58,307 nucleotides of DNA from an uncultured Saprospiraceae bacterium (GTDB taxonomy: Bacteria; Bacteroidota; Bacteroidia; Chitinophagales; Saprospiraceae). The position numbers and the translations under genes are program-made. Each line of letters opens with the position of its first letter. The first letter of the stretch is position 1. Shown here one piece after another: positions 1 to 58,307 of this stretch. The notes under the pieces were generated by a model, which saw only the letters and a list, made by a program, of their open reading frames with translations, ran no database searches and was not told the origin of the DNA. The stretch covers positions 1 to 58,307 of the forward strand of contig CALJOK010000078.1 in NCBI GenBank assembly GCA_937981555.1, read 5' to 3'.

Positions 1-52
1 TAGTCGTGATAATCCTGTTGCTGATGTTTGTCCAAAACTTGATAGTAAATAA
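1..52 (+). CDS. 3' end of a gene entering from the left edge
   Basis: Frame 2 is open from the window edge to a TAA at 50-52 and reads SRDNPVADVCPKLDSK before the stop. The composition is protein-like, and a strong terminator hairpin follows at 142-181 before the next gene, so this is probably the last 16 codons of a gene transcribed in from upstream. Too short to name a family. Confidence 0.4.
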   Translation, partial: SRDNPVADVCPKLDSK

Positions 53-141
53 TCTGTGTATAAATCTAATTTATCTTGCATCTCACAAAGCTAGGCTTTC
101 ATTACTTTTTTTCAAAAGTGCGTAACTTGAGTTATTAATTA

Positions 142-181
142 AAAAATAGAGTTCACTTTCATTTAAGTGGACTCTATTTTT
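142..181 (+). terminator. Intrinsic terminator hairpin, probably bidirectional
   Basis: Arms 142-158 and 165-181 pair over 17 bp with one G-T wobble and a 6-nt loop; the outer pairs are an A-run and a T-run, as in bidirectional intrinsic terminators. It closes the gene that enters from the left. Its CACTT...AAGTG core resembles the hairpins at 16042-16077 and 17291-17359. Confidence 0.8.
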
Positions 182-216
182 AATATAATTTTCAATACAT
201 TCATAAAAAAATACAA

Positions 217-2382
217 ATGAAGTTAGGAATAAAATTTACTCTTCTATTATTACTATTTGTTCAAATGGTTCAAAGTCAAACGATCATCAATGGACAAGCG
301 TATACTTTTGACGACCAAGATTTAGATGGTTGGACTTCCGAAAATTTATCACCTAATAATTTTGGAAATTGGCAATGGTCTGAAAATGGAAAAGCTAGTG
401 GAGGAACTTATTGGAATGGTCGTGATTCGATTCGTTCGACTTCTTTGGGTGGAGCGGCAGTTTATGATAGTGATGGATTATTTTCAGCGGGAATTGGAAA
501 TGCTTCTTTGCCTGTGGAAGTCGTACTAAATTCTCCAGTTCTAAATTTTCAAGGCGAGCCAAATGTCTATCTAAAATTCAATCAATATTTTCGAAATTAT
601 CAGACTGATACTCGCGTCGAAGTTTCTGTTGATAATGGAATGACTTGGACCATTTTTAATGTCAATGATAATGTAAATCAAAATGTCGAAACTTCTTCTG
701 GTGATTATAAAGTTATTGATATTTCAACTCCAGCTGGCGGGGTGGGAGAGGTAAGAGTTCGTTTTGTTTTTTCGGGAGATTACTATTTTTGGATTCTGGA
801 TGATGTGGAATTTTGGGATGGTTATCCTTATCCGCAGACTTTTCCAGCATATGTTGGAGATAGTTTGGTGGCTTTTAATGTTGCTTACGAAGTGGATGAA
901 TCTGCTTGGCCATATGTACCTAACGAAATCGTAGTGCAATTTAAAGAAGGAGTTCTAGAGGTTGAGAAAGAAGTTTTAAGAGATTCATTTGGAGTCGTAT
1001 TTTATGAATCATGTGTTTGTGATCGTTTGGAACTTTGGAGGTTGGGAGATGATGTTTTTTCAGGAGGAGATACTTTGTCAGATTTCGGTGGTACAATAGG
1101 AATATTAGAAAGAGTGAAAGGAACTCAGAGTCCACCAATAATTGACGGTTCAGACTTTAATAGGTTGAATATCAATGAGTTAAAAGATTCTGTTATTGTT
1201 CCAAATCAAAAGCTTCAAAGCATACCTCCAAATGCAACCACTCCAGCAAATGATGCAGTTTTGATTGCTATTTTAGATACAGGAATCGATTATGATCATC
1301 CAAGTTTTGATGATTTTATTGCACTTAATAATGATGACCTTGGAAATAACATTGATGATGATAATAACTGTCAAATTGATGACCCTGTTGGTTGGAATTT
1401 TGTAAATGATAATAATAATGTTTTTGATAATCATGGTCATGGAACCCATGTAGCAGGTATTATTCAAAATAATTTGATCAATTATAATTTTGACAATTGT
1501 GAGATAAAAATTATCCCCTACAAAACACATAACTATCAGGGTATTGGTGATTTATTTGCAGTCACTTGTGCTACTTATCAAGCTCTAGAAGATAGTGTTT
1601 CGATAATAAATGACAGCTGGGGATTTTATGGTGACTCTAGTATTATCTTAAGTAATGCGATTGACACAGTTAGTAATTATGATATCCTTGTCATTTCGGC
1701 ATCAGGAAATGATACCATTAATTTGAATGATGTCCAACAATATCCTGCTTGTTATGGTGCTAATAATATTATTACAGTAGGTGCACATGATACTGCATTT
1801 ATTGATATAAATTTCTATGATACAATTATTTCTCCTTTCTCAAATTACAGTCCTAACTATGTTGATATTCTGGCGCCAGGAAGTAATATATTGAGTACCC
1901 TTCCCGGTAATATGATGGGTAACAAAAATGGAACTTCAATGGCTACTCCTGCGGTAGCAGCAGTTGCAGGTATTTATTATTGTTCTGGAATTTCAAATTT
2001 TTTAGAAGTAAAAGATAGTTTAATTAATTGCTCTAAAAAGAATAACGATTTAAGTAGTGAGGCCTTAGATGGAAATATTTTATACTTTGATGCATCTTGT
2101 TTAACTTCAGTAGGGAATATTGATATTGGGGAAGATTTTAAATATGTCGTATATCCAAACCCAGTTCAAGAAAGAATTTTTATCTTTCCAAAGCAAACCA
2201 TGAATGATGTAAAAATTGAATTAGTAAACATGTCAGGTTTTACCATCTTTCAAAAGAAAATAAAAAATTGGGATAAACAATCAATAGAAGAAATTGATCT
2301 TAATGGTATTCCTAGTGGAATTTATTTTATGAAAATACAATACAATAGTTATATTTGGAGTAATAAAATTATTAAAATCTAA
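217..2382 (+). CDS. Secreted S8 (subtilisin-like) peptidase with T9SS tail
   Basis: A serine endopeptidase predicted to be exported and attached to or released from the cell surface by the type IX system. A Sec signal peptide ends near residue 20 (MVQSQ). Residues about 28-205 look like a jelly-roll/MAM-type module, about 230-330 like a propeptide (WPYVPNEIVVQF), and about 345-620 is the S8 domain. The catalytic triad is visible: D354 in ILDTGID, H408 in HGTHVAG, S574 in GTSMATP, with the oxyanion Asn in SASGND. The Asn/Asp-rich loop at about 368-405 may bind calcium. Residues about 640-721 (VYPNPVQ...GIYFMKI) form a T9SS type A sorting tail. The next gene starts 9 bp after the stop, but a terminator hairpin lies just inside it. 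S8 family assignment is certain; substrate is unknown. Confidence 0.95.
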   Translation: MKLGIKFTLLLLLFVQMVQSQTIINGQAYTFDDQDLDGWTSENLSPNNFGNWQWSENGKASGGTYWNGRDSIRSTSLGGAAVYDSDGLFSAGIGNASLPVEVVLNSPVLNFQGEPNVYLKFNQYFRNYQTDTRVEVSVDNGMTWTIFNVNDNVNQNVETSSGDYKVIDISTPAGGVGEVRVRFVFSGDYYFWILDDVEFWDGYPYPQTFPAYVGDSLVAFNVAYEVDESAWPYVPNEIVVQFKEGVLEVEKEVLRDSFGVVFYESCVCDRLELWRLGDDVFSGGDTLSDFGGTIGILERVKGTQSPPIIDGSDFNRLNINELKDSVIVPNQKLQSIPPNATTPANDAVLIAILDTGIDYDHPSFDDFIALNNDDLGNNIDDDNNCQIDDPVGWNFVNDNNNVFDNHGHGTHVAGIIQNNLINYNFDNCEIKIIPYKTHNYQGIGDLFAVTCATYQALEDSVSIINDSWGFYGDSSIILSNAIDTVSNYDILVISASGNDTINLNDVQQYPACYGANNIITVGAHDTAFIDINFYDTIISPFSNYSPNYVDILAPGSNILSTLPGNMMGNKNGTSMATPAVAAVAGIYYCSGISNFLEVKDSLINCSKKNNDLSSEALDGNILYFDASCLTSVGNIDIGEDFKYVVYPNPVQERIFIFPKQTMNDVKIELVNMSGFTIFQKKIKNWDKQSIEEIDLNGIPSGIYFMKIQYNSYIWSNKIIKI

Positions 2383-2391
2383 CACTCCAAA

Positions 2392-5145
2392 ATGTTATAT
2401 ATAAAAAAAATAATAGGGATACTGATTTGTACATCAGTATCCTTTTTTTTATTGGGGAATTGTCCAGAGAATTTGAAAATTAATTCAACTTTAAAAAGTT
2501 ATGATATTCAAAAAATTTTAGCACTCTCCTTGGAATTGGAAAAATGCCCGGATTATAAAGATTCATTGGCCCTTAGTTATCATACCTTGGGCGCATTGTT
2601 TTTTAATTTTGATCAGGATTTTAAATCTGCTATTTCTTTTACTGAAAAAGGGCTCAAATTAAGAGAACAACTCTTTAAAGGAAAACCTAATCTTGACTTA
2701 GGAAAATCGTATAATAATTTAGGGGTGTTTTATTCTTATGTTGGTAAAAACCAATTAGCGAAGGATCGATTACGAAAGGCTGCTGAGATTTTTGAAAAGA
2801 TAGATTTAAATCGAATGATTAGAAGTAAAATGGAATTAGCAAAGATTCATACATTGGATGGAGAATATGAAATAGCTAAAGATATTTTTAATTTAATAAT
2901 TATTGATTCAGAAAAAAATAATCAAAAATTAACTACAGCAACAGCTTTACTAAATTTAGGTTTTCTATTTAGTGAAAAAAAAGAATTAGAGAAATCTATT
3001 GAATATTTGAACAAATCACTTGATTTACTTAATTCAGAGGATAACACTTCTATGAAAGCCTCTTGTTATAATAATCTTGGAAAAGCATTTTATAATTTAA
3101 ATAATTTTCCAGAAGCAGTTTTTAATTATAAAAAAGCTCTTGAGATATTTAAGTTTAATGAAAATTGTCATGAAATTTCTAAAGGGTTGAATAATATTGG
3201 TTTAGCTTATCAAAAAAATAATCAATTAAACCTTTCAATCAGAACATTAGATGAAGGTTTAAAGATCGCCCAATCTTGTGACTCCAAAGAAATCATCGCC
3301 CAAAGTCATGACAACCTTGGCGAATATTACCTAGCTAAAAAAGACTACAAAAAAGCCCTTTCTCATTTTCAAAAAGCTATTCAAACGTTGATTCCAAGAT
3401 TTGAACGAAAGGAAAATTGGCATAACCCTACTAAGATGGATGTAGAATTAGCTTATAATAAAATAGATCTTTTAATCTATTTGGGTGACAAGGCTAAAAC
3501 GCTTCGACTTCTTGCTTCAACTGAAAATGACTCAAAATATCTAACCTCTGCACTTCAACTTTTCGAACTTGGTGATGTGGTTATTGATAAACTCCGAAAA
3601 GAACATCAAGACCAAGACACTAAACTTTTTTGGCGAAAAGAGGCGATTCCATTTTATGAAAATGCCATCGAAGTTTGCTACGAAATGCAAGACGTTGAAA
3701 AAGCATTTTTCTTTTTTGAAAAAAGTAAAGCGATTTTATTACTCGAAGCTTTGCAAACTTCTGATGCGTTAGAATTGATTCCTGATAGTTTGAAGAATCA
3801 TATTTTGACACTTCAACAAAATTTACTTAAAACAAAAGGGGATCTAGAAGATACTAATGTTGCGGGAGCTGAAAGAGAAAGTATCATCAGAGAATTGGTG
3901 GGAATGCAAAAGGAATTTGAATTTGAAGTCAAACAATTAGCGGTAGATTATCCGAAGTTTTATGATGTAAAATTTGGAACAAAAGTACTTTCATTGGCTG
4001 ATGTGCAAAATGTAAGTTCTGAATTGTTAGGAAAAAATACTATCCATTATTTTTATGGAGAAAAAAATATCTACGCAATAACAATACATTTACAAAAATC
4101 AAAATTACATAAAATCGGAAACACTTCTTCCATTGAAAAAGAAATTCGATCACTACTTTCCTTTTTTGAAAAGTCCTCCAATATCGAAAATGCACCCAAC
4201 GATTTTTTACAACAATCTAAAAAGGTTTATGATATTTTAATCGCTCCTTTGTTGATTCCAGCAGAAGAAGAGGTGGTAATCTTTCCAGATGGAGCTTTGG
4301 CATATTTGCCTTTCGAAGCGCTCGTAACTTCAGAGTCTGATGACATTGCTTCGGCAGATTATTTGCTTAAAAAGCACATGATTTACTACGGATATTCCGC
4401 TACGATTTTTTCCAAACAAAATAAAAAAACGAACCAGTCAACTGAAAAATCAATTGCTGCCTTTGCACCTTTTGCAGATGGATCAATCCAATCGAACTAT
4501 GCTACGCTTGCTTTTAGTCAGGATGAGTTGGGAGAAATTAGCCAACAAGTCGCTGGTTCTTTTCTGAAAAACCAAGAAGCTTCAAAGTTTAATTTTTTAA
4601 AAAATAGAGATCAGTTTTCTGTGTTACATTTATCGACTCATGCATTCTCTTCGGCAACGGAAAGTAAACCACATATTGTTTTTGCTGATACATCTTTGTT
4701 CCTTTCAGAATTGTATGGTTTGGAAATTCCTGCCGATTTGGTCGTCCTAAGTGCTTGCCAATCGAACATCGGAAAATTGTCTCCAGGCGAAGGTGTGATG
4801 AGTTTGGGCAGAGGATTTACTTTTGCTGGGTCGAAAAGTTTAGTGTCGAGTTTATGGAATGTAAATGCGGTTTCGACGAGTACGATTTTGTCTGATTTTT
4901 ATAAAAATGCACAAAATAATTTTTCCAAATATAAATCTTTGCATGCTGCGAAGTTGGCTTATTTGGAAAATGAAAATATTCCAAGTTATGAGCGTTCGCC
5001 ATATTATTGGGCTGGGTTAATTTATTATGGGGATGATGGGGGAGTAATTTTAAAAGAAAAAACTAGTAATAATAAATTTTATGGTTTGTTGGGATTAGGA
5101 GCGATTTGTTTTTTGGTTGGTTTTTATTTTTCTCGAAAAAAGTAA
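2392..5145 (+). CDS. Exported, membrane-anchored TPR-CHAT protein (caspase-like peptidase)
   Basis: 917 residues: a signal peptide or anchor at 1-24, a run of tetratricopeptide repeats from about 40 to 390 (repeated patterns such as NNLGKAFYNLNNFPEA and DNLGEYYLAKKDYKKA), a helical linker, and a C-terminal CHAT domain from about 600 to 880. The CHAT dyad is intact: H750 in LHLSTHAFSS and C789 in VVLSACQS, followed by the usual GEGVMSLGRGFTFAG segment. One hydrophobic helix (GLLGLGAICFLVGFYF) and RKK close the protein, so the body should face the periplasm. CHAT domains are cysteine peptidases of the caspase/separase clan; many TPR-CHAT proteins act as conditional proteases, but the trigger and target here are unknown. 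It follows a subtilase by 9 bp. Start is supported by the signal peptide, even though the hairpin at 2415-2450 overlaps these codons. Confidence 0.9.
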   Translation: MLYIKKIIGILICTSVSFFLLGNCPENLKINSTLKSYDIQKILALSLELEKCPDYKDSLALSYHTLGALFFNFDQDFKSAISFTEKGLKLREQLFKGKPNLDLGKSYNNLGVFYSYVGKNQLAKDRLRKAAEIFEKIDLNRMIRSKMELAKIHTLDGEYEIAKDIFNLIIIDSEKNNQKLTTATALLNLGFLFSEKKELEKSIEYLNKSLDLLNSEDNTSMKASCYNNLGKAFYNLNNFPEAVFNYKKALEIFKFNENCHEISKGLNNIGLAYQKNNQLNLSIRTLDEGLKIAQSCDSKEIIAQSHDNLGEYYLAKKDYKKALSHFQKAIQTLIPRFERKENWHNPTKMDVELAYNKIDLLIYLGDKAKTLRLLASTENDSKYLTSALQLFELGDVVIDKLRKEHQDQDTKLFWRKEAIPFYENAIEVCYEMQDVEKAFFFFEKSKAILLLEALQTSDALELIPDSLKNHILTLQQNLLKTKGDLEDTNVAGAERESIIRELVGMQKEFEFEVKQLAVDYPKFYDVKFGTKVLSLADVQNVSSELLGKNTIHYFYGEKNIYAITIHLQKSKLHKIGNTSSIEKEIRSLLSFFEKSSNIENAPNDFLQQSKKVYDILIAPLLIPAEEEVVIFPDGALAYLPFEALVTSESDDIASADYLLKKHMIYYGYSATIFSKQNKKTNQSTEKSIAAFAPFADGSIQSNYATLAFSQDELGEISQQVAGSFLKNQEASKFNFLKNRDQFSVLHLSTHAFSSATESKPHIVFADTSLFLSELYGLEIPADLVVLSACQSNIGKLSPGEGVMSLGRGFTFAGSKSLVSSLWNVNAVSTSTILSDFYKNAQNNFSKYKSLHAAKLAYLENENIPSYERSPYYWAGLIYYGDDGGVILKEKTSNNKFYGLLGLGAICFLVGFYFSRKK
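2415..2450 (+). terminator. Perfect terminator/attenuator hairpin inside the CHAT signal-peptide codons
   Basis: Arms GGATACTGAT (2417-2426) and ATCAGTATCC (2433-2442) pair perfectly over 10 bp around a 6-nt loop and run directly into eight T residues (2443-2450). The hairpin is 33 bp past the subtilase stop codon and lies within codons 9-20 of the downstream CHAT gene. It has every sequence property of an intrinsic terminator; whether it ends the subtilase message or attenuates the CHAT gene is inference. Confidence 0.85.
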
Positions 5146-5185
5146 AAATGTTTTCTTTTTTTTTATTTAAATAAAAACAAAAAAT

Positions 5186-5992
5186 ATGAAATTCCCTATA
5201 ATTCTACCTGTTCTAGTTTTGGTTATACTCTTTCTTACTCTTCCAATTTTTGGGCAATCTGATAGTTGGAGAAATGCTTATTCTGATGAAGAAGTAAACC
5301 TTTCTAATTCTGAGACAAATCTTAAGCACGGCGTTCGTTTTAAGATGAAGGAAAACCAACTACTTACCAATTTTAACAGAAGTAGTTCCTTGCTAAAAAA
5401 AATGTTTCCTTCTTTTATTGAATATAATAAAACAGTTTCTGACAGTACAAAGAAAGAAATAGTTGGCTACCTTCATTTTTTAGTTGGAGTTAGTAAAGCG
5501 GATGTTAATCCTACGATTCTTAGTACTACTGCAGGTGGAGAATTTGGAGGACTCTCATTTCATTTAGCTGCGGGTGCACAAATAAGAAATTATCTAGGAG
5601 TTGGTTTAGGCGTTTATGGAATTTCAACACTTGATCCTTGGAATAGTCATCTTGGCTTTCTGGGAACGGGTATAAATATAAATGGTTACCCAGGTGTCTT
5701 TTTTTATAATGCTACATTTGGTGTTGTGACTAAATATAAATTAATTGATGATAAAGAATATCGATCAAAAACGTTTGAAAAAGAAGAAGGTACTCCTCTT
5801 TTTTTTGAAATCAAGGGTGGGGTACGAATGTCTCAAAAGTTTGCTATTGGCCTGGGCTACTTCATAGCTCCGAAAATTAAAGGTAATTATAAAGAATACG
5901 AAGTTCCATGGTCGAGTAATGTTTCAATTTTCGATGAGGTTCGTGAATCAAAAATTTCAGGCTTTCAGTTTTCTATTGGATTTACACTTTGA
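5186..5992 (+). CDS. Exported protein of unknown function, outer-membrane-barrel-like
   Basis: 268 residues with a clear Sec signal peptide (cleavage near PIFGQ, residue 24). The mature part after about residue 90 alternates Gly/aromatic strands (HFLVGVSKADVNPTIL, GAQIRNYLGVGLGVYG, KFAIGLGYFIAPKIKG) and ends in GFQFSIGFTL, a pattern typical of small outer-membrane beta-barrels. It begins 40 bp after the CHAT gene on the same strand, so it may be co-transcribed. I do not recognise a named family. Confidence 0.75.
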   Translation: MKFPIILPVLVLVILFLTLPIFGQSDSWRNAYSDEEVNLSNSETNLKHGVRFKMKENQLLTNFNRSSSLLKKMFPSFIEYNKTVSDSTKKEIVGYLHFLVGVSKADVNPTILSTTAGGEFGGLSFHLAAGAQIRNYLGVGLGVYGISTLDPWNSHLGFLGTGININGYPGVFFYNATFGVVTKYKLIDDKEYRSKTFEKEEGTPLFFEIKGGVRMSQKFAIGLGYFIAPKIKGNYKEYEVPWSSNVSIFDEVRESKISGFQFSIGFTL

Positions 5993-6029
5993 TATAAATA
6001 AATATTTTTTGTAAAATATAGGTTATTGC

Positions 6030-6791
6030 TTACTGTAGGTTGCTAATAATTTTTACAATACTTTTTTCTTCAAAAAAAGAAATCAATCGCAAAACGAAAT
6101 GTAGAATACGAGAAGGCGGTCGTTGAATTATTTTATTAAAGGCAGCCACCGTATTATCAGTCTTTTCAATTAAAATATTTTTAGCCTTTGCATTAAATTC
6201 TAGTGTAGCAATTCCATTGGCAAGCTCCCAAGCAAACTGTCTAGATTTTACAATTCCAAAATTGATAATTTCCTCATCTTTATTTTTTCCAATCCAATCT
6301 AATAAAAACATCAGTCTCGAAACCTTGGCAATCCGATCTTGCATTTCACTAATAATTTCTTGCAAGATTTGATTGACTAACATAAAATCATTTTCCAGTT
6401 CATCAATTTTATTTCCAGGAGAAATCTCGGCAGCAGCCAAACCTAAGTCAAAATTAATATGTGCATTCATGCCCATCATCAAATGTTGAATGATCGTAAA
6501 TGGTTGATTTTTCACTTGAAAAGCAGTATCCCATGATTTGGAAATGGGTTGTTGTGATTTAAAATTGTCGTAGGCATTGATATATCGATTAGCAAAAATG
6601 ACATCGAATTTTTCCATTCGGACATTATCCTCAAACCGTTTTTCTAAAATGGCTTCTTGAATTTTTGCCGTAGTTCTTCGATAAACAAAGGCGAAGATAC
6701 CCAGGTAATTATTGGCTTCGATGGTTTCTTGGATGATGAGATCCAATCTTTTGATCACGTCATCAATGGAAGATGGGGGAGGTGTTGGCAT
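6030..6791 (-). CDS. DUF5995-like cytoplasmic helical protein
   Basis: 253 residues, no signal peptide or membrane segment, almost entirely helical. The segment QHLMMGMNAHINFDLGLAA (about residue 103-121) is characteristic of the DUF5995 family, where His/Asn/Asp in this motif are conserved; the assignment is from memory of that motif. The reaction is unknown. It is convergent with the preceding gene, with only 37 bp between the two stops, and no obvious stem-loop there. Confidence 0.75.
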   Translation of the reverse strand: MPTPPPSSIDDVIKRLDLIIQETIEANNYLGIFAFVYRRTTAKIQEAILEKRFEDNVRMEKFDVIFANRYINAYDNFKSQQPISKSWDTAFQVKNQPFTIIQHLMMGMNAHINFDLGLAAAEISPGNKIDELENDFMLVNQILQEIISEMQDRIAKVSRLMFLLDWIGKNKDEEIINFGIVKSRQFAWELANGIATLEFNAKAKNILIEKTDNTVAAFNKIIQRPPSRILHFVLRLISFFEEKSIVKIISNLQ

Positions 6792-6971
6792 TTGATTTTT
6801 TTGTAAAAATATAAATAAATATGGAAGATTGGCGTTTTTTAAATTTTATAACAATAAACACACGTATTAATTTTTGATAAATGAAAGCCAAACAAATGAA
6901 AATTACTTATCGAAAAAACAACTATATTTACTTTCTTAAAATGCTTTAAAATTCCTCTATTCAATTTTAAT

Positions 6972-9900
6972 ATGAAACCAATCTATCAATTTATTTGCTG
7001 TTGCGTTATTTTTTTTGGAATAAAAACGACTGTGCTCGCTCAAGATACTACGATTACTTTTCAAGTTACTATTCCAATTACAGCTGGAATTAATGATGTG
7101 GAAGAAGAGGAGGATGGAACAATGTATACTAATTCCACCGACCTCGAATTGATTGATGATGGAGGGGAACAAATGGTAGGATTACATTTCGAAAATATTC
7201 AAATTCCTCAAGGTGCAGTAATTGATCAAGCATATATTCAATTTGCAACAGATGAAATTTCTACTGGAGTATGTGATCTCGAAATTAATGGAGAAGCTAC
7301 TTCTGATGCCACTAGTTTTTCTACTATCCCTTTTGATCTTTCTAATCGAATTCCTACCATTGAAACGGTCGAATGGTCACCTAATAATTGGTCGGTGATT
7401 GGAACAGCTGGCCTTGCACAACGAACGCCAAATATTGATACGATCATTCAAGGAATTATTAATCAATCAGATTGGCAAATGGGCAATTCTATTAATGTTT
7501 TTATTTCAGGCACAGGTAAACGGGTAGCGGAATCATTTGAAGGTGATCCAGATCTTGTGGCAAAATTAGTGATTGAAACGAGTGTTACTTTTTCGATTGG
7601 AAACTTGGAAAATATTTATATTAATGAATTGATGTCGCTAAATAATGCGATCACAGATGAGTTTGGTGAAATGGATGATTGGCTAGAAATCTACAATGAT
7701 AATGAAACTGGAGTGATCCTCGATGGAATTTTTATTTCGGATGATTTGACAGATTCTACTAAGTGGCAATTCCCTGAACCTATTTTTATTTTCCCAAAAA
7801 GCTTTGCGTTAATTTGGCTAGATGATGCGTCAGAACAAGGATCGAATCATGTTCCATTTAAGTTGAGTAGTGGAGGAGAAACTGTTTTTATTTCTCAGCA
7901 GCAAGGAGATGAATTAGTGGTGTTGGATGAAATTACTTTTGGTGCTCTTTCAGAAAATGTAAGTTATGGACGAGCGATAGATGGAGAAGAGAGTTGGGTT
8001 TATTTTGGAAATTATACGCCTAACGAATCGAATAATGGAAGTGATTTATTTTTGGATGCTTCGATTGATTTTTCGATTGAGGGTGGATTTTATTCAAGTG
8101 GGACAGCATTGACATTGAGCTCGAATGATCCAACCGCTGAAATTAGATATACTGTTGATGGGAATCTTCCTGATCAAAATTCCTCAATTTATAACAATGC
8201 TCTTACATTAAATTCGACGACACTTGTTCGAGCAAGAGCTTTTAAACCAGGGTATATTTCCAACTTGGAAAAAGAAGAATTTTATTTGATTAATAATACG
8301 CACGATTTGCCAGTTGTTCAAATTTCCATTGATCCAAAACATCTTTGGGATGAACAAGAAGGCATTTACATCACAGGTGAAAATGGAATTACAGGAAACT
8401 GTTCAGATGTAGTGGAACGCAATTGGAATCAAGATTGGGAACGTCCCATGTCGATTCGATATTTTGAACCAGATGGGAGCGAAGCTTTTCGATCTAGGGC
8501 AGGAATAAAAATAGCGGGCGGCTGTTCCAGAGGATTTGCGATGAAACCATTCAGTATTTTTTTTAGAGAAAATAAAATTGAATATCCGCTTTTTGACCAA
8601 ATGCAAATCCAAGAATTTAAGCGATTGAAGTTGCGAATGAGTGGGAATGATCATCCATTGACTATGGTTCGCGACGCTTCGATTCAAGCATTACTTTATG
8701 ACCAAGTTGATATAGATATGATGGCTTATGAACCTGTTGTAGTTTATCTGAATGATGAATATTGGGGTTTTTATGGACTACGAGAAAAGTTCAGTAAGCA
8801 TTATGTAGAATCACATCATGGTGTCGATAAGGATAGTATTGATTTGCTTAAAAATCCATATTCTGCTCTTGAGATCAAAGAGGGAGATGCTGTTGCTTGG
8901 GATGAGTTGACTAGTTTTATTGAGGATAATTCTATGCAAAATTTGATTAATTATGATTTTGTTACTTCGAGAATGGATATCAATGAATTCATGAATTATA
9001 ATATAGGTCAGATGTATGCGGCTAATTATGATTGGCCAGCGAATAATGTTACCGTTTGGCGAAATCGTAATGATGGAAAATTTCGATGGATGTTATATGA
9101 TTTAGATATTAGTTCTGGATTTGAAGCATGGACTCCTTCTAATGCTCAATTTAATGCCATCGTTCATGCGACCACGATCAATGGTACGACCTGGCCAAAT
9201 AATCCTCAGAGTACACTTTTTTTAAGAAAAATAATTCAAAATCAATTTTTTCAAAATGAATTTGTGCAACGGACTTGCACGTTCGGGCAAACTATTTTTG
9301 CTCCAAATCGAACGGAACATTTTATTGATAGTTTGACGGCAAGAGTAGCTTCGGAAGTGCCGAATACCATTGTTAAGTTTGATAATGCCTCTGCTGATTG
9401 GTTTATGTGGAATTCCAGCCCAGGTGGTGGAAACAACACTACTTGGACTAACAACTTGAATAAATTTAAAAGTTTTTGGGAAGATCGATTGGATAATGTT
9501 TTATCAAATTATGAAAATTATTTTAACTACAATGGACATTATAATTTGACTATTAACTTTGATGAAACAACAAATGGAACGGTAGTATTTCATACCAATG
9601 AAATGAAAATTCCATTTCAGTATAATGCAAAATATTTTGATGATGTGCCGATCTGGATCAAAGCAATTCCAAAAGATGGATATTATTTTTGGAAATGGTT
9701 GGAGACTGGTGATACTACTGAAGTGATTAACTTTACTTCTTCAACTGATGCTGTTTTGACTCCACTCTTTTTGCTGAATGGAACGGTAGCGAATATTAAT
9801 CTGAAGGAAGAGTTTGTTTTTAAAGTTACTCCCAATCCAGCTAGTTCTACTTTGTATTTAAAGTATAGCAATTCAAAAATGACTGATTTAAATATACGTG

Positions 9901-10061
9901 TGTATAATGTTATGGGGAAAGAGGTTTTTGTAAAAAATATAACTAATGGAGTGTTGAGTCAACAAATATCAATAGATGTTAGCAAGTGGGCGAGGGGAGT
10001 CTATTTTTTAAAAGGAGAAATAGAAGGAGGAGAATTTGTTGAAAAATTAATTGTTGACTAA
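6972..10061 (+). CDS. Large secreted CotH-kinase/lamin-tail protein with T9SS tail
   Basis: 1029 residues. Signal peptide to about residue 24 (VLAQ). Order of modules: a beta-rich module similar to DNRLRE-type domains (about 25-210), a lamin-tail domain (about 215-345, INELMSLNNAITDEFGEMDDWLEIYN), a chitobiase/hexosaminidase C-terminal-like module (about 363-430, EIRYTVDG), a CotH domain (about 440-790) and a T9SS type A tail (about 951-1029). The CotH segment carries RSRAGIKIAGG, the long NDEYWGFYGLREKF segment and KFRWMLYDLDISSGF (near 705), corresponding to the kinase-like active-site motif. CotH is known in Bacillus as an atypical secreted protein kinase of spore-coat proteins; the substrate in Bacteroidota is unknown. 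Probably single-gene transcription, with convergent neighbours. Confidence 0.9.
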   Translation: MKPIYQFICCCVIFFGIKTTVLAQDTTITFQVTIPITAGINDVEEEEDGTMYTNSTDLELIDDGGEQMVGLHFENIQIPQGAVIDQAYIQFATDEISTGVCDLEINGEATSDATSFSTIPFDLSNRIPTIETVEWSPNNWSVIGTAGLAQRTPNIDTIIQGIINQSDWQMGNSINVFISGTGKRVAESFEGDPDLVAKLVIETSVTFSIGNLENIYINELMSLNNAITDEFGEMDDWLEIYNDNETGVILDGIFISDDLTDSTKWQFPEPIFIFPKSFALIWLDDASEQGSNHVPFKLSSGGETVFISQQQGDELVVLDEITFGALSENVSYGRAIDGEESWVYFGNYTPNESNNGSDLFLDASIDFSIEGGFYSSGTALTLSSNDPTAEIRYTVDGNLPDQNSSIYNNALTLNSTTLVRARAFKPGYISNLEKEEFYLINNTHDLPVVQISIDPKHLWDEQEGIYITGENGITGNCSDVVERNWNQDWERPMSIRYFEPDGSEAFRSRAGIKIAGGCSRGFAMKPFSIFFRENKIEYPLFDQMQIQEFKRLKLRMSGNDHPLTMVRDASIQALLYDQVDIDMMAYEPVVVYLNDEYWGFYGLREKFSKHYVESHHGVDKDSIDLLKNPYSALEIKEGDAVAWDELTSFIEDNSMQNLINYDFVTSRMDINEFMNYNIGQMYAANYDWPANNVTVWRNRNDGKFRWMLYDLDISSGFEAWTPSNAQFNAIVHATTINGTTWPNNPQSTLFLRKIIQNQFFQNEFVQRTCTFGQTIFAPNRTEHFIDSLTARVASEVPNTIVKFDNASADWFMWNSSPGGGNNTTWTNNLNKFKSFWEDRLDNVLSNYENYFNYNGHYNLTINFDETTNGTVVFHTNEMKIPFQYNAKYFDDVPIWIKAIPKDGYYFWKWLETGDTTEVINFTSSTDAVLTPLFLLNGTVANINLKEEFVFKVTPNPASSTLYLKYSNSKMTDLNIRVYNVMGKEVFVKNITNGVLSQQISIDVSKWARGVYFLKGEIEGGEFVEKLIVD

Positions 10062-10136
10062 TTATTGAATAAAAAATATTGCTTTGTTAAAGTTTTAAGA
10101 AGTTTGACTAACTGGTTTATCAAATCTTTTATCAAA

Positions 10137-10952
10137 TCATAATTTTCCTTTTGATTGAGCATTCATGGTTTTAATTTTTTCCAAAAGACTATACCAATAA
10201 TGAGTATTTATATTTCCTAGAATTGAGGATTTAAAATCTATTTTCTCATACATAAAATATGGACTTTCATATTCTATCCCATCTACCGTAAATGTTTTGT
10301 TACAAATTCCGCAAATGTCAAAAACGGCAACTTGGGAATTGTTTGTTCTATTCAAAGTGAGATAAGAACTATGACCGCCTAATGCAAAAAGAATAGTAAT
10401 ATTTTTATCTCTTTCGGAATTTAAGGATTCATAAATGGATTGAACTTGCGGGTGGCTAAATCTATTTTTTTCAAAATCATAACTCCAATATAATTCCTCT
10501 TCAATGAATTTCGGCGGCACACCTTCTGTGATACATCTATTTAAAAAATACTCTTCTAAGCACATTGAAAGACCATGTAATTCATTATTGTTTCCTATGA
10601 AATGATAATTGATATATCTTCCGCTTCCTATTTCTGATAATATTCGAATGATGAGATGGGGTAACTTTATTTTGTATCGTTTTTGATAGTCAGCTAAATA
10701 GGCTAGGCTTAATTTTTTTAAATCATTCTTGCTAAGGACGCCATTTAAAAAATAATATATTTCACTATCTTTTATATCATTTTCAGGTTGGTATAAAAAT
10801 TTCATTTCTTGAAATAACTGTCGACGTTCCTGAACTTGCAGTTTGATTTGTTGAATAATTTTATCATCCAAATCTGCTTCTTTAGTCTTGTTATCTTTAT
10901 TGATGACTACCTTATTTTTTTTAAAAAAGGAAAATAGAGATTTAAAAATCAT
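10137..10952 (-). CDS. Hypothetical cytoplasmic protein coupled to a PhnA-like gene
   Basis: 271 residues, not recognised. The N-terminus is Lys-rich with a predicted coiled helix (IKLQVQERRQLFQEMKFLY); the middle (PHLIIRILSEIGSGRYINYH) is helical and the C-terminal part contains a short FDICGICNKTF segment, possibly a metal knuckle with only two cysteines. Its start codon overlaps the stop of the PhnA-like gene by 4 bp (ATGA), so the two are translationally coupled. No export signal. Confidence 0.7.
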   Translation of the reverse strand: MIFKSLFSFFKKNKVVINKDNKTKEADLDDKIIQQIKLQVQERRQLFQEMKFLYQPENDIKDSEIYYFLNGVLSKNDLKKLSLAYLADYQKRYKIKLPHLIIRILSEIGSGRYINYHFIGNNNELHGLSMCLEEYFLNRCITEGVPPKFIEEELYWSYDFEKNRFSHPQVQSIYESLNSERDKNITILFALGGHSSYLTLNRTNNSQVAVFDICGICNKTFTVDGIEYESPYFMYEKIDFKSSILGNINTHYWYSLLEKIKTMNAQSKGKL

Positions 10953-11518
10953 TTTGACTTTTTCACATATTGCGTCAAAATAACAATATGCTGACCATCA
11001 ACTTTACCTTCGATATGATTCGCATTATTTTGATCTAAAGAAATTCGTCGGACAGCAACACCTCGTTTGGCAACCATGCTAGTTCCTTTTACGGCAAGGT
11101 CTTTAATTAAAACGACCGTATCACCTGCTTCCAATTTTACCCCATTACTATCTAAATGTACAATTGCATCTTCATCCGGTTCTAAAGATTTTGCCCATTC
11201 GGCAGTTTCCTCATCCATGTACATCATATCCAACATATCTTGCGGCCAACCTTCTCCTTTCAACTGATTTAACATTCTCCAAGCGATCGCTTGCACGGCA
11301 GGAACTTCACTCCACATACTATCATTGAGGCACCTCCAATGATTGACATCTACTTTGTCCGCATCCTCAATTTGTTCCAAACAATTATTGCAAACCATTG
11401 CTGCGTATTCAACTTCTTCTTTGATTGGAGGAACTTGATATACTTTTAAGTCATCGACAGAACTGCATAATTCACATTTGGAATCACTTCGTTTTTTTAA
11501 ATCTCTTTCTAAACTCAT
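10949..11518 (-). CDS. PhnA/YjdM-type zinc-ribbon protein
   Basis: 189 residues. An N-terminal zinc ribbon is formed by C15-x2-C18 and C43-x2-C46 (CELC, CNNC), followed by a helical segment and the C-terminal PhnA domain, recognisable as VKLEAGDTVVLIKDLAVKGT and the ending GKVDGQHIVILTQYVKK. The family was named for a possible role in alkylphosphonate use, but a phosphonate function was not upheld and the role remains unclear. First gene of a two-gene unit with the overlapping hypothetical gene downstream. Length matches the longer, ribbon-containing members of the family. Confidence 0.9.
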   Translation of the reverse strand: MSLERDLKKRSDSKCELCSSVDDLKVYQVPPIKEEVEYAAMVCNNCLEQIEDADKVDVNHWRCLNDSMWSEVPAVQAIAWRMLNQLKGEGWPQDMLDMMYMDEETAEWAKSLEPDEDAIVHLDSNGVKLEAGDTVVLIKDLAVKGTSMVAKRGVAVRRISLDQNNANHIEGKVDGQHIVILTQYVKKSK

Positions 11519-11885
11519 ATTAATTCTTTCTTAATTTTTTGAAGGTGTAAGATAGGAAGTGACTAGCTTAAATTGTTCATATTGAAACTATTTTTCCAAA
11601 TCTATAAATCTTTCTATTTTTCTAAGAAAGTATTCTTTTACCAGCATTTTTTTTTTGACATAAAACTTCCCTAATTCGTCAAATAGTTGACATTTAAAAT
11701 AGTGTATTTCTAATCCACGCCCCATATTATTTTTTTCTATCATCAAATAGTTTGTTACTTTTACTTGACACAAAATTAGCTATCTAAAATAATAATTTTT
11801 TTAAACCAATTTTTTTCATCAAAGAATTATTTAGAACTAAATAGTATCTACTCATTTACAAAATCATTAACAAAACAATTTAAGT
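11519..11885. other. Intergenic region between divergent genes
   Basis: A 367-bp AT-rich gap between the divergently transcribed PhnA-like gene and the large subtilase. A 61-codon minus-strand frame (11588-11773) is present but has no recognisable features. No strong hairpin was found. Both promoters must lie here. Confidence 0.5.
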
Positions 11886-14800
11886 ATGAAAAAGACCTTC
11901 ACCTTATTTCTTCTCTTTTTACTTTTAATTTCTTCAAACCTATCCGCACAAGTAGATTATAAAATTCTACTTGCTTCAGGAGAAATTACACCAACGGAAA
12001 ACATTCAAGATTTTGTTCAAAAGTCAACCATTGCCGACAAAGAAAACTATGATGGTTACTATTATCAGATTGTTCAATTTTATGACGTTCCAACTAATGC
12101 GCAACATCAACAGATTGCTCAAAGTGGAATTCAACTTTTAGAATATTTGCCACATCGAGCTTACATTGCTGCGATTCCTGTAACCATGAATCCCGAAAAA
12201 CTGGTTAATTTAAATGTACGATCAGTCTTGGATATTTCTCTAAACTTTAAAGTGGCAAATAATTTAAATCAAGTTTCTTTTCCTAACTGGGCGATCCAAA
12301 AGGAAAGGGTAGAAGTGATGATAAAATATTATAAAAATATTAAACAAAGTGATTTGTTGCCACATTTGGTGGATGATGGAATAGAGGTGAAAAGTTTTAA
12401 CGGATATAATAATTTTTTTAGAGCAACTATCGAAAAAAATAAAATAGCAGAAATTGCTGCACTTGCTTATGTTTCTTATTTGGAATTGGGCCCAGCCCCA
12501 GCGGTAGCAGATGATGACTTGGGGCGGTCGCTTCACCGATCTAATATGATTGATGCATCTTATACAGGTGGTCGATCTTATACAGGAGTAGGTGTAGGTG
12601 TTTTAGTTAGAGATGATGGAGGCCTTGGACCTCATATTGATTATCATGGTCGGTTGACTCAAGAGTTTATTACTAATGGTCCAGGCGGAACTCATGGTGA
12701 TGGAGTGGCTGGACTCTTGGCAGGTGCGGGAAACTTTAATCCAATGAATCGAGGAATGGCTGCAGGTGCTGATATACATGCTTTGGACTATCAGGCCGAT
12801 CATTTAGATTCTACGATGCATTTATTTTTTAATGAAGGGGTGATTGTCACTAACTCTTCTTACTCGAATGGATGTAATGGTGGCTATACGACGATTACAG
12901 AAACAGTTGATCAACAAATTTTTAATAACCCAACTTTGCTACATGTTTTTTCTGCTGGAAATTCTAACAATAGTGATTGCGGATATGGAGCAGGTGACCA
13001 ATGGGGAAATGTTACGGGTGGACATAAGATTGGGAAAAATGTAATCGCTACTGCGAACTTAAATGCAGATGCAACTTTGGTCGCTTCAAGTAGTCGTGGT
13101 CCTGCAAGTGATGGACGAATTAAACCAGACATTTCTGCCAATGGCCGGAATCAAGTTTCGACTGATCCTAATAATCAATATAGTCCGTTTGGTGGAACTT
13201 CTGCAGCTGCGCCATGTATTGCAGGAGTAACTGCTCAATTGCATGATGCACACCGACAATTGAATGGAGGAGTAACTGCGGAGTCTGCTTTGTTGAAAGC
13301 TGTCCTTTTGAATTCTGCGAATGATCTTGGAAATATTGGCCCTGATTTCAAATATGGATGGGGACATGTGAATGCACTTCGAGCAGTTGAGACTTTAGAA
13401 GAAGGACGATACTTTTCAGCATCAGTAGATCCTGGAAGTACAAATACTCATGACTTAATTATTCCTTCTGAGGTACTACAAGCTAAAGTAATGATCTATT
13501 GGAAAGACCAGGAAGGTTCAACTTCAGCAGCTATTGCATTGGTTAATAATTTAGATGCTAGAGTTTTAGATCCTTCGGGAAATATTAATCAACCTTGGAT
13601 TTTAGATCCTACGCCTGACCCAGTTACTTTAGATTTACCTGCCACTACTGGTATCGATAATTTAAATAATGTAGAGCAAATTGCAATGGATAATCCTGCG
13701 GCAGGAACTTATACTATTGAAGTAACAGGAACAGAATTGCCTTTTGGAACGCATGAATATTATGTGATCTATGAATTTTTGACAGAAGATATCAAATTGA
13801 CTTATCCTATTGGAGGAGAAGGTTTTGTACCAGGAGAAACGGAGAGAATTCATTGGGATGCTTTTGGTGAATCAGGAGGATTTGATTTAGAATATTCCAT
13901 AGATGGAGGAGGTACATGGACTACTATCGGGACAGCAAGTGCTGATGCTCGAATGTTTAACTGGACTGTTCCGAATGACTTTACTGGAGAGGCAAAAGTA
14001 AGAATAACTAGAGGTTCTTTAGAAAGTATTAGTGAGGCAAATTTTTCTATTTCCACACTTCCAACTGGACTCGAAGTTTTAACAGTATGCCCTGATTATA
14101 TTGAATTGGGTTGGAATGAAATGACTAATGCTACGAGTTACCAGATTTTTGCTTTAGGCGAAAAATATATGGACTCGGTAGGAGTGACTAGTGATTTGAC
14201 TATCCAAATTCCAATTGCTAATCCAGCGGATATTAATAATGAATGGTATTTTGCGATTGCTGCACTTGGACCGAATGCATTGGAATCTCGTCGAACGATT
14301 GCCCTATATTATCCAGGAGGTTTCTTTAATTGTCAATTACAAAATGATATAAATCTTACTTCAATTACTAATATTGGAACTGGAAATATTTTTTCTTGTG
14401 ATCCTACATTTAGTGTTCCATTGACTATTTCTATTATGAATACAGGATTGACAGATGCAACTGACTTCGAAGCAGCTTACCAAGTGGATGGTCAGGTAGC
14501 AGTTCAAGAAACGGTTGTAGGAACTTTGATTGCAGGAGAGAGTATGGAATATACTTTTACTCAAGCAATTGATTTAGCAGCAAGTGGAAATTATGATTTG
14601 ACTTCTTGGGTTTCCGTAGTTGGAGATAATTTCTTACCTAATGATACAGCATCGATTAATTTTGAATTGAATTTATTGCAACAGTCTGCAGCACAATTAG
14701 ATGTCGTTGAAACTTTTGAAAGTGGAGTTTTTCCTCCAGCACTTTGGACTTCTATCAATGATGATAATGACGAAGGATGGGAAGAAATAACGGTGACTCA

Positions 14801-15989
14801 AGCAGACGGAACAATTGGAACAGCTGCTCGTGTAAATAATTATTTTTATTCAGCTGCTGCAGATGTCCCAATAGAAGATGAGTTATTTACTATTCCAGTC
14901 GATTTGACTTCGGCTACTAATCCTTTCTTTTCATTTGATATTGCTTATACTTATTATCAAAGTGGGACTAGTGAATTCTTAGATGGATTGAGAGTAGAAT
15001 TATCAGATAATTGTGGGACGAGTTTTACGGAAATTATTTATGATGAATTTGGTGAGGACTTAATTACTTTACCAGCTCAATCTGGTCCCTTTACTCCAGA
15101 TGATGCTAGCCAATGGAGAAATGAAGTAATTGATCTAACTCCTTACATTGGTGATATCGTAATGATTAGATTTATCAATATCAGCGGGTACGGTAATAAC
15201 TTGCATATTGATAATGTAAACTATGCTAACTTGGTTGCACCAGTAGCTGATTTTACTTCTACGACAACTACAGTTTGCGAAGGCGAAACAGTTACGTTGT
15301 TAGATAATTCTACAGGAGCTCTTTTGGACTATGATTGGAACTTTGGAGCTAATGCTAGTCCTTCGAGTTCTACTGTTGCTGGTAACCAACAAGTGATCTT
15401 TAACTCTGCTGGTATGGTAACAGTTTCATTGACGACGACAAATCCTGCTGGATCAAGTTCTTCTTCAATGACCTTTGATGTACAACCTTTACCTCAAGCA
15501 GATTATTCATTTTTGTTGTCTAACAATACTTCTACATTTACTAATACTTCCATTGATGGAATTTCATACAATTGGGATTTTGGTGATGGGATGACGAGTA
15601 CGGATGAAAATCCAATTCATGTATTTGATTCAATTGGTAGTTACACCGTGACCTTGACGATTACAAATGATTGTGGAACTAGTGTCAGTACTCAAACGGT
15701 AGATGTACTAAGTACTTCGATTTTTGACCCGAATGTTGACTTTGATTTATTTGTTTTACCAAATCCAAATAATGGTATTTTTGAAATGGTCATCGAAAGT
15801 AGCGAAGCAGATGAGCTGAATTGGAATATGTACAACTTACAAGGACAATCAGTTAGAGAAGGAATTTTATCAGTAGGTGTAGGCAAAACTCGGCAAGTAG
15901 TGGATGGGAAAAATATGCCTGCAGGAATTTATTATTTGAGATTGCAAAACGAAGTTGGATATAAAACTTTGAGAGTTGTAGTTCAATAA
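11886..15989 (+). CDS. Very large secreted S8 peptidase with PKD modules and T9SS tail
   Basis: 1367 residues. Signal peptide to about 22 (LSAQ). Residues about 25-200 resemble an inhibitor/propeptide; about 225-510 is an S8 domain of the Kp43-like, TSAAAP type: D243 in VLVRDDGG, H270 in GGTHGDGVAGL, S439 in GGTSAAAP. It is followed by a P-proprotein-like beta domain, an Ig-like module, a fibronectin-like segment, a CARDB-like segment, a MAM/jelly-roll region (about 935-1115) and two PKD modules (about 1118-1275; YNWDFGDGMTSTDENP in the second). The T9SS type A tail is about 1288-1367 (LPNPNNGIFEM ... GYKTLRVVVQ). Probably a cell-surface or released protease for protein polymers (inference). 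A strong terminator follows at 16042. Confidence 0.95.
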   Translation: MKKTFTLFLLFLLLISSNLSAQVDYKILLASGEITPTENIQDFVQKSTIADKENYDGYYYQIVQFYDVPTNAQHQQIAQSGIQLLEYLPHRAYIAAIPVTMNPEKLVNLNVRSVLDISLNFKVANNLNQVSFPNWAIQKERVEVMIKYYKNIKQSDLLPHLVDDGIEVKSFNGYNNFFRATIEKNKIAEIAALAYVSYLELGPAPAVADDDLGRSLHRSNMIDASYTGGRSYTGVGVGVLVRDDGGLGPHIDYHGRLTQEFITNGPGGTHGDGVAGLLAGAGNFNPMNRGMAAGADIHALDYQADHLDSTMHLFFNEGVIVTNSSYSNGCNGGYTTITETVDQQIFNNPTLLHVFSAGNSNNSDCGYGAGDQWGNVTGGHKIGKNVIATANLNADATLVASSSRGPASDGRIKPDISANGRNQVSTDPNNQYSPFGGTSAAAPCIAGVTAQLHDAHRQLNGGVTAESALLKAVLLNSANDLGNIGPDFKYGWGHVNALRAVETLEEGRYFSASVDPGSTNTHDLIIPSEVLQAKVMIYWKDQEGSTSAAIALVNNLDARVLDPSGNINQPWILDPTPDPVTLDLPATTGIDNLNNVEQIAMDNPAAGTYTIEVTGTELPFGTHEYYVIYEFLTEDIKLTYPIGGEGFVPGETERIHWDAFGESGGFDLEYSIDGGGTWTTIGTASADARMFNWTVPNDFTGEAKVRITRGSLESISEANFSISTLPTGLEVLTVCPDYIELGWNEMTNATSYQIFALGEKYMDSVGVTSDLTIQIPIANPADINNEWYFAIAALGPNALESRRTIALYYPGGFFNCQLQNDINLTSITNIGTGNIFSCDPTFSVPLTISIMNTGLTDATDFEAAYQVDGQVAVQETVVGTLIAGESMEYTFTQAIDLAASGNYDLTSWVSVVGDNFLPNDTASINFELNLLQQSAAQLDVVETFESGVFPPALWTSINDDNDEGWEEITVTQADGTIGTAARVNNYFYSAAADVPIEDELFTIPVDLTSATNPFFSFDIAYTYYQSGTSEFLDGLRVELSDNCGTSFTEIIYDEFGEDLITLPAQSGPFTPDDASQWRNEVIDLTPYIGDIVMIRFINISGYGNNLHIDNVNYANLVAPVADFTSTTTTVCEGETVTLLDNSTGALLDYDWNFGANASPSSSTVAGNQQVIFNSAGMVTVSLTTTNPAGSSSSSMTFDVQPLPQADYSFLLSNNTSTFTNTSIDGISYNWDFGDGMTSTDENPIHVFDSIGSYTVTLTITNDCGTSVSTQTVDVLSTSIFDPNVDFDLFVLPNPNNGIFEMVIESSEADELNWNMYNLQGQSVREGILSVGVGKTRQVVDGKNMPAGIYYLRLQNEVGYKTLRVVVQ

Positions 15990-16041
15990 TTTTATTTTAT
16001 TGGGAAAAAATGATTTGGCTCGCCAAACTATTTTCTCCTTT

Positions 16042-16077
16042 AAAGGCCACTTCCAATTTAATTGGAAGTGGCCTTTT
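16042..16077 (+). terminator. Perfect terminator hairpin after the large subtilase
   Basis: Arms 16045-16057 and 16061-16073 (GGCCACTTCCAAT and its complement) pair perfectly over 13 bp around a 3-nt loop; flanking AAA (16042-16044) and TTTT (16074-16077) extend the stem and provide the T-tract. The core is almost identical to that of the hairpin at 17291-17359. Confidence 0.9.
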
Positions 16078-16186
16078 CTATAAATGTTAGCATTAATGGA
16101 CAGTTTAAATAAAGAGGAACTAGAGATTAAATTGTTAATTTTTTTTCTAATTTCACAAAAAGAATTGTTAACTAAAAATATAAAAA

Positions 16187-17248
16187 ATGAAATCTAAATT
16201 TTTTTTCTATGCTTTTTGGGCTCTAATTTTCTCTGCATTATTTATCACTTGCAAAAATGATGATGATAGTGATGGAAATATGGGAGGCACTCAAATACCC
16301 GATTTTTACACAGCAGGAGAATTATTTCCTTGCCCTAGTAATCTAGTTGATCTATCAAGCGTGGATTTTCAAATCAATGCAGTTTACGAATATGAAGGAT
16401 TTATTGTCGGTGGTGGATTTAGTGATTTAGTTATTGCTAATGGTGATGGAGGAGATATTGTAGAAATTGATACGCTAGGAGTGAGTCAATTTTTAGAATA
16501 TGATGGTAAGTTAATGATGTGCTCTTATCAAGGATTATATAGTTTAGATCCACAAAAAAATATTACGCTAGAAGCTGATGAACGTTGTCATTCTATCTTG
16601 ATTTCTGCTAACGGCACATTTCTTATGACAGCTTCTGATGATAAAATTTTGAGTTGGGATGGGACTCAAGGTATCGTTCCTTATACTGATCCTCACCAAT
16701 CTAATCACCTTGATATGTATAATTTGATAGAACTCAATAATGGTGAATTGTGGGCTACTGTTAATGGGAAGATTGTCAGATTCAAAGATCAATTATTCTT
16801 TGATCTGTTTGATAGTAACAATATGCCATTTAATGAAATTTTTGTTGATGGTTCGATATTTCTGGAAGCTTATGATGAAGGGGCAATTTTGGTAGCTAAG
16901 AATGGGCAAACTTATCAGATTCTAAAATATACTAATTCTCAGGAATGGGTAGTCTTATTTGATTCATCACTTGCTCCTAGTTCTGACGAGACTGTTGCAA
17001 TAATTCAGCCTTCAATTACAGATATTTTAATACGAGAAGATAAATTATATGTCTCAACTACGATTGCAAGTTGTAAAGGATTTCAAGTTTTTGACATTAC
17101 AAAAGATGAACTGCTTGCTCCTGAAGATTACTTCCCGCAATACGATTCTAATTTTGAGGATCATTGCATTAATGGATTGAGTTATGGTGCATCAGGTGAT
17201 GTTATTACTATCGCAGGAAATCAAGTTTTGATATATAATTGCAATTAA
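16187..17248 (+). CDS. Surface-type lipoprotein, beta-propeller-like, function unknown
   Basis: 353 residues. The N-terminus MKSKFFFYAFWALIFSALFITC ends in a probable lipobox cysteine (C22); the following KNDDDSD fits the Lys plus acidic-residue export signal reported for surface lipoproteins of Bacteroidota. The mature part has repeating strands with Asp-Gly turns (GDIVEIDTLGVSQFLEYDGKL, DKILSWDGTQGIVPY) compatible with a small beta-propeller. No catalytic motif or named family recognised. It sits alone between two terminator hairpins of the same family. Confidence 0.75.
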   Translation: MKSKFFFYAFWALIFSALFITCKNDDDSDGNMGGTQIPDFYTAGELFPCPSNLVDLSSVDFQINAVYEYEGFIVGGGFSDLVIANGDGGDIVEIDTLGVSQFLEYDGKLMMCSYQGLYSLDPQKNITLEADERCHSILISANGTFLMTASDDKILSWDGTQGIVPYTDPHQSNHLDMYNLIELNNGELWATVNGKIVRFKDQLFFDLFDSNNMPFNEIFVDGSIFLEAYDEGAILVAKNGQTYQILKYTNSQEWVVLFDSSLAPSSDETVAIIQPSITDILIREDKLYVSTTIASCKGFQVFDITKDELLAPEDYFPQYDSNFEDHCINGLSYGASGDVITIAGNQVLIYNCN

Positions 17249-17290
17249 GGAGAAAATGATGAATAGATTGAAAATGATTTGATTCACTAA

Positions 17291-17359
17291 GTCATTTTAT
17301 TCCAAAAAGAGACCACTTTCAAGTTAATTGAAAGTGGTCTCTTTTTGGAATAAAATGAC
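17291..17359. terminator. 32-bp perfect inverted repeat, bidirectional terminator
   Basis: Arms 17291-17322 and 17328-17359 are perfect reverse complements over 32 bp with a 5-nt loop. It lies between the convergent ends of the surface lipoprotein (stop 17246-17248) and the esterase (stop 17424-17426), so it can end both transcripts. The inner 12-13 bp (GACCACTTTCAA) match the hairpin at 16042; the stem is far longer than a terminator needs. Confidence 0.9.
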
Positions 17360-17423
17360 ATTCTTTTTTTGATAAAAAAAAGGAATCAATAGGATAGGAG
17401 ATTGGTCAAAATGTCTTCAAACT

Positions 17424-18677
17424 TTATTTTTTATCAGAAAGTTCTTTTTTGAATTGATCTAATTTATCTTTCGTATAAACTTCCTGATTAATTTTATATG
17501 CTTTTTCGAAATACAGAATCGCATTTTTTAAATCTGATTGCGCTACATAATAATCTCCCATCGAATCATAAACATTTCCACTTTTAGGATAGTATTTTAT
17601 ATTCATATCAAAAAATGCGTAAGCTTTTTCAGGCTGATTATTTAAGAATTGGTAACCGATCATATTTAAAAAACTCTCCTCAGGAATTTCCTTAAAACCA
17701 AAATTTCGAGACAATTTTTCAAAATGATTATTAATAAAATTCACAGAAGCTTCCACCGACATTTCAGGATTATTTAGCGCTGCAACATTTTCGATTTCAT
17801 ACCAATGAAAAATTGCTTGCAATCCATAATAGGTGGAAAGAAAAGGAATCGTCCCATGATTTTCCTCAGGATAATATTTCGAATAAAAGTTTAATTTATT
17901 TTGAGGATTGGCTTCAGCTACTTTTGTAAATTGAAGAATGGAACGAATATGATCAGTCATTTCGGTTGTATCATTTTCTACATTGTCGATATTCAAATCC
18001 TCAGAAACTCCTTCCATCGTATTCGCCACAGCAACATAAAGTGATTTGTTAGCAAATTTTTCTTTTTTCAAAATTGTTTCAGCTTGCTTTAATACTCGTT
18101 GATTATTCCACCAAAGGCTAGGATCAATCGAAATATAATTATCAAAAAGATCAGGGTGATTGATCAAAGTATTGATGACCAATAATCCACCAAGGGAATG
18201 TCCCACAAATGTTCGATAAGGTTTGGTCGGATATTTTTTATCAATAAAAGGAATAAGTTCTTCTTCCAAAAATTGAGTAAATTTTTCGCCACCTCCTGAT
18301 GTTTTTCCCCAATTATCATCTCCTGGACTCGGAGTCATTTCATTCATTCGGTCTATTGGAGGAATTGCAACGACAATCATTTCAGGAATTTTGCCACGTC
18401 CCAATTGATTTAAAATACTCACCACATTTAAAAAATGGGCATCACCATCCAATAAATATAAAACAGGATAATTTGGGCGAGTATCTGCAAATCCATTTTG
18501 AGGCGGAACATGAACCCAGATGGTTCTATTTTGATTTAGGATTTTGGAAAAAATACTGTCAGTTTTTCCAATGACGATTTGCTGATTTTGAGCAAAAGAA
18601 GATTGTGCAAATGTATTGTTATAAAATCCGAAATAGGAAATAGCAAAAATTAAACTGTAGTAAAAATATTTGTTCAT
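17424..18677 (-). CDS. Secreted esterase of the IroE/Fes-like alpha/beta-hydrolase family with TPR tail
   Basis: 417 residues. Signal peptide to about 25 (NNTFAQ). Residues about 30-310 form an esterase-D-type alpha/beta-hydrolase: NYPVLYLLDGDAHF near residue 66 and the nucleophile elbow VGHSLGG with S161; the C-terminal third has TPR-like helices (GDYYVAQSDLKNAILYFEKA). The family hydrolyses ester bonds, for example in siderophores or small acyl esters; which one here is unknown. It starts 15 bp after the M56 peptidase gene on the same strand, so it is the third gene of a BlaI-M56-esterase operon and is probably controlled by that repressor. Confidence 0.85.
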   Translation of the reverse strand: MNKYFYYSLIFAISYFGFYNNTFAQSSFAQNQQIVIGKTDSIFSKILNQNRTIWVHVPPQNGFADTRPNYPVLYLLDGDAHFLNVVSILNQLGRGKIPEMIVVAIPPIDRMNEMTPSPGDDNWGKTSGGGEKFTQFLEEELIPFIDKKYPTKPYRTFVGHSLGGLLVINTLINHPDLFDNYISIDPSLWWNNQRVLKQAETILKKEKFANKSLYVAVANTMEGVSEDLNIDNVENDTTEMTDHIRSILQFTKVAEANPQNKLNFYSKYYPEENHGTIPFLSTYYGLQAIFHWYEIENVAALNNPEMSVEASVNFINNHFEKLSRNFGFKEIPEESFLNMIGYQFLNNQPEKAYAFFDMNIKYYPKSGNVYDSMGDYYVAQSDLKNAILYFEKAYKINQEVYTKDKLDQFKKELSDKK

Positions 18678-18692
18678 TTTGGTTTTTAAGTT

Positions 18693-20060
18693 TTAATTGT
18701 TGATCGTAAAGGTTACTGGCATTTCATAAAAAACGCCCACTTTTATTCCATCATGTTCGCCAGGAATCATCTCAGGAAGTTGAGTAGAAATAATTCGAGT
18801 TACTTCTTTTTCGATAGCAGAATTATCTGCCACAGTTTTTACTTTTGATACCTTTCCATCGATACCAATTTTTAATTCGAGTTTTATTTCTTGCGTTTTC
18901 TCTTTTGTAATTGTTTTGTTAAAATTTGCTCCGAGTAAGGCACTAATCTTTTTTGTCAAACAATTTTTTAAGGCTTTGTTATCACCCGAGCAGCCAGGAT
19001 AAGTTGGTACTTTTCCAATAACTAAAAAAGGAATTTCTACCAAATCTTTGACATCGTCAAATTGTTTACTTTCCAATCCCTCAGGCATCGTCAAAACGTA
19101 TAAAGTTTTTAACGCATCCATTTCGGCATCTGTCATTTCACCTTTTGCCATGATTGATTCTTTAAGAGCGTCGATATTTTCCATGACATTTTTATCTGAA
19201 TTGGAGCTGCAAGAAGTATAAATTAGCATTGTGAAAATGACTGGAGCTAAAAGAAAATATTTAAGTTGAAATATTTTTTTTGATTTTGATTTTTGTAGCA
19301 TAGCTATTCTTTTTTTGATTAAGGAATGATTGAAAAATGTATTGGTAAAAGAGAGATTATTAGTTTGGAAAACTTGTGAAAGTAAGTCTTGGTAGTATTG
19401 ATTTTTTCCAACCTGTTGAGTGACTTTTGCATCAGCAATATATTCATGCAAGGTCATAATTTTTTTCTGAAAAATATAAATGAGAGGATTGAACCACATA
19501 AAAATTCGCATTACCTCAAAAATTAATAAGTCCAATGAATGCAAGTGTTTTACATGAATTTTTTCATGTAAAAAGATATTTTTCCGTTGTGCTTCTGATA
19601 ATTTTTCTCCAAGAAAAATAGTGTTGAGAAATGAAAATGCTGCGTTGGTTTTTGGCAAAATAATAACTGATATATTATCAATGATTGTTGATTTCCCTAC
19701 GTGCTTTAATTGATCGAGACGTCTCATTTTTATAAAAAATAACAATATACTTGCAAGAACTCCGACAAGCCAGATTACCTCCCAATTAATTTGGAAAGAA
19801 GTTTGGATTGGTTCTAAGATGGTTGGGTTTGAAATAGTATTTTCAACAATCGTTTCTGGAGATAAATGGATGATATATTCTCTTGGAATATTTTTTTCGA
19901 TTGTTGGTATTTTTATAAATGGTAATAGTAAACTCAACAGGGGAGTGGTCAATAAATAGATCCTATTCCATTGGAAGAAGGTTTCCTTTTTTAAAAAGAA
20001 ATCATAAATGAGGAGGAATAAAATTTGGAAGATGACTACTTGAATTAAATAATGAATCAT
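18693..20060 (-). CDS. BlaR1/MecR1-type M56 membrane metallopeptidase with TonB-like C-terminus
   Basis: 455 residues. Two N-terminal membrane helices (1-20, 30-50), one near 90-110, then the zinc metallopeptidase motif H165-E-K-I-H169 (LHEKIHVKHLHSLD) and HEYIADAKV; a further membrane helix near 270-290. The exported C-terminal part has the Bacteroidota layout VPTYPGC ... LKNCLTKKI and a TonB C-terminal-like fold rather than a penicillin-binding sensor. Known relatives sense a signal outside the membrane and cleave the partner BlaI-type repressor. The start overlaps the repressor stop by 4 bp (ATGA), indicating coupling. The signal here is unknown; a beta-lactam role should not be assumed. 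Confidence 0.9.
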   Translation of the reverse strand: MIHYLIQVVIFQILFLLIYDFFLKKETFFQWNRIYLLTTPLLSLLLPFIKIPTIEKNIPREYIIHLSPETIVENTISNPTILEPIQTSFQINWEVIWLVGVLASILLFFIKMRRLDQLKHVGKSTIIDNISVIILPKTNAAFSFLNTIFLGEKLSEAQRKNIFLHEKIHVKHLHSLDLLIFEVMRIFMWFNPLIYIFQKKIMTLHEYIADAKVTQQVGKNQYYQDLLSQVFQTNNLSFTNTFFNHSLIKKRIAMLQKSKSKKIFQLKYFLLAPVIFTMLIYTSCSSNSDKNVMENIDALKESIMAKGEMTDAEMDALKTLYVLTMPEGLESKQFDDVKDLVEIPFLVIGKVPTYPGCSGDNKALKNCLTKKISALLGANFNKTITKEKTQEIKLELKIGIDGKVSKVKTVADNSAIEKEVTRIISTQLPEMIPGEHDGIKVGVFYEMPVTFTINN

Positions 20061-20419
20061 TTTTTATCCTTATTTATATCTTTTAAAATTGATTCTAATT
20101 CTTTAATACTGACATCATTTTTTTCCATAAAAAATGACACCATGCTGGAAAATGATCCTTGGAAATATCCATCTACTAATTTAGAAATGGACTGATTGCT
20201 ATACTCTGATTTTTGAATTTTTGGAAAATAAATATGTCCTCTTCCTTCTCTTCGATAATCTACAAATTCCTTATTTTCTAAAATCCGAACAATGGTTGAA
20301 ACGGTATTATTTGCAGGTTTGGGATCAGGAAATTTTTCGACTATAGAAGCGACATTTCCCTCGCCTAAATCCCAGAGAATTTTCATAATATCTTCTTCTG
20401 CTTTGGTGAGTTGTTTCAT
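20057..20419 (-). CDS. BlaI/MecI/CopY-family repressor
   Basis: 120 residues, the normal length for the family. N-terminal winged helix (LTKAEEDIMKILWDLGEGNVASIVEKF, NNTVSTIVRILENKEFVDYRREGRGHIYFP), then the dimerisation helices. It should bind as a dimer to palindromic sites near its own promoter and be cleaved by the M56 peptidase encoded directly downstream. An operator-like palindrome overlapping a -7 box lies 35-60 bp upstream. First gene of the operon with the M56 peptidase and the secreted esterase. Confidence 0.95.
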   Translation of the reverse strand: MKQLTKAEEDIMKILWDLGEGNVASIVEKFPDPKPANNTVSTIVRILENKEFVDYRREGRGHIYFPKIQKSEYSNQSISKLVDGYFQGSFSSMVSFFMEKNDVSIKELESILKDINKDKK

Positions 20420-20450
20420 GATTTTTTCTTTTGTAAAAATTATAACGATA

Positions 20451-20480
20451 CAAATATAACTAAATAGTTAGTTGTAACTA
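20451..20480 (-). promoter_or_regulatory. blaI-type promoter with overlapping operator
   Basis: On the minus strand TATATTTG (plus-strand 20451-20458) matches the Bacteroidota -7 consensus TAnnTTTG about 30 bp upstream of the repressor start. Immediately upstream, AACTAAATAGTT (20458-20469) is a near-perfect 12-bp palindrome, followed by a half-site GTAACTA (20474-20480). The arrangement fits autorepression by the BlaI-type protein. Confidence 0.6.
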
Positions 20481-20505
20481 TGTTTTTAGTTAAAAAATTT
20501 CAATT

Positions 20506-20543
20506 AAAAAAATGTGGTATCTCTTTGTTAAGAAATACCACAT
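20506..20543 (-). terminator. Terminator of the LolA-like/MMPL operon
   Basis: Arms ATGTGGTAT (20512-20520) and ATACCACAT (20535-20543) pair perfectly; read on the minus strand the hairpin is followed by a run of seven T residues (A-run at 20506-20512 on plus). It lies 54 bp downstream of the stop codon of the minus-strand LolA-like gene. Confidence 0.8.
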
Positions 20544-20596
20544 CATTTTATCTCAATTAATATTTTATAAATGGAAGTTCGATTGGAAGCCTTCTA

Positions 20597-21409
20597 TTAT
20601 TTTTTATTATACTTCAACCATTTTCTAGGGCTTCTCCTCAAGTACGCTTCCGTAAATAGATTATCAGGAATGCCAACATTATATTTCAAATCAGAATAAG
20701 TGGTATAAGTAGATTCTCCAGTTTGAAGGTTCGTCATTGAAAATTGGGTAATCGTTGGAAAGTCTTGAATTACCTTCGTTTTTTCAACTCGGTATTCTCT
20801 TTGCTTTTCACCCTTCTTATCATAGAAAATTCTTTTTGTAGGGAGAAAAGTTTTTTTATCTACCCAAGTATAATAATAGGAAAATTCAACACCTGAAGTT
20901 TTAATTGGCGTGCTTTTAACCTCATAATATTTGTCATCCGTTTTTACCAATTCATGTTTATCCAAATTCGGATAACGTCCAGTAATATCTTCATATACAA
21001 ATTGAGAACCAGCAAAACTACTTCGCTTATCCGAACCAGCTAATCTTTTTACCAAATCCATAGAAGGTAAATACAACCATCTGTCATCATCTTTTTTAGG
21101 GTTTTTCCAAACCATAAAAACCATCTTTCGAATGTCCGCAGGTTTCTTAAAATAGGCGTACCATTTTTGCTTTGAACTATTTTTTACATTTTTTCTAACC
21201 ACTAGAATTTCTCTATTCATAATGGTTTTTTGATTTTTATCCTTAATGTCCATTTTGGCGGTAGTGATTCTATCATCTCCAAAACATTTATAGGCATTAT
21301 AAGTTTTGTCTGCAATCTGGTCAGCGGTTAAATTCTTTTGGGCAAAAACGGTTGCCGTAAAAAGAGAAAGAATGAAAAGGGTGAGCGTAATTTTTAAAGT
21401 GTATTTCAT
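20597..21409 (-). CDS. LolA-like outer-membrane lipoprotein-sorting family protein
   Basis: 270 residues with a Sec signal peptide to about 23 (TATVFAQ). The body belongs to the LolA-like group commonly encoded beside MMPL/RND transporters (features seen: WYAYFKKPADIRKMVFMVW, DDRWLYLPSMDLVKRLAG, GSQFVYEDITGR). It is predicted to be a periplasmic lipid-binding partner of the transporter encoded upstream. It begins 63 bp after that gene and is followed by a good terminator, so it is the last gene of a three-gene operon. The lipid substrate is unknown. Confidence 0.85.
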   Translation of the reverse strand: MKYTLKITLTLFILSLFTATVFAQKNLTADQIADKTYNAYKCFGDDRITTAKMDIKDKNQKTIMNREILVVRKNVKNSSKQKWYAYFKKPADIRKMVFMVWKNPKKDDDRWLYLPSMDLVKRLAGSDKRSSFAGSQFVYEDITGRYPNLDKHELVKTDDKYYEVKSTPIKTSGVEFSYYYTWVDKKTFLPTKRIFYDKKGEKQREYRVEKTKVIQDFPTITQFSMTNLQTGESTYTTYSDLKYNVGIPDNLFTEAYLRRSPRKWLKYNKK

Positions 21410-21472
21410 GTTAAAATAAAATTAATGGTTATTATTTAAATGAGTTTTCTAAATATAAACTTATGAGTTCGC

Positions 21473-24124
21473 TTATTCTTTTTTGGAAATAAGGAACCGT
21501 TCAAAAATTTGAATTAATGCCGGCAAAAGTATGACGGTGATCAATCCTGAAAGTAGTAAAATACTTGCCAATAACATTCCTACTGTTTTATACGGCGTTA
21601 AACTAGAAAGTAACAAAGGAAGAAAACCAACCGCTATTACAATTACATTTCGAGAGATGGCTCTTGATGGTTCTCCAAACATCGAAAAGGAGGCCTCCTT
21701 CCAACTTCCTGATTCATTCATGGCTTCCCTTGCTCTCACTAAAAAGTGGATAGAAAAATCAATGGCAAGTCCCAAGGCTAATGACGAAAGTACCGCAACA
21801 GGCATATCGTAATCTTTTCCAATAAAACCGATCACTCCATAAATTAATGCAATGGTCAGACTCAAAGGAAGCATACATAGTAAGGCCCACTTAGGAGATC
21901 GAAATAAAAATGTCATCATCAAAAATACCACCAAAAAACTTCCTAAAAATGCATCCAACATTCCTTCCACCATTTTTTTCTGCCACACTACATTAATATA
22001 AGTTAACCCAAACCATTCATGTTTTATTTCTTTTGGTGGAGGGTTTTTCTCAAAGAAATTGGCAACACTTGCGATAGTTTTTTCCATGTCTTTATTATCG
22101 CCACTTTTAAGTTGTATCCATAAATTCAATCCATTAAAATCAGCATCAACCAAATGTCTGAGTTGTTCAGGATGATGACTGTTTTGATAGGAAATAATAC
22201 ATTGTGCTACACTCGAAACATTATCAGGAATGGTATGATATTTTTCATCTCCTTCGTGCAATTCTTTATTTAATTTTTTGACCAATTTAGCCAAGCTATT
22301 TATTTTACCTACGGTACCTTCCTTTAATAAATAGTCTTCTAATTGAAGCGTGTATTCTAAAAGTTCTGGTTGTTTAAAAAGTTGATTTCGAGACAAGACT
22401 TCTAATTCTACGATTGATGTTAACTCTTCCCAAATTGCCATTTCTCCATCTGTTTCACTTTCATCTGCTTTATCATATAAATTATCAGTCAACGCACTAA
22501 AGAATTTTTCTTCCGATTCATTTTTTTGTGCATCAGCAATCACTTGGGTAAGCGCTACTTTGATAGCTGCCGTACTATCAGTTTGATTTAAATATTTTTC
22601 TAGTTTTTGATTGAGTCCATTTGATATTTCTTTGACATCAGGTTGGGTTGTTTGATTCGGTGTAAGACTTAAGTAGGCCATGTAGGTTCCTCCAAAATGT
22701 TTGTTCAATGCTTTATCAGCCACTCTAATTGGGTGAGTTGGAGAAAACCATTTTACTGGGTTATCATTAATTTGGATGAGACTAATTCCATACATCGCTA
22801 AACCAAATAAAAGAGCAGAACCTGCTAATATCGCACGAGGTTTTGTACCTGTGAGGATTCTGATTTTTTGAAGAAAACGCATCAATAAATTTTTCTCACT
22901 TCCCGCTTTTTCTTTCATCCCAAAATCTTTTAGAGAGTCTTCAGACATCATCATAATATAAGCTGGGATAAAAGTTATCGTGAGTAACCAGGCTACCAAT
23001 ATTCCAAAAGCGACAAACACTCCAAAAACTTGCACCGGTGGAATAGGGGTGATGGCTAATGAAGCAAAACCTGCCGCAGAAGTTAAAGAGGTAAAAAGCA
23101 TCGGACGAAATAATTCTTCCATCACTTTTACAATCGTCTTTTTTCGATCTTTAATTTCAGGATATTTATCAAAAAATTCTGAGAGGATATGAATGGAATC
23201 CAGCACCGCTATCGGCATCACAAAGATCGGAATCATCGAACTCATAATGTGTACCGTATTGCCGGTAGCAATCAATAATCCCATCGTACAAATAACCGAA
23301 ATCATGGCAACGATCATTGGACTATAAATCAGTTTTAATTTTCGGAAAAAAAGCAACATCAAGACAAAAATACAGACCATTGCTGCAGGTGCAGTCAGCG
23401 CCATTTGGATAAACATTTCTATTCCAAAAGTATCTTCCGCTACTGGCAATCCTGTGATATGATATTGTTCATCGCCTTCGTACTCCGAGACTTTATCTTG
23501 AAGTTTTGTGGAAATTTCGTAAGTCAAATCTTTCGAAGTGATTGGAATATAAAGGCAGATGGCTTTCCCATCTTCAGAGACGAGCGTGTTTTTAAACATC
23601 TCATTGCTCAACAACTTTTCTTTGACAAGTAACGCTTCTTTTTCATCGGCAGGGGGAGTAGCCATCAACCAATCAAACTTCAAAGTTCCAGGAGCAACGG
23701 GTTCAATATGGTCTACATTCGAAGGTGCCATCACATCTCGCTTAATGACTCCTTTATATTTTTTTATTTTTTCCTTATCGAGAGAATTCTCTTCTGCTGG
23801 TGGAGTGGTTTCCGTTTCTTCTTCTATTTCTTGTAAAGTATAAATGAACTCCGACAACTCATGAATCTTAGTTAAAGAGGATTTATTAAAAACTCCTTCT
23901 GGATGTTTTTCATTAATAATTCCAAGTACTAAAATATCACTCATTTCATATTTTTCCTTTAGCATGTTATGAGTTGCTCTAACGGGCTCACTCTCCGATA
24001 ACATATTTTCAGGATCGGTATCTATTTTTATTTGGGGGATAAATGCGAGTAAGATAAGCGTAACCAAAAGCATGATACCAACAATTGCTTTAGGGCGTTC
24101 GATTGCAAAATGGATTATTTTCAT
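21473..24124 (-). CDS. MMPL/RND-superfamily lipid or efflux transporter
   Basis: 883 residues with the duplicated MMPL layout: a first membrane helix (AIVGIMLLVTLILLAFIP), a large periplasmic domain with an acidic insert (about 50-210), five helices (about 225-385), a second leading helix near 430, a second periplasmic domain (about 460-710) and five final helices (about 715-880). Hallmark segments are VLDSIHILSEFFDKYP and SSLALGLAIDFSIHFLVRA, carrying the intramembrane Asp residues used in proton coupling. Relatives move hopanoids, carotenoid-like or other lipids between membranes. Encoded between an outer-membrane protein gene (61 bp upstream) and a LolA-like gene (63 bp downstream), which suggests one envelope transport route. 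Confidence 0.9.
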   Translation of the reverse strand: MKIIHFAIERPKAIVGIMLLVTLILLAFIPQIKIDTDPENMLSESEPVRATHNMLKEKYEMSDILVLGIINEKHPEGVFNKSSLTKIHELSEFIYTLQEIEEETETTPPAEENSLDKEKIKKYKGVIKRDVMAPSNVDHIEPVAPGTLKFDWLMATPPADEKEALLVKEKLLSNEMFKNTLVSEDGKAICLYIPITSKDLTYEISTKLQDKVSEYEGDEQYHITGLPVAEDTFGIEMFIQMALTAPAAMVCIFVLMLLFFRKLKLIYSPMIVAMISVICTMGLLIATGNTVHIMSSMIPIFVMPIAVLDSIHILSEFFDKYPEIKDRKKTIVKVMEELFRPMLFTSLTSAAGFASLAITPIPPVQVFGVFVAFGILVAWLLTITFIPAYIMMMSEDSLKDFGMKEKAGSEKNLLMRFLQKIRILTGTKPRAILAGSALLFGLAMYGISLIQINDNPVKWFSPTHPIRVADKALNKHFGGTYMAYLSLTPNQTTQPDVKEISNGLNQKLEKYLNQTDSTAAIKVALTQVIADAQKNESEEKFFSALTDNLYDKADESETDGEMAIWEELTSIVELEVLSRNQLFKQPELLEYTLQLEDYLLKEGTVGKINSLAKLVKKLNKELHEGDEKYHTIPDNVSSVAQCIISYQNSHHPEQLRHLVDADFNGLNLWIQLKSGDNKDMEKTIASVANFFEKNPPPKEIKHEWFGLTYINVVWQKKMVEGMLDAFLGSFLVVFLMMTFLFRSPKWALLCMLPLSLTIALIYGVIGFIGKDYDMPVAVLSSLALGLAIDFSIHFLVRAREAMNESGSWKEASFSMFGEPSRAISRNVIVIAVGFLPLLLSSLTPYKTVGMLLASILLLSGLITVILLPALIQIFERFLISKKE

Positions 24125-24185
24125 TGAATAGTTTTGTCTAAGTGTTAGTTGATTTTATTATAAACGTTTTGTCTTATTTAAAGGA

Positions 24186-25481
24186 TTAGAAGCTCCTTCT
24201 TATTCCTGCATATACATTGTTATTTTTTTGAAACTGACTCCAAAAAGTATTATTGTTTTCTCCAAAAAAGAAGTTAGCGCCTGTTTCTATTTTCCAATTA
24301 TCATTTAATTTATAAGAAATATTGGGCCGGACATATGCATCATTATCCGAAATAGAATAATAGCTAAATAAAGAAAGATGGAGTCTTTGTTTGTTGAGTA
24401 ACTTCGTTAACCGGAGCGTCACCATGTCGTGAATCTGTTTAGGAGGAGGTGTTGCACCCATTGGAAAATTATCTTTCATCGTTTCGTACTGCATCATGAT
24501 TTCAGCGTAGTATTGAAACGCGATTTTAAAATCCTTTTTGAAATCCATCGCATGTCCTATCAGAAAATTAAACCGACTATTATTGATGGCAAAATTATCT
24601 CCTTTTTTATCGTCCTTCGAATAATAATGTCCCACTTCAATACTCAAGATTCCTTTAAATTTACTGCCTTCAAAACTTGCACCGTGTGCATACATTTTTG
24701 GAAAAATATAATTACCGTTTTGAAGATTAAGTCCTGCTGGACTTTTCCAATAACCATAATAACCATAAAGGGAAAGATCGAATCCTTTGACATTTTTTCT
24801 AGCTCGCCAATGAAACTCTGAATTGGAAAACCAATCGTCTGGAATATCAGTTTGAATTTTATTATTGTCTCCTCTAAAAATTCCTTGGAAGCCATCATAA
24901 AATGAAAGTCGATCCCCATCAGGAAAAATATCTGGATTAAACTTAGGAACAAAAATAGCATTCAATTCAAACCAAGGAAAATAAATCGTCAACTTCGCAG
25001 CATCAGAAGTTCCCTTCAAATATTCCAAATCACGACCAATAAAGAATGCTTGCCAATCTTTAGGAAAAAGGTCATTGATAAATAACATATCTCCTTTTCC
25101 CCAAGTCAAAATTTGTCTTCCTATTTTTAGATCAAACCAATCAGAAGGCGTCAAAAAAATACTTCCTTCTCTGACATTGACCAAGAATTTATTTTGCCAA
25201 GAGTCATAAACAAAATCAGTTTTGAGTTTAAACTCAGCCCATTCTTTCCAATATTCTATTTGGAATTGAAGCCTAGTTTCGCTTAGAATAAAGTCTTTGG
25301 ATTGGGCAGAATCCTGTTGTAGACGAACACCATGACGAGAATCCAAAAAGCCTTGAATTTCAAAAGGGAGTTTTTCTCGAAAAGATTTTTTTTCTGGAGG
25401 ATCTGATGGTTCATTGTCCGTCTGGGAAAACGCAAAAACAGGCAAAAGGAAGAGAGAAAGAAACAGGAAATATTTATTCAT
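24186..25481 (-). CDS. Outer-membrane beta-barrel protein, DUF1302-like, partner of the MMPL transporter
   Basis: 431 residues. Signal peptide to about 19 (VFAFSQ). The body has barrel-type strands and a characteristic segment RQILTWGKGDMLFINDLFPKDW (about residue 115-136) followed by FELNAIFVPKFNPDIFPDG, matching what is seen in DUF1302-type outer-membrane proteins that pair with RND/LolA-like genes; the C-terminus ends NNVYAGIRRSF, with the final Phe typical of outer-membrane barrels. It is the first gene of the operon. Exact family assignment is by resemblance. Confidence 0.8.
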   Translation of the reverse strand: MNKYFLFLSLFLLPVFAFSQTDNEPSDPPEKKSFREKLPFEIQGFLDSRHGVRLQQDSAQSKDFILSETRLQFQIEYWKEWAEFKLKTDFVYDSWQNKFLVNVREGSIFLTPSDWFDLKIGRQILTWGKGDMLFINDLFPKDWQAFFIGRDLEYLKGTSDAAKLTIYFPWFELNAIFVPKFNPDIFPDGDRLSFYDGFQGIFRGDNNKIQTDIPDDWFSNSEFHWRARKNVKGFDLSLYGYYGYWKSPAGLNLQNGNYIFPKMYAHGASFEGSKFKGILSIEVGHYYSKDDKKGDNFAINNSRFNFLIGHAMDFKKDFKIAFQYYAEIMMQYETMKDNFPMGATPPPKQIHDMVTLRLTKLLNKQRLHLSLFSYYSISDNDAYVRPNISYKLNDNWKIETGANFFFGENNNTFWSQFQKNNNVYAGIRRSF

Positions 25482-26477
25482 CTGTAATTAGTCACGCGCT
25501 CTATTCAAAGAGTTTTTATTAGAAAATTTGGTTCTTTTTAGTTAGAAATAAAATCTGATATTTAAGTGATACCAACTTTGTAATCCATTTTTTTTAAAAT
25601 CAAAAATAGAAGGGGAGCAAGCTGTTATCACCGCAATAAATAAATTTTGCTATAATCATTTTAATTTCTATTGTAAAGATATAATCAATGTTGATTTTTT
25701 TTGTCCCTCCTTATAAAAACGGATTTAATTATTACGTATAAAAAACCTAAATATCTGATAATCAGTAAATTAAATCGGTGGAAAAAAAATAACAAATTTT
25801 ATATTTTGGATATTATTCTTTGTCAAAGTGATTTTTATCCTCATTTCTCAATGATAATATTGTCCATATTTATGATTTAGAACTAATAGTAAGATTTAGA
25901 GGTTGCTAAAAAATGTCTGATGAAATAGATAGGAAGGGCTTCTTATTATTGATGAAGCTCTTTTTGAGTCTCAACTCCATAGGGATGGTTTAGTATAGGA
26001 TAAAAAGATTTGAAGTTAAGTAGCTAAATTTTTTCTTTGTAAGTCAGAAAGAAATCCTTGTTTTTAAGAATAAGGATGTGTTGGAGAAAAAGTCAAAGTG
26101 GGAGGAATTTTTTCCTGATGTGTGGTTTATTCTGAATTTACTAATGATCATTTTTGCTGAGATACAAATAAAGGGATCAGATGTTTTTAGGAAGTGTTTT
26201 GTTTTGCTAATTGGTTGCAGGGATTACTTTTTTATCTTTAAATTCTAAGAAGAGTGAGTGGAGTAAATGTTTTGTTATACTCCGTTGTTCTTAGTTGAAA
26301 ATATTTAATTGGTCAATTGAATACTTTTAATAATCGTTTGATGAAAAATTATTACTACTTGATTTTTTGAATGTACAACTCATCCAAGTTGCCGTAAACG
26401 TAAAGAGGCAGGAAATTAAATTTGATATTTAAACTGCTTCAACTTTTACTGCAACTTGAATTTGTTATGTGAATAGT
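25482..26477. other. Gene-free stretch of about 1 kb
   Basis: No open frame of convincing coding character on either strand. It must hold the promoter of the minus-strand transport operon. It contains one terminator-like hairpin (25933-25964) and a TGTCCATATTTAT sequence (25861-25873) resembling the motif found upstream of the redox genes at 54.5-57.4 kb. A 26-codon frame starts at 25913 but the hairpin lies inside it. Otherwise nothing was recognised. Confidence 0.5.
25933..25964 (+). terminator. Terminator-like hairpin in a gene-free region
   Basis: Arms AAGGGCTTC (25933-25941) and GAAGCTCTT (25953-25961) pair with one G-T wobble around an 11-nt loop and are followed by TTT. No annotated plus-strand gene ends nearby, so it may end a small RNA or a short-peptide message. 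Confidence 0.45.
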
Positions 26478-27227
26478 TTAAGATGAAAAACCTCCAAACT
26501 GAGTCTCCACCGCTTTTGGCGAGGCCATATAACCAGCACCAACTTGTTTGGACATTACATCAGGAAAAACATCTTCCACTCCATCTTCGATAGCTTGGAT
26601 AACATTTTTAGCGACATTTTCAGGAGTATCTTTTTCCATTTCAATGCCTTTCGCCATTTCGGTATCGATAGGCCCAGGATATACGCCACAAACCAGCACA
26701 TTGGAATCTCTCAATTCTCCTCTTAAGCCTTGTACAATACTATGTACTGCAGCTTTCGATGCAGAATAGGTAGAAATAAGAGGCATATTCGCCAATCCTG
26801 CAACTGAAGAAATAGAAACAATAGCTGCAGATTCACTTATTTTCAATTTATTAAAAAATGCATCGGTTAGTTTTGTCAACCCCCAAACATTAACTTCAAA
26901 ATTGGTCTTCATACTTTCTAACATGTTTCCATAGGCAAAATTCCCAGGAACCATTACTCCTGCATTGTTTACCAAAATATCAATGTCTGAAGCAGTACTT
27001 GCTGCATTAGCAATTGATTCATCTTTGGTTACATCCAATTCAACTGGAACCAAACGGTCTCCATACTTTGTACTTAGATCATTTAGTGATGCTACATTTC
27101 TTGCACAGGCGTAAACTTTTTTTGCGCCATTGTCTAATAAAGCTTCGGTAATTGCTTTTCCGATTCCTCTGTTTGCTCCGCTAACTAAAGCGGTTTTTCC
27201 ATTAATGGATACTTTCATCTGTTTCAA
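26478..27227 (-). CDS. Short-chain dehydrogenase/reductase (classical SDR)
   Basis: 249 residues, the usual size. Rossmann nucleotide-binding motif GANRGIG (about 17-23), the NNAG motif (about 88-91) and the catalytic Y154-SAS-K158 with the preceding Ser in SISSVAG. The cofactor and substrate cannot be told from sequence; an Arg after the second strand (ACARN) leans towards NADPH. Transcribed divergently from a TetR regulator with two operator-like sites in the shared promoter, so the enzyme is probably its target. An alternative start lies three codons in (MKVSING). Confidence 0.92.
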   Translation of the reverse strand: MKQMKVSINGKTALVSGANRGIGKAITEALLDNGAKKVYACARNVASLNDLSTKYGDRLVPVELDVTKDESIANAASTASDIDILVNNAGVMVPGNFAYGNMLESMKTNFEVNVWGLTKLTDAFFNKLKISESAAIVSISSVAGLANMPLISTYSASKAAVHSIVQGLRGELRDSNVLVCGVYPGPIDTEMAKGIEMEKDTPENVAKNVIQAIEDGVEDVFPDVMSKQVGAGYMASPKAVETQFGGFSS

Positions 27228-27308
27228 TTTTTTATTAATCGTGATTTAATCAGAGAGTAGTCATTTTATTTAGACTCCTCTCTTTTGATTTATTCTAAAT
27301 GAATTCTA

Positions 27309-27360
27309 TTTGTACTGAACGGTACAAAAGTATAAATTGTTTTTGACCAAACGGTACAAA
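27309..27360. promoter_or_regulatory. Twin TetR-type operators in the SDR/TetR divergent promoter
   Basis: Site 1 (27309-27328) is TTTGTAC-tgaacg-GTACAAA, a perfect inverted repeat; site 2 (27341-27360) repeats the right half exactly (ACGGTACAAA) with a degenerate left half. The sites start exactly 32 bp apart, three helical turns. A minus-strand -7 box TACTTTTG (plus 27325-27332) for the SDR gene overlaps site 1; a plus-strand TACTTTTG (27376-27383) serves the regulator. Confidence 0.7.
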
Positions 27361-27375
27361 TAAGTATTTTTTTTT

Positions 27376-27383
27376 TACTTTTG
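27376..27383 (+). promoter_or_regulatory. -7 box of the TetR regulator
   Basis: TACTTTTG matches TAnnTTTG and lies 12 bp before the start codon at 27396, implying a very short leader. Confidence 0.5.
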
Positions 27384-27395
27384 TAAAAAATACTT

Positions 27396-27962
27396 ATGCC
27401 AAGAGTAAAATTATTTAATAAGGAAGAAGCTTTAATGAAAGCAATGGAGCTGTTTTGGGAGAAGGGATATGCTAGTACCTCCTTGAGTGATTTGACCAAT
27501 CATCTTGGAATAGGGAAGGGGAGTTTTTATGCTACATTTAATAGTAAACAAGCGCTTTTTGAAAATGCTTTTGATTTGTATAGAAATTCGAAAGTGGAAT
27601 TTTTAGAGCAACTTTTGAACTCGGAACCTAATATAAAAATTGGGTTGAGTAAATTATTGAAATTTAATTTAGAAGAACTTTTAGGGGACCATAAACATAA
27701 AGGTTGTTTTATCGCAAATACCTGTTCAGAATTTTCGGGTACGAATGAAACCTTAAAAGAAAAATTGGAGGAACATTTTGTTATCATGCAGAAAGCATTG
27801 GTTAACTATTTGAGGAGAGGGAAGGTTAATCCTAAAAAAGCTGAATCGATTGCAGCTACGATTATTACTTTTTTAATGGGAATGAACCAGCAAGCTAAAT
27901 TTAAAAGAGATAAGAAAAGTTATTTGAATTCTATAAAACTATTAGTTGGACTCTTGGATTAA
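27396..27962 (+). CDS. TetR/AcrR-family regulator
   Basis: 188 residues. N-terminal helix-turn-helix (ALMKAMELFWEKGYASTSLSDLTNHLGIGKGSFYATFNSKQALF), followed by a helical ligand domain ending about residue 185 (TetR_C type with HKGCFIANTCSEF near 105, typical of YcdC/AefR-like members). Divergent from the SDR gene, with the operator pair between them; it presumably represses both genes until a ligand binds. Ligand unknown. Family assignment is secure. Confidence 0.93.
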   Translation: MPRVKLFNKEEALMKAMELFWEKGYASTSLSDLTNHLGIGKGSFYATFNSKQALFENAFDLYRNSKVEFLEQLLNSEPNIKIGLSKLLKFNLEELLGDHKHKGCFIANTCSEFSGTNETLKEKLEEHFVIMQKALVNYLRRGKVNPKKAESIAATIITFLMGMNQQAKFKRDKKSYLNSIKLLVGLLD

Positions 27963-28035
27963 ATGAACGTGAAATTGTTTTAATGATTTTTCATTTTTTT
28001 ACGAATCAATCTGTATTTACAATAAGTAAACTTCG

Positions 28036-28260
28036 CTAAGATCCTTTTTGTTCCTCGTCTTCAAAAATTCTATATACAGAATATGAAACAGAGCATTTCA
28101 ATTTTGCTATTTCATCCGTATCTAATTCTTCAATCATTGGCACAAATATATTTGCTAAATGTTTAATTTTTTGTAGCCTCTGGATATTCTTAGGAACAAT
28201 ATATGAAGCACTTCCATAACCGTATTTTTTTCTTGGAAATTTGAATTTACCTTTTTTGGG
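28036..28260 (-). pseudogene. Remnant of an unidentified gene (C-terminal 74 codons)
   Basis: The minus strand is open for 74 codons from an in-frame TAG at 28261-28263 to the stop at 28036-28038 and reads as well-behaved protein (PKKGKFKFPRKKYGYGS ... PKNIQRLQKIKHLANIF ... EELDTDEIAKLKCSVSYSV). It has no usable start except an internal Met. The same frame continues upstream of the TAG with similar Lys-rich sequence to about 28340, suggesting a gene interrupted by a nonsense mutation and missing its start. Family not recognised. Confidence 0.4.
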
Positions 28261-28416
28261 CTAAACGTATTTCCAATTATATGAAAACTTATTTTTCAAG
28301 ACATCGTTTTTTCTCTTTTTTTTAGTTGCACAGAAGGCTCTCGGCTACATATGCAGTACGACCCTTAGGGAGTATTGTTGTTATAGACATTGTTCATTAC
28401 CATAAAGTTAACTAAA

Positions 28417-28444
28417 ACTGCTAAAAAAAAGATATACTAGCAGT
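28417..28444 (+). repeat. Small stem-loop next to a 50-codon frame
   Basis: ACTGCTA (28417-28423) and TAGCAGT (28438-28444) are perfect inverted repeats, ending directly at the ATG at 28445. Confidence 0.35.
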
Positions 28445-28597
28445 ATGAAACGTGACAAAAAAACCTTCACTTTAAAAACTCAAATAGAAAACCTGAATGA
28501 GTTTATCATTCAGGCAGGAAAAAACATAGAAAAAAGAGCAATGTTAAGATTTTCTAAGTCGGTCTCAAACAGTAAACTGTTCTTAACGCCTTTTTAA
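28445..28597 (+). CDS. Small hypothetical frame, possibly a gene fragment
   Basis: 50 codons starting MKRDKKTFTLKTQIENLNEF and ending at TAA 28595-28597. The first 30 residues look like a genuine amphipathic helix-rich N-terminus; the end runs into the structured, more GC-rich segment that follows, as if a longer gene had been truncated there. No family recognised and the start is pressed against a stem-loop, so this may not be expressed. Confidence 0.25.
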   Translation: MKRDKKTFTLKTQIENLNEFIIQAGKNIEKRAMLRFSKSVSNSKLFLTPF

Positions 28598-28669
28598 ATC
28601 CAATTTTCCTAAAAAGAATAAGGCCGGGAAGTAAATGGCAACTTCTGTTTTTCATTTGAGGAAAAATTA

Positions 28670-28810
28670 AAAATGAAAGGAAAACCATGAGAAACGGGAG
28701 GCGGGCGAGGAGTGGCGAAAAATGAGGGTGCGGGCGCTTACCTTGAGAACAGCATTTTTTTCGCTTAGGGTTTTTGGTTCTTTTGGGCCATGCCAAAAGA
28801 GCAACCTTCT
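28670..28810. repeat. GC-rich structured island, probably a dispersed repeat
   Basis: This segment is visibly richer in G and C than its surroundings (for example GGAGGCGGGCGAGGAGTGG at 28699-28717) and contains a hairpin GGTTCTTTTGG (28776-28786) with CCAAAAGAGCAACC (28793-28806). From memory, similar FLVLLGHAK-encoding sequence recurs in intergenic regions of Bacteroidota genomes. No intact gene is seen in it on either strand. Confidence 0.4.
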
Positions 28811-28872
28811 CAATATCCACCAACTCCAAATGTAAAACGAAGTCAAAATAATAAAACAACAATCGTCTAATA

Positions 28873-28907
28873 AAAAAACAGAAACCTAAAGCAGGTTTCT
28901 GTTTTTT
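28873..28907. terminator. Perfect bidirectional terminator hairpin
   Basis: Arms 28873-28887 and 28893-28907 pair perfectly over 15 bp (AAAAAACAGAAACCT and complement) with a 5-nt loop, with A-run and T-run at the ends. It lies just downstream of the stop of the minus-strand barrel fragment (28930). Confidence 0.85.
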
Positions 28908-28929
28908 ATAACAATACATTTACATCAAC

Positions 28930-29163
28930 TTATTTTATACCAAACGATAAACCCAAGCTCACAATAAATGCATTCAACCCAGTACTCCTCTTATAATAAG
29001 CAGAGCGAATTTCAGCAGATTTAAACATAAATAATTTTTTAGAAAAAGGAACTTTAGCTCGCCCAATTCCATAGACAGGAGCGTATTTAAAACCCATTCC
29101 AAACTTATGACTGCCTCTTCGGCAGCCTTCGATTAATAATTGAATATTAGGGCTTGTAGCCAT
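28930..29163 (-). CDS. Truncated outer-membrane-barrel C-terminus
   Basis: 77 codons without a signal peptide. The second half (FGMGFKYAPVYGIGRAKV ... NAFIVSLGLSFGIK) looks like the last strands of an outer-membrane beta-barrel, while the N-terminal part (NIQLLIEGCRRGSH) does not belong to such a protein and resembles the start of ECF sigma factors. The reading frame stays open upstream of the ATG to about 29240 without an export signal. Most likely a chimeric remnant rather than a working gene. A good terminator follows. Confidence 0.45.
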   Translation of the reverse strand: MATSPNIQLLIEGCRRGSHKFGMGFKYAPVYGIGRAKVPFSKKLFMFKSAEIRSAYYKRSTGLNAFIVSLGLSFGIK

Positions 29164-29282
29164 TAAGTTTGGTTTGTTATTTAGACTATACGCTAAGAGA
29201 GAGTAGGAGGGTTGCCTATAGGATTTTTTTTGTAAAACTAATGGAATAAAATCTTTAATATTTTAAACAACTCTGAAAAGAA

Positions 29283-29314
29283 AATGGTCAGGAGATAATT
29301 AAATCACCTGACCA
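29283..29314 (-). terminator. Terminator after the zinc-ribbon membrane protein
   Basis: ATGGTCAGG (29283-29291) and CCTGACCAT (29306-29314) pair perfectly; on the minus strand the stem is followed by TTTCTTTTC. It begins 6 bp past the stop codon of the minus-strand gene. Confidence 0.75.
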
Positions 29315-29319
29315 TCATC

Positions 29320-30054
29320 TTACTTTGTCTCCTCTGGCACTTCCCGATCTTCAATTCCTAAATGTCGCTCAATCTCTTGTTCCAAATATCGAGCTTTTGA
29401 TAAGCTCATGATTTGAGTAAAAAGCTTAGTATGCTTTTGACCATCTGGACCATTAGTAATCATATATATAGAGTTATGGCCATGAACTGTTTTAATATAT
29501 ATTTGATCAATTTCCTTGAGATGAAATTTTCGATCTCTTGTCCATTTTTTCGGTCGCCATTTGATATGGATATACTCATCAGCAATATTAAAAAATATTT
29601 TATGATGCTTCCTTTGAAATAAATTATAAATTGGGAACATAGTTAATATCCAGCTAGTCAAAGGAATAAAAATGGGAATCCCTTTTTTGAAAAAAACCAT
29701 AGTTAAAATGAAAGTAATAAAAGAAATGAGGATTAAAGGGATAACATCAAAAAGGGTAATAGGTTGGTGAATTGACATTTCTAATTCATCTCGATACTTG
29801 AAAATTTCAATTCCTTCAGGTCTGATTACTTCTTGTTTTGGTTTCTTTGAATCCAGTAGACTAGATATATTTTCGTGAAATGGAAAAACGATATCACAAG
29901 AATTGCACTTCGCAATTTTGTCATTGATGTTTAAGTTGTCGGCAGGAACGATTGAATCACAACTTGGACATTTGATTCTTTTAAATTCAGGTTTTGGTTC
30001 AAGACTTAGATTCTTAAGTTTTAGTTTATACTCTTCAATTGGTTCGTGATCCAT
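29320..30054 (-). CDS. Zinc-ribbon membrane protein of unknown function
   Basis: 244 residues. A zinc ribbon is formed by C29-x2-C32 and C50-x2-C53 (CPSC, CNSC). Two membrane helices follow (about 98-120, FDVIPLILISFITFILTMVF; about 125-145), then a cytoplasmic domain with PH-like strands (YIHIKWRPKKWTRDRKFHL, EIDQIYIKTV). No enzyme motif. Single gene with its own terminator. I do not recognise a named family; ribbon-plus-two-helix proteins of this type are common and uncharacterised. Confidence 0.8.
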   Translation of the reverse strand: MDHEPIEEYKLKLKNLSLEPKPEFKRIKCPSCDSIVPADNLNINDKIAKCNSCDIVFPFHENISSLLDSKKPKQEVIRPEGIEIFKYRDELEMSIHQPITLFDVIPLILISFITFILTMVFFKKGIPIFIPLTSWILTMFPIYNLFQRKHHKIFFNIADEYIHIKWRPKKWTRDRKFHLKEIDQIYIKTVHGHNSIYMITNGPDGQKHTKLFTQIMSLSKARYLEQEIERHLGIEDREVPEETK

Positions 30055-30123
30055 AACTTATTTTTTAGTTCAAAATTGAAATCAAAACCTGCCAGCTAAC
30101 AGAGACAGATTTTGATTTTAAAA

Positions 30124-31101
30124 TTACAACATTGCTCCAACTTTTTCTAAGAGTTTTTTAGTTGCCCTAATTCCTTCATCTTCACTCAACTCATCTCCTT
30201 CATATTCAATTCCAACATAGCCTTTGTAACCATGATCTTTTACCGTTTTCATGATTCGCAAATAATCCATATTTCTTTCATTTCCTTCTGCATCAAATAC
30301 ATTTGATTTTGCACTAACTGCTTTGGCAAATGGCATCAATTCTTCTACTCCTTTGTAACGATCATACTCTTTGATACATTTCCAACCTTCTCCTCGTTCT
30401 AGGCAGAAATTTCCAAAATCAGGGAGTGTTCCGCAGTTGTCCATATTGATTTGTTTCATGACACCTGATAACCAAGAACCATCAGACGAGTAACCTCCAT
30501 GGTTTTCTACGATAACATTTAACCCAGCAGATTTTCCATACTCCGCTAACTTTCCAAGCCCTAAAACGGCAGCCGCAGCCACCTCTTCCGCAGTCCCTTC
30601 TCCCGCAGCATTTACCCTGATGGAGTGGCAGCCTAAATGCTTGGCAGTATCTACCCATTTGTAATGATTTTCTACCGCCTCCATTCTTTTTTTCTCATCA
30701 AGATCGCCAAGGTTTCCTTCGCCATCGATCATAATCAATAAGTTTTTACAGCCATTATCATCAGCACGTTTAATCATTTCATTGAGATAAGCAGTATCTT
30801 TTGCTTTGTCTTTAAAGAATTGATTGACATATTCCAAGCCTTCTATTCCAAAACTTTTTGCTTTGGCAGCGAAGTCTAAGTTATCCATAGTAGCTGGGAT
30901 ATCTTCATTTCGTCCAAGTGATTTATGCAAGGACCATTGAGCTAGGGAGATTTTAAAAAACATTTCTTTTACCTCTTTTTTAGTGGGTTCTTTTTCTACT
31001 TTTTTATTGGAATTATCTTCACAAGCAGCAAATCCTAAAAGGCCTAAGCCTAAGGCCGCTTGTCCAGATTTTTTGATAAATTTTCGTCTTGTTCTTTTCA
31101 T
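30124..31101 (-). CDS. Tat-exported lipoprotein of the sugar phosphate isomerase/epimerase fold
   Basis: 325 residues. The N-terminus has a twin-arginine motif (R5-R6-KFIKKS) and a lipobox ending at C27 (LLGFAAC), so the folded enzyme is probably exported by Tat and then lipidated. The body is an AP-endonuclease-2/xylose-isomerase-like TIM barrel with the expected acidic and His residues ([39 protein letters not shown]). Relatives isomerise or epimerise sugars or inositols with a metal ion. Divergent from the hexosaminidase gene; both suggest glycan breakdown in the periplasm. Confidence 0.88.
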
Positions 31102-31298
31102 GGTAAGTTGTTAATTGTTTAAAAGTTGTTTTTGTAAATATATTGTTATTAGCTGTTGAAATAGCTGTTTGGTTTTTGAGAAATGAATTTATAAAATATT
31201 TTGCGAGAAGTAATAGTAAAATGATAAATTCGCCAATTATTATTCATTTAACCTCTTTTCAAATCCGCGGAAAAATCCGCACTAAATTATTTTTTATA

Positions 31299-32885
31299 AT
31301 GAAGAATCTTCTTTTCCTATTTTGTCTTTGTGTTTTATTTTCTTGCGAAGAAAAAATTCCAGCGACACCAAAAGACCTTACCAAAGAATTTTTAATTCCA
31401 AAACCAGATTCACTTTTGGCCACAGGGAGTTCATTTCAATTAACCAATGAAACTCAAATCGTTATTGAAAATGGAAATGAAGAACTTAATAAGGTAGGAC
31501 AATATTTATCCAAAAAATTAAGTCCAGCAACTGGGTTTAATTTTCCAATTAATTTTTCTGATAAAAAAAATACACCAAACGCTATCCATTTTTTTATTTC
31601 CAAAAATAAAAAACAACTGGGAGAGGAGGGATATGAATTGACGGTTGATGAAAATTATATCCAGCTAGAAGGTAATACTCCAGCTGGAATTTTTAGAGGC
31701 GTGCAAACCTTGTTACAATTACTTCCTGAAACGATCGTAAAGAAAACTTTGCAATCGGAATCATGGGAAATTGCAAGTGGGAATATTTTTGATTTTCCAA
31801 ACTACGAATACCGAGGAGCTATGATTGATGTGAGTCGTCATTTCTTTGGCGTTGAAAAGGTGAAAGAATATGTTGATCATTTGGCGAGATATAAAATGAA
31901 TTATTTGCACATTCATTTGACTGATGATCAAGGATGGAGAATTGAAATTAAGAAATGGCCAAACCTGACTGCGCATGGAGGAAGCACCCAAGTGGGCGGC
32001 GGTAAAGGTGGTTTTTTTACACAAGAAGATTATAAAGAAATTGTAAAATATGCAGCGGATAGATTTATCACAATCGTTCCTGAGATAGATTTGCCAGGAC
32101 ATACCAATGCAGCTTTAGCTTCTTATGCAGAACTAAACTGTGATGGAAAAGCGACAAAACTTTACACAGGAATGGAAGTTGGTTTTAGTACGCTTTGTAC
32201 TCGAAATGAAAATACTTATGAGTTTGTCGATGATGTAATCAAAGAGTTAGTGGAGATGACACCTGGTCCATATATTCACATCGGTGGCGATGAATCTCAC
32301 TCAACTAAAAAGGAAGATTATATTTATTTCGTTGATCGAGTACAGGATATCGTAAAAAAACATGGCAAGCAAATGATGGGCTGGGATGATATCACCGCAG
32401 GAAGTTTAACATCAAATGCTGTTGCTCAACATTGGGCAAAAAAAGAAAATGCCAAAAAGGCTGTAGGACAAAATGTAAAAATAGTGATGTCGCCAGCTAG
32501 CAAAGCTTATCTAGATATGAAGTATGATTCGACTACGACCTTGGGATTAAATTGGGCTGGATTTATTGAAGTGGATACTGGTTATATTTGGAATCCAGCA
32601 GCTTTAATTAATGGAGTTAAAAGAGAAAATATTCTAGGGGTGGAATGTCCTCTTTGGACAGAGACGGTAACTGATTTGGATGAGTTGGAATATCTCGTTT
32701 TTCCGAGATTATTAGGTTATGCAGAGATTGGTTGGACGAAGCAAGAAGATAGAAATTGGGAAGATTATAAAGTTAGATTAGGTAATCATCAAGCTAGATT
32801 GGAAGCTTTGGGGATTAATTATTATCCTTCGAAATTAGTGCCTTGGACCAAGCCGACAGAGAAAGGAGTCAAGTTAAAAAATTAA
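31299..32885 (+). CDS. Beta-N-acetylhexosaminidase (GH20) lipoprotein
   Basis: 528 residues from the ATG at 31299; this start gives a proper lipoprotein signal peptide with C16 (LCVLFSC), whereas the frame is open 52 codons further upstream without one. An N-terminal GH20b domain (about 30-165) precedes the GH20 barrel (YRGAMIDVSRHFF, MNYLHIHLTDDQGWRIEI, VPEIDLPGH). The catalytic pair of substrate-assisted hydrolysis is D331-E332 in HIGGDESH; the substrate-binding Trp residues in GLNWAGF and PLWTETV are present. It should release terminal GlcNAc or GalNAc from chitin fragments, glycans or muropeptides, anchored in a membrane. Confidence 0.95.
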   Translation: MKNLLFLFCLCVLFSCEEKIPATPKDLTKEFLIPKPDSLLATGSSFQLTNETQIVIENGNEELNKVGQYLSKKLSPATGFNFPINFSDKKNTPNAIHFFISKNKKQLGEEGYELTVDENYIQLEGNTPAGIFRGVQTLLQLLPETIVKKTLQSESWEIASGNIFDFPNYEYRGAMIDVSRHFFGVEKVKEYVDHLARYKMNYLHIHLTDDQGWRIEIKKWPNLTAHGGSTQVGGGKGGFFTQEDYKEIVKYAADRFITIVPEIDLPGHTNAALASYAELNCDGKATKLYTGMEVGFSTLCTRNENTYEFVDDVIKELVEMTPGPYIHIGGDESHSTKKEDYIYFVDRVQDIVKKHGKQMMGWDDITAGSLTSNAVAQHWAKKENAKKAVGQNVKIVMSPASKAYLDMKYDSTTTLGLNWAGFIEVDTGYIWNPAALINGVKRENILGVECPLWTETVTDLDELEYLVFPRLLGYAEIGWTKQEDRNWEDYKVRLGNHQARLEALGINYYPSKLVPWTKPTEKGVKLKN

Positions 32886-32915
32886 GAAAGAAGCTACCTA
32901 ATCCGCATTGGTTTA

Positions 32916-33024
32916 ATCCAATATATTTAAACGCAGAGGTGGAGAGTCGCAGAGAATTTTTCGAAGAAAAATTAAAAAAATGCTGCGCCTCTCTGTCTCT
33001 GCGTTTAAATATTTATGGAATCAT
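32916..33024. repeat. GCAGAG-type imperfect inverted-repeat element
   Basis: ATTTAAACGCAGAG (32925-32938) is the perfect complement of 32997-33010; the complementarity continues inwards and outwards with mismatches to give arms of about 46 nt around a short AT-rich loop. Elements with CGCAGAG repeats at their ends are common non-coding hairpins in Bacteroidota genomes (from memory). It lies 30 bp after the hexosaminidase stop and may form a terminator-like structure. Confidence 0.65.
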
Positions 33025-33315
33025 ATTAATGTTGAATATTTACGATTTCCCTATATAATTCTTTTTAGGAACTACAATTTTTTATAAAATATCTCAATTA
33101 ATCTCCCCCAAATACTCAATTAAGAGACCTTTAATTACTAAATAACCACGATTAAGTACCCATTAAGTGGTTTTTAAGATTCCAACCTTTTCTTTGCTAC
33201 CAGTTCATGTGACCTTATATTTATCAATTGAAAATGTATGGACGAGTACATTGCCTTGCTTCGGCAAATACATGAATCGGTTATTAGAAAGTTCTTACAA
33301 AAAAAAAGTTTTGTT

Positions 33316-33906
33316 ATGATTTTAAAAGAAATTAATCCAAATGCAGCAGTACTTCCTTTAGCAATTACTCCTACACTTAATGGAACAATCACCATTAAAG
33401 AAGCAGAAGAATTAGTTGATGGTGATCACGTATTTGAAACAAGTGCAGTAGCAGATGCCAGAGGAAATTCGCGAACCAATATGTCAATTCAGCAGGCACA
33501 ACAATTTGTTGTTGAGTTTGAATGGAAATGGCAAAGTGGTCGTTTTTTAGATGATTCTTTGACAGGAGGAGCATGGAGAGTCGCAGCTTTATTTGAAGCG
33601 ATGGGTTCAACTACTGCTAACCCTGGTGCTAATCCTTCTAGTGATTTTAATATCACAGGACAAACTGCTTATGGTTCTCGAATAAACCCTGTTGCTCTTC
33701 CCTCTCCAAATGGACCAGTTGACAGAGATTACTTGGTTACCTTACAAATCAATCCTGATCCTACCACTAATCCAATTGCACCTGGACTTTATAGAGTGAG
33801 TGCAAGAGCACAATATTTTGATGGAGGAGGAAAAGCAGCTGCCTTATCTTTCTTTGAAGATTTAGGAATGATTCACGTTTACTCAGATGGTTCTTCTTTC
33901 GTCTAG
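33316..33906 (+). CDS. Member of an undescribed repeated-domain family (copy A)
   Basis: 196 residues from the ATG at 33316; the frame is open 26 codons further up, but the copies at 35279 and 35809 begin at equivalent short leaders, so the inner start is preferred. No signal peptide or membrane helix. The body holds FEWKWQSGRFLDDSL-TGGAWRV and APGLYRVSARAQYFD ... SFFEDLGMIHVY, which align directly with the proteins at 35279 (DWNVYGEF, GGSW, PGTYRVAASMQYID, FEDIGFVNVY) and 35809. Predicted all-beta, perhaps Ig-like. First of four closely spaced genes. Function unknown. Confidence 0.8.
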   Translation: MILKEINPNAAVLPLAITPTLNGTITIKEAEELVDGDHVFETSAVADARGNSRTNMSIQQAQQFVVEFEWKWQSGRFLDDSLTGGAWRVAALFEAMGSTTANPGANPSSDFNITGQTAYGSRINPVALPSPNGPVDRDYLVTLQINPDPTTNPIAPGLYRVSARAQYFDGGGKAAALSFFEDLGMIHVYSDGSSFV

Positions 33907-33988
33907 TACTTATTATTTTAAGTAAGTGAAAGGGAGGAGTAATTGACTCCTCCCTTTTCAAATTTCTTAACGCTAAAAAACCATCCAA

Positions 33989-35191
33989 ATGAAAATGTCC
34001 CTAGATAATTATGATTTCACTCGAAAGTCAGAATCTGGATTAGCAGGTTTTGAAAATTTCTTTAACTCCGACAATAGTAAATTTTATTTTCATTTTAATG
34101 ATGAAGATGGGAATGCATTATTATATAGTCAAAGTTATGCTACGGAAAAGGGAAGAGATAAAGGAATAAAATCTTTGACTGCTAACCTCGTAAACTCATC
34201 TCGATATGAAGTAAAAACTGATGAGAAATTTTATTTCGTTATTCGTGCAGGCAATCATCAAGAAATAGCTCGTAGCAGATTCTTTGATGAAAAAGAGAAA
34301 ATGTTAGATGCAATGGATTTCGCAAAAACATTTTATGCTGGCGAAGAATCAGAAGAAATTTCTACTTCTAAAGCAATGCTACAATCATCAAAAATAAAAA
34401 AAGAAGAAGTGCCCTCCTCTAAGCAGGCATTTAGAATTGATATTTATAATGTAGGAAATGGAGATGAGATAAATGGGAAAATAGAACACCTACTCACTAA
34501 GGATAAAATGACTTTTTCTAATTTAGATCCTAATGAATTAGTTCAGTTTATACACACCAAAATAGCAGAAGCTAAGACAGCTAATGAATTACCTCAAGAT
34601 AGGATTGAATTGGTAAGCTCTACTGCTCCTGATGTTTTATCTGATGAGGTAAGCTTTGCAGATTTTGAGGATCGAGTAAATGAGGAAAGTTTAGAACTTG
34701 AGAATCCATTGGAAATAGCATCACTTACTTTGGAGGATGCTATACCCGCAGCACCTCAACCATCTCCTTCAGATCCTTTCTTATTTCATGAGGATGATGT
34801 TAGGATGAAAATTTTACAAGGAGGACATGTAGTGAAGAATAATATAAACAACGCGAACCCAAATTCGCCAACAAATATCACACTTGAGTTAAACCCTCTT
34901 TTAACCAATAATGATATTCGAATTGAAGCTCATTATAATTTAAAATTACTAGCAACAGGTGATATTGTTTTTGAATCAAATTTTATAAGAGATCTTACCA
35001 ACCAAAATAAAGTGGTCATCCCCTTAGATTTTAGTACAGTTGAAAATGGAACCTACGCTATAAATATTTTTGCAAAAATAGGACGGGATTATGAAAGTTT
35101 ACCTTTCCAAATAACAATGAGAAAAAGTCAAATATTGACAGTATATCAATTTACTAAAGTTGTATCTAAACAATTAGTGACTAGTTTTTAA
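33989..35191 (+). CDS. Two DUF1508-like repeats fused to a beta-rich C-terminus
   Basis: 400 residues, no signal peptide. Residues about 30-115 contain two copies of a YegP/DUF1508-like strand pattern (FYFHFNDEDGNALLYSQSY; FYFVIRAGNHQEIARSRFF). An acidic, probably disordered linker (about 116-260, with PAAPQPSPSDP) leads to a beta-sandwich-like C-terminal domain (about 270-385, NDIRIEAHYNLKLLATGDIVF). DUF1508 proteins are small, of unknown role. The gene lies 83 bp after copy A and 87 bp before copy B, inside the four-gene cluster, which suggests it acts with the repeated-domain proteins. Confidence 0.8.
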   Translation: MKMSLDNYDFTRKSESGLAGFENFFNSDNSKFYFHFNDEDGNALLYSQSYATEKGRDKGIKSLTANLVNSSRYEVKTDEKFYFVIRAGNHQEIARSRFFDEKEKMLDAMDFAKTFYAGEESEEISTSKAMLQSSKIKKEEVPSSKQAFRIDIYNVGNGDEINGKIEHLLTKDKMTFSNLDPNELVQFIHTKIAEAKTANELPQDRIELVSSTAPDVLSDEVSFADFEDRVNEESLELENPLEIASLTLEDAIPAAPQPSPSDPFLFHEDDVRMKILQGGHVVKNNINNANPNSPTNITLELNPLLTNNDIRIEAHYNLKLLATGDIVFESNFIRDLTNQNKVVIPLDFSTVENGTYAINIFAKIGRDYESLPFQITMRKSQILTVYQFTKVVSKQLVTSF

Positions 35192-35278
35192 AATTTAGAT
35201 GAATTTAGTAATGGACTGTTTTACTCCCAAGGTGACACCAATTTATTTTTGGGAAGGACAAATAAAATAAAAATAATC

Positions 35279-35776
35279 ATGGCTAATAATATTGAAATTT
35301 CAAGTAATACACTTCCTTTCGGTCTTCAGTTAACTGGCACATTTAAAATTGTAGAAGGCACTTCCACCGCAGGTAGTGAAAATGTTTTAGACACATCAGA
35401 TCCGAATGATACTAAGTCTAATTTTTTAATTCAAAAAGATCAAGATTTTACCATCCGATGTGATTGGAATGTCTATGGTGAATTTGCTCCATTTTTGTCA
35501 GGAGGGAGTTGGCGATGTCAATCTTATTTTGATCAAATAGGAAAAGGGGAATTTATACCTCAAATAAATCCGGTGGCTCCAGTAATTGATCAAGGAATAG
35601 ATGGCGGGCATTACCAGCAAGATTTAACGATCCCTCACGGCACTATGGAACCTGGAACTTATCGAGTAGCTGCTTCCATGCAATATATCGACTCGGATGG
35701 AAAACCTGCTCCAATTACAGTATTTGAAGATATCGGATTTGTAAATGTTTATGATGAGAATTCAAGTTTTATTTAA
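35279..35776 (+). CDS. Member of the same undescribed repeated-domain family (copy B)
   Basis: 165 residues starting MANNIEISSN at 35279; the frame extends 10 codons upstream but with no features. No export signal. Clear paralogue of the gene at 33316: CDWNVYGEFAPFLSGGSWRC, then EPGTYRVAASMQYIDSDGK and ITVFEDIGFVNVYDENSSFI (copy A ends FEDLGMIHVYSDGSSFV). The stop is followed after 32 bp by the third family member, so these are almost certainly one transcript. Confidence 0.8.
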   Translation: MANNIEISSNTLPFGLQLTGTFKIVEGTSTAGSENVLDTSDPNDTKSNFLIQKDQDFTIRCDWNVYGEFAPFLSGGSWRCQSYFDQIGKGEFIPQINPVAPVIDQGIDGGHYQQDLTIPHGTMEPGTYRVAASMQYIDSDGKPAPITVFEDIGFVNVYDENSSFI

Positions 35777-35808
35777 ATTATTTCATTAATAACCTTAATA
35801 AAAAACCA

Positions 35809-36837
35809 ATGAAAAGTTTTGAAGTCAACCTTGCCCAAAATGTGTTAAGTATAGTTGGGAGTGCCAATATAATTCATGGAGAACCTAATTTAGGAAATCA
35901 TGAATTAAGTCGAAAAGGATTAACTGTAGGTGCCCAAAATCTATTTTATCCTATCATGTTAGATCGGTCGCTACCCAATGATTTATTTAAAGTAGAAAAA
36001 AGAGGAGACAATAATGCTGTAATAAAATTTAGGCAATTACATGTTTTTGATATAGATGGAAAAGAAGTATTTACCTCATCGGGCAATCAATATAATAACG
36101 ATTGGAACGGAGTAGGAAATGGTGGATTTACACTTCCTGATGGAACTTATTTATTCGAATTAATTACCAACTTAGGAAATAAAGAAAAAGGGGCAATTCG
36201 ATTAATGGGAATAAGTGGAAATAGTTTTGTTACGGATAATGACAATTCTTGGGTCGTATTTAAATGGAAAATCAGAGGTAGCTTTTTGTCTCTGCTTAAT
36301 AATGGATCATGGGAAACGCATGTTTTGGTAGAAGATGAGAATGGGAATTCTGTAACTAATTTAGCAGGTACGACCATTCAAGTTGGAGCAAAACAAGATG
36401 GAGTATATTCTAATTTTATTGAATTGGATCAAACTAATTTAAGTCCAGGTAGATATAAAATCTCTGCAGGTTTGCAATGGACTGATTCAAAAGGAGTATT
36501 AACTTCCGTTAATCATTTTATTGATCTTGGTGAGATCATTCTAAAAGGAAAGACACCTGTGGTAACCATCCCATCTAGTCTTAAGTTTTCACCTGACGGA
36601 GATGGCGTTAATGATACCCTTTTTATTCCAGGCATAGATAATTTCCCTAATAATGAAGTAATTATTTATAATAGATGGGGGAATGAGGTTTTTTCACGAG
36701 CTGGTTATTCCAATTCTAACCCTTGGGATGGAAGTATTGATGGTAGTCTTACTGATACTTCTGATGGGGGATATTTCTATCATATAGAAGATGGAGAAGG
36801 AGAAAAACATTTAGGATATTTGATGCTGGATAGATAA
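35809..36837 (+). CDS. FlgD-like + repeated domain + CHU_C protein without a signal peptide (copy C)
   Basis: 342 residues. Residues about 1-135 include an FlgD/CHU_C-type module (QLHVFDIDGKEVFTSSG ... LPDGTYLFELI). About 145-245 is the family domain shared with the genes at 33316 and 35279 (VFKWKIRGSFLSLLNNGSWE, SPGRYKISAGLQWTD, NHFIDLGEIIL). About 250-342 is a CHU_C (gliding-motility C-terminal, T9SS type B) domain: FSPDGDGVNDTLFIPG, IYNRWGNEVF, NPWDGS, YFYHIEDGEGEKHLGYLML. Such a tail normally requires Sec export, but the N-terminus (MKSFEVNLAQNVLSIVGSAN) is not a signal peptide and the upstream frame gives none. Last gene of the cluster; a perfect terminator follows. Confidence 0.85.
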   Translation: MKSFEVNLAQNVLSIVGSANIIHGEPNLGNHELSRKGLTVGAQNLFYPIMLDRSLPNDLFKVEKRGDNNAVIKFRQLHVFDIDGKEVFTSSGNQYNNDWNGVGNGGFTLPDGTYLFELITNLGNKEKGAIRLMGISGNSFVTDNDNSWVVFKWKIRGSFLSLLNNGSWETHVLVEDENGNSVTNLAGTTIQVGAKQDGVYSNFIELDQTNLSPGRYKISAGLQWTDSKGVLTSVNHFIDLGEIILKGKTPVVTIPSSLKFSPDGDGVNDTLFIPGIDNFPNNEVIIYNRWGNEVFSRAGYSNSNPWDGSIDGSLTDTSDGGYFYHIEDGEGEKHLGYLMLDR

Positions 36838-36850
36838 TAAGTGACTATGG

Positions 36851-36887
36851 CAAAACTGAATATCGAATACTTCGATATTCAGTTTTG
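36851..36887 (+). terminator. Perfect 17-bp hairpin ending the four-gene cluster
   Basis: CAAAACTGAATATCGAA (36851-36867) pairs perfectly with 36871-36887 around a 3-nt loop, 14 bp after the stop of the CHU_C gene. The closing arm includes TTTT. Confidence 0.8.
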
Positions 36888-36911
36888 TACAAAGAAAAGA
36901 TGTTCTAAAGT

Positions 36912-37130
36912 CTAATAAAGATCGTCCGATGGATTTCTTTTTATAGTCGGAACATGTGATCCGCTGTGCAGCGCCATTCGATTTCCTTTAGTAATCATTT
37001 TCCCAGTTTTCCAATTGAAATGTTGTGTATAACTGCACTCTGCACATTTGTAAACAATCCAATTGCCTCTAGTGTAACCTTCGCAAATGTGGGTTTCCAT
37101 TGGTGGAAATAAATTTTCTTGGTGTTTCAT
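36912..37130 (-). CDS. Small zinc-ribbon-like hypothetical protein
   Basis: 72 residues with C16, C29 and C32 (ICEGYTRGNW, YKCAECSYTQHFNW), suggesting a small metal site, and a polar tail with HSGSHVP. The cysteine and aromatic pattern looks conserved rather than random. It is convergent with the four-gene cluster. Family not recognised. Confidence 0.6.
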   Translation of the reverse strand: MKHQENLFPPMETHICEGYTRGNWIVYKCAECSYTQHFNWKTGKMITKGNRMALHSGSHVPTIKRNPSDDLY

Positions 37131-37797
37131 AAAAAATATTTGTATTTATAAATGCCTCGATTGTATCTCCATTCACAAACAGACGATGGATTTGGCAAGC
37201 GAGGTTTTTAATTTAATTTTTTTGAAAAATAGGAGCAACCTATGATTTTCAAAAATCATGATTTTTGGCTAAGAGGGATAATTTTCTAGTTTAGACTTGG
37301 TTGTAGGATTCTTTATCGAGGATGGGGTAGGCAATAATTACCTAGTTTTAAAACGAAAATTTAAATAAAAAAATTATTTCTGCAAAGATAGTTTTTTTAT
37401 TAATGTATTAAAAAAAAATGTAATGTTATTTGGTAAATTTTTTCCTTTTTCCTTTTATTTTAACAATTAGAATGATAAATTTGGATAACCTAAAAGATTA
37501 ACAAACAGACTTTTTTTTTTGAGAAAATAAAACAAACAGATCCACTTAGACAGGTCAGATTTTTTTTATTAAAAATTAATTACTGACTGTCATCAACCCA
37601 ATCAAATTAAAATAAAGTAATTTTTATTTTCCTTCCTTATTTTCGACTGAATACTAAAAAATTAAATATTTCTGGCCAGAAGGGAATTCTGTACCAAACT
37701 AGTCAAGTAATTTTATTTGAGTAATAGTTTGTCATTATTCATCTAGTGATTTAATATGCTACCTCATGGGTAGGATTAGTCACGTATTTATAACCAA
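37131..37797. other. AT-rich intergenic region
   Basis: 667 bp without a convincing gene between divergent genes. It contains a perfect 16-bp palindrome AAAAATCATGATTTTT (37251-37266) and long A/T runs around 37370-37640 suggestive of bent DNA. Promoters of both flanking genes must lie here; no clear TAnnTTTG box was found. Confidence 0.45.
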
Positions 37798-39075
37798 ATG
37801 CGAACACCCAAAATTCTATTTTTCGGCCATTTAAATAGTCAGGTAGGAGATGTTTTTAGAAACATTAATAGTTTCTTTGAAGTAACTGCGCTGACTCGAG
37901 TACCACATACCAGATCTCAATTGCGAAAGTATGGCAAGTATTCCTTAGCAATTATTTTGCATGATCCACCCAAAGCAAATGCTTTTTTAAAGCTTAAAGA
38001 GTTAAGGGCTATTCTGCCCGAAATTCCAATTATTTTCCTAGCATTAAATCCTTCTCGGGAAGAGATTGTATCGGCAGTAAGAATGGGGGTAGCGGATATT
38101 TTTATCCTACCTGTTCCGCCGGACGAATTGATTTCTGGAATTTATAAAAATCAAAAAAAGGAAAAACGATTTTGGCAAAAAGGTATTTTCAATCAGTTGA
38201 AATCTAGCTTACAACGGTTTACCGGAAACTTGAAAAAAATAGATAGCACTTCATTTTCTCAATCTCAGAATAATTCGTTGAAGTCTTCCATCTTGATTCC
38301 GATCCCTACGATTCCCGAAACGAAAAATATTATCAAGGTTCAAATGTTGGGTGAATTTCAAGTGAGTTGGAATGGCACTATTTTAAAAAAAATGAAAAGC
38401 AAAAAAGCAATTGCTCTTTTTGCCTTCTTATTATTGAATAGAAAAAAAAGAATTCATAAGCATATTTTGATGAATACTTTTTGGAGAGATTCTTCGAGAG
38501 ATAGTGCAAAAAATTGTATGCATGTGATGATTCATTCTATTCGAAAATATCTGAATGAAATGATGCCCGGTTATGATTTTATTATTTACCAAGATGATTG
38601 TTACAGCATCCATCCTGAATTTGAAATCAGATTAGATACAGATACATTTACTGAAAATTGGAGGCGAGGAAATTATTTAGAAAAATCAAAAGTACCTGCT
38701 GAATCAATCGAATTATTTCAAAAATCATTTTCACTCTACCAAAATGATTTTTTATTTGAGATTCACGAAGAGAGTTGGGTGGAAGCGGAACGAGATAATT
38801 ATAAAGAAACTTTTCTAGTTATTTTGGATCGCTTGAGTGCTCACTTTTATAGAAATGGAAATTATTCTTTGGCGATTAATTTATGTAAAGATGCGCTAAA
38901 AAAGGATCCATGTTTGGAAGAAATTCATCGACGGTTGATGCGTTGTTATCAGAATGTAGGAATGCGAGATAAAGCGATTCGGCAGTTTCATAAATGCGAA
39001 CAAACATTAGAAAGAGAATTAGATATGAAGCCTTCTGAAAAAACAATTGGATTGCTCTATGAAATTAAGAGTTGA
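37798..39075 (+). CDS. SARP/AfsR-like regulator with a degenerate receiver domain
   Basis: 425 residues. Residues about 1-115 have the response-regulator fold (KILFFGHLNSQVG, LAIILHDPPKANAF, IPIIFLALNPSREEIVSAVRMGVADIFILPVPPDEL), but the acidic pocket is reduced and the conserved Lys is replaced by Leu before Pro, so phosphorylation is doubtful. About 178-275 is a winged helix of OmpR/SARP type (VQMLGEFQVSWNG, HKHILMNTFWRDSS) and about 280-425 the bacterial transcriptional activation (TPR-like) domain (VEAERDNYKETFLVILDRL, AIRQFHKCEQTLERELDMKPS). SARP proteins activate neighbouring biosynthetic or accessory genes; the adjacent four-gene cluster is a plausible but unproven target. Confidence 0.85.
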   Translation: MRTPKILFFGHLNSQVGDVFRNINSFFEVTALTRVPHTRSQLRKYGKYSLAIILHDPPKANAFLKLKELRAILPEIPIIFLALNPSREEIVSAVRMGVADIFILPVPPDELISGIYKNQKKEKRFWQKGIFNQLKSSLQRFTGNLKKIDSTSFSQSQNNSLKSSILIPIPTIPETKNIIKVQMLGEFQVSWNGTILKKMKSKKAIALFAFLLLNRKKRIHKHILMNTFWRDSSRDSAKNCMHVMIHSIRKYLNEMMPGYDFIIYQDDCYSIHPEFEIRLDTDTFTENWRRGNYLEKSKVPAESIELFQKSFSLYQNDFLFEIHEESWVEAERDNYKETFLVILDRLSAHFYRNGNYSLAINLCKDALKKDPCLEEIHRRLMRCYQNVGMRDKAIRQFHKCEQTLERELDMKPSEKTIGLLYEIKS

Positions 39076-39112
39076 TTTATTGACCTCCATTTCATCATAA
39101 TATACCCTTGTT

Positions 39113-39155
39113 TAAAACGCCTAATCATTTGATTATCAGATGATTAGTCGTTTTT
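39113..39155. terminator. Bidirectional terminator between convergent genes
   Basis: CTAATCAT (39121-39128) pairs with ATGATTAG (39140-39147), extended by AAAACG and CGTTTTT outer segments with one bulge; it lies between the SARP-like gene (stop 39075) and the monooxygenase (stop 39160). Confidence 0.75.
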
Positions 39156-39159
39156 ATTA

Positions 39160-40296
39160 TTAAAAATTAAGTTCAAATATCTTAGCACTTTGCTTTTCTC
39201 CTAAAGAATCTGGCGTCATTCGCATGATAGAATTTCGAATCTTTCTTCCAAAATAATTTTCCAATTGAGCAATCTTTCCAACTTGCCAACTTTGATTGAT
39301 GACTCCATTTGCTTTTTTAATTCTTAATTTTTGAAAATTAGAAAATGCCTTTTTGATGTCTTTTTCTTTTTCCAAACATAAACTTAACGCCAATGCATCT
39401 TCAATGGATTGACACGCACCTTGCCCCATATTTGGAGTGGTCGCATGAGCAGCATCTCCGATCAAACAAACATTATTGGTGTGCCATTTTTTGATCGGCT
39501 TTAGATCATTAATTTCGTTGACAATTATTTTGTCGGTAGGAGTGGAGTGGATAATTTTTGAAATTATTGGATCATAATCGGAAAACATTTTCCCCAAATC
39601 AGCCTCTTGAAATTCTGTTCTAAAATTGTTTTTATAATTAGCCAATGCAAACCAGTAAACTTCTCCATGCGCCAAAGGAACAATTCCAAATCGAGTTCCC
39701 TTGCCCCAACTTTCATTTATCTCATGTTGAAATCTTTCGGGTAACTTCATTTTTGTAATTCCTCTCCAGCATACTTGATGTGCATTTCTAATGGCTGTTT
39801 TTGGAAAAAAATGCTTTCGAACAACCGAGTGGATTCCATCAGCACCAATCAAAATATCTGTTTGATGAGAAGTGCCGTCCTCAAAATATATTTGGATTCT
39901 ATCGTCAATTTCGATGAGTTGTTTTACTCGTTTTCCTAGATGTAAATGTCTTGTTGGGATTTTTTTTAATAAAATTTCTTGGAGGGTTCCTCGATGGATC
40001 GCAGCATAATGAGTGCCTAATTTTTTCTCAAAAGATTTAAGATTTATTTTGGTTAAGGTATTTAATTTTTCGTCCACTAGTTTTAAGGAGGAAATATGAT
40101 TCGAATTTTTATAAATTATTTCAGACAAACCTAATCGTTGGAAAACTTGCATAGCATTATTTGCCAAAACGATTCCTGCGCCCATTTTTTTCATCTCAGG
40201 AAATGATTCGAATATTTCAACTTCGAATCCTTTTTGCCTTAAAGCTATGGCTGCGGTAAGTCCGCCAATTCCTGCGCCAACGATGGTGAATTTCAT
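39160..40296 (-). CDS. FAD-dependent aromatic monooxygenase
   Basis: 378 residues, typical of class A flavoprotein hydroxylases. FAD-binding GAGIGG near residue 8-13 with IALRQKGFEVEIFE; the DG motif in DILIGADGIHSVVR (about residue 150); the GD motif in CLIGDAAHATTPNMGQGACQ (about residue 278-297). Related enzymes hydroxylate salicylate, hydroxybenzoates or larger polycyclic substrates; some inactivate tetracyclines. The substrate is not determinable here. Divergent from a TetR regulator with two palindromes between them, so induction by an aromatic ligand is likely. Confidence 0.9.
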   Translation of the reverse strand: MKFTIVGAGIGGLTAAIALRQKGFEVEIFESFPEMKKMGAGIVLANNAMQVFQRLGLSEIIYKNSNHISSLKLVDEKLNTLTKINLKSFEKKLGTHYAAIHRGTLQEILLKKIPTRHLHLGKRVKQLIEIDDRIQIYFEDGTSHQTDILIGADGIHSVVRKHFFPKTAIRNAHQVCWRGITKMKLPERFQHEINESWGKGTRFGIVPLAHGEVYWFALANYKNNFRTEFQEADLGKMFSDYDPIISKIIHSTPTDKIIVNEINDLKPIKKWHTNNVCLIGDAAHATTPNMGQGACQSIEDALALSLCLEKEKDIKKAFSNFQKLRIKKANGVINQSWQVGKIAQLENYFGRKIRNSIMRMTPDSLGEKQSAKIFELNF

Positions 40297-40320
40297 ATTA
40301 AGTATTTTTAGGAAGTAGAT

Positions 40321-40390
40321 ATTAGTACAATTGCACTAATTTTAGACAAACCTACAAATAATATTTTTATAGTACAACTGTACTATAAAA
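40321..40390. promoter_or_regulatory. Twin operator palindromes of the monooxygenase/TetR promoter
   Basis: Site 1 (40321-40340) is a 20-bp palindrome with one mismatch (ATTAGTACAATTGCACTAAT). Site 2 has perfect 11-bp arms TTTTATAGTAC (40365-40375) and GTACTATAAAA (40380-40390) around AACT. Their centres are 47 bp apart. Minus-strand -7 box TAGGTTTG (plus 40347-40354) for the monooxygenase lies between them. Confidence 0.75.
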
Positions 40391-40394
40391 AAAT

Positions 40395-40402
40395 TATATT
40401 TG
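40395..40402 (+). promoter_or_regulatory. -7 box of the TetR gene, almost touching the start codon
   Basis: TATATTTG matches TAnnTTTG and ends only 4 bp before the ATG at 40407, implying a leaderless or near-leaderless message. Confidence 0.5.
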
Positions 40403-40406
40403 CAAC

Positions 40407-41030
40407 ATGAGTACTACTAAGAAAAGAATACTAAATGCTTCTCGAAAGTTATTTAATCAACAAGGTTTATCAGCTGTCAGCCAAAGAACGATTGCTACTC
40501 ATTTAAAAATTAGTCCAGGAAACTTGACGTATCATTTTAAGAAAAGAAGTGAAATAATTGAAGGTTTATACTTTGAGTTAGTTGAAAAAATGGATCACGA
40601 TTTTTTGAATGTTGAAATGGAAAAAGGATTGTTTTTTGGATTATATCAACTGACTCAAAAGTCGATGGAAAATCTTTTTGAGTATCGTTTTATGATGTTG
40701 GATTTTATTCAAGTCATGCGCGAATTCCCAATCATCAAAAAACATTATTTAAAGTTGATTACTCAACGGGAAGAGCAAATGCAAATGTTTATTCAAATGA
40801 TGATTCAAAGTGGTTTGATGCGAAAAGAAGAAATCAAAAATGAATACCAAAATCTGACTCGACGAATGATGATTTTAGGTGATTTTTGGTTAGCTTCGGC
40901 AGAGATAAATCGAGAGAAAATGGATAAAAGACAGATTGAGAAATATTTAGAAATTACGAGTCAAGTTATTTATCCGTACCTCACAGCCAAGGGAAAAAGA
41001 GAATATCGAAAAGTAGAGAGAGACTCATAA
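40407..41030 (+). CDS. TetR-family regulator
   Basis: 207 residues. Helix-turn-helix at about 5-50 (KKRILNASRKLFNQQGLSAVSQRTIATHLKISPGNLTYHFKKRSEII), then a helical C-terminal domain of the type found with a YbiH-like TetR_C (LMMLDFIQVMREFPIIKKHY). The gene is divergent from the monooxygenase and probably represses it and itself through the palindromes at 40321-40390. Ligand unknown. Confidence 0.92.
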   Translation: MSTTKKRILNASRKLFNQQGLSAVSQRTIATHLKISPGNLTYHFKKRSEIIEGLYFELVEKMDHDFLNVEMEKGLFFGLYQLTQKSMENLFEYRFMMLDFIQVMREFPIIKKHYLKLITQREEQMQMFIQMMIQSGLMRKEEIKNEYQNLTRRMMILGDFWLASAEINREKMDKRQIEKYLEITSQVIYPYLTAKGKREYRKVERDS

Positions 41031-41079
41031 CTACTTTTAGTCTAGCACATTTATTTTATATTTTAAACAAATAACAAAT

Positions 41080-42552
41080 ATGAAAAAAAACAAAAAATCA
41101 ACTTCCCGCAGAAAATTTCTTAAGGCGGGTACTTTAGCAACTGGATCATTCTTTATAGTTCCCAGACATGTTTTGGGAAAAGGTTTTACTGCTCCAAGTG
41201 ATCGATTAAATTTGGCCGCAATCGGTGCAGGAGGAAAAGGATTTGGAGATATTAGTAATGCATCAGATAAAGGAGCGAATAATGTTGTGGCACTTTGTGA
41301 TGTAGATTCGAAGGCAGCGACTCGAGCAAGAACCGCTTTTCCAGAGGCTAAATTTTTCAAAGACTTTCGGGTTATGTTGGAAAAAATGGATAAGGATATT
41401 GATGCGGTAACGGTTTCCACACCTGATCATATTCATGGTGTTGCGGCGATGGCAGCGATGTCTTTAGGAAAACATGTTTATGTACAAAAGCCATTGACTC
41501 ATAATATTTATGAAGCAAGACAATTGACCGAAGTTGCTCGAAAAAATAAATTGGTAACTCAAATGGGTAATCAAGGTGCTTCACATCCTGGGCAAGTTCA
41601 AATGAAAAATTGGTTTGATCAAGGTTTGATTGGAAAAGTTCACACGGTGGAGGTGTGGACGAATCGACCAGTTTGGCCGCAAGGGATTCCAGTTCCGACG
41701 GATCAAAATAAACTGCCAGAACACTTGAGTAAAGATGATTGGAATTTATATATCGGACCTGCAAAGTATGTAGATTATCATCCCTTGTATTATCATTTCA
41801 AATGGAGAGGTTGGTGGAATTTTGGAACAGGTGCTTTAGGAGATATGGGTTGTCATATTATTGATACGCCATTTCGAGTGTTGGAATTAGGCTACCCGAC
41901 AGAAGTAGAAGGAAGTGTTGGAGCAATTTATAAACGAGATTGGAACCCCGAGCATGTTCCGGAAGGTTGTCCGCCTTCGTCACGAGTTCAAATTAATTTT
42001 CCAAAATCAAAAGTGAATGATTCGCCTGTAAAAATGATTTGGCATGATGGTGGACTTCGACCATTCCATCCAGACTTGATTCCTGCAAGTGATGATATTG
42101 GAGGGGAGGGGAGTCACAATGGAATTATTATGATTGGCGATAAAGGAGTGATGACTGCTGATGTGTATGGTTCTAAACCGAGATTGTATCGAAAAGGGGA
42201 AGAGGTTTTAAGGATGCCGGAAGGATTTGATGGCGGAAATAAATATTTGGATTATCCAGAAATGGGCCATCAAAAATCTTGGACGGAAGCTTGCAAAGCA
42301 GGTTTTAATAGTAAAGAACATTTAGGATTGACTTCTTCTTTTGATTATGCTGGGCCTTTGACAGAAACAGTTTTGATGGGAAATTTGGCGATCAGAAGTT
42401 ATACATTGGCGAAAGCTAGATTGGACGGTGGAAAAGATTTTCCAGGACGAAAAAAATTATTGTGGGATGGGGAAAATATGAAAGTGACGAATTTTGATGA
42501 AGCAAATCAGTTTGTGACGAGGGATTATAGGGAAGGGTGGAAGCTGATTTAG
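41080..42552 (+). CDS. Tat-exported Gfo/Idh/MocA-family oxidoreductase
   Basis: 490 residues. Twin-arginine signal SRRKFLKAGTLATGSFF at about 9-25. Rossmann NAD(P) binding follows (LNLAAIGAGGKGFGDI), then the family motif VQKPLTHNIYEARQL with the EKP-equivalent Lys, and the C-terminal alpha/beta domain with GDMGCHIIDTPFRVL. Periplasmic members are known as glycosidases acting by an NAD-dependent oxidation step or as sugar oxidoreductases; this one fits the planctomycete/Bacteroidota exported group. Just downstream of a TetR gene but with its own 49-bp gap, so possibly co-transcribed. Terminator at 42576. Confidence 0.92.
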   Translation: MKKNKKSTSRRKFLKAGTLATGSFFIVPRHVLGKGFTAPSDRLNLAAIGAGGKGFGDISNASDKGANNVVALCDVDSKAATRARTAFPEAKFFKDFRVMLEKMDKDIDAVTVSTPDHIHGVAAMAAMSLGKHVYVQKPLTHNIYEARQLTEVARKNKLVTQMGNQGASHPGQVQMKNWFDQGLIGKVHTVEVWTNRPVWPQGIPVPTDQNKLPEHLSKDDWNLYIGPAKYVDYHPLYYHFKWRGWWNFGTGALGDMGCHIIDTPFRVLELGYPTEVEGSVGAIYKRDWNPEHVPEGCPPSSRVQINFPKSKVNDSPVKMIWHDGGLRPFHPDLIPASDDIGGEGSHNGIIMIGDKGVMTADVYGSKPRLYRKGEEVLRMPEGFDGGNKYLDYPEMGHQKSWTEACKAGFNSKEHLGLTSSFDYAGPLTETVLMGNLAIRSYTLAKARLDGGKDFPGRKKLLWDGENMKVTNFDEANQFVTRDYREGWKLI

Positions 42553-42575
42553 GAAAAATTAAATTGTGATACAGG

Positions 42576-42606
42576 AAGCTGCTAGCGCATGAGTTAGCAG
42601 CTTTTG
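42576..42606 (+). terminator. Terminator after the Gfo/Idh gene
   Basis: AAGCTGCTA (42576-42584) and TAGCAGCTT (42595-42603) pair perfectly over 9 bp, followed by TT and then GT-rich DNA; 24 bp past the stop codon. Confidence 0.75.
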
Positions 42607-42890
42607 TATTTTGTAAATGTATTGTTTTTTTGTGAAAACCTGTCATGAATAATTCATGTATCAGTAAATCTTGTAATGAACATTCGGAGGAATGAATGAA
42701 AATTTTGGTTAGATTTTGGAAATAAGAAGGAAAAGGAAAGAGTTGAAATTAAATATTTAATTCTTCTTACTACCTTAAAATTGATTATTATTAATAACTT
42801 TAATATTATTAATAAGTTCTTTATATACTTATTTCAATTCTAACTAGCACACCCTAAAATTACTTAATCAGAAAAATTTGAAAAGTATTT
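42607..42890. other. AT-rich leader region of the hybrid kinase
   Basis: Contains tandem ATTATTAATAA-like repeats (about 42784-42812) but no gene or clear promoter box. Confidence 0.35.
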
Positions 42891-44855
42891 ATGAATGCTC
42901 ACCCTAAGACAAAAGATAACAAGTTTTTAGACCAGGAGGAATTCTATCAAAAAATATTTGATGGTTTAAGTATTGGATTTGCATTATGCGAACTCTTATT
43001 TGATCAAGAGGGAAATCCGATTGACTATCGCTTCCTTAAAGTTAATCCAGCGTTTGAAAAACAATATACAATGGATATCCGATTTATGATTGGAAAAACA
43101 ATTAAGGAAATTTATCCTGATGTTGAATCATCTTGGATTGATAAATTTAGTTCTGTTGTCCTTACGAACCAACCCATTCAATTTATTGACTATAATCATA
43201 ATACCGATAGATATTACAATGTCAATGCATTTGCGATTCCAGAAAATAAATTCATTATGCAAATTGAAGATGTTACTGAAGAAAAAAAATCCGAAGCAAA
43301 TTTAAAGAAAAGTGAACTCAACTATAAACATATTTTTAATTCTATGTTTGAGATGTTCCAAGTGATCGAACTTGTTTATGATGAGCAAGGGAATGCTATT
43401 GATTATAAATATCTCCAAGTCAATCCTGCTTTTGAAAAATTAGTCAACAAAAAAGAATCCGAATTAGTAGGCAAACGAGCAAAAGATGTTTTTGGAATCG
43501 TTGAGGATCATTGGATAGAGACTTATGACAGAATTGAAAAAACGGGTATATCCGAAAGCATTGAGGACTATGGAGCCGAACTCAAAAAATATTATCGAAT
43601 CAATGCTTGGAAAGTAGAAGAGGGACAAGTTGCCATTACCTTTAAAGATGTCACGGATCAAAAGGTATATGAAAAAGAATTAATTAAAGCTAAGGTAGCT
43701 GCAGAAGAAGCCGACCGATTGAAATCAAACTTCCTTGCTAATATGAGTCATGAAATCAGAACTCCTATGAATGGAATTCTTGGTTTTACTGACTTACTCA
43801 AAAAGGAAAACCTCTCTGGTGCCGAACAACAAAAGTATATTCAGATTATTGAGAAAAGCGGGATTCGACTGCTTAACATCATCAATAATATTATTGATGT
43901 TTCAAAAATAGAGTCTGGGTTGATGGAGCTTGACATGCATGAATCAAATGCCAACGAGCACTTGGAATACATTTTTGAATTTTTCCATCCTGAAATAGAA
44001 AAGAAAGGAATGCAATTTTCACTTAATAAATCATTGCCTTCAAGTAGAGCTACTATTAAAACTGACAAAGAAAAATTCTTGGCAATATTAACTAACCTTG
44101 TGAAAAATGCGATTAAATATAGTGATAAAGGCGTGATCGAATTAGGTTATTTTCTAAAAGGTAATTTCCTTGAATTTTATGTCAAAGATTCAGGAGTTGG
44201 TATTGATAGCGATAGACAGGAAGCTATTTTTGAACGGTTTGTTCAAGCTGATATTTCTGATAAAAATGCTTTCCAGGGCGCTGGTTTGGGATTGCCTATT
44301 TCCAAAGCTTTTGTTGAGATGCTCGGTGGGCAATTATGGGTAGATAGTGGAAGAGGAGAAGGTTCAACCTTTTATTTTACCATTCCTTTCGATGCGGAAC
44401 AAAAAGATACTATCGAACTGGCAACTGATGATGTTGATATTCCTACCCCAACCACCGCCATTCCTATTAAAGACCTCAATGTACTTATTGTAGAAGACGA
44501 TGAGATCTCCATTCTAGTCTTAAATTATATAGTAAAAGAAATAAGTAATAAAGTTTTACATGCTAAAAACGGATTGGATGCTATTGACATTTGTCGAAAT
44601 CACCCCGATCTAGATTTGATATTTATGGATATTAATATGCCGCTATTAGACGGTTATGAAACGACTAGACAAATCCGCCAATTTAATCAAGATGTAATTA
44701 TTATTGCGCAGACAGCTGATGGACTGGCAGGAGATAAAGAAAAAGCTATGGAAGGAGGATGCAATGATTATCAACCTAAGCCCATTTTAAAAGATGAACT
44801 CTATTCTATTCTTCAACAACATTTTGCTAATCGAGATACTTACCAAGCAGGGTGA
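42891..44855 (+). CDS. Cytoplasmic hybrid histidine kinase: PAS-PAS-HisKA-HATPase-REC
   Basis: 654 residues with no signal peptide or membrane helix, so it senses an internal cue. Two PAS domains (about 15-135 and 145-265) are similar to each other (IDYRFLKVNPAFEKQY; IDYKYLQVNPAFEKLV), pointing to an internal duplication. HisKA: H287 in NMSHEIRTPMNGILGF. HATPase with NAIKY, DSGVGID and GAGLGLPIS motifs (about 385-500). Receiver about 525-645 with phosphoacceptor D580 in DLIFMDINMP and Lys in QPKP. No DNA-binding output, so it signals through a phosphorelay partner. Convergent with the HTCC sensor gene. Confidence 0.93.
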   Translation: MNAHPKTKDNKFLDQEEFYQKIFDGLSIGFALCELLFDQEGNPIDYRFLKVNPAFEKQYTMDIRFMIGKTIKEIYPDVESSWIDKFSSVVLTNQPIQFIDYNHNTDRYYNVNAFAIPENKFIMQIEDVTEEKKSEANLKKSELNYKHIFNSMFEMFQVIELVYDEQGNAIDYKYLQVNPAFEKLVNKKESELVGKRAKDVFGIVEDHWIETYDRIEKTGISESIEDYGAELKKYYRINAWKVEEGQVAITFKDVTDQKVYEKELIKAKVAAEEADRLKSNFLANMSHEIRTPMNGILGFTDLLKKENLSGAEQQKYIQIIEKSGIRLLNIINNIIDVSKIESGLMELDMHESNANEHLEYIFEFFHPEIEKKGMQFSLNKSLPSSRATIKTDKEKFLAILTNLVKNAIKYSDKGVIELGYFLKGNFLEFYVKDSGVGIDSDRQEAIFERFVQADISDKNAFQGAGLGLPISKAFVEMLGGQLWVDSGRGEGSTFYFTIPFDAEQKDTIELATDDVDIPTPTTAIPIKDLNVLIVEDDEISILVLNYIVKEISNKVLHAKNGLDAIDICRNHPDLDLIFMDINMPLLDGYETTRQIRQFNQDVIIIAQTADGLAGDKEKAMEGGCNDYQPKPILKDELYSILQQHFANRDTYQAG

Positions 44856-44995
44856 GAATTAAAAGAAAAACTGCTTGAGTTGACTTAAGGTCACGATACT
44901 TATTTGACGTAGTACTTTTTTTGGTAAAAGAAAATAAAGGTTTTTTTACTATAAGCATAACGTTAGAGAGAGTTGTGTATACATTTGTTCCTACC

Positions 44996-47900
44996 TTATT
45001 TCAATTTCAAATATTCACTAGGAGATTTTCCAAAACGTTTTTTAAATAGCTTTGAGAAAGTTGATGGATGCTCAAATCCACATTGGAATGCGAGGTCATT
45101 AACAGAGGTAGAAGTATGTTCCTCCAATATTTTCCGAGCTTTAGTTAATTGTACTTCTCTAACCATTCGAGCAGGAGTTAGGCCAGTTATAGATTTCACT
45201 TTCCGACTCATTTGACGACTACTAAGGAAGACCGCAGCAGCAAGGTCTTCTACGCTGAAAGTAGATTCATCTAGCGAATTATGGATTATTGATTTTAGGT
45301 TTTCAATCCATCTTTTATCCTCTTCATTGACCTGGTTCTCCTGCTGTTTTGGGTTATTGGAATGGATGGTAATCTCTTCTTCGGAACTTTGCACTTGCTT
45401 CCGTTGATGATAATTGTAGAGTAAGTTTTGGACACGGATCATTAACTCAGGTACAGAAAAAGGCTTAGTCAAATAGTCGTCAACACCAATCGTCAACGCA
45501 CTAAGTTTGTCTCGTTCTGCAGCTAGGGCGGTTAACATAACAACTGGAATTCCAAACCATTCGGGATGAGATTTAATCGTCTTTAGCATTTCTAGCCCAT
45601 CAACTTCAGGCATCATAATATCCGAAACAATCAGATCGATATTAGCATTATTTGCTTTCAATAATGCTAACCCCTCTGCCCCATTTTTTGCTATCAAAAC
45701 TTGCTTGTATTTTTTTTGCAAAAGTTGTACAATGAAATTCCGCATATCAGAATTATCTTCCACTACCATAATATTGAAATCCGATCCGATTGAATCAATA
45801 ACAGGATCTTCTTCAACGGTTTCCTTGATTGGTAAAGTTATTACCTTGTCGACTGTCACTTTCTTTTTTGGAAACTCAAAATAAAAACGACTCCCTGTAC
45901 CAAGTGTACTTTCCGCCTTTACTTTCCCATCCATCAAATGTGCCAATTCTTTTACCAAGGCTAAGCCAATTCCAGTACCACCATATAATTTTTGATCCAC
46001 CTGTTTGGACTGATAAAATCGTTCAAAAATATGTGGCAAATCTTTTGGATGAATCCCTTTCCCATCATCGGAAACTTGAATTTTTATCAGCTCTTCGGTT
46101 TCAGAAACCTTTAAAAGAATCTTTCCATTTTGAGCAGTAAACTTTATCGCATTGCTCAGGAAGTTGTTTAATATTTTTTCCAATTTTCTACGATCTACTA
46201 ATACTTGGAGGTTTTGTTGAATATCCAATTGCAAATCATAACTAACTGCCTTAGCCTGAAACTGAGGTTCGAAGACAAAGAAAAGATATTCAAAAAACTG
46301 AACCATTGGAGTCGCGTCTTCTTGCAGTTCTAGTTTATTGGCTTCTATTTTTGATAGGTCAAGAATCTCTTCTATAAGTTGTAAAAGATTTTTTCCATTC
46401 CGTTGCATGACCAGCAATTGCTGTTGAACTTGAGTTTTATTCCACTCTTCTGGACTTTCAAGAATATAAGAAAGTGGTCCAAGAATTAAAGTAAGTGGTG
46501 TTCGTAATTCATGAGAAATATTAGCAAAGAATCTTGATTTGATTTTGTCTAATTCTTTGAGTTCTTCGGCTTGTTGCTCAATTAAAGATTTGTCTTTTTC
46601 TATCTGAGCCGTTCGTTGCGAAACGATCACTTCGAGTTCCTTTTGACGTGCTTCTAATTGTTGAGTACTGCGCCTAATTCCAAATTTGATAATTCCATAT
46701 AATATTAATCCGATGATAAGTAGGTAGAGGAGGTTCATCCACCATTTTTGCCACCAATTAGGAAGTACAGAAAAAGAGAAGGTAGCAATATTGCTTTCTT
46801 GCAGATGAATATCAATTGCCTTGACTTTAAATGTATATTTCCCAATAGGCAAATTAAAGAAAGACTTTTTGGAAAGTGGACTTGGTGCAGACCATTTATT
46901 ATCCAATCCTTCCAGCATGGTTTGATAACGGATGGATGATGTATTAGAATAAATTGTCGCTGCAAAATTAATAGTCAGGTTACCATTGCCTTGATAAATG
47001 TCGAATGGCTCGATAGAAATATTCCCTCCACTATAAAGCAAAGAATCCTCATTCATCACTATCTTTCGGATTAAAGAATTATAAGCTTTAATTTTATTAG
47101 TGACCGGATTTCCTTCATACCGGATGATTCCTTCTATGCCGTTGAACCATGCGACTGTTTTATCTAAAGTACTTTTTTCGTCGATCAGGGTATTCCAAAT
47201 AGGAAAATCTTTTATTGCTCGAAAGGGACTACTGATCACTTTATTGACAACGGTGTCTTGAGTTTTTAGTAGTATACCATCGCCTGGTTGCATCCAGATT
47301 CGACCTAGATGATCTTTAGTTGGATAAGAAAAAAACTGCGCCTTGTGGCGATAAAGTTTTTTATAAAAAGTAGAAATTTCCTCAAATCGATTTTCTGATG
47401 CTTTAAATTGAAAAGCTTTTTTTCCTAGAAAATGTAGATCATCGTTTATCTGAAAAACATATTTCAAATCAGTAGGAAGTCCTTGGCTGGAATCAAAGGT
47501 GATAACGGGAGATTGATCTAGATTTACCTGACCATTGATTGACTTTGTTGCTAATTGATGTACCTGACTTTTTTGATTTCCAATGATCCAAACTCTATCA
47601 GCATTGTCAACCTCAAAACCTTTATAAGTTGGATGAAATTTGGTGGTACGTGATTCTTCTTGAAATTGATTGAGCTCTTCATTAAAATAATACGTCACCA
47701 ATCCTTCCCGCCAATCTATAAAAATCCGATTGGAATCCACTTTAGATTGCCGGATCATAGTTACCTTAAAATTATCATTCGTATTTTTTTTGACGAAATG
47801 AATTTCATTATTGACCACTTCAAAAAATCCCATTCCATAACCGGCACCGTATAACCGATTCTTAAATTTGAAAAGCTGGTAAACAGAAGCATACGAACCT

Positions 47901-49003
47901 TTTACTAAACGAAAAACGTCGTCTTCCTGATCAAAAACATTAAGGCCATTGATACTACCTGCGTATAATTTGCCATTATGTTGCTCTAAGTCGTAAGTCG
48001 TCTTAAAAGGTAATCCCAGTTCTGGATTTAGAAAAGTAAATGGAGAGGCCAAATCAATAGAAGAAATACCATTAAATAAAGCTAGCCAAAGAATACCTCT
48101 TGAATCGAGGTAGGTATAATTGACGGTATTGTCTTGAAGTCCAATATCTGTTGAAAGGTGATGTAAGATTTTTCCTTTTCTGTTGATGAGAATGGCTCCA
48201 TTACCGAGGGTATTTAATAAATATTGATCTTCTTTTGTTTTAAGGCCAGGAGCATATAGTTGATCTTTGATTAATTGATCTGCTTCTGTAGGGAAGGGCT
48301 GAATACTTTTTGAATCGCACAGGAAAAATCCTTGTTTACGTGTTCCAACTAGTAAGGTGTCATTGGAATAAGTTTGGATTACATAGATATCTTTTTTTGC
48401 AAATTCTGGTTGGATTACTTCTAGATCAAAGCGATCTTCATTTAGGACACAAATTCCTTTTTCCCAAACTCCAATAAGTAATTTCCCATCAATAATATTT
48501 GAACGTTGAAAGTATGCTTCGCTGACCAAGACTTTCATTTCTAATCCATCCCATCTAAATAATTTAGATTTGGTTTGGAAGTAAATTTTTCCATTTAAAA
48601 AATAAGTATTGAATACTGCTTTAAATACTTGGTGCTCGGAAGGGAGTTTTGATTTTAAAGAACTAAAAATCGTCTTGCCCTTTTTATCAGATTTTAGATA
48701 ACCAATATCTCCAACTAAACCCGCATAAATAACTCCTTTTTCATCCTTCGCTAAAGACTGGGCAACTTGTCGTTTTGGAGATTCGATCAAATCCCAGTTT
48801 TGACCATCATATTCCAAGATGCCCTGGTTATTAGCAAAATAGATGATCCCTCGATCATCTTCGAGAATACACCAATTAGAATTACCAGCATTATAAGATT
48901 GATAACTATAATTCTTGATTAGAGGATAAAAGCCTTTCGCTTGAGCAGATAACTCAAGAAATGGAGCTAATACAAAAAGAAGTATTAGACTAAGTTGTTT
49001 CAA
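44996..49003 (-). CDS. Hybrid two-component system protein (HTCC): propeller sensor, kinase, receiver, AraC
   Basis: 1335 residues combining sensor and transcription factor in one chain. Signal peptide to about 21 (ELSAQ), a large periplasmic two-component-regulator propeller region (about 25-680), a Y_Y_Y domain (about 685-745), one membrane helix (about 757-780), HisKA with H831 in ISHELRTPLTLIL, HATPase (about 935-1050, GTGIGLALVKEL), receiver with D1128 in SDIMMPEVDG, and a C-terminal AraC helix-turn-helix (about 1235-1335, SVNDLAFQCGFEHPSTFSKLF). Known relatives in Bacteroidota detect oligosaccharides and activate polysaccharide-use loci. No SusC/SusD pair is present in this window, so its target is elsewhere or different. 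Confidence 0.95.
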   Translation of the reverse strand: MKQLSLILLFVLAPFLELSAQAKGFYPLIKNYSYQSYNAGNSNWCILEDDRGIIYFANNQGILEYDGQNWDLIESPKRQVAQSLAKDEKGVIYAGLVGDIGYLKSDKKGKTIFSSLKSKLPSEHQVFKAVFNTYFLNGKIYFQTKSKLFRWDGLEMKVLVSEAYFQRSNIIDGKLLIGVWEKGICVLNEDRFDLEVIQPEFAKKDIYVIQTYSNDTLLVGTRKQGFFLCDSKSIQPFPTEADQLIKDQLYAPGLKTKEDQYLLNTLGNGAILINRKGKILHHLSTDIGLQDNTVNYTYLDSRGILWLALFNGISSIDLASPFTFLNPELGLPFKTTYDLEQHNGKLYAGSINGLNVFDQEDDVFRLVKGSYASVYQLFKFKNRLYGAGYGMGFFEVVNNEIHFVKKNTNDNFKVTMIRQSKVDSNRIFIDWREGLVTYYFNEELNQFQEESRTTKFHPTYKGFEVDNADRVWIIGNQKSQVHQLATKSINGQVNLDQSPVITFDSSQGLPTDLKYVFQINDDLHFLGKKAFQFKASENRFEEISTFYKKLYRHKAQFFSYPTKDHLGRIWMQPGDGILLKTQDTVVNKVISSPFRAIKDFPIWNTLIDEKSTLDKTVAWFNGIEGIIRYEGNPVTNKIKAYNSLIRKIVMNEDSLLYSGGNISIEPFDIYQGNGNLTINFAATIYSNTSSIRYQTMLEGLDNKWSAPSPLSKKSFFNLPIGKYTFKVKAIDIHLQESNIATFSFSVLPNWWQKWWMNLLYLLIIGLILYGIIKFGIRRSTQQLEARQKELEVIVSQRTAQIEKDKSLIEQQAEELKELDKIKSRFFANISHELRTPLTLILGPLSYILESPEEWNKTQVQQQLLVMQRNGKNLLQLIEEILDLSKIEANKLELQEDATPMVQFFEYLFFVFEPQFQAKAVSYDLQLDIQQNLQVLVDRRKLEKILNNFLSNAIKFTAQNGKILLKVSETEELIKIQVSDDGKGIHPKDLPHIFERFYQSKQVDQKLYGGTGIGLALVKELAHLMDGKVKAESTLGTGSRFYFEFPKKKVTVDKVITLPIKETVEEDPVIDSIGSDFNIMVVEDNSDMRNFIVQLLQKKYKQVLIAKNGAEGLALLKANNANIDLIVSDIMMPEVDGLEMLKTIKSHPEWFGIPVVMLTALAAERDKLSALTIGVDDYLTKPFSVPELMIRVQNLLYNYHQRKQVQSSEEEITIHSNNPKQQENQVNEEDKRWIENLKSIIHNSLDESTFSVEDLAAAVFLSSRQMSRKVKSITGLTPARMVREVQLTKARKILEEHTSTSVNDLAFQCGFEHPSTFSKLFKKRFGKSPSEYLKLK

Positions 49004-49200
49004 TTTGGAGTTAATTTAGATTTACTGTTAGTTAACGATATTATTTAGTCGCAAAAATAATATTATTTCTTAATTGTTGAAATCTAAATTAACGATGAGG
49101 TCTCATCTTGGACAAGGAACTTTGTGCGAGTATAACGGATAGAGTAAAAGATGTTGGAGAAAAGATGAGAAGGAAGGCTCTCAAGCTGCGAATTTATCGA

Positions 49201-49233
49201 ATGCTGGTTATCGGGGTTAATGATAACCAGCAT
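49201..49233. repeat. Perfect 12-bp stem-loop
   Basis: ATGCTGGTTATC and GATAACCAGCAT are exact complements with a 9-nt loop. There is no T-tract, so a terminator role is doubtful. Confidence 0.6.
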
Positions 49234-49365
49234 TTCAGTTGGATCGCATGGCAAGAGAAATTTCTTCTAGTCTTGCGTAAGCTCCCATAAGATTGGGGAT
49301 TACTAATTGGTCTTTTGGCGTTATGCATTGCAAATATATAGGCCTTTTTGCTTTCCAACTTGCCA

Positions 49366-49397
49366 AAAACGGACATCTTTCAGTTGAAAACGGACAT
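49366..49397. repeat. Tandem AAAACGGACAT repeats, IS-end-like
   Basis: Two identical 11-mers start 21 bp apart. Multiple spaced copies of an (A)ACGGACA motif resemble the transposase-binding ends of IS21-type elements; no istA/istB gene is present here. Confidence 0.4.
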
Positions 49398-49570
49398 TTT
49401 AAAGAAAAGAATGGCTTTACTTTTCAATTATGGCAGTCCTCTGGTATTTTTGAGATTAGGTATCGGATTTTAGATTTCTTGCTTGAATAAAAAGAGATGC
49501 TCATGAAATGTGAAATATTTATCCGAATTAAAGTGACAGATCTATTTGTTAACAAGGGAAGCCTTAGTAC

Positions 49571-50707
49571 CTAAATTTTCTTTATGAAACGAGGTATATG
49601 CCTATTAATCATTGCTTTACATGTTTTGGTATTTAAGACAATTTCTATTCGAGAAATGCTAAGACAACCAGTTACAGAATTTCTTGCCTCTGCAAAAAAG
49701 CTACCACTAGAGGTAGGCAAATAATTGGTACTTCCGCTTAACAATAAAACCCCAGATGAAGCACTATCATACCAATCGATCGTCTCCCCTGAGTTGACAC
49801 TTGCCATTAAAGCAGGAATAGTTGCATTATTACAAATCGTGGTATCTCCTCCGCTGATTGGAATATCTGGACTGTTACTGATCGAAACTATTTTGGAACC
49901 TGAGTGTGTTATTGACCCACTTGTTGCTTCAACTGTAAATATATATGAACCTGAAATTAAATTCGATATACTAGGGTTTGACAATGTTGAACTATAGGTG
50001 TATCCTCCTGGTCCAGTAGCCGACCAATTGAATGTAGCACTCGAACTTCCTGATCCTGCAACGTTTGAAAAAAGATTTAAAATTTGTCCTTCACAAATAG
50101 GTTCGTTAGAACTAGGTGAGACATTTAGACTTCCTCCATTATTATTTAGATCACTAAATGAATAAGTTGCTCCAGCTCCTCCATTACAGGAAGAATAAAT
50201 AACTGTTCCTATTACTATTCGTTTGGCAGCACTACATGGATTTGAGATATCAAGACTACCTAATGGTTCTACAATAAAAGCAGCACCTGCTGGAATGTAT
50301 AAGGAGACATTAGAGATCCACGATCCAAAACCACCATTAGCAATAGTTATTAGCATTGTATTCAATGTTGAAATACCTGCGACTAATAATACATCGGTAG
50401 CAGCTAAACCATCTCCGATCGTCAAAGAATTAAAACTGTTAGGAATATTTGATGAAAGAGTTATAGAATTACCTCCCTCAATAGATATATCATTTGTCCC
50501 TGCGTTCTGTCCAGGGTAGCTCGTGGCTGGAACCCAAATAGTTCCATTATAAACTTCCCAAATTAACGGACTTGTCCAATTTCCTGAATTTATTGAACGA
50601 TAGTCGTTTACAGATTGAGCTATTAAATGTGGTGTGAATACCAAAATAAAGAATATACTAGATAGAAGGATTCTTATCTTTTGAGGTATCAAAAAATTTG
50701 GTCCCAT
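49571..50707 (-). CDS. Secreted Ig-like adhesin-type protein, C-terminally truncated
   Basis: 378 residues. Signal peptide to about 30 (PHLIAQ). A beta-helix/G8-like start (GNWTSPLIWEVYNGTIWVP, SYPGQNAGTNDISIEGG) is followed by an Ig-like segment (PICEGQILNLF, about 205-285) and an Ig_7-like domain (TTICNNATIPALMA, ETIDWYDS, GSFFAEARNSVTGC, about 290-360). Full-length relatives are much longer and end in a T9SS tail; here the frame ends abruptly after LNTKTC with an unrelated KAMINRHIPRFIKKI and no sorting domain. It stops right beside the IS-like debris, so truncation by rearrangement is likely and secretion to the surface is doubtful. Confidence 0.8.
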   Translation of the reverse strand: MGPNFLIPQKIRILLSSIFFILVFTPHLIAQSVNDYRSINSGNWTSPLIWEVYNGTIWVPATSYPGQNAGTNDISIEGGNSITLSSNIPNSFNSLTIGDGLAATDVLLVAGISTLNTMLITIANGGFGSWISNVSLYIPAGAAFIVEPLGSLDISNPCSAAKRIVIGTVIYSSCNGGAGATYSFSDLNNNGGSLNVSPSSNEPICEGQILNLFSNVAGSGSSSATFNWSATGPGGYTYSSTLSNPSISNLISGSYIFTVEATSGSITHSGSKIVSISNSPDIPISGGDTTICNNATIPALMASVNSGETIDWYDSASSGVLLLSGSTNYLPTSSGSFFAEARNSVTGCLSISRIEIVLNTKTCKAMINRHIPRFIKKI

Positions 50708-51014
50708 AGGACTTGGATGTTTTAAGCGTGTGTATATTGTGTGTTAGAATATGATAGAAAGGATATTAGTGAATAGATAATGATTCACTAATATTACTTT
50801 ATGTAACTATGATATAGTTAAAATTGTTTCTGATTTTTTCTAAAATTATATATATATTATGTTAATGTGACTAGGATTTGATTCTCAAAAAAATATTTAA
50901 CTCGATGAGGTTGTGTGGTAGCGGCGATTTATTTATTTTCTAGAGGTGGTGACGTAAGGAAATAAAAATAAATTAAAAACGGTTACCGCTAACTCAAGAT
51001 GTCGATGTTAAAAT
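50708..51014. other. Intergenic region
   Basis: 307 bp holding the promoter of the adhesin-type gene on the left and the end of the ThuA/dehydrogenase transcript on the right. GGTAGCGGCG near 50918 and CGGTTACCGC near 50981 could close a long imperfect stem containing ATTTATTTATTTT and ATAAAAATAAAT. No gene seen. Confidence 0.4.
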
Positions 51015-54000
51015 CTACCTGTTCACCATTTCATGATTTAACAAAATCCAATCTGCATTCAAAACAAACTGCTTGTCATCTTTTGGGTTTTTGAAAACCA
51101 AAAATAAATCACCTACCTCAATAGTCGGAGAAACTGGAATTTGATAATACTTTGTTCCAATTTTATCTTTATCAAAATATCCTAATTCAGCTTCACCAAT
51201 GACATTTCCAGTTGGACTATTTTCTCTGATTTCAACTTTGCCTTGGTAATCATAACCAGCATTATATTTTGCAGCTAATTTGATACTAGTTAAATTTTCA
51301 AAACTTTGATTTTTAAATTCTAAAAAAGAATTATGCACGATAGAGCCAACTAAAATTGCTCCATCATTATCCCAAATTCCCAATCCTTCCGTTCTTTCAT
51401 CTGCAGCTTCTGCTTGTATCTTTGGTGGATTAAAAATCATTTGATCCATAACAGAGAGTGCAGAATTTTCCAAATTAGGATTTCCATTGTCAAGGTAGGA
51501 AGCCATTAAAATATACTTGCCTTCGCTGTCACTTTTTAGATGTTCTGTAAATTCTAAAGTACCAGCGATGGCAATATTTTTTTCATTAATATCTTGATTC
51601 GGATTGAGTGATAAAATATATTGTACCATTTTTTTAACCTCGGCAATTTCTAATTGTGGATGAGCTGACATCATGGTTTCTCCCCAAGTTCCGACACTTC
51701 CTTTGATGATAGAGCTCACTAAATAATCGGTATCTTCATTTCCATATTTAGTGGCAATTTCAACATAGCTCGGACCATTTACTTTTTCATATTCACCATG
51801 ACAAGATTTACAATCTGAACCATCGATTAATAATTTGCCTTCAGGAACCGTATTTTGTTGATGACCTAAAGTTGCAATAATCAGGTCTTCTCCTTCGGCC
51901 AAATAATTCATTGTTACTTTTATTTTATTAGCATCTATGGTTTTATCTTCCGTATTTCCATCTTCTAAATCTTGCACGACGACTTTATAATTTACCTTTT
52001 TTCCATTCCAATAAGTAGCATCTTGATTATCCATTTCAATACTCAATTGAGGAGCCTCGTTACCCACTAATATTTTTTTATTTGTTGTTACGGATAGACC
52101 AGCGGCATCGGTCACTTTTAATTTGACATCAAAAACCCCAATTTTTTCAAATGAGAAAGTTGGATTCATTTCTGTTGATTGAACTTCCTCCTTGATAAAA
52201 AACCATTCGTAAGTCAATTCATCTTGATCATCATCTTTTGATTCCTTCGCTGAAAATTGAATGGTAAGTGGCGCCGCACCAACTTCTTTATCAGCATTAA
52301 TTCGAGCTAGGGGAGGGCGGTTTCCTTTGATATAATTGATGCGACAAAGTCGGGCGTCAATATTTTGGACATTCCATTTTTGACCATATTCCAACACATA
52401 CATTTTTCCATCCGTTCCAAAAAACATATCCATAGGGTGAGAAAATTCTGAGTTCGGCATAAAACTTTCTGCGTGAGAATAATTTTGATTTTTATCCATC
52501 GATACCACATAGATCCAATCTCTCATCCACTCATAAACAAATAATTTATTGTCGAAATAATCTGGAAATCCTTCAGTCGCTTTTGGAAAGTCCGCGGTAT
52601 GGAAAACGGGACCAGCCATCGGATTAACTCCTCCTTTTCCCAACCAAGGAAATTCATCAGATTTATCATAAGAAAACCAAATCATAGACGATTCAATCGA
52701 CGGTAATTTTTTTAATCCTGTATTGTTTGGCGAATCATTGATTATATTTTTTGGATCAAATTTTTCTCCTGATTTTTCTGTTGTAAAATCATAATCATTG
52801 TACGCTTGATTATTTCCACGGGTGTAAGGCCAACCCCAATAACCTGCTTTTCGAGCTTGGTTAAATTCACCCATTCCAGCAGGACCACGAAGCGAATCTT
52901 CTTTCCCAGAATCAGGGCCAACATCTCCCCAATAAACATTTCCATTTTTGCTGTCAATGGAAAATCGAAATGGATTACGCAATCCCATTGCGTAGATTTC
53001 AGGGCGAGCTTTTTCTGTTCCTTCAGCAAATAAATTTCCTTTAGGAATCGAATAAGTTCCATCTGATTGAGGGGTAATTCTTAAAATTTTCCCTCTCAAA
53101 TCATTAGTGTTGGAAGCGGACCTTTGAGCGTCCCAAAGTGCTCTGTTTTTTCTTTCGTCAATTGGAGCAAAACCTTCAGATTCAAATGGATTCGTATTGT
53201 CGCCTACTCCGATAAATAAATTTCCATCTGGGCCGAATTCCAAAGAACCCCCGCTGTGGCAGCATTTCCGAATAGTCGGAATAGTTAAAAGTAATTTTTC
53301 TGAAGCTAAGATCAAGGAATCATTTTCCAAATTAAATCTTGAAATATGTTGTTTGGAGATTTCTCCAGGAGCAGTATAAAAAAGATAAATCCAATTATTT
53401 TCTTCAAATTTAGGATCAACAGCTAGTCCAATTAATCCATCTTCATTTCCATAAAAAACATCTAACTGCGCAATTTCATAAGTTATCTTATCTTCAAAAT
53501 CATATCGCTTAATCGCACCTCTTCGTTCGACAAAAAGAATGCCGTTAGGCACTTCCTCCATTTCCATGGGTTCATTCAAGTTAAAATCTAACACTTCTTT
53601 TACAAATCTATTTTCCTCAGGAACCCTCGGTGAATTGGCTGCTGAATAATCTAATTTTTTATCTCCAATTGCATATCGAATTCCGCCCAAAAGATGTTGA
53701 AGGAAAATTGGTTCTTTGAACGTTTCATCAGCATGTCCCATACCGGTATAGAATGCTCGACCACCATCAAATTCATGAAACCAAGACATTGGGTGTTGCT
53801 CTCCTTGATGTGCTCCTCCTTCATAGGTGCTCTCATCAATTTCAATTAAAACATTTATTTCAGGATTGATATTTTTAAAATTATACCATTCGTCAGTCTT
53901 GGCCCAAGGATCATTTATTCCTGCGGTGGCAGGATGATTTTTTTCCAAAATATTTAAATTAGCTTCTTGAATTTTTGGATGACCGTTGAAGTATGCGCCT

Positions 54001-54383
54001 GCCAATTTGTTGTACCATTTCCAATCATATTCTGTGTCAGTTGCGGCATGAATTCCAACATAACCTCCACCTGCTTGAATGTATCTTTCAAAATCTGCTT
54101 GCTGCGCATAATCTAAAACATCGCCAGTTGTATTTAAAAAAACTACTGCGGAATATTGCTTTAATGTTTCTTCGGTGAAAAAAGAGGCATCTTCGGTGGT
54201 GTCAACTTTAAGGTTGTTTTCCAAACCCATTTTAAGCAAAGCCGTTTGACCTGCAGCTATCGAGGTATGCCTAAATTCGGCAGTTTTGGAAAAAACTAAA
54301 ATTCGCTTTTCTTCTTGAGTGCAAGAAGAAATAAATAGAAGAAAGAGAGAACAAGTGATAAATTGTACTATTTTTTTTGACAT
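51015..54383 (-). CDS. Giant lipoprotein: ThuA + sorbosone dehydrogenase-like + PKD + cytochrome c
   Basis: 1122 residues. Lipoprotein signal with C21 (LLFISSC). ThuA-like domain (about 28-245: KTAEFRHTSI, AVVFLNTTGD, GGGYVGIHAATDTEYDW, HPMSWFHEFDGGRAFYTGMGH). Next a six-bladed GSDH/sorbosone dehydrogenase-like propeller (about 265-685: DGLIGLAVDPKFEENNWIYLFY, HSGGSLEFGPDGNLFIGVGD, YWGDVGPDSG). PKD module (about 690-785). Class I cytochrome c with haem motif C858-K-S-C861-H862 and a Met ligand probably in GETMMSAHP. A beta domain follows (about 985-1122, CBM6-like). It should oxidise a sugar and pass electrons to its own haem at the membrane surface (inference). Divergent from the peroxiredoxin-like gene. 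Confidence 0.93.
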   Translation of the reverse strand: MSKKIVQFITCSLFLLFISSCTQEEKRILVFSKTAEFRHTSIAAGQTALLKMGLENNLKVDTTEDASFFTEETLKQYSAVVFLNTTGDVLDYAQQADFERYIQAGGGYVGIHAATDTEYDWKWYNKLAGAYFNGHPKIQEANLNILEKNHPATAGINDPWAKTDEWYNFKNINPEINVLIEIDESTYEGGAHQGEQHPMSWFHEFDGGRAFYTGMGHADETFKEPIFLQHLLGGIRYAIGDKKLDYSAANSPRVPEENRFVKEVLDFNLNEPMEMEEVPNGILFVERRGAIKRYDFEDKITYEIAQLDVFYGNEDGLIGLAVDPKFEENNWIYLFYTAPGEISKQHISRFNLENDSLILASEKLLLTIPTIRKCCHSGGSLEFGPDGNLFIGVGDNTNPFESEGFAPIDERKNRALWDAQRSASNTNDLRGKILRITPQSDGTYSIPKGNLFAEGTEKARPEIYAMGLRNPFRFSIDSKNGNVYWGDVGPDSGKEDSLRGPAGMGEFNQARKAGYWGWPYTRGNNQAYNDYDFTTEKSGEKFDPKNIINDSPNNTGLKKLPSIESSMIWFSYDKSDEFPWLGKGGVNPMAGPVFHTADFPKATEGFPDYFDNKLFVYEWMRDWIYVVSMDKNQNYSHAESFMPNSEFSHPMDMFFGTDGKMYVLEYGQKWNVQNIDARLCRINYIKGNRPPLARINADKEVGAAPLTIQFSAKESKDDDQDELTYEWFFIKEEVQSTEMNPTFSFEKIGVFDVKLKVTDAAGLSVTTNKKILVGNEAPQLSIEMDNQDATYWNGKKVNYKVVVQDLEDGNTEDKTIDANKIKVTMNYLAEGEDLIIATLGHQQNTVPEGKLLIDGSDCKSCHGEYEKVNGPSYVEIATKYGNEDTDYLVSSIIKGSVGTWGETMMSAHPQLEIAEVKKMVQYILSLNPNQDINEKNIAIAGTLEFTEHLKSDSEGKYILMASYLDNGNPNLENSALSVMDQMIFNPPKIQAEAADERTEGLGIWDNDGAILVGSIVHNSFLEFKNQSFENLTSIKLAAKYNAGYDYQGKVEIRENSPTGNVIGEAELGYFDKDKIGTKYYQIPVSPTIEVGDLFLVFKNPKDDKQFVLNADWILLNHEMVNR

Positions 54384-54420
54384 GCTATTTTTTTGGAAAA
54401 ATAGTGAAATTCAACGTGGA

Positions 54421-54446
54421 AATATTATTTTTTAGGAAATAATATT
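54421..54446. repeat. Perfect AT-rich inverted repeat in a divergent promoter region
   Basis: AATATTATTT (54421-54430) and AAATAATATT (54437-54446) are exact complements around TTTAGG, 38 bp upstream of the ThuA/dehydrogenase start. It may be an operator or a leader hairpin. Confidence 0.45.
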
Positions 54447-54505
54447 ATCTACCCTCCATTTTTAATTGACTCCATTTTATCGAACTTAAAATCCATTATC
54501 TTGAC

Positions 54506-54546
54506 CTAATTGTCCATATTTCTATTTCAGCTTTGCCTTAGATTTG
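54506..54546 (+). promoter_or_regulatory. Promoter with CTAAwTrTCCATA motif, peroxiredoxin-like gene
   Basis: CTAATTGTCCATATTT (54506-54521) belongs to a 16-bp motif also present at 56568 and 57276. The -7 box TAGATTTG lies at 54539-54546, 47 bp before the start codon. Confidence 0.5.
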
Positions 54547-54592
54547 TATTTATCATTATTAGAATAATGTCTAATGATGCAAAATAAATAAT

Positions 54593-55126
54593 ATGAAAAA
54601 ATTAAAAGAAGGCACTTCTGCTATCCATTTTAAGGCAAACGATTTAAATGGAAATGTGATAGACCTAAAAAACTTTAAGGGTAAAAAATTATTGATTAGC
54701 TTTTTTAGAAAAGCAGCTTGTCCATTTTGTAATATGGGTTTGCAGGACTTAATCAAACGCCACAAAGAATTTGAAGAAAAGGGAATTCAAGTGATCACAC
54801 TTTTCGCCTCGCCTAAAAAAGAGGTTTTAAAATATGCGGGTAAACAAAATCCTCCTTTCCCAATTATCGCTGACGGAGATTTTAAAATCTATGAGAAATA
54901 TGGAGTGGATGTTTCCTACATAGGTATGCTAAAATCTATGGTCAATCCAATAAAAACTTTTAAAGCAATGACTGGAGGATTTTTTAGTTTAAGAAGCATG
55001 ACTCAAGATCCAGTAATTCCTGCAGATTTTTTGATTGATGAAAATCAAAAAATTCATAGGGCATATTATGGTAAAGATTATGATGACCATATTCCCATCT
55101 CTGAGATATTAGCTTGGGCAGCATAA
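54593..55126 (+). CDS. AhpC/TSA-type peroxiredoxin-like thiol protein
   Basis: 177 residues, cytoplasmic (no signal peptide). Thioredoxin fold of the AhpC/TSA/redoxin group: NFKGKKLLISFFRKAACPFC with C43-P-F-C46 in the active-site position, then VITLFASPKKEVLKYAG and PFPIIADGDFKIYEKYG. The CPFC motif is closer to a thiol-disulfide exchange site than to the single Cys of classic peroxiredoxins, with an RKAAC context. Probably reduces peroxides or disulfides. An exported NTF2-like protein follows after 58 bp and an AraC regulator after that. Confidence 0.88.
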   Translation: MKKLKEGTSAIHFKANDLNGNVIDLKNFKGKKLLISFFRKAACPFCNMGLQDLIKRHKEFEEKGIQVITLFASPKKEVLKYAGKQNPPFPIIADGDFKIYEKYGVDVSYIGMLKSMVNPIKTFKAMTGGFFSLRSMTQDPVIPADFLIDENQKIHRAYYGKDYDDHIPISEILAWAA

Positions 55127-55184
55127 GACCTATTTATTTTCTTACAAAAAAATTATTTTTTTAACTACTATTTAATTATTCATT

Positions 55185-55607
55185 ATGAAAAAGATATTTT
55201 TCACCATAACATTAATAACAATTTTTATGATACAGACACAAGCTCAAACCAGCAGCCTACAACTTATTGAAAAAACAATTAATCATTACTTCGATGGAAT
55301 GGTCAATCACAATGCTGATTCCTTCACTAAAGCGTTTCATCCAACAGCTATCATGAGATGGAACGATGGCGCGAAATACTCAGAAGTTAATGCTGTTGAG
55401 GCATTAAGTGGTTATGTAAATTCCAATGATACAGTAAAAACAAAGACTAAAATTGTCAATGTTAATATTGTAGGTGACGCTGCCAACGTTCATTTAGAAT
55501 TGGAATATGAAACCTTTACCTTTGTTGATTTTATGCACCTAATGAAAATAGAAGGGGAGTGGAAAATCGTTAGTAAAACTTACACTACAGTAAAGAAGGA
55601 TTTTTAA
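55185..55607 (+). CDS. Exported NTF2-like (SnoaL/lumazine-binding type 2) protein
   Basis: 140 residues. Signal peptide to about 20 (MIQTQAQ), then one NTF2-like domain: IEKTINHYFDGMVNHNADSF, FHPTAIMRWNDGA, DAANVHLELEYETFTFVDFMHLM, GEWKIVSKTY. Family members bind small molecules or have lost catalysis; function unknown. Likely co-transcribed with the upstream peroxiredoxin-like gene. Confidence 0.85.
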   Translation: MKKIFFTITLITIFMIQTQAQTSSLQLIEKTINHYFDGMVNHNADSFTKAFHPTAIMRWNDGAKYSEVNAVEALSGYVNSNDTVKTKTKIVNVNIVGDAANVHLELEYETFTFVDFMHLMKIEGEWKIVSKTYTTVKKDF

Positions 55608-55723
55608 AAGAGATCACCGAAAGAAGATATCTGTTTTAGAGTTTGGTTGTAGTTTATATTTAAGCTTCGATCAAGCTCTAACAGAATCAACCTAGTCACC
55701 AATTTAACTTCAATCGAATTAAC

Positions 55724-56566
55724 ATGATTACAGCTCATTCCTCTTTTAAATATCAGAATCAAGTACTCATTGAAAAGATAAAAATTCTTCCTCCTTTTCG
55801 TTCTGAGGCTATGTTTCAAAATACAGGATGCTTTATATATTTTAAGGAACAAGGTCCTCAACTATTTTCATCCGAAGTAAATACTCGATTGAAAGGTAAT
55901 GAAGCGGTCCTCTTAAAGTGTGGTAATCACTTCTTAGATTTATTAAGAGAAACAAAAAATGATCAAGTTGAAGTAATTGTAGTGCACCTTTTTCCTGAAG
56001 TTCTGAAAAAATTATATACAGGAGATTTACCAGAAATCATTAAAAAGCAAAGTAATAGTAAGAGTAGTCAAGTTGTGGTATCGAGTAATGTTATTACAAA
56101 GTTTATAGATTCTTTGGAATTTTATTTTCAAAATCCTTCCTTGGTGAATAATGATTTATTGGAGTTGAAAATCAAGGAATTAATATTATTGCTGATTCAG
56201 TCAAAGAACATCAATTCCATTATGGAATTAGTGGCTGATCTATATTCTACGAATACAATTCAAGTAAAAGAGGTGATCGAATTGCATTTATTTTCTAACC
56301 TGAAATTAGATCAACTAGCTAAATTATGCAATCTAAGTTTATCCTCTTTTAAGCGGGAATTTAAAAAAGAATATAATGATAGTCCCACCAATTATATCAA
56401 TGACAGAAGACTCGAAAAAGCAAAAGAATTATTAAGTATTACAGATTTGCCGATTAGTGAAATTGCCTATGAAACTGGGTTTCAAGATTCCTTATATTTT
56501 ACCAGACTTTTCAAAAAAAAGATAGGTATTCCTCCTACAGCATATCGGACAGAAAATTCACTTTGA
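55724..56566 (+). CDS. AraC-family transcriptional regulator
   Basis: 280 residues. An N-terminal cupin-like sensing domain (about 1-120, MITAHSSFKYQNQVLIEKIK, NEAVLLKCGNHFLDLL) and a C-terminal pair of helix-turn-helix motifs (about 185-275: LKLDQLAKLCNLSLSSFKREF and LPISEIAYETGFQDSLYFTRLF ... IGIPPTAYR). It lies between the peroxiredoxin-like and quinone reductase genes, both of which carry the same 16-bp upstream motif, so it is the best candidate to bind that motif. Inducer unknown. Confidence 0.92.
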   Translation: MITAHSSFKYQNQVLIEKIKILPPFRSEAMFQNTGCFIYFKEQGPQLFSSEVNTRLKGNEAVLLKCGNHFLDLLRETKNDQVEVIVVHLFPEVLKKLYTGDLPEIIKKQSNSKSSQVVVSSNVITKFIDSLEFYFQNPSLVNNDLLELKIKELILLLIQSKNINSIMELVADLYSTNTIQVKEVIELHLFSNLKLDQLAKLCNLSLSSFKREFKKEYNDSPTNYINDRRLEKAKELLSITDLPISEIAYETGFQDSLYFTRLFKKKIGIPPTAYRTENSL

Positions 56567-56567
56567 T

Positions 56568-56629
56568 CTAAATATCCATATCTACGGACCTTTCCACCAT
56601 TTCTTCTCTTCTCATTTCCCATACTTTTA
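56568..56629 (+). promoter_or_regulatory. Promoter with CTAAwTrTCCATA motif, quinone reductase gene
   Basis: CTAAATATCCATATCT (56568-56583) starts exactly 54 bp before TACTTTTA (56622-56629), a one-mismatch -7 box. The same 54-bp spacing occurs at 57276. Confidence 0.5.
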
Positions 56630-56664
56630 TAATTAGAATTAATAAATAAAAAAAGATTTTAATT

Positions 56665-57195
56665 ATGAAAATACTTATCGTTATAACTCATCCAACTCTT
56701 GAAAAATCATTAATCAATAAACGTTGGATTGAAGAGTTAGAAAAATATCCTGAAAGATATATTCTACACAATCTCCACGAGGTCTATCCCAATGAAGAAA
56801 TTGATGTAGAGGAAGAGCATCGCTTACTAGAATCTGTAGATAAGATCGTATTTCAATTTCCATTCTATTGGTTTAACTGTCCACCACTTTTTAAAAAATG
56901 GATAGATAAAGTTTTAAACCATGGGTGGGCTTATGGGAAAGATAGTGGCTACAAGTTGGAAGGAAAGAAAGTAGCTTTGGCTATTTCTGCAGGTATCAAA
57001 GAAGAAGATTATCAAACTGATGGAAGATATAAGTACACGCTTGAACAACTCACGAGTCCTTTCGAGATTACATTTCTTTATGTTAAAGCTGACTATCAAC
57101 CTTTCTATGCTTTCTTTGCGGCGGAGTACAAACCTACTTCTGAGTTAATCTCACAAAACGCAGAAGGTTATATTAAATTCTTAGAAAACCTATAA
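56665..57195 (+). CDS. NAD(P)H quinone oxidoreductase of the flavodoxin-fold (KefF/MdaB-like) family
   Basis: 176 residues, cytoplasmic. Flavodoxin-like fold: MKILIVITHPTLEKSLINK at the FMN phosphate site, ESVDKIVFQFPFYWFNCPP with the conserved FPFYW segment, LFKKWIDKVLNHGWAYG, and GKKVALAISAG. Family enzymes reduce quinones with two electrons and protect from redox-cycling compounds. Preceded by its own motif-bearing promoter behind the AraC gene. Confidence 0.93.
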   Translation: MKILIVITHPTLEKSLINKRWIEELEKYPERYILHNLHEVYPNEEIDVEEEHRLLESVDKIVFQFPFYWFNCPPLFKKWIDKVLNHGWAYGKDSGYKLEGKKVALAISAGIKEEDYQTDGRYKYTLEQLTSPFEITFLYVKADYQPFYAFFAAEYKPTSELISQNAEGYIKFLENL

Positions 57196-57275
57196 ATTTT
57201 TATTTACAGCTGAGGTTTTAAATCTCAGTTGTATTTTTTATATGGAACTGTTTTTTTTATAAATAATCTTTTGGA

Positions 57276-57337
57276 CTAAATATCCATAATTCCGAATGCT
57301 TTCTCCATTTCATCCTTTTCTAATCCTCATATCTTTG
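57276..57337 (+). promoter_or_regulatory. Promoter with CTAAwTrTCCATA motif, NTF2-like gene
   Basis: CTAAATATCCATAATT (57276-57291) starts 54 bp before the -7 box TATCTTTG (57330-57337), which lies 115 bp before the start codon. Confidence 0.5.
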
Positions 57338-57452
57338 TAATATAATCAATAAGTGGTGAAGCTGTTTTTATCAAATCATAAATAACAGTAATCGAAAAAA
57401 TTTAATTTTCCACAATCACAGCTTATATTTTTTAAACGTAAAAAATAATAAA

Positions 57453-57836
57453 ATGAAAAAAGTAATTTTTTTCCTATTGATGGTAACACTTACCACTTCA
57501 ATCTTTGCACAAACAAAAGTAGACCAAAAAAAAGAAATTAAAACACTAATGGAAGCAAGTCGGGCATGGGCAAAATCTTCTTCTCCAGAAATGTTTATGA
57601 GCTTTATTGGTAAAGATGCATTAATGATGGCACCAGATAAGGCAATTGCAAAAGGACATCTAGAAATTGGAAAATTGTTGGGTGAGTTTCAATCATATCC
57701 AGGATTCCAAATTGTATGGGAACCGCAGGAGGCACATGTTTCAAGTAGTGGAGATTTAGGTTATACTGTGGATCGAATTTTAGTTAATTTTACGGGAGAG
57801 GACGGAAAAAAAATTGATGTATTTGAAAAGGAGTGA
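57453..57836 (+). CDS. Exported DUF4440/NTF2-like protein, frameshifted near the end
   Basis: 127 codons to TGA at 57834-57836. Signal peptide to about 20 (TSIFAQ), then an NTF2-like domain (IKTLMEASRAWAKSSSPEMFMSF, DALMMAPDKAIAKGHLEI, SSSGDLGYTVDRILVNF). The final strands are missing from this frame but continue in the -1 frame directly at the stop (see 57830-57925). Full length would be about 157 residues, normal for the family. Confidence 0.8.
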   Translation: MKKVIFFLLMVTLTTSIFAQTKVDQKKEIKTLMEASRAWAKSSSPEMFMSFIGKDALMMAPDKAIAKGHLEIGKLLGEFQSYPGFQIVWEPQEAHVSSSGDLGYTVDRILVNFTGEDGKKIDVFEKE

Positions 57837-57925
57837 CCGTTTGGAAAAAGGATGCTAAGGGAGATTGGAAACTAGCTGTTGATATTTGGAATATTGATCC
57901 TACGATCAAATCTATTTATAAGTAA
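57830..57925 (+). pseudogene. Displaced C-terminus of the DUF4440-like gene
   Basis: In the -1 frame, GGA at 57830 onwards encodes GVTVWKKDAKGDWKLAVDIW and a further 11 residues before TAA at 57923-57925. This is the expected end of the DUF4440 fold. A single missing G at 57830, a sequencing error, or a -1 ribosomal slip on AAAAG would explain it. Confidence 0.75.
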
Positions 57926-57962
57926 ACTCAACTAAATTGTTTTTACAGAATATTAAGTAATG

Positions 57963-57989
57963 CCTGAGTAGTCAATTTGATTACTCAGG
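57963..57989 (+). terminator. Hairpin after the frameshifted gene
   Basis: CCTGAGTA (57963-57970) pairs perfectly with TACTCAGG (57982-57989), extended by inner TCA/TGA pairs; located 38 bp after the displaced stop. The T-tract is weak. Confidence 0.6.
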
Positions 57990-58225
57990 TATTACTAGGT
58001 GGAATCTCTTTGCATATACTAATTTTAACTTTACCCGCTTGTGCTTGTACTTGTGCTTCTTGTTTCGTTATAGAACAAAACATTATCTCTTGCGCTGATC
58101 CTCTGAACCACGTTTATTCTTAAGCGATTTGTCTAATTACTAAAAAATAAACACAGTCTAGAGAGTCCTATGGTATATACACGAAAGGGCACTAGTTCCA
58201 ATTCAATTTCCTTATATTTCCTCTA
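57990..58225. other. Intergenic region at the right edge
   Basis: No gene recognised. Short GTGCTTGTACTTGTGCTTCT repeats (58040-58059) are the only visible feature. Confidence 0.35.
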
Positions 58226-58307
58226 TGGGAAAAAAATCAAGAAGTAAACTCGGTCACCTAATATTGGAAGATGGTTTTAGCCTTCTGATAAATAGCATGG
58301 TTGTTCG
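58226..58307 (+). CDS. Start of a gene cut by the window edge
   Basis: ATG at 58226 opens a frame that stays open to the edge and begins MGKKSRSKLGHLILEDGFS. Only 27 codons are visible, so no family can be given and chance cannot be excluded. Confidence 0.3.

What the first reader, a model, noticed from the sequence alone, without database searches (positions are those of the whole stretch)
33316..36837. Four-gene cluster built on an undescribed repeated beta-domain
Three of four consecutive plus-strand genes (33316, 35279, 35809) share one domain: an aromatic segment (EWKW/DWNV/KWKI), a turn with G-[GS]-x-W, then PGxYRVxAxxQxxD and a closing F-x-D-[IL]-G strand. The fourth, at 33989, has two DUF1508-like repeats plus a beta-rich end. 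Gaps are 82, 87 and 32 bp and a perfect terminator closes the set, so it reads as one operon. No member has a signal peptide, and I recognise no known system with this make-up. A SARP-like regulator lies 1 kb downstream. Candidate functions (surface filament, injection-device component, intracellular scaffold) are guesses.
Basis: partly seen in the sequence, partly recalled or inferred. Interest (0 to 1): 0.85.

Follow-up and report, generated by a model that had tools for sequence, protein, structure and literature searches.

The report
Undescribed four-part bacterial gene module
The four genes belong to a recurring, apparently undescribed set of bacterial genes that seems to make much of a small non-exported protein under its own switch; what the protein does is unknown, but the set is now defined well enough to be tested.

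Summary
All four genes (33316-33906, 33989-35191, 35279-35776, 35809-36837) carry one beta-sandwich domain (BETA); the 'beta-rich end' of gene 2 is a divergent copy. Genes 1 and 3 match no Pfam, NCBIfam, PHROG or PADLOC family. Two more genes belong to the set: an overlooked small zinc-ribbon-like gene (ZNR, 36912-37100, minus) and the SARP-like regulator (37798-39075). BETA, the gene-2 type (MID), ZNR and SARP recur together in Saprospiraceae and Calditrichota/KSB1 records, also when loci are found through ZNR alone (17 of 31). ZNR faces the nearest module gene tail to tail in 34 of 36 loci. The set is accessory: a congener has 613 bp where the window has 8.2 kb. BETA is the only gene type of the set with codon adaptation (above MID in 18 of 22 loci), and a strong RNA hairpin usually follows it, so it is probably made in excess. 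Best reading: a regulated soluble cytosolic protein assembly or binder, BETA major, MID minor. Injection device, phage origin and T9SS display are disfavoured. Function is inferred, not shown.

The parts
33316..33906 (+). gene 1: BETA protein, 196 aa (ATG 33238 possible), likely the abundant one
   Evidence: codon adaptation 0.723 against a ribosomal mean of 0.70 and a maximum of 0.667 in 30 other window genes; z 3.9, second to the gene at 11886 with 5.7
33928..33958 (+). terminator/attenuator-like hairpin between gene 1 and gene 2
   Evidence: 13-pair stem, 5-nt loop (which found 6 such sites in the region against 2.5 in shuffles); the gap folds at -25 kcal/mol, z -5.3; strong folding recurs in this gap in other loci
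33989..35191 (+). gene 2 (MID): DUF1508 x2, a conserved middle domain, low-confidence linker, C-terminal BETA-like domain
35279..35776 (+). gene 3: second BETA protein, 165 aa
   Evidence: AlphaFold2 beta sandwich, mean pLDDT 80
35809..36837 (+). gene 4: CHU_C-like domain, BETA domain, C-terminal CHU_C type IX domain; no signal peptide seen
36851..36887 (.). perfect inverted repeat (probable terminator) between convergent gene 4 and ZNR
   Evidence: not listed by the consensus scan
36912..37100 (-). ZNR: small zinc-ribbon-like protein, 62 aa from ATG 37100 (72 aa from ATG 37130)
   Evidence: found by comparing gaps across loci; invariant H-x-C, C-x2-C and a distal H in 19 sequences
37131..37797 (.). 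667 bp between divergent ZNR and SARP, likely regulatory
   Evidence: only short direct repeats; no function shown
37798..39075 (+). SARP-like regulator: degenerate receiver-like domain, winged helix, BTAD
   Evidence: belongs to a long class of BTAD proteins found at modules

Best explanation
The window holds one copy of a self-contained accessory gene module. Shown by comparison: four components (BETA, MID, ZNR, SARP) recur together in Saprospiraceae and in Calditrichota/KSB1 records; export-like segments are absent from BETA and rare in the rest; BETA is the codon-adapted gene type and is usually followed by a strong RNA fold. Inferred: SARP, whose receiver-like domain has mostly lost its phosphorylation residues and so probably answers to a ligand or protein partner, activates the genes; BETA is made in excess as a soluble cytosolic beta-sandwich protein; MID, which carries its own BETA-like domain on a conserved middle domain and a variable head (DUF1508 repeats or coiled coil), is the minor partner that nucleates, caps or tethers a BETA assembly; ZNR, transcribed toward the structural genes and away from SARP, tunes SARP or the assembly. 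In the window the set has grown by two extra BETA genes, one fused to CHU_C domains. Whether the assembly is a filament, cage or ligand-binding depot is not known.
For: Co-occurrence: of 37 BETA-found loci, 27 have MID, 27 SARP and 20 ZNR (not counted: a second BETA of L015 that scored with the MID model and a regulator of L050 that scored with the SARP model; several loci are cut by contig ends; the models were seeded from some of these loci). Entry through ZNR alone: 48 pattern matches, 42 ZNR by profile, 31 after removing 11 records of loci already held, 17 of the 31 with BETA and/or MID on the fetched piece, 7 of these 17 with SARP too. ZNR in 13 of 18 BETA-positive and 0 of 17 BETA-negative family genomes, 13 of its 15 places being at modules (part of the profile comes from these genomes; the 18 were chosen by me out of 30). 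In the same 35 genomes 31 BTAD matches reach E 1e-7: 19 at modules, 12 not; all 18 with a frame of 372 aa or more are at modules, the unlinked ones have 116-295. ZNR convergent with the nearest BETA or MID in 34 of 36 loci. Homology of BETA and the MID C-terminus. Codon adaptation: first BETA above MID in 18 of 22 (p 7e-5) and above SARP in 19 of 23 (p 2e-4); z >= 2 in 12 of 25 first BETA, 0 of 62 MID, SARP and ZNR genes, 25 of 137 background genes. Fold z <= -3 in 19 of 26 BETA-MID gaps of 40-300 bp against 38 of 128 control gaps, p 1e-5. No export-like segment in 70 BETA frames.
Against: Nothing shows oligomerisation; no complex was modelled. Codon adaptation is not universal: 13 of 25 first BETA genes are below z 2, G306 (-3.3) and one G435 copy (-3.2) clearly negative, gene 3 and the C9 and C17 copies not significant. 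The folds could be message-stabilising elements, 30% of control gaps fold as well, and related loci are not independent. BETA occurs without MID (L013), without SARP (L049, L050), and with a sigma-54 regulator (L015), so no partner is strictly needed; BETA and MID are not always in tandem (L014, L052, L060, L078). 14 of 31 ZNR loci show no BETA or MID by profile; in L088 and L111 the expected side lies off the piece, but the rest mean that ZNR has other uses. Four other module frames pass the hydropathy limit (1 of 50 MID, 1 of 45 SARP, 2 of 43 ZNR). Ig-like sandwiches are so general that the fold gives no function.
Confidence: 0.38

Rival explanations
1. BETA is a cytosolic ligand- or carbohydrate-binding protein (lectin-like or Wzt_C-like) that accumulates in the cell, with MID as adaptor; the module is a binding or sensing device, not a polymer.
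For: Wzt C-terminal domains recur among Foldseek matches (2r5o, 5hno, 5hnp; TM up to 0.54); Pfam gives Wzt_C a weak E 0.034 for the BETA part of gene 4; small size, signs of high expression, no export signal.
Against: TM scores are low with rmsd above 6 A, and MspA rim, arrestin, NPC2 and velvet domains match about as well; the same part of gene 4 gives FlgD, not sugar-binding, models a better though sub-threshold score (E 1e-4, 22 bits against a cut-off of 230). No binding site was examined.
Confidence: 0.25
2. The module is a biotic-conflict (defence) device: SARP or BETA senses infection, and abundant BETA or MID acts on the invader or the cell.
For: Patchy presence (30 of 248 family genomes), variable site, two or three divergent copies in some genomes; one copy near an nSTAND1 ATPase gene (L050); a Pycsar AGS-C Ig-like domain among low-ranked fold matches.
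Against: No PADLOC match for the six window proteins; no enzymatic or membrane domain recognised in them; no recurrent extra neighbour seen by eye in the gene maps of 36 loci (neighbours were not family-searched except a few).
Confidence: 0.15
3. The genes are surface proteins secreted by the type IX system, gene 4 being the anchor.
For: Gene 4 has a CHU_C type B sorting domain; some loci have large CHU_C proteins upstream (L047, L048, L052, L069).
Against: No export-like segment in any BETA frame; among the BETA proteins scanned CHU_C is found only in gene 4.
Confidence: 0.07
4. The genes are accessory parts or cargo of an extracellular contractile injection system, whose loci can carry BTAD regulators (PMC8213781).
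For: BTAD is named as an eCIS shell domain in PMC8213781 (passages seen); 14 of 18 BETA-positive genomes have a contractile tube protein, against 8 of 17 negatives.
Against: The window's own genome, with three BETA loci, has no PF06841 tube protein, nor do G316, G379 and G375 (draft genomes, the window's 97% complete); no such gene was recognised by eye beside the modules.
Confidence: 0.03

Closest known systems
YegP / DUF1508 (UPF0339) proteins
   Same: Gene 2 begins with two tandem DUF1508 repeats; it matches YegP 2k8e and SO_3888 2k49 by sequence and fold.
   Different: In gene 2 the conserved core across relatives is a middle domain plus a BETA-like domain; the DUF1508 head is replaced or missing in some.
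SARP / AfsR-type regulators (BTAD)
   Same: Winged helix followed by BTAD.
   Different: N-terminal degenerate receiver-like domain; tied to this module, not to an antibiotic cluster.
CHU_C / T9SS type B substrates (TIGR04131)
   Same: Gene 4 C-terminus passes both curated cut-offs.
   Different: No signal peptide seen; joined to a BETA domain.
Wzt C-terminal domain, FlgD Ig-like and other Ig-like sandwiches
   Same: Similar overall fold by Foldseek for Wzt; sub-threshold Wzt_C and FlgD scores for the BETA part of gene 4.
   Different: No score over a cut-off for the BETA part; low TM.
Major/minor subunit operons with a hairpin after the major-subunit gene (pilins, gas vesicles; recalled, from no call)
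   Same: First gene codon-adapted and followed by a hairpin, second gene carrying a related domain.
   Different: No export signal; no assembly shown.

Membership tests
DUF1508 / YegP | tandem DUF1508 repeats above the Pfam cut-off | tested here: met
   gene 2, 52.6 bits against 22, two stretches; fold match
DUF1508 / YegP | middle domain of gene 2 is a third repeat | tested here: inconclusive
   same strand-helix order in the model but HHalign probability 0.3% or less
SARP | winged helix plus BTAD | tested here: met
   BTAD 78.5 bits against 22.1; Trans_reg_C 22.5 bits, below its cut-off of 26.2
phosphorylated response regulator | conserved phospho-acceptor aspartate and partner residues | tested here: not met
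   read by eye on the alignment: beta-1 acids, beta-3 Asp and beta-5 Lys mostly replaced; a few (L098, L124) keep one or two
T9SS type B substrate | C-terminal CHU_C domain | tested here: met
   gene 4 only
T9SS type B substrate | N-terminal Sec signal peptide | tested here: not met
   no hydrophobic segment in the first 60 residues of gene 4 (hydropathy only)
contractile injection system | genome encodes tube protein PF06841 | tested here: not met
   not found in the window's genome, 97% complete
Wzt_C | match above the Pfam cut-off | tested here: not met
   14.6 bits against 30.4 for gene 4, nothing for genes 1 and 3
anti-phage defence system | protects against phage | not testable with these tools
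   no PADLOC match for the six window proteins
protein-assembly operon | product forms homo-oligomers | not tested
   no complex prediction was run

The most novel reading that the evidence does not exclude
A previously undescribed intracellular protein assembly of Saprospiraceae and Calditrichota, built from an abundant Ig-like subunit with a minor YegP-headed or coiled-coil-headed partner, switched by a dedicated pseudo-receiver SARP and a small zinc protein: a new kind of bacterial cytoplasmic structure or storage body.
Probability: 0.27. Interest if true: 0.85.

Novelty: categorically new. Interest (0 to 1): 0.62.

Why it matters
Three of the four conserved components (BETA, the MID core, ZNR) match no curated family over a cut-off in the libraries searched, yet they occur together in Bacteroidota and Calditrichota/KSB1 records with a nearly constant ZNR orientation and, where the contig allows, usually a dedicated regulator. 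That defines a gene system with a testable core, gives DUF1508 and a class of SARP proteins outside Actinobacteria a biological context, and predicts an abundant cytosolic protein in Saprospiraceae, a family common in wastewater treatment plants (PMC9304909, abstract start seen).

Tried and rejected
Contractile injection system part: disfavoured. Phage or plasmid origin: gene 3 against phages and plasmids gave no match (genes 1, 2 and 4 not tried); the ZNR pattern in viral contigs gave 12 stretches, one clear solo ZNR (L156), one doubtful (L154), no BETA, MID or SARP. Rfam, 32800-39200: nothing at gathering score. Direct repeats in the upstream regions: only short, unconvincing ones. MID-SARP fusion in L051 as evidence of contact: judged more likely an in-frame deletion, since ZNR, the winged helix and part of the BETA-like domain are missing. 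Third DUF1508 repeat in the middle of gene 2: not supported by sequence. Solved structures by sequence: nothing convincing for BETA, best E 0.85. First genome-contig scan with gene 3 alone: no relative. Papers: DUF1508 with Bacteroidetes 0; DUF1508 alone 2, unrelated by title; BTAD terms with Bacteroidetes 1, the eCIS survey; SARP with Saprospiraceae 2, unrelated by title; YegP/UPF0339 21 papers, 20 listed, no function seen in titles and abstract starts; broad listings (10, 10, 8, 8 shown of 115, 75, 19, 817) gave nothing on the module, and two papers that hold 'BTAD' were not opened. Only PMC8213781 was opened, passages only. Only open-licence PMC papers were searched. Two earlier versions of the codon test read some ribosomal references on the wrong strand; one search corrects this and is the one quoted; three loci (L071, L077, L078) were skipped there for too little background. 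One search left out BETA-MID pairs with gaps outside 40-300 bp or on opposite strands and 46 other gaps touching module genes. One search left L062 out of the orientation count (ZNR farther than 1.5 kb).
Full report
Observation. Genes 1 and 3 match nothing in Pfam or NCBIfam at E 1, or in PHROGs or PADLOC at E 0.1. Gene 2 has two DUF1508 repeats; gene 4 ends in CHU_C, a known type IX sorting domain (E 5e-31), and has a second CHU_C/FlgD-like stretch near its start. The middle of gene 4 gives sub-threshold scores with FlgD (E 1e-4) and Wzt_C (0.034), both Ig-like. The shared domain (BETA) is real: pairwise E 6e-9 between genes 1 and 3, 9e-7 between 3 and 4; gene 1 against 4 alone is not significant (0.24). 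A profile comparison shows that the C-terminus of gene 2 is a divergent copy (97%, E 1e-10).

Relatives. A profile of eight BETA rows found matches in 30 of 248 genomes of the same family, own genome included, 19 of 112 genera; across the phylum, with another profile, 2 of 395, the own genome being one. The window's genome has three loci: this one, C17 (L014) and C9 (L013).

The set is larger than four genes. In most loci a DUF1508-bearing gene (MID) and a SARP-like regulator lie beside BETA; order and strand vary. Comparing the gaps revealed a further small gene, ZNR, with invariant H-x-C, C-x2-C and a distal His in 19 sequences. In the window it is 36912-37100 on the minus strand, between gene 4 and SARP. 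Its one Pfam hint is below cut-off (E 0.016). Over the 37 BETA-found loci, those cut by contig ends included: MID 27, SARP 27, ZNR 20.

Independent entry. I searched the 84,980 species genomes of genome contigs with one DNA pattern for ZNR, which misses variants. The 17 include records titled Calditrichaeota, KSB1 and Rhodothermaceae. Of the 14, two (L088, L111) have ZNR at the edge of the piece on the side where the partner would be, L095 has a MID-like neighbour by eye, and seven form a group beside a small HTH gene and mostly a fabG-like gene, so ZNR also has another role. Where ZNR lies within 1.5 kb of MID or BETA (36 loci), it faces the nearest one tail to tail in 34. In 35 family genomes, 18 with and 17 without BETA, ZNR occurs in 13 and 0; 13 of the 15 places are at modules, those of G507:C371 and G464:C15 are not. 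In the same genomes 31 BTAD matches reach E 1e-7; 19 are at modules, and all 18 with frames of 372 aa or more are among them. Weaker matches (E above 1e-5) with long frames elsewhere are probably TPR proteins; this was not tested.

What is conserved in gene 2. Relatives in Calditrichota lack DUF1508 and have what looks like a coiled coil in its place; L079 and L061 have neither. The constant part is a middle domain of about 60 residues plus the BETA-like domain. The model of gene 2 is confident for DUF1508 and most of the middle domain (beta-beta-beta-alpha) and lower elsewhere, mean pLDDT 69. Sequence does not support the middle domain being a third DUF1508 repeat.

Fold of BETA. The model (mean pLDDT 80, 25 rows) is a beta sandwich. 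Foldseek's best matches are MspA rim, Wzt C-terminal domain and arrestin, E 4e-4 to 8e-4, TM 0.39-0.54: a general Ig-like fold, no function implied.

Expression. The gap between genes 1 and 2 folds at -25 kcal/mol (z -5.3) with a 13-pair stem. In 26 loci with BETA then MID on one strand, 40-300 bp apart, the gap folds with z <= -3 in 19, against 38 of 128 control gaps. Gene 1 has codon use as adapted as ribosomal genes (0.723 against a mean of 0.70; z 3.9; in the same test window genes 11886 and 217 reach 5.7 and 3.1). Across 22 loci the first BETA is more adapted than MID in 18, and in 23 loci more than SARP in 19; no MID, SARP or ZNR gene reaches z 2, while 12 of 25 first BETA and 25 of 137 background genes do. 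Loci are related, so p values are optimistic. Gene 3 and the C9 and C17 BETA genes are not individually significant.

Regulator. The receiver-like N-terminus has mostly lost the phosphorylation residues (by eye). Divergent ZNR and SARP share a 667-bp region in the window.

Site. In the congener G298 the aligned blocks of the hexosaminidase upstream and the oxidoreductase downstream are 613 bp apart, against 8,166 bp here; the difference covers the module, a FAD-dependent monooxygenase-like gene and a TetR-like gene. Insertion and deletion cannot be told apart. Gene 1 has no match in the four other genus members searched, nor the profile in the three of them listed.

Function. The best reading is a regulated cytosolic assembly with BETA as major and MID as minor component, 0.38; a soluble binder is the main rival, 0.25. 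Both accept what was shown: co-occurrence, no export signal, signs of high BETA expression. 'Categorically new' refers to the gene system; the folds themselves are known ones.

Noticed in passing
L093, L097, L106, L109, L112, L114, L116: A solo ZNR gene beside a small HTH gene, in most also beside a fabG-like reductase, in Saprospirales-type records, without the module (neighbours named by eye).
   Followed up: partly
L050:4828-9484: A BETA gene near an nSTAND1 ATPase gene, with what look like two response regulators and no SARP; L049 has a similar regulator pair, one confirmed by Pfam.
   Followed up: partly
L013:7806-10318 and L102:4284-7023: A dynamin-like GTPase gene directly upstream of BETA in two genomes, without MID between BETA and ZNR (Pfam for L013; L102 by similarity of sequence).
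   Followed up: no
L015:8350-11411: Two BETA-type genes beside a PilZ/sigma-54 activator instead of SARP, in a distant member of the phylum.
   Followed up: partly
G000:C12:178839-179264: A second class of BTAD protein (frames of about 270-295 aa) occurs in the family away from the module.
   Followed up: no
L113:164-4903: BETA, ZNR, a weakly HHH-like protein and an SLT transglycosylase gene in one cluster.
   Followed up: no
L051:9593-10873: MID and BTAD in one frame, probably an in-frame deletion that removed ZNR and the SARP winged helix.
   Followed up: partly
window 39160-41030: FAD-dependent monooxygenase-like and TetR-like genes (named by eye) lie in the same variable stretch as the module; no close relative of the former (E 1e-40) in the other four genus members.
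   Followed up: partly
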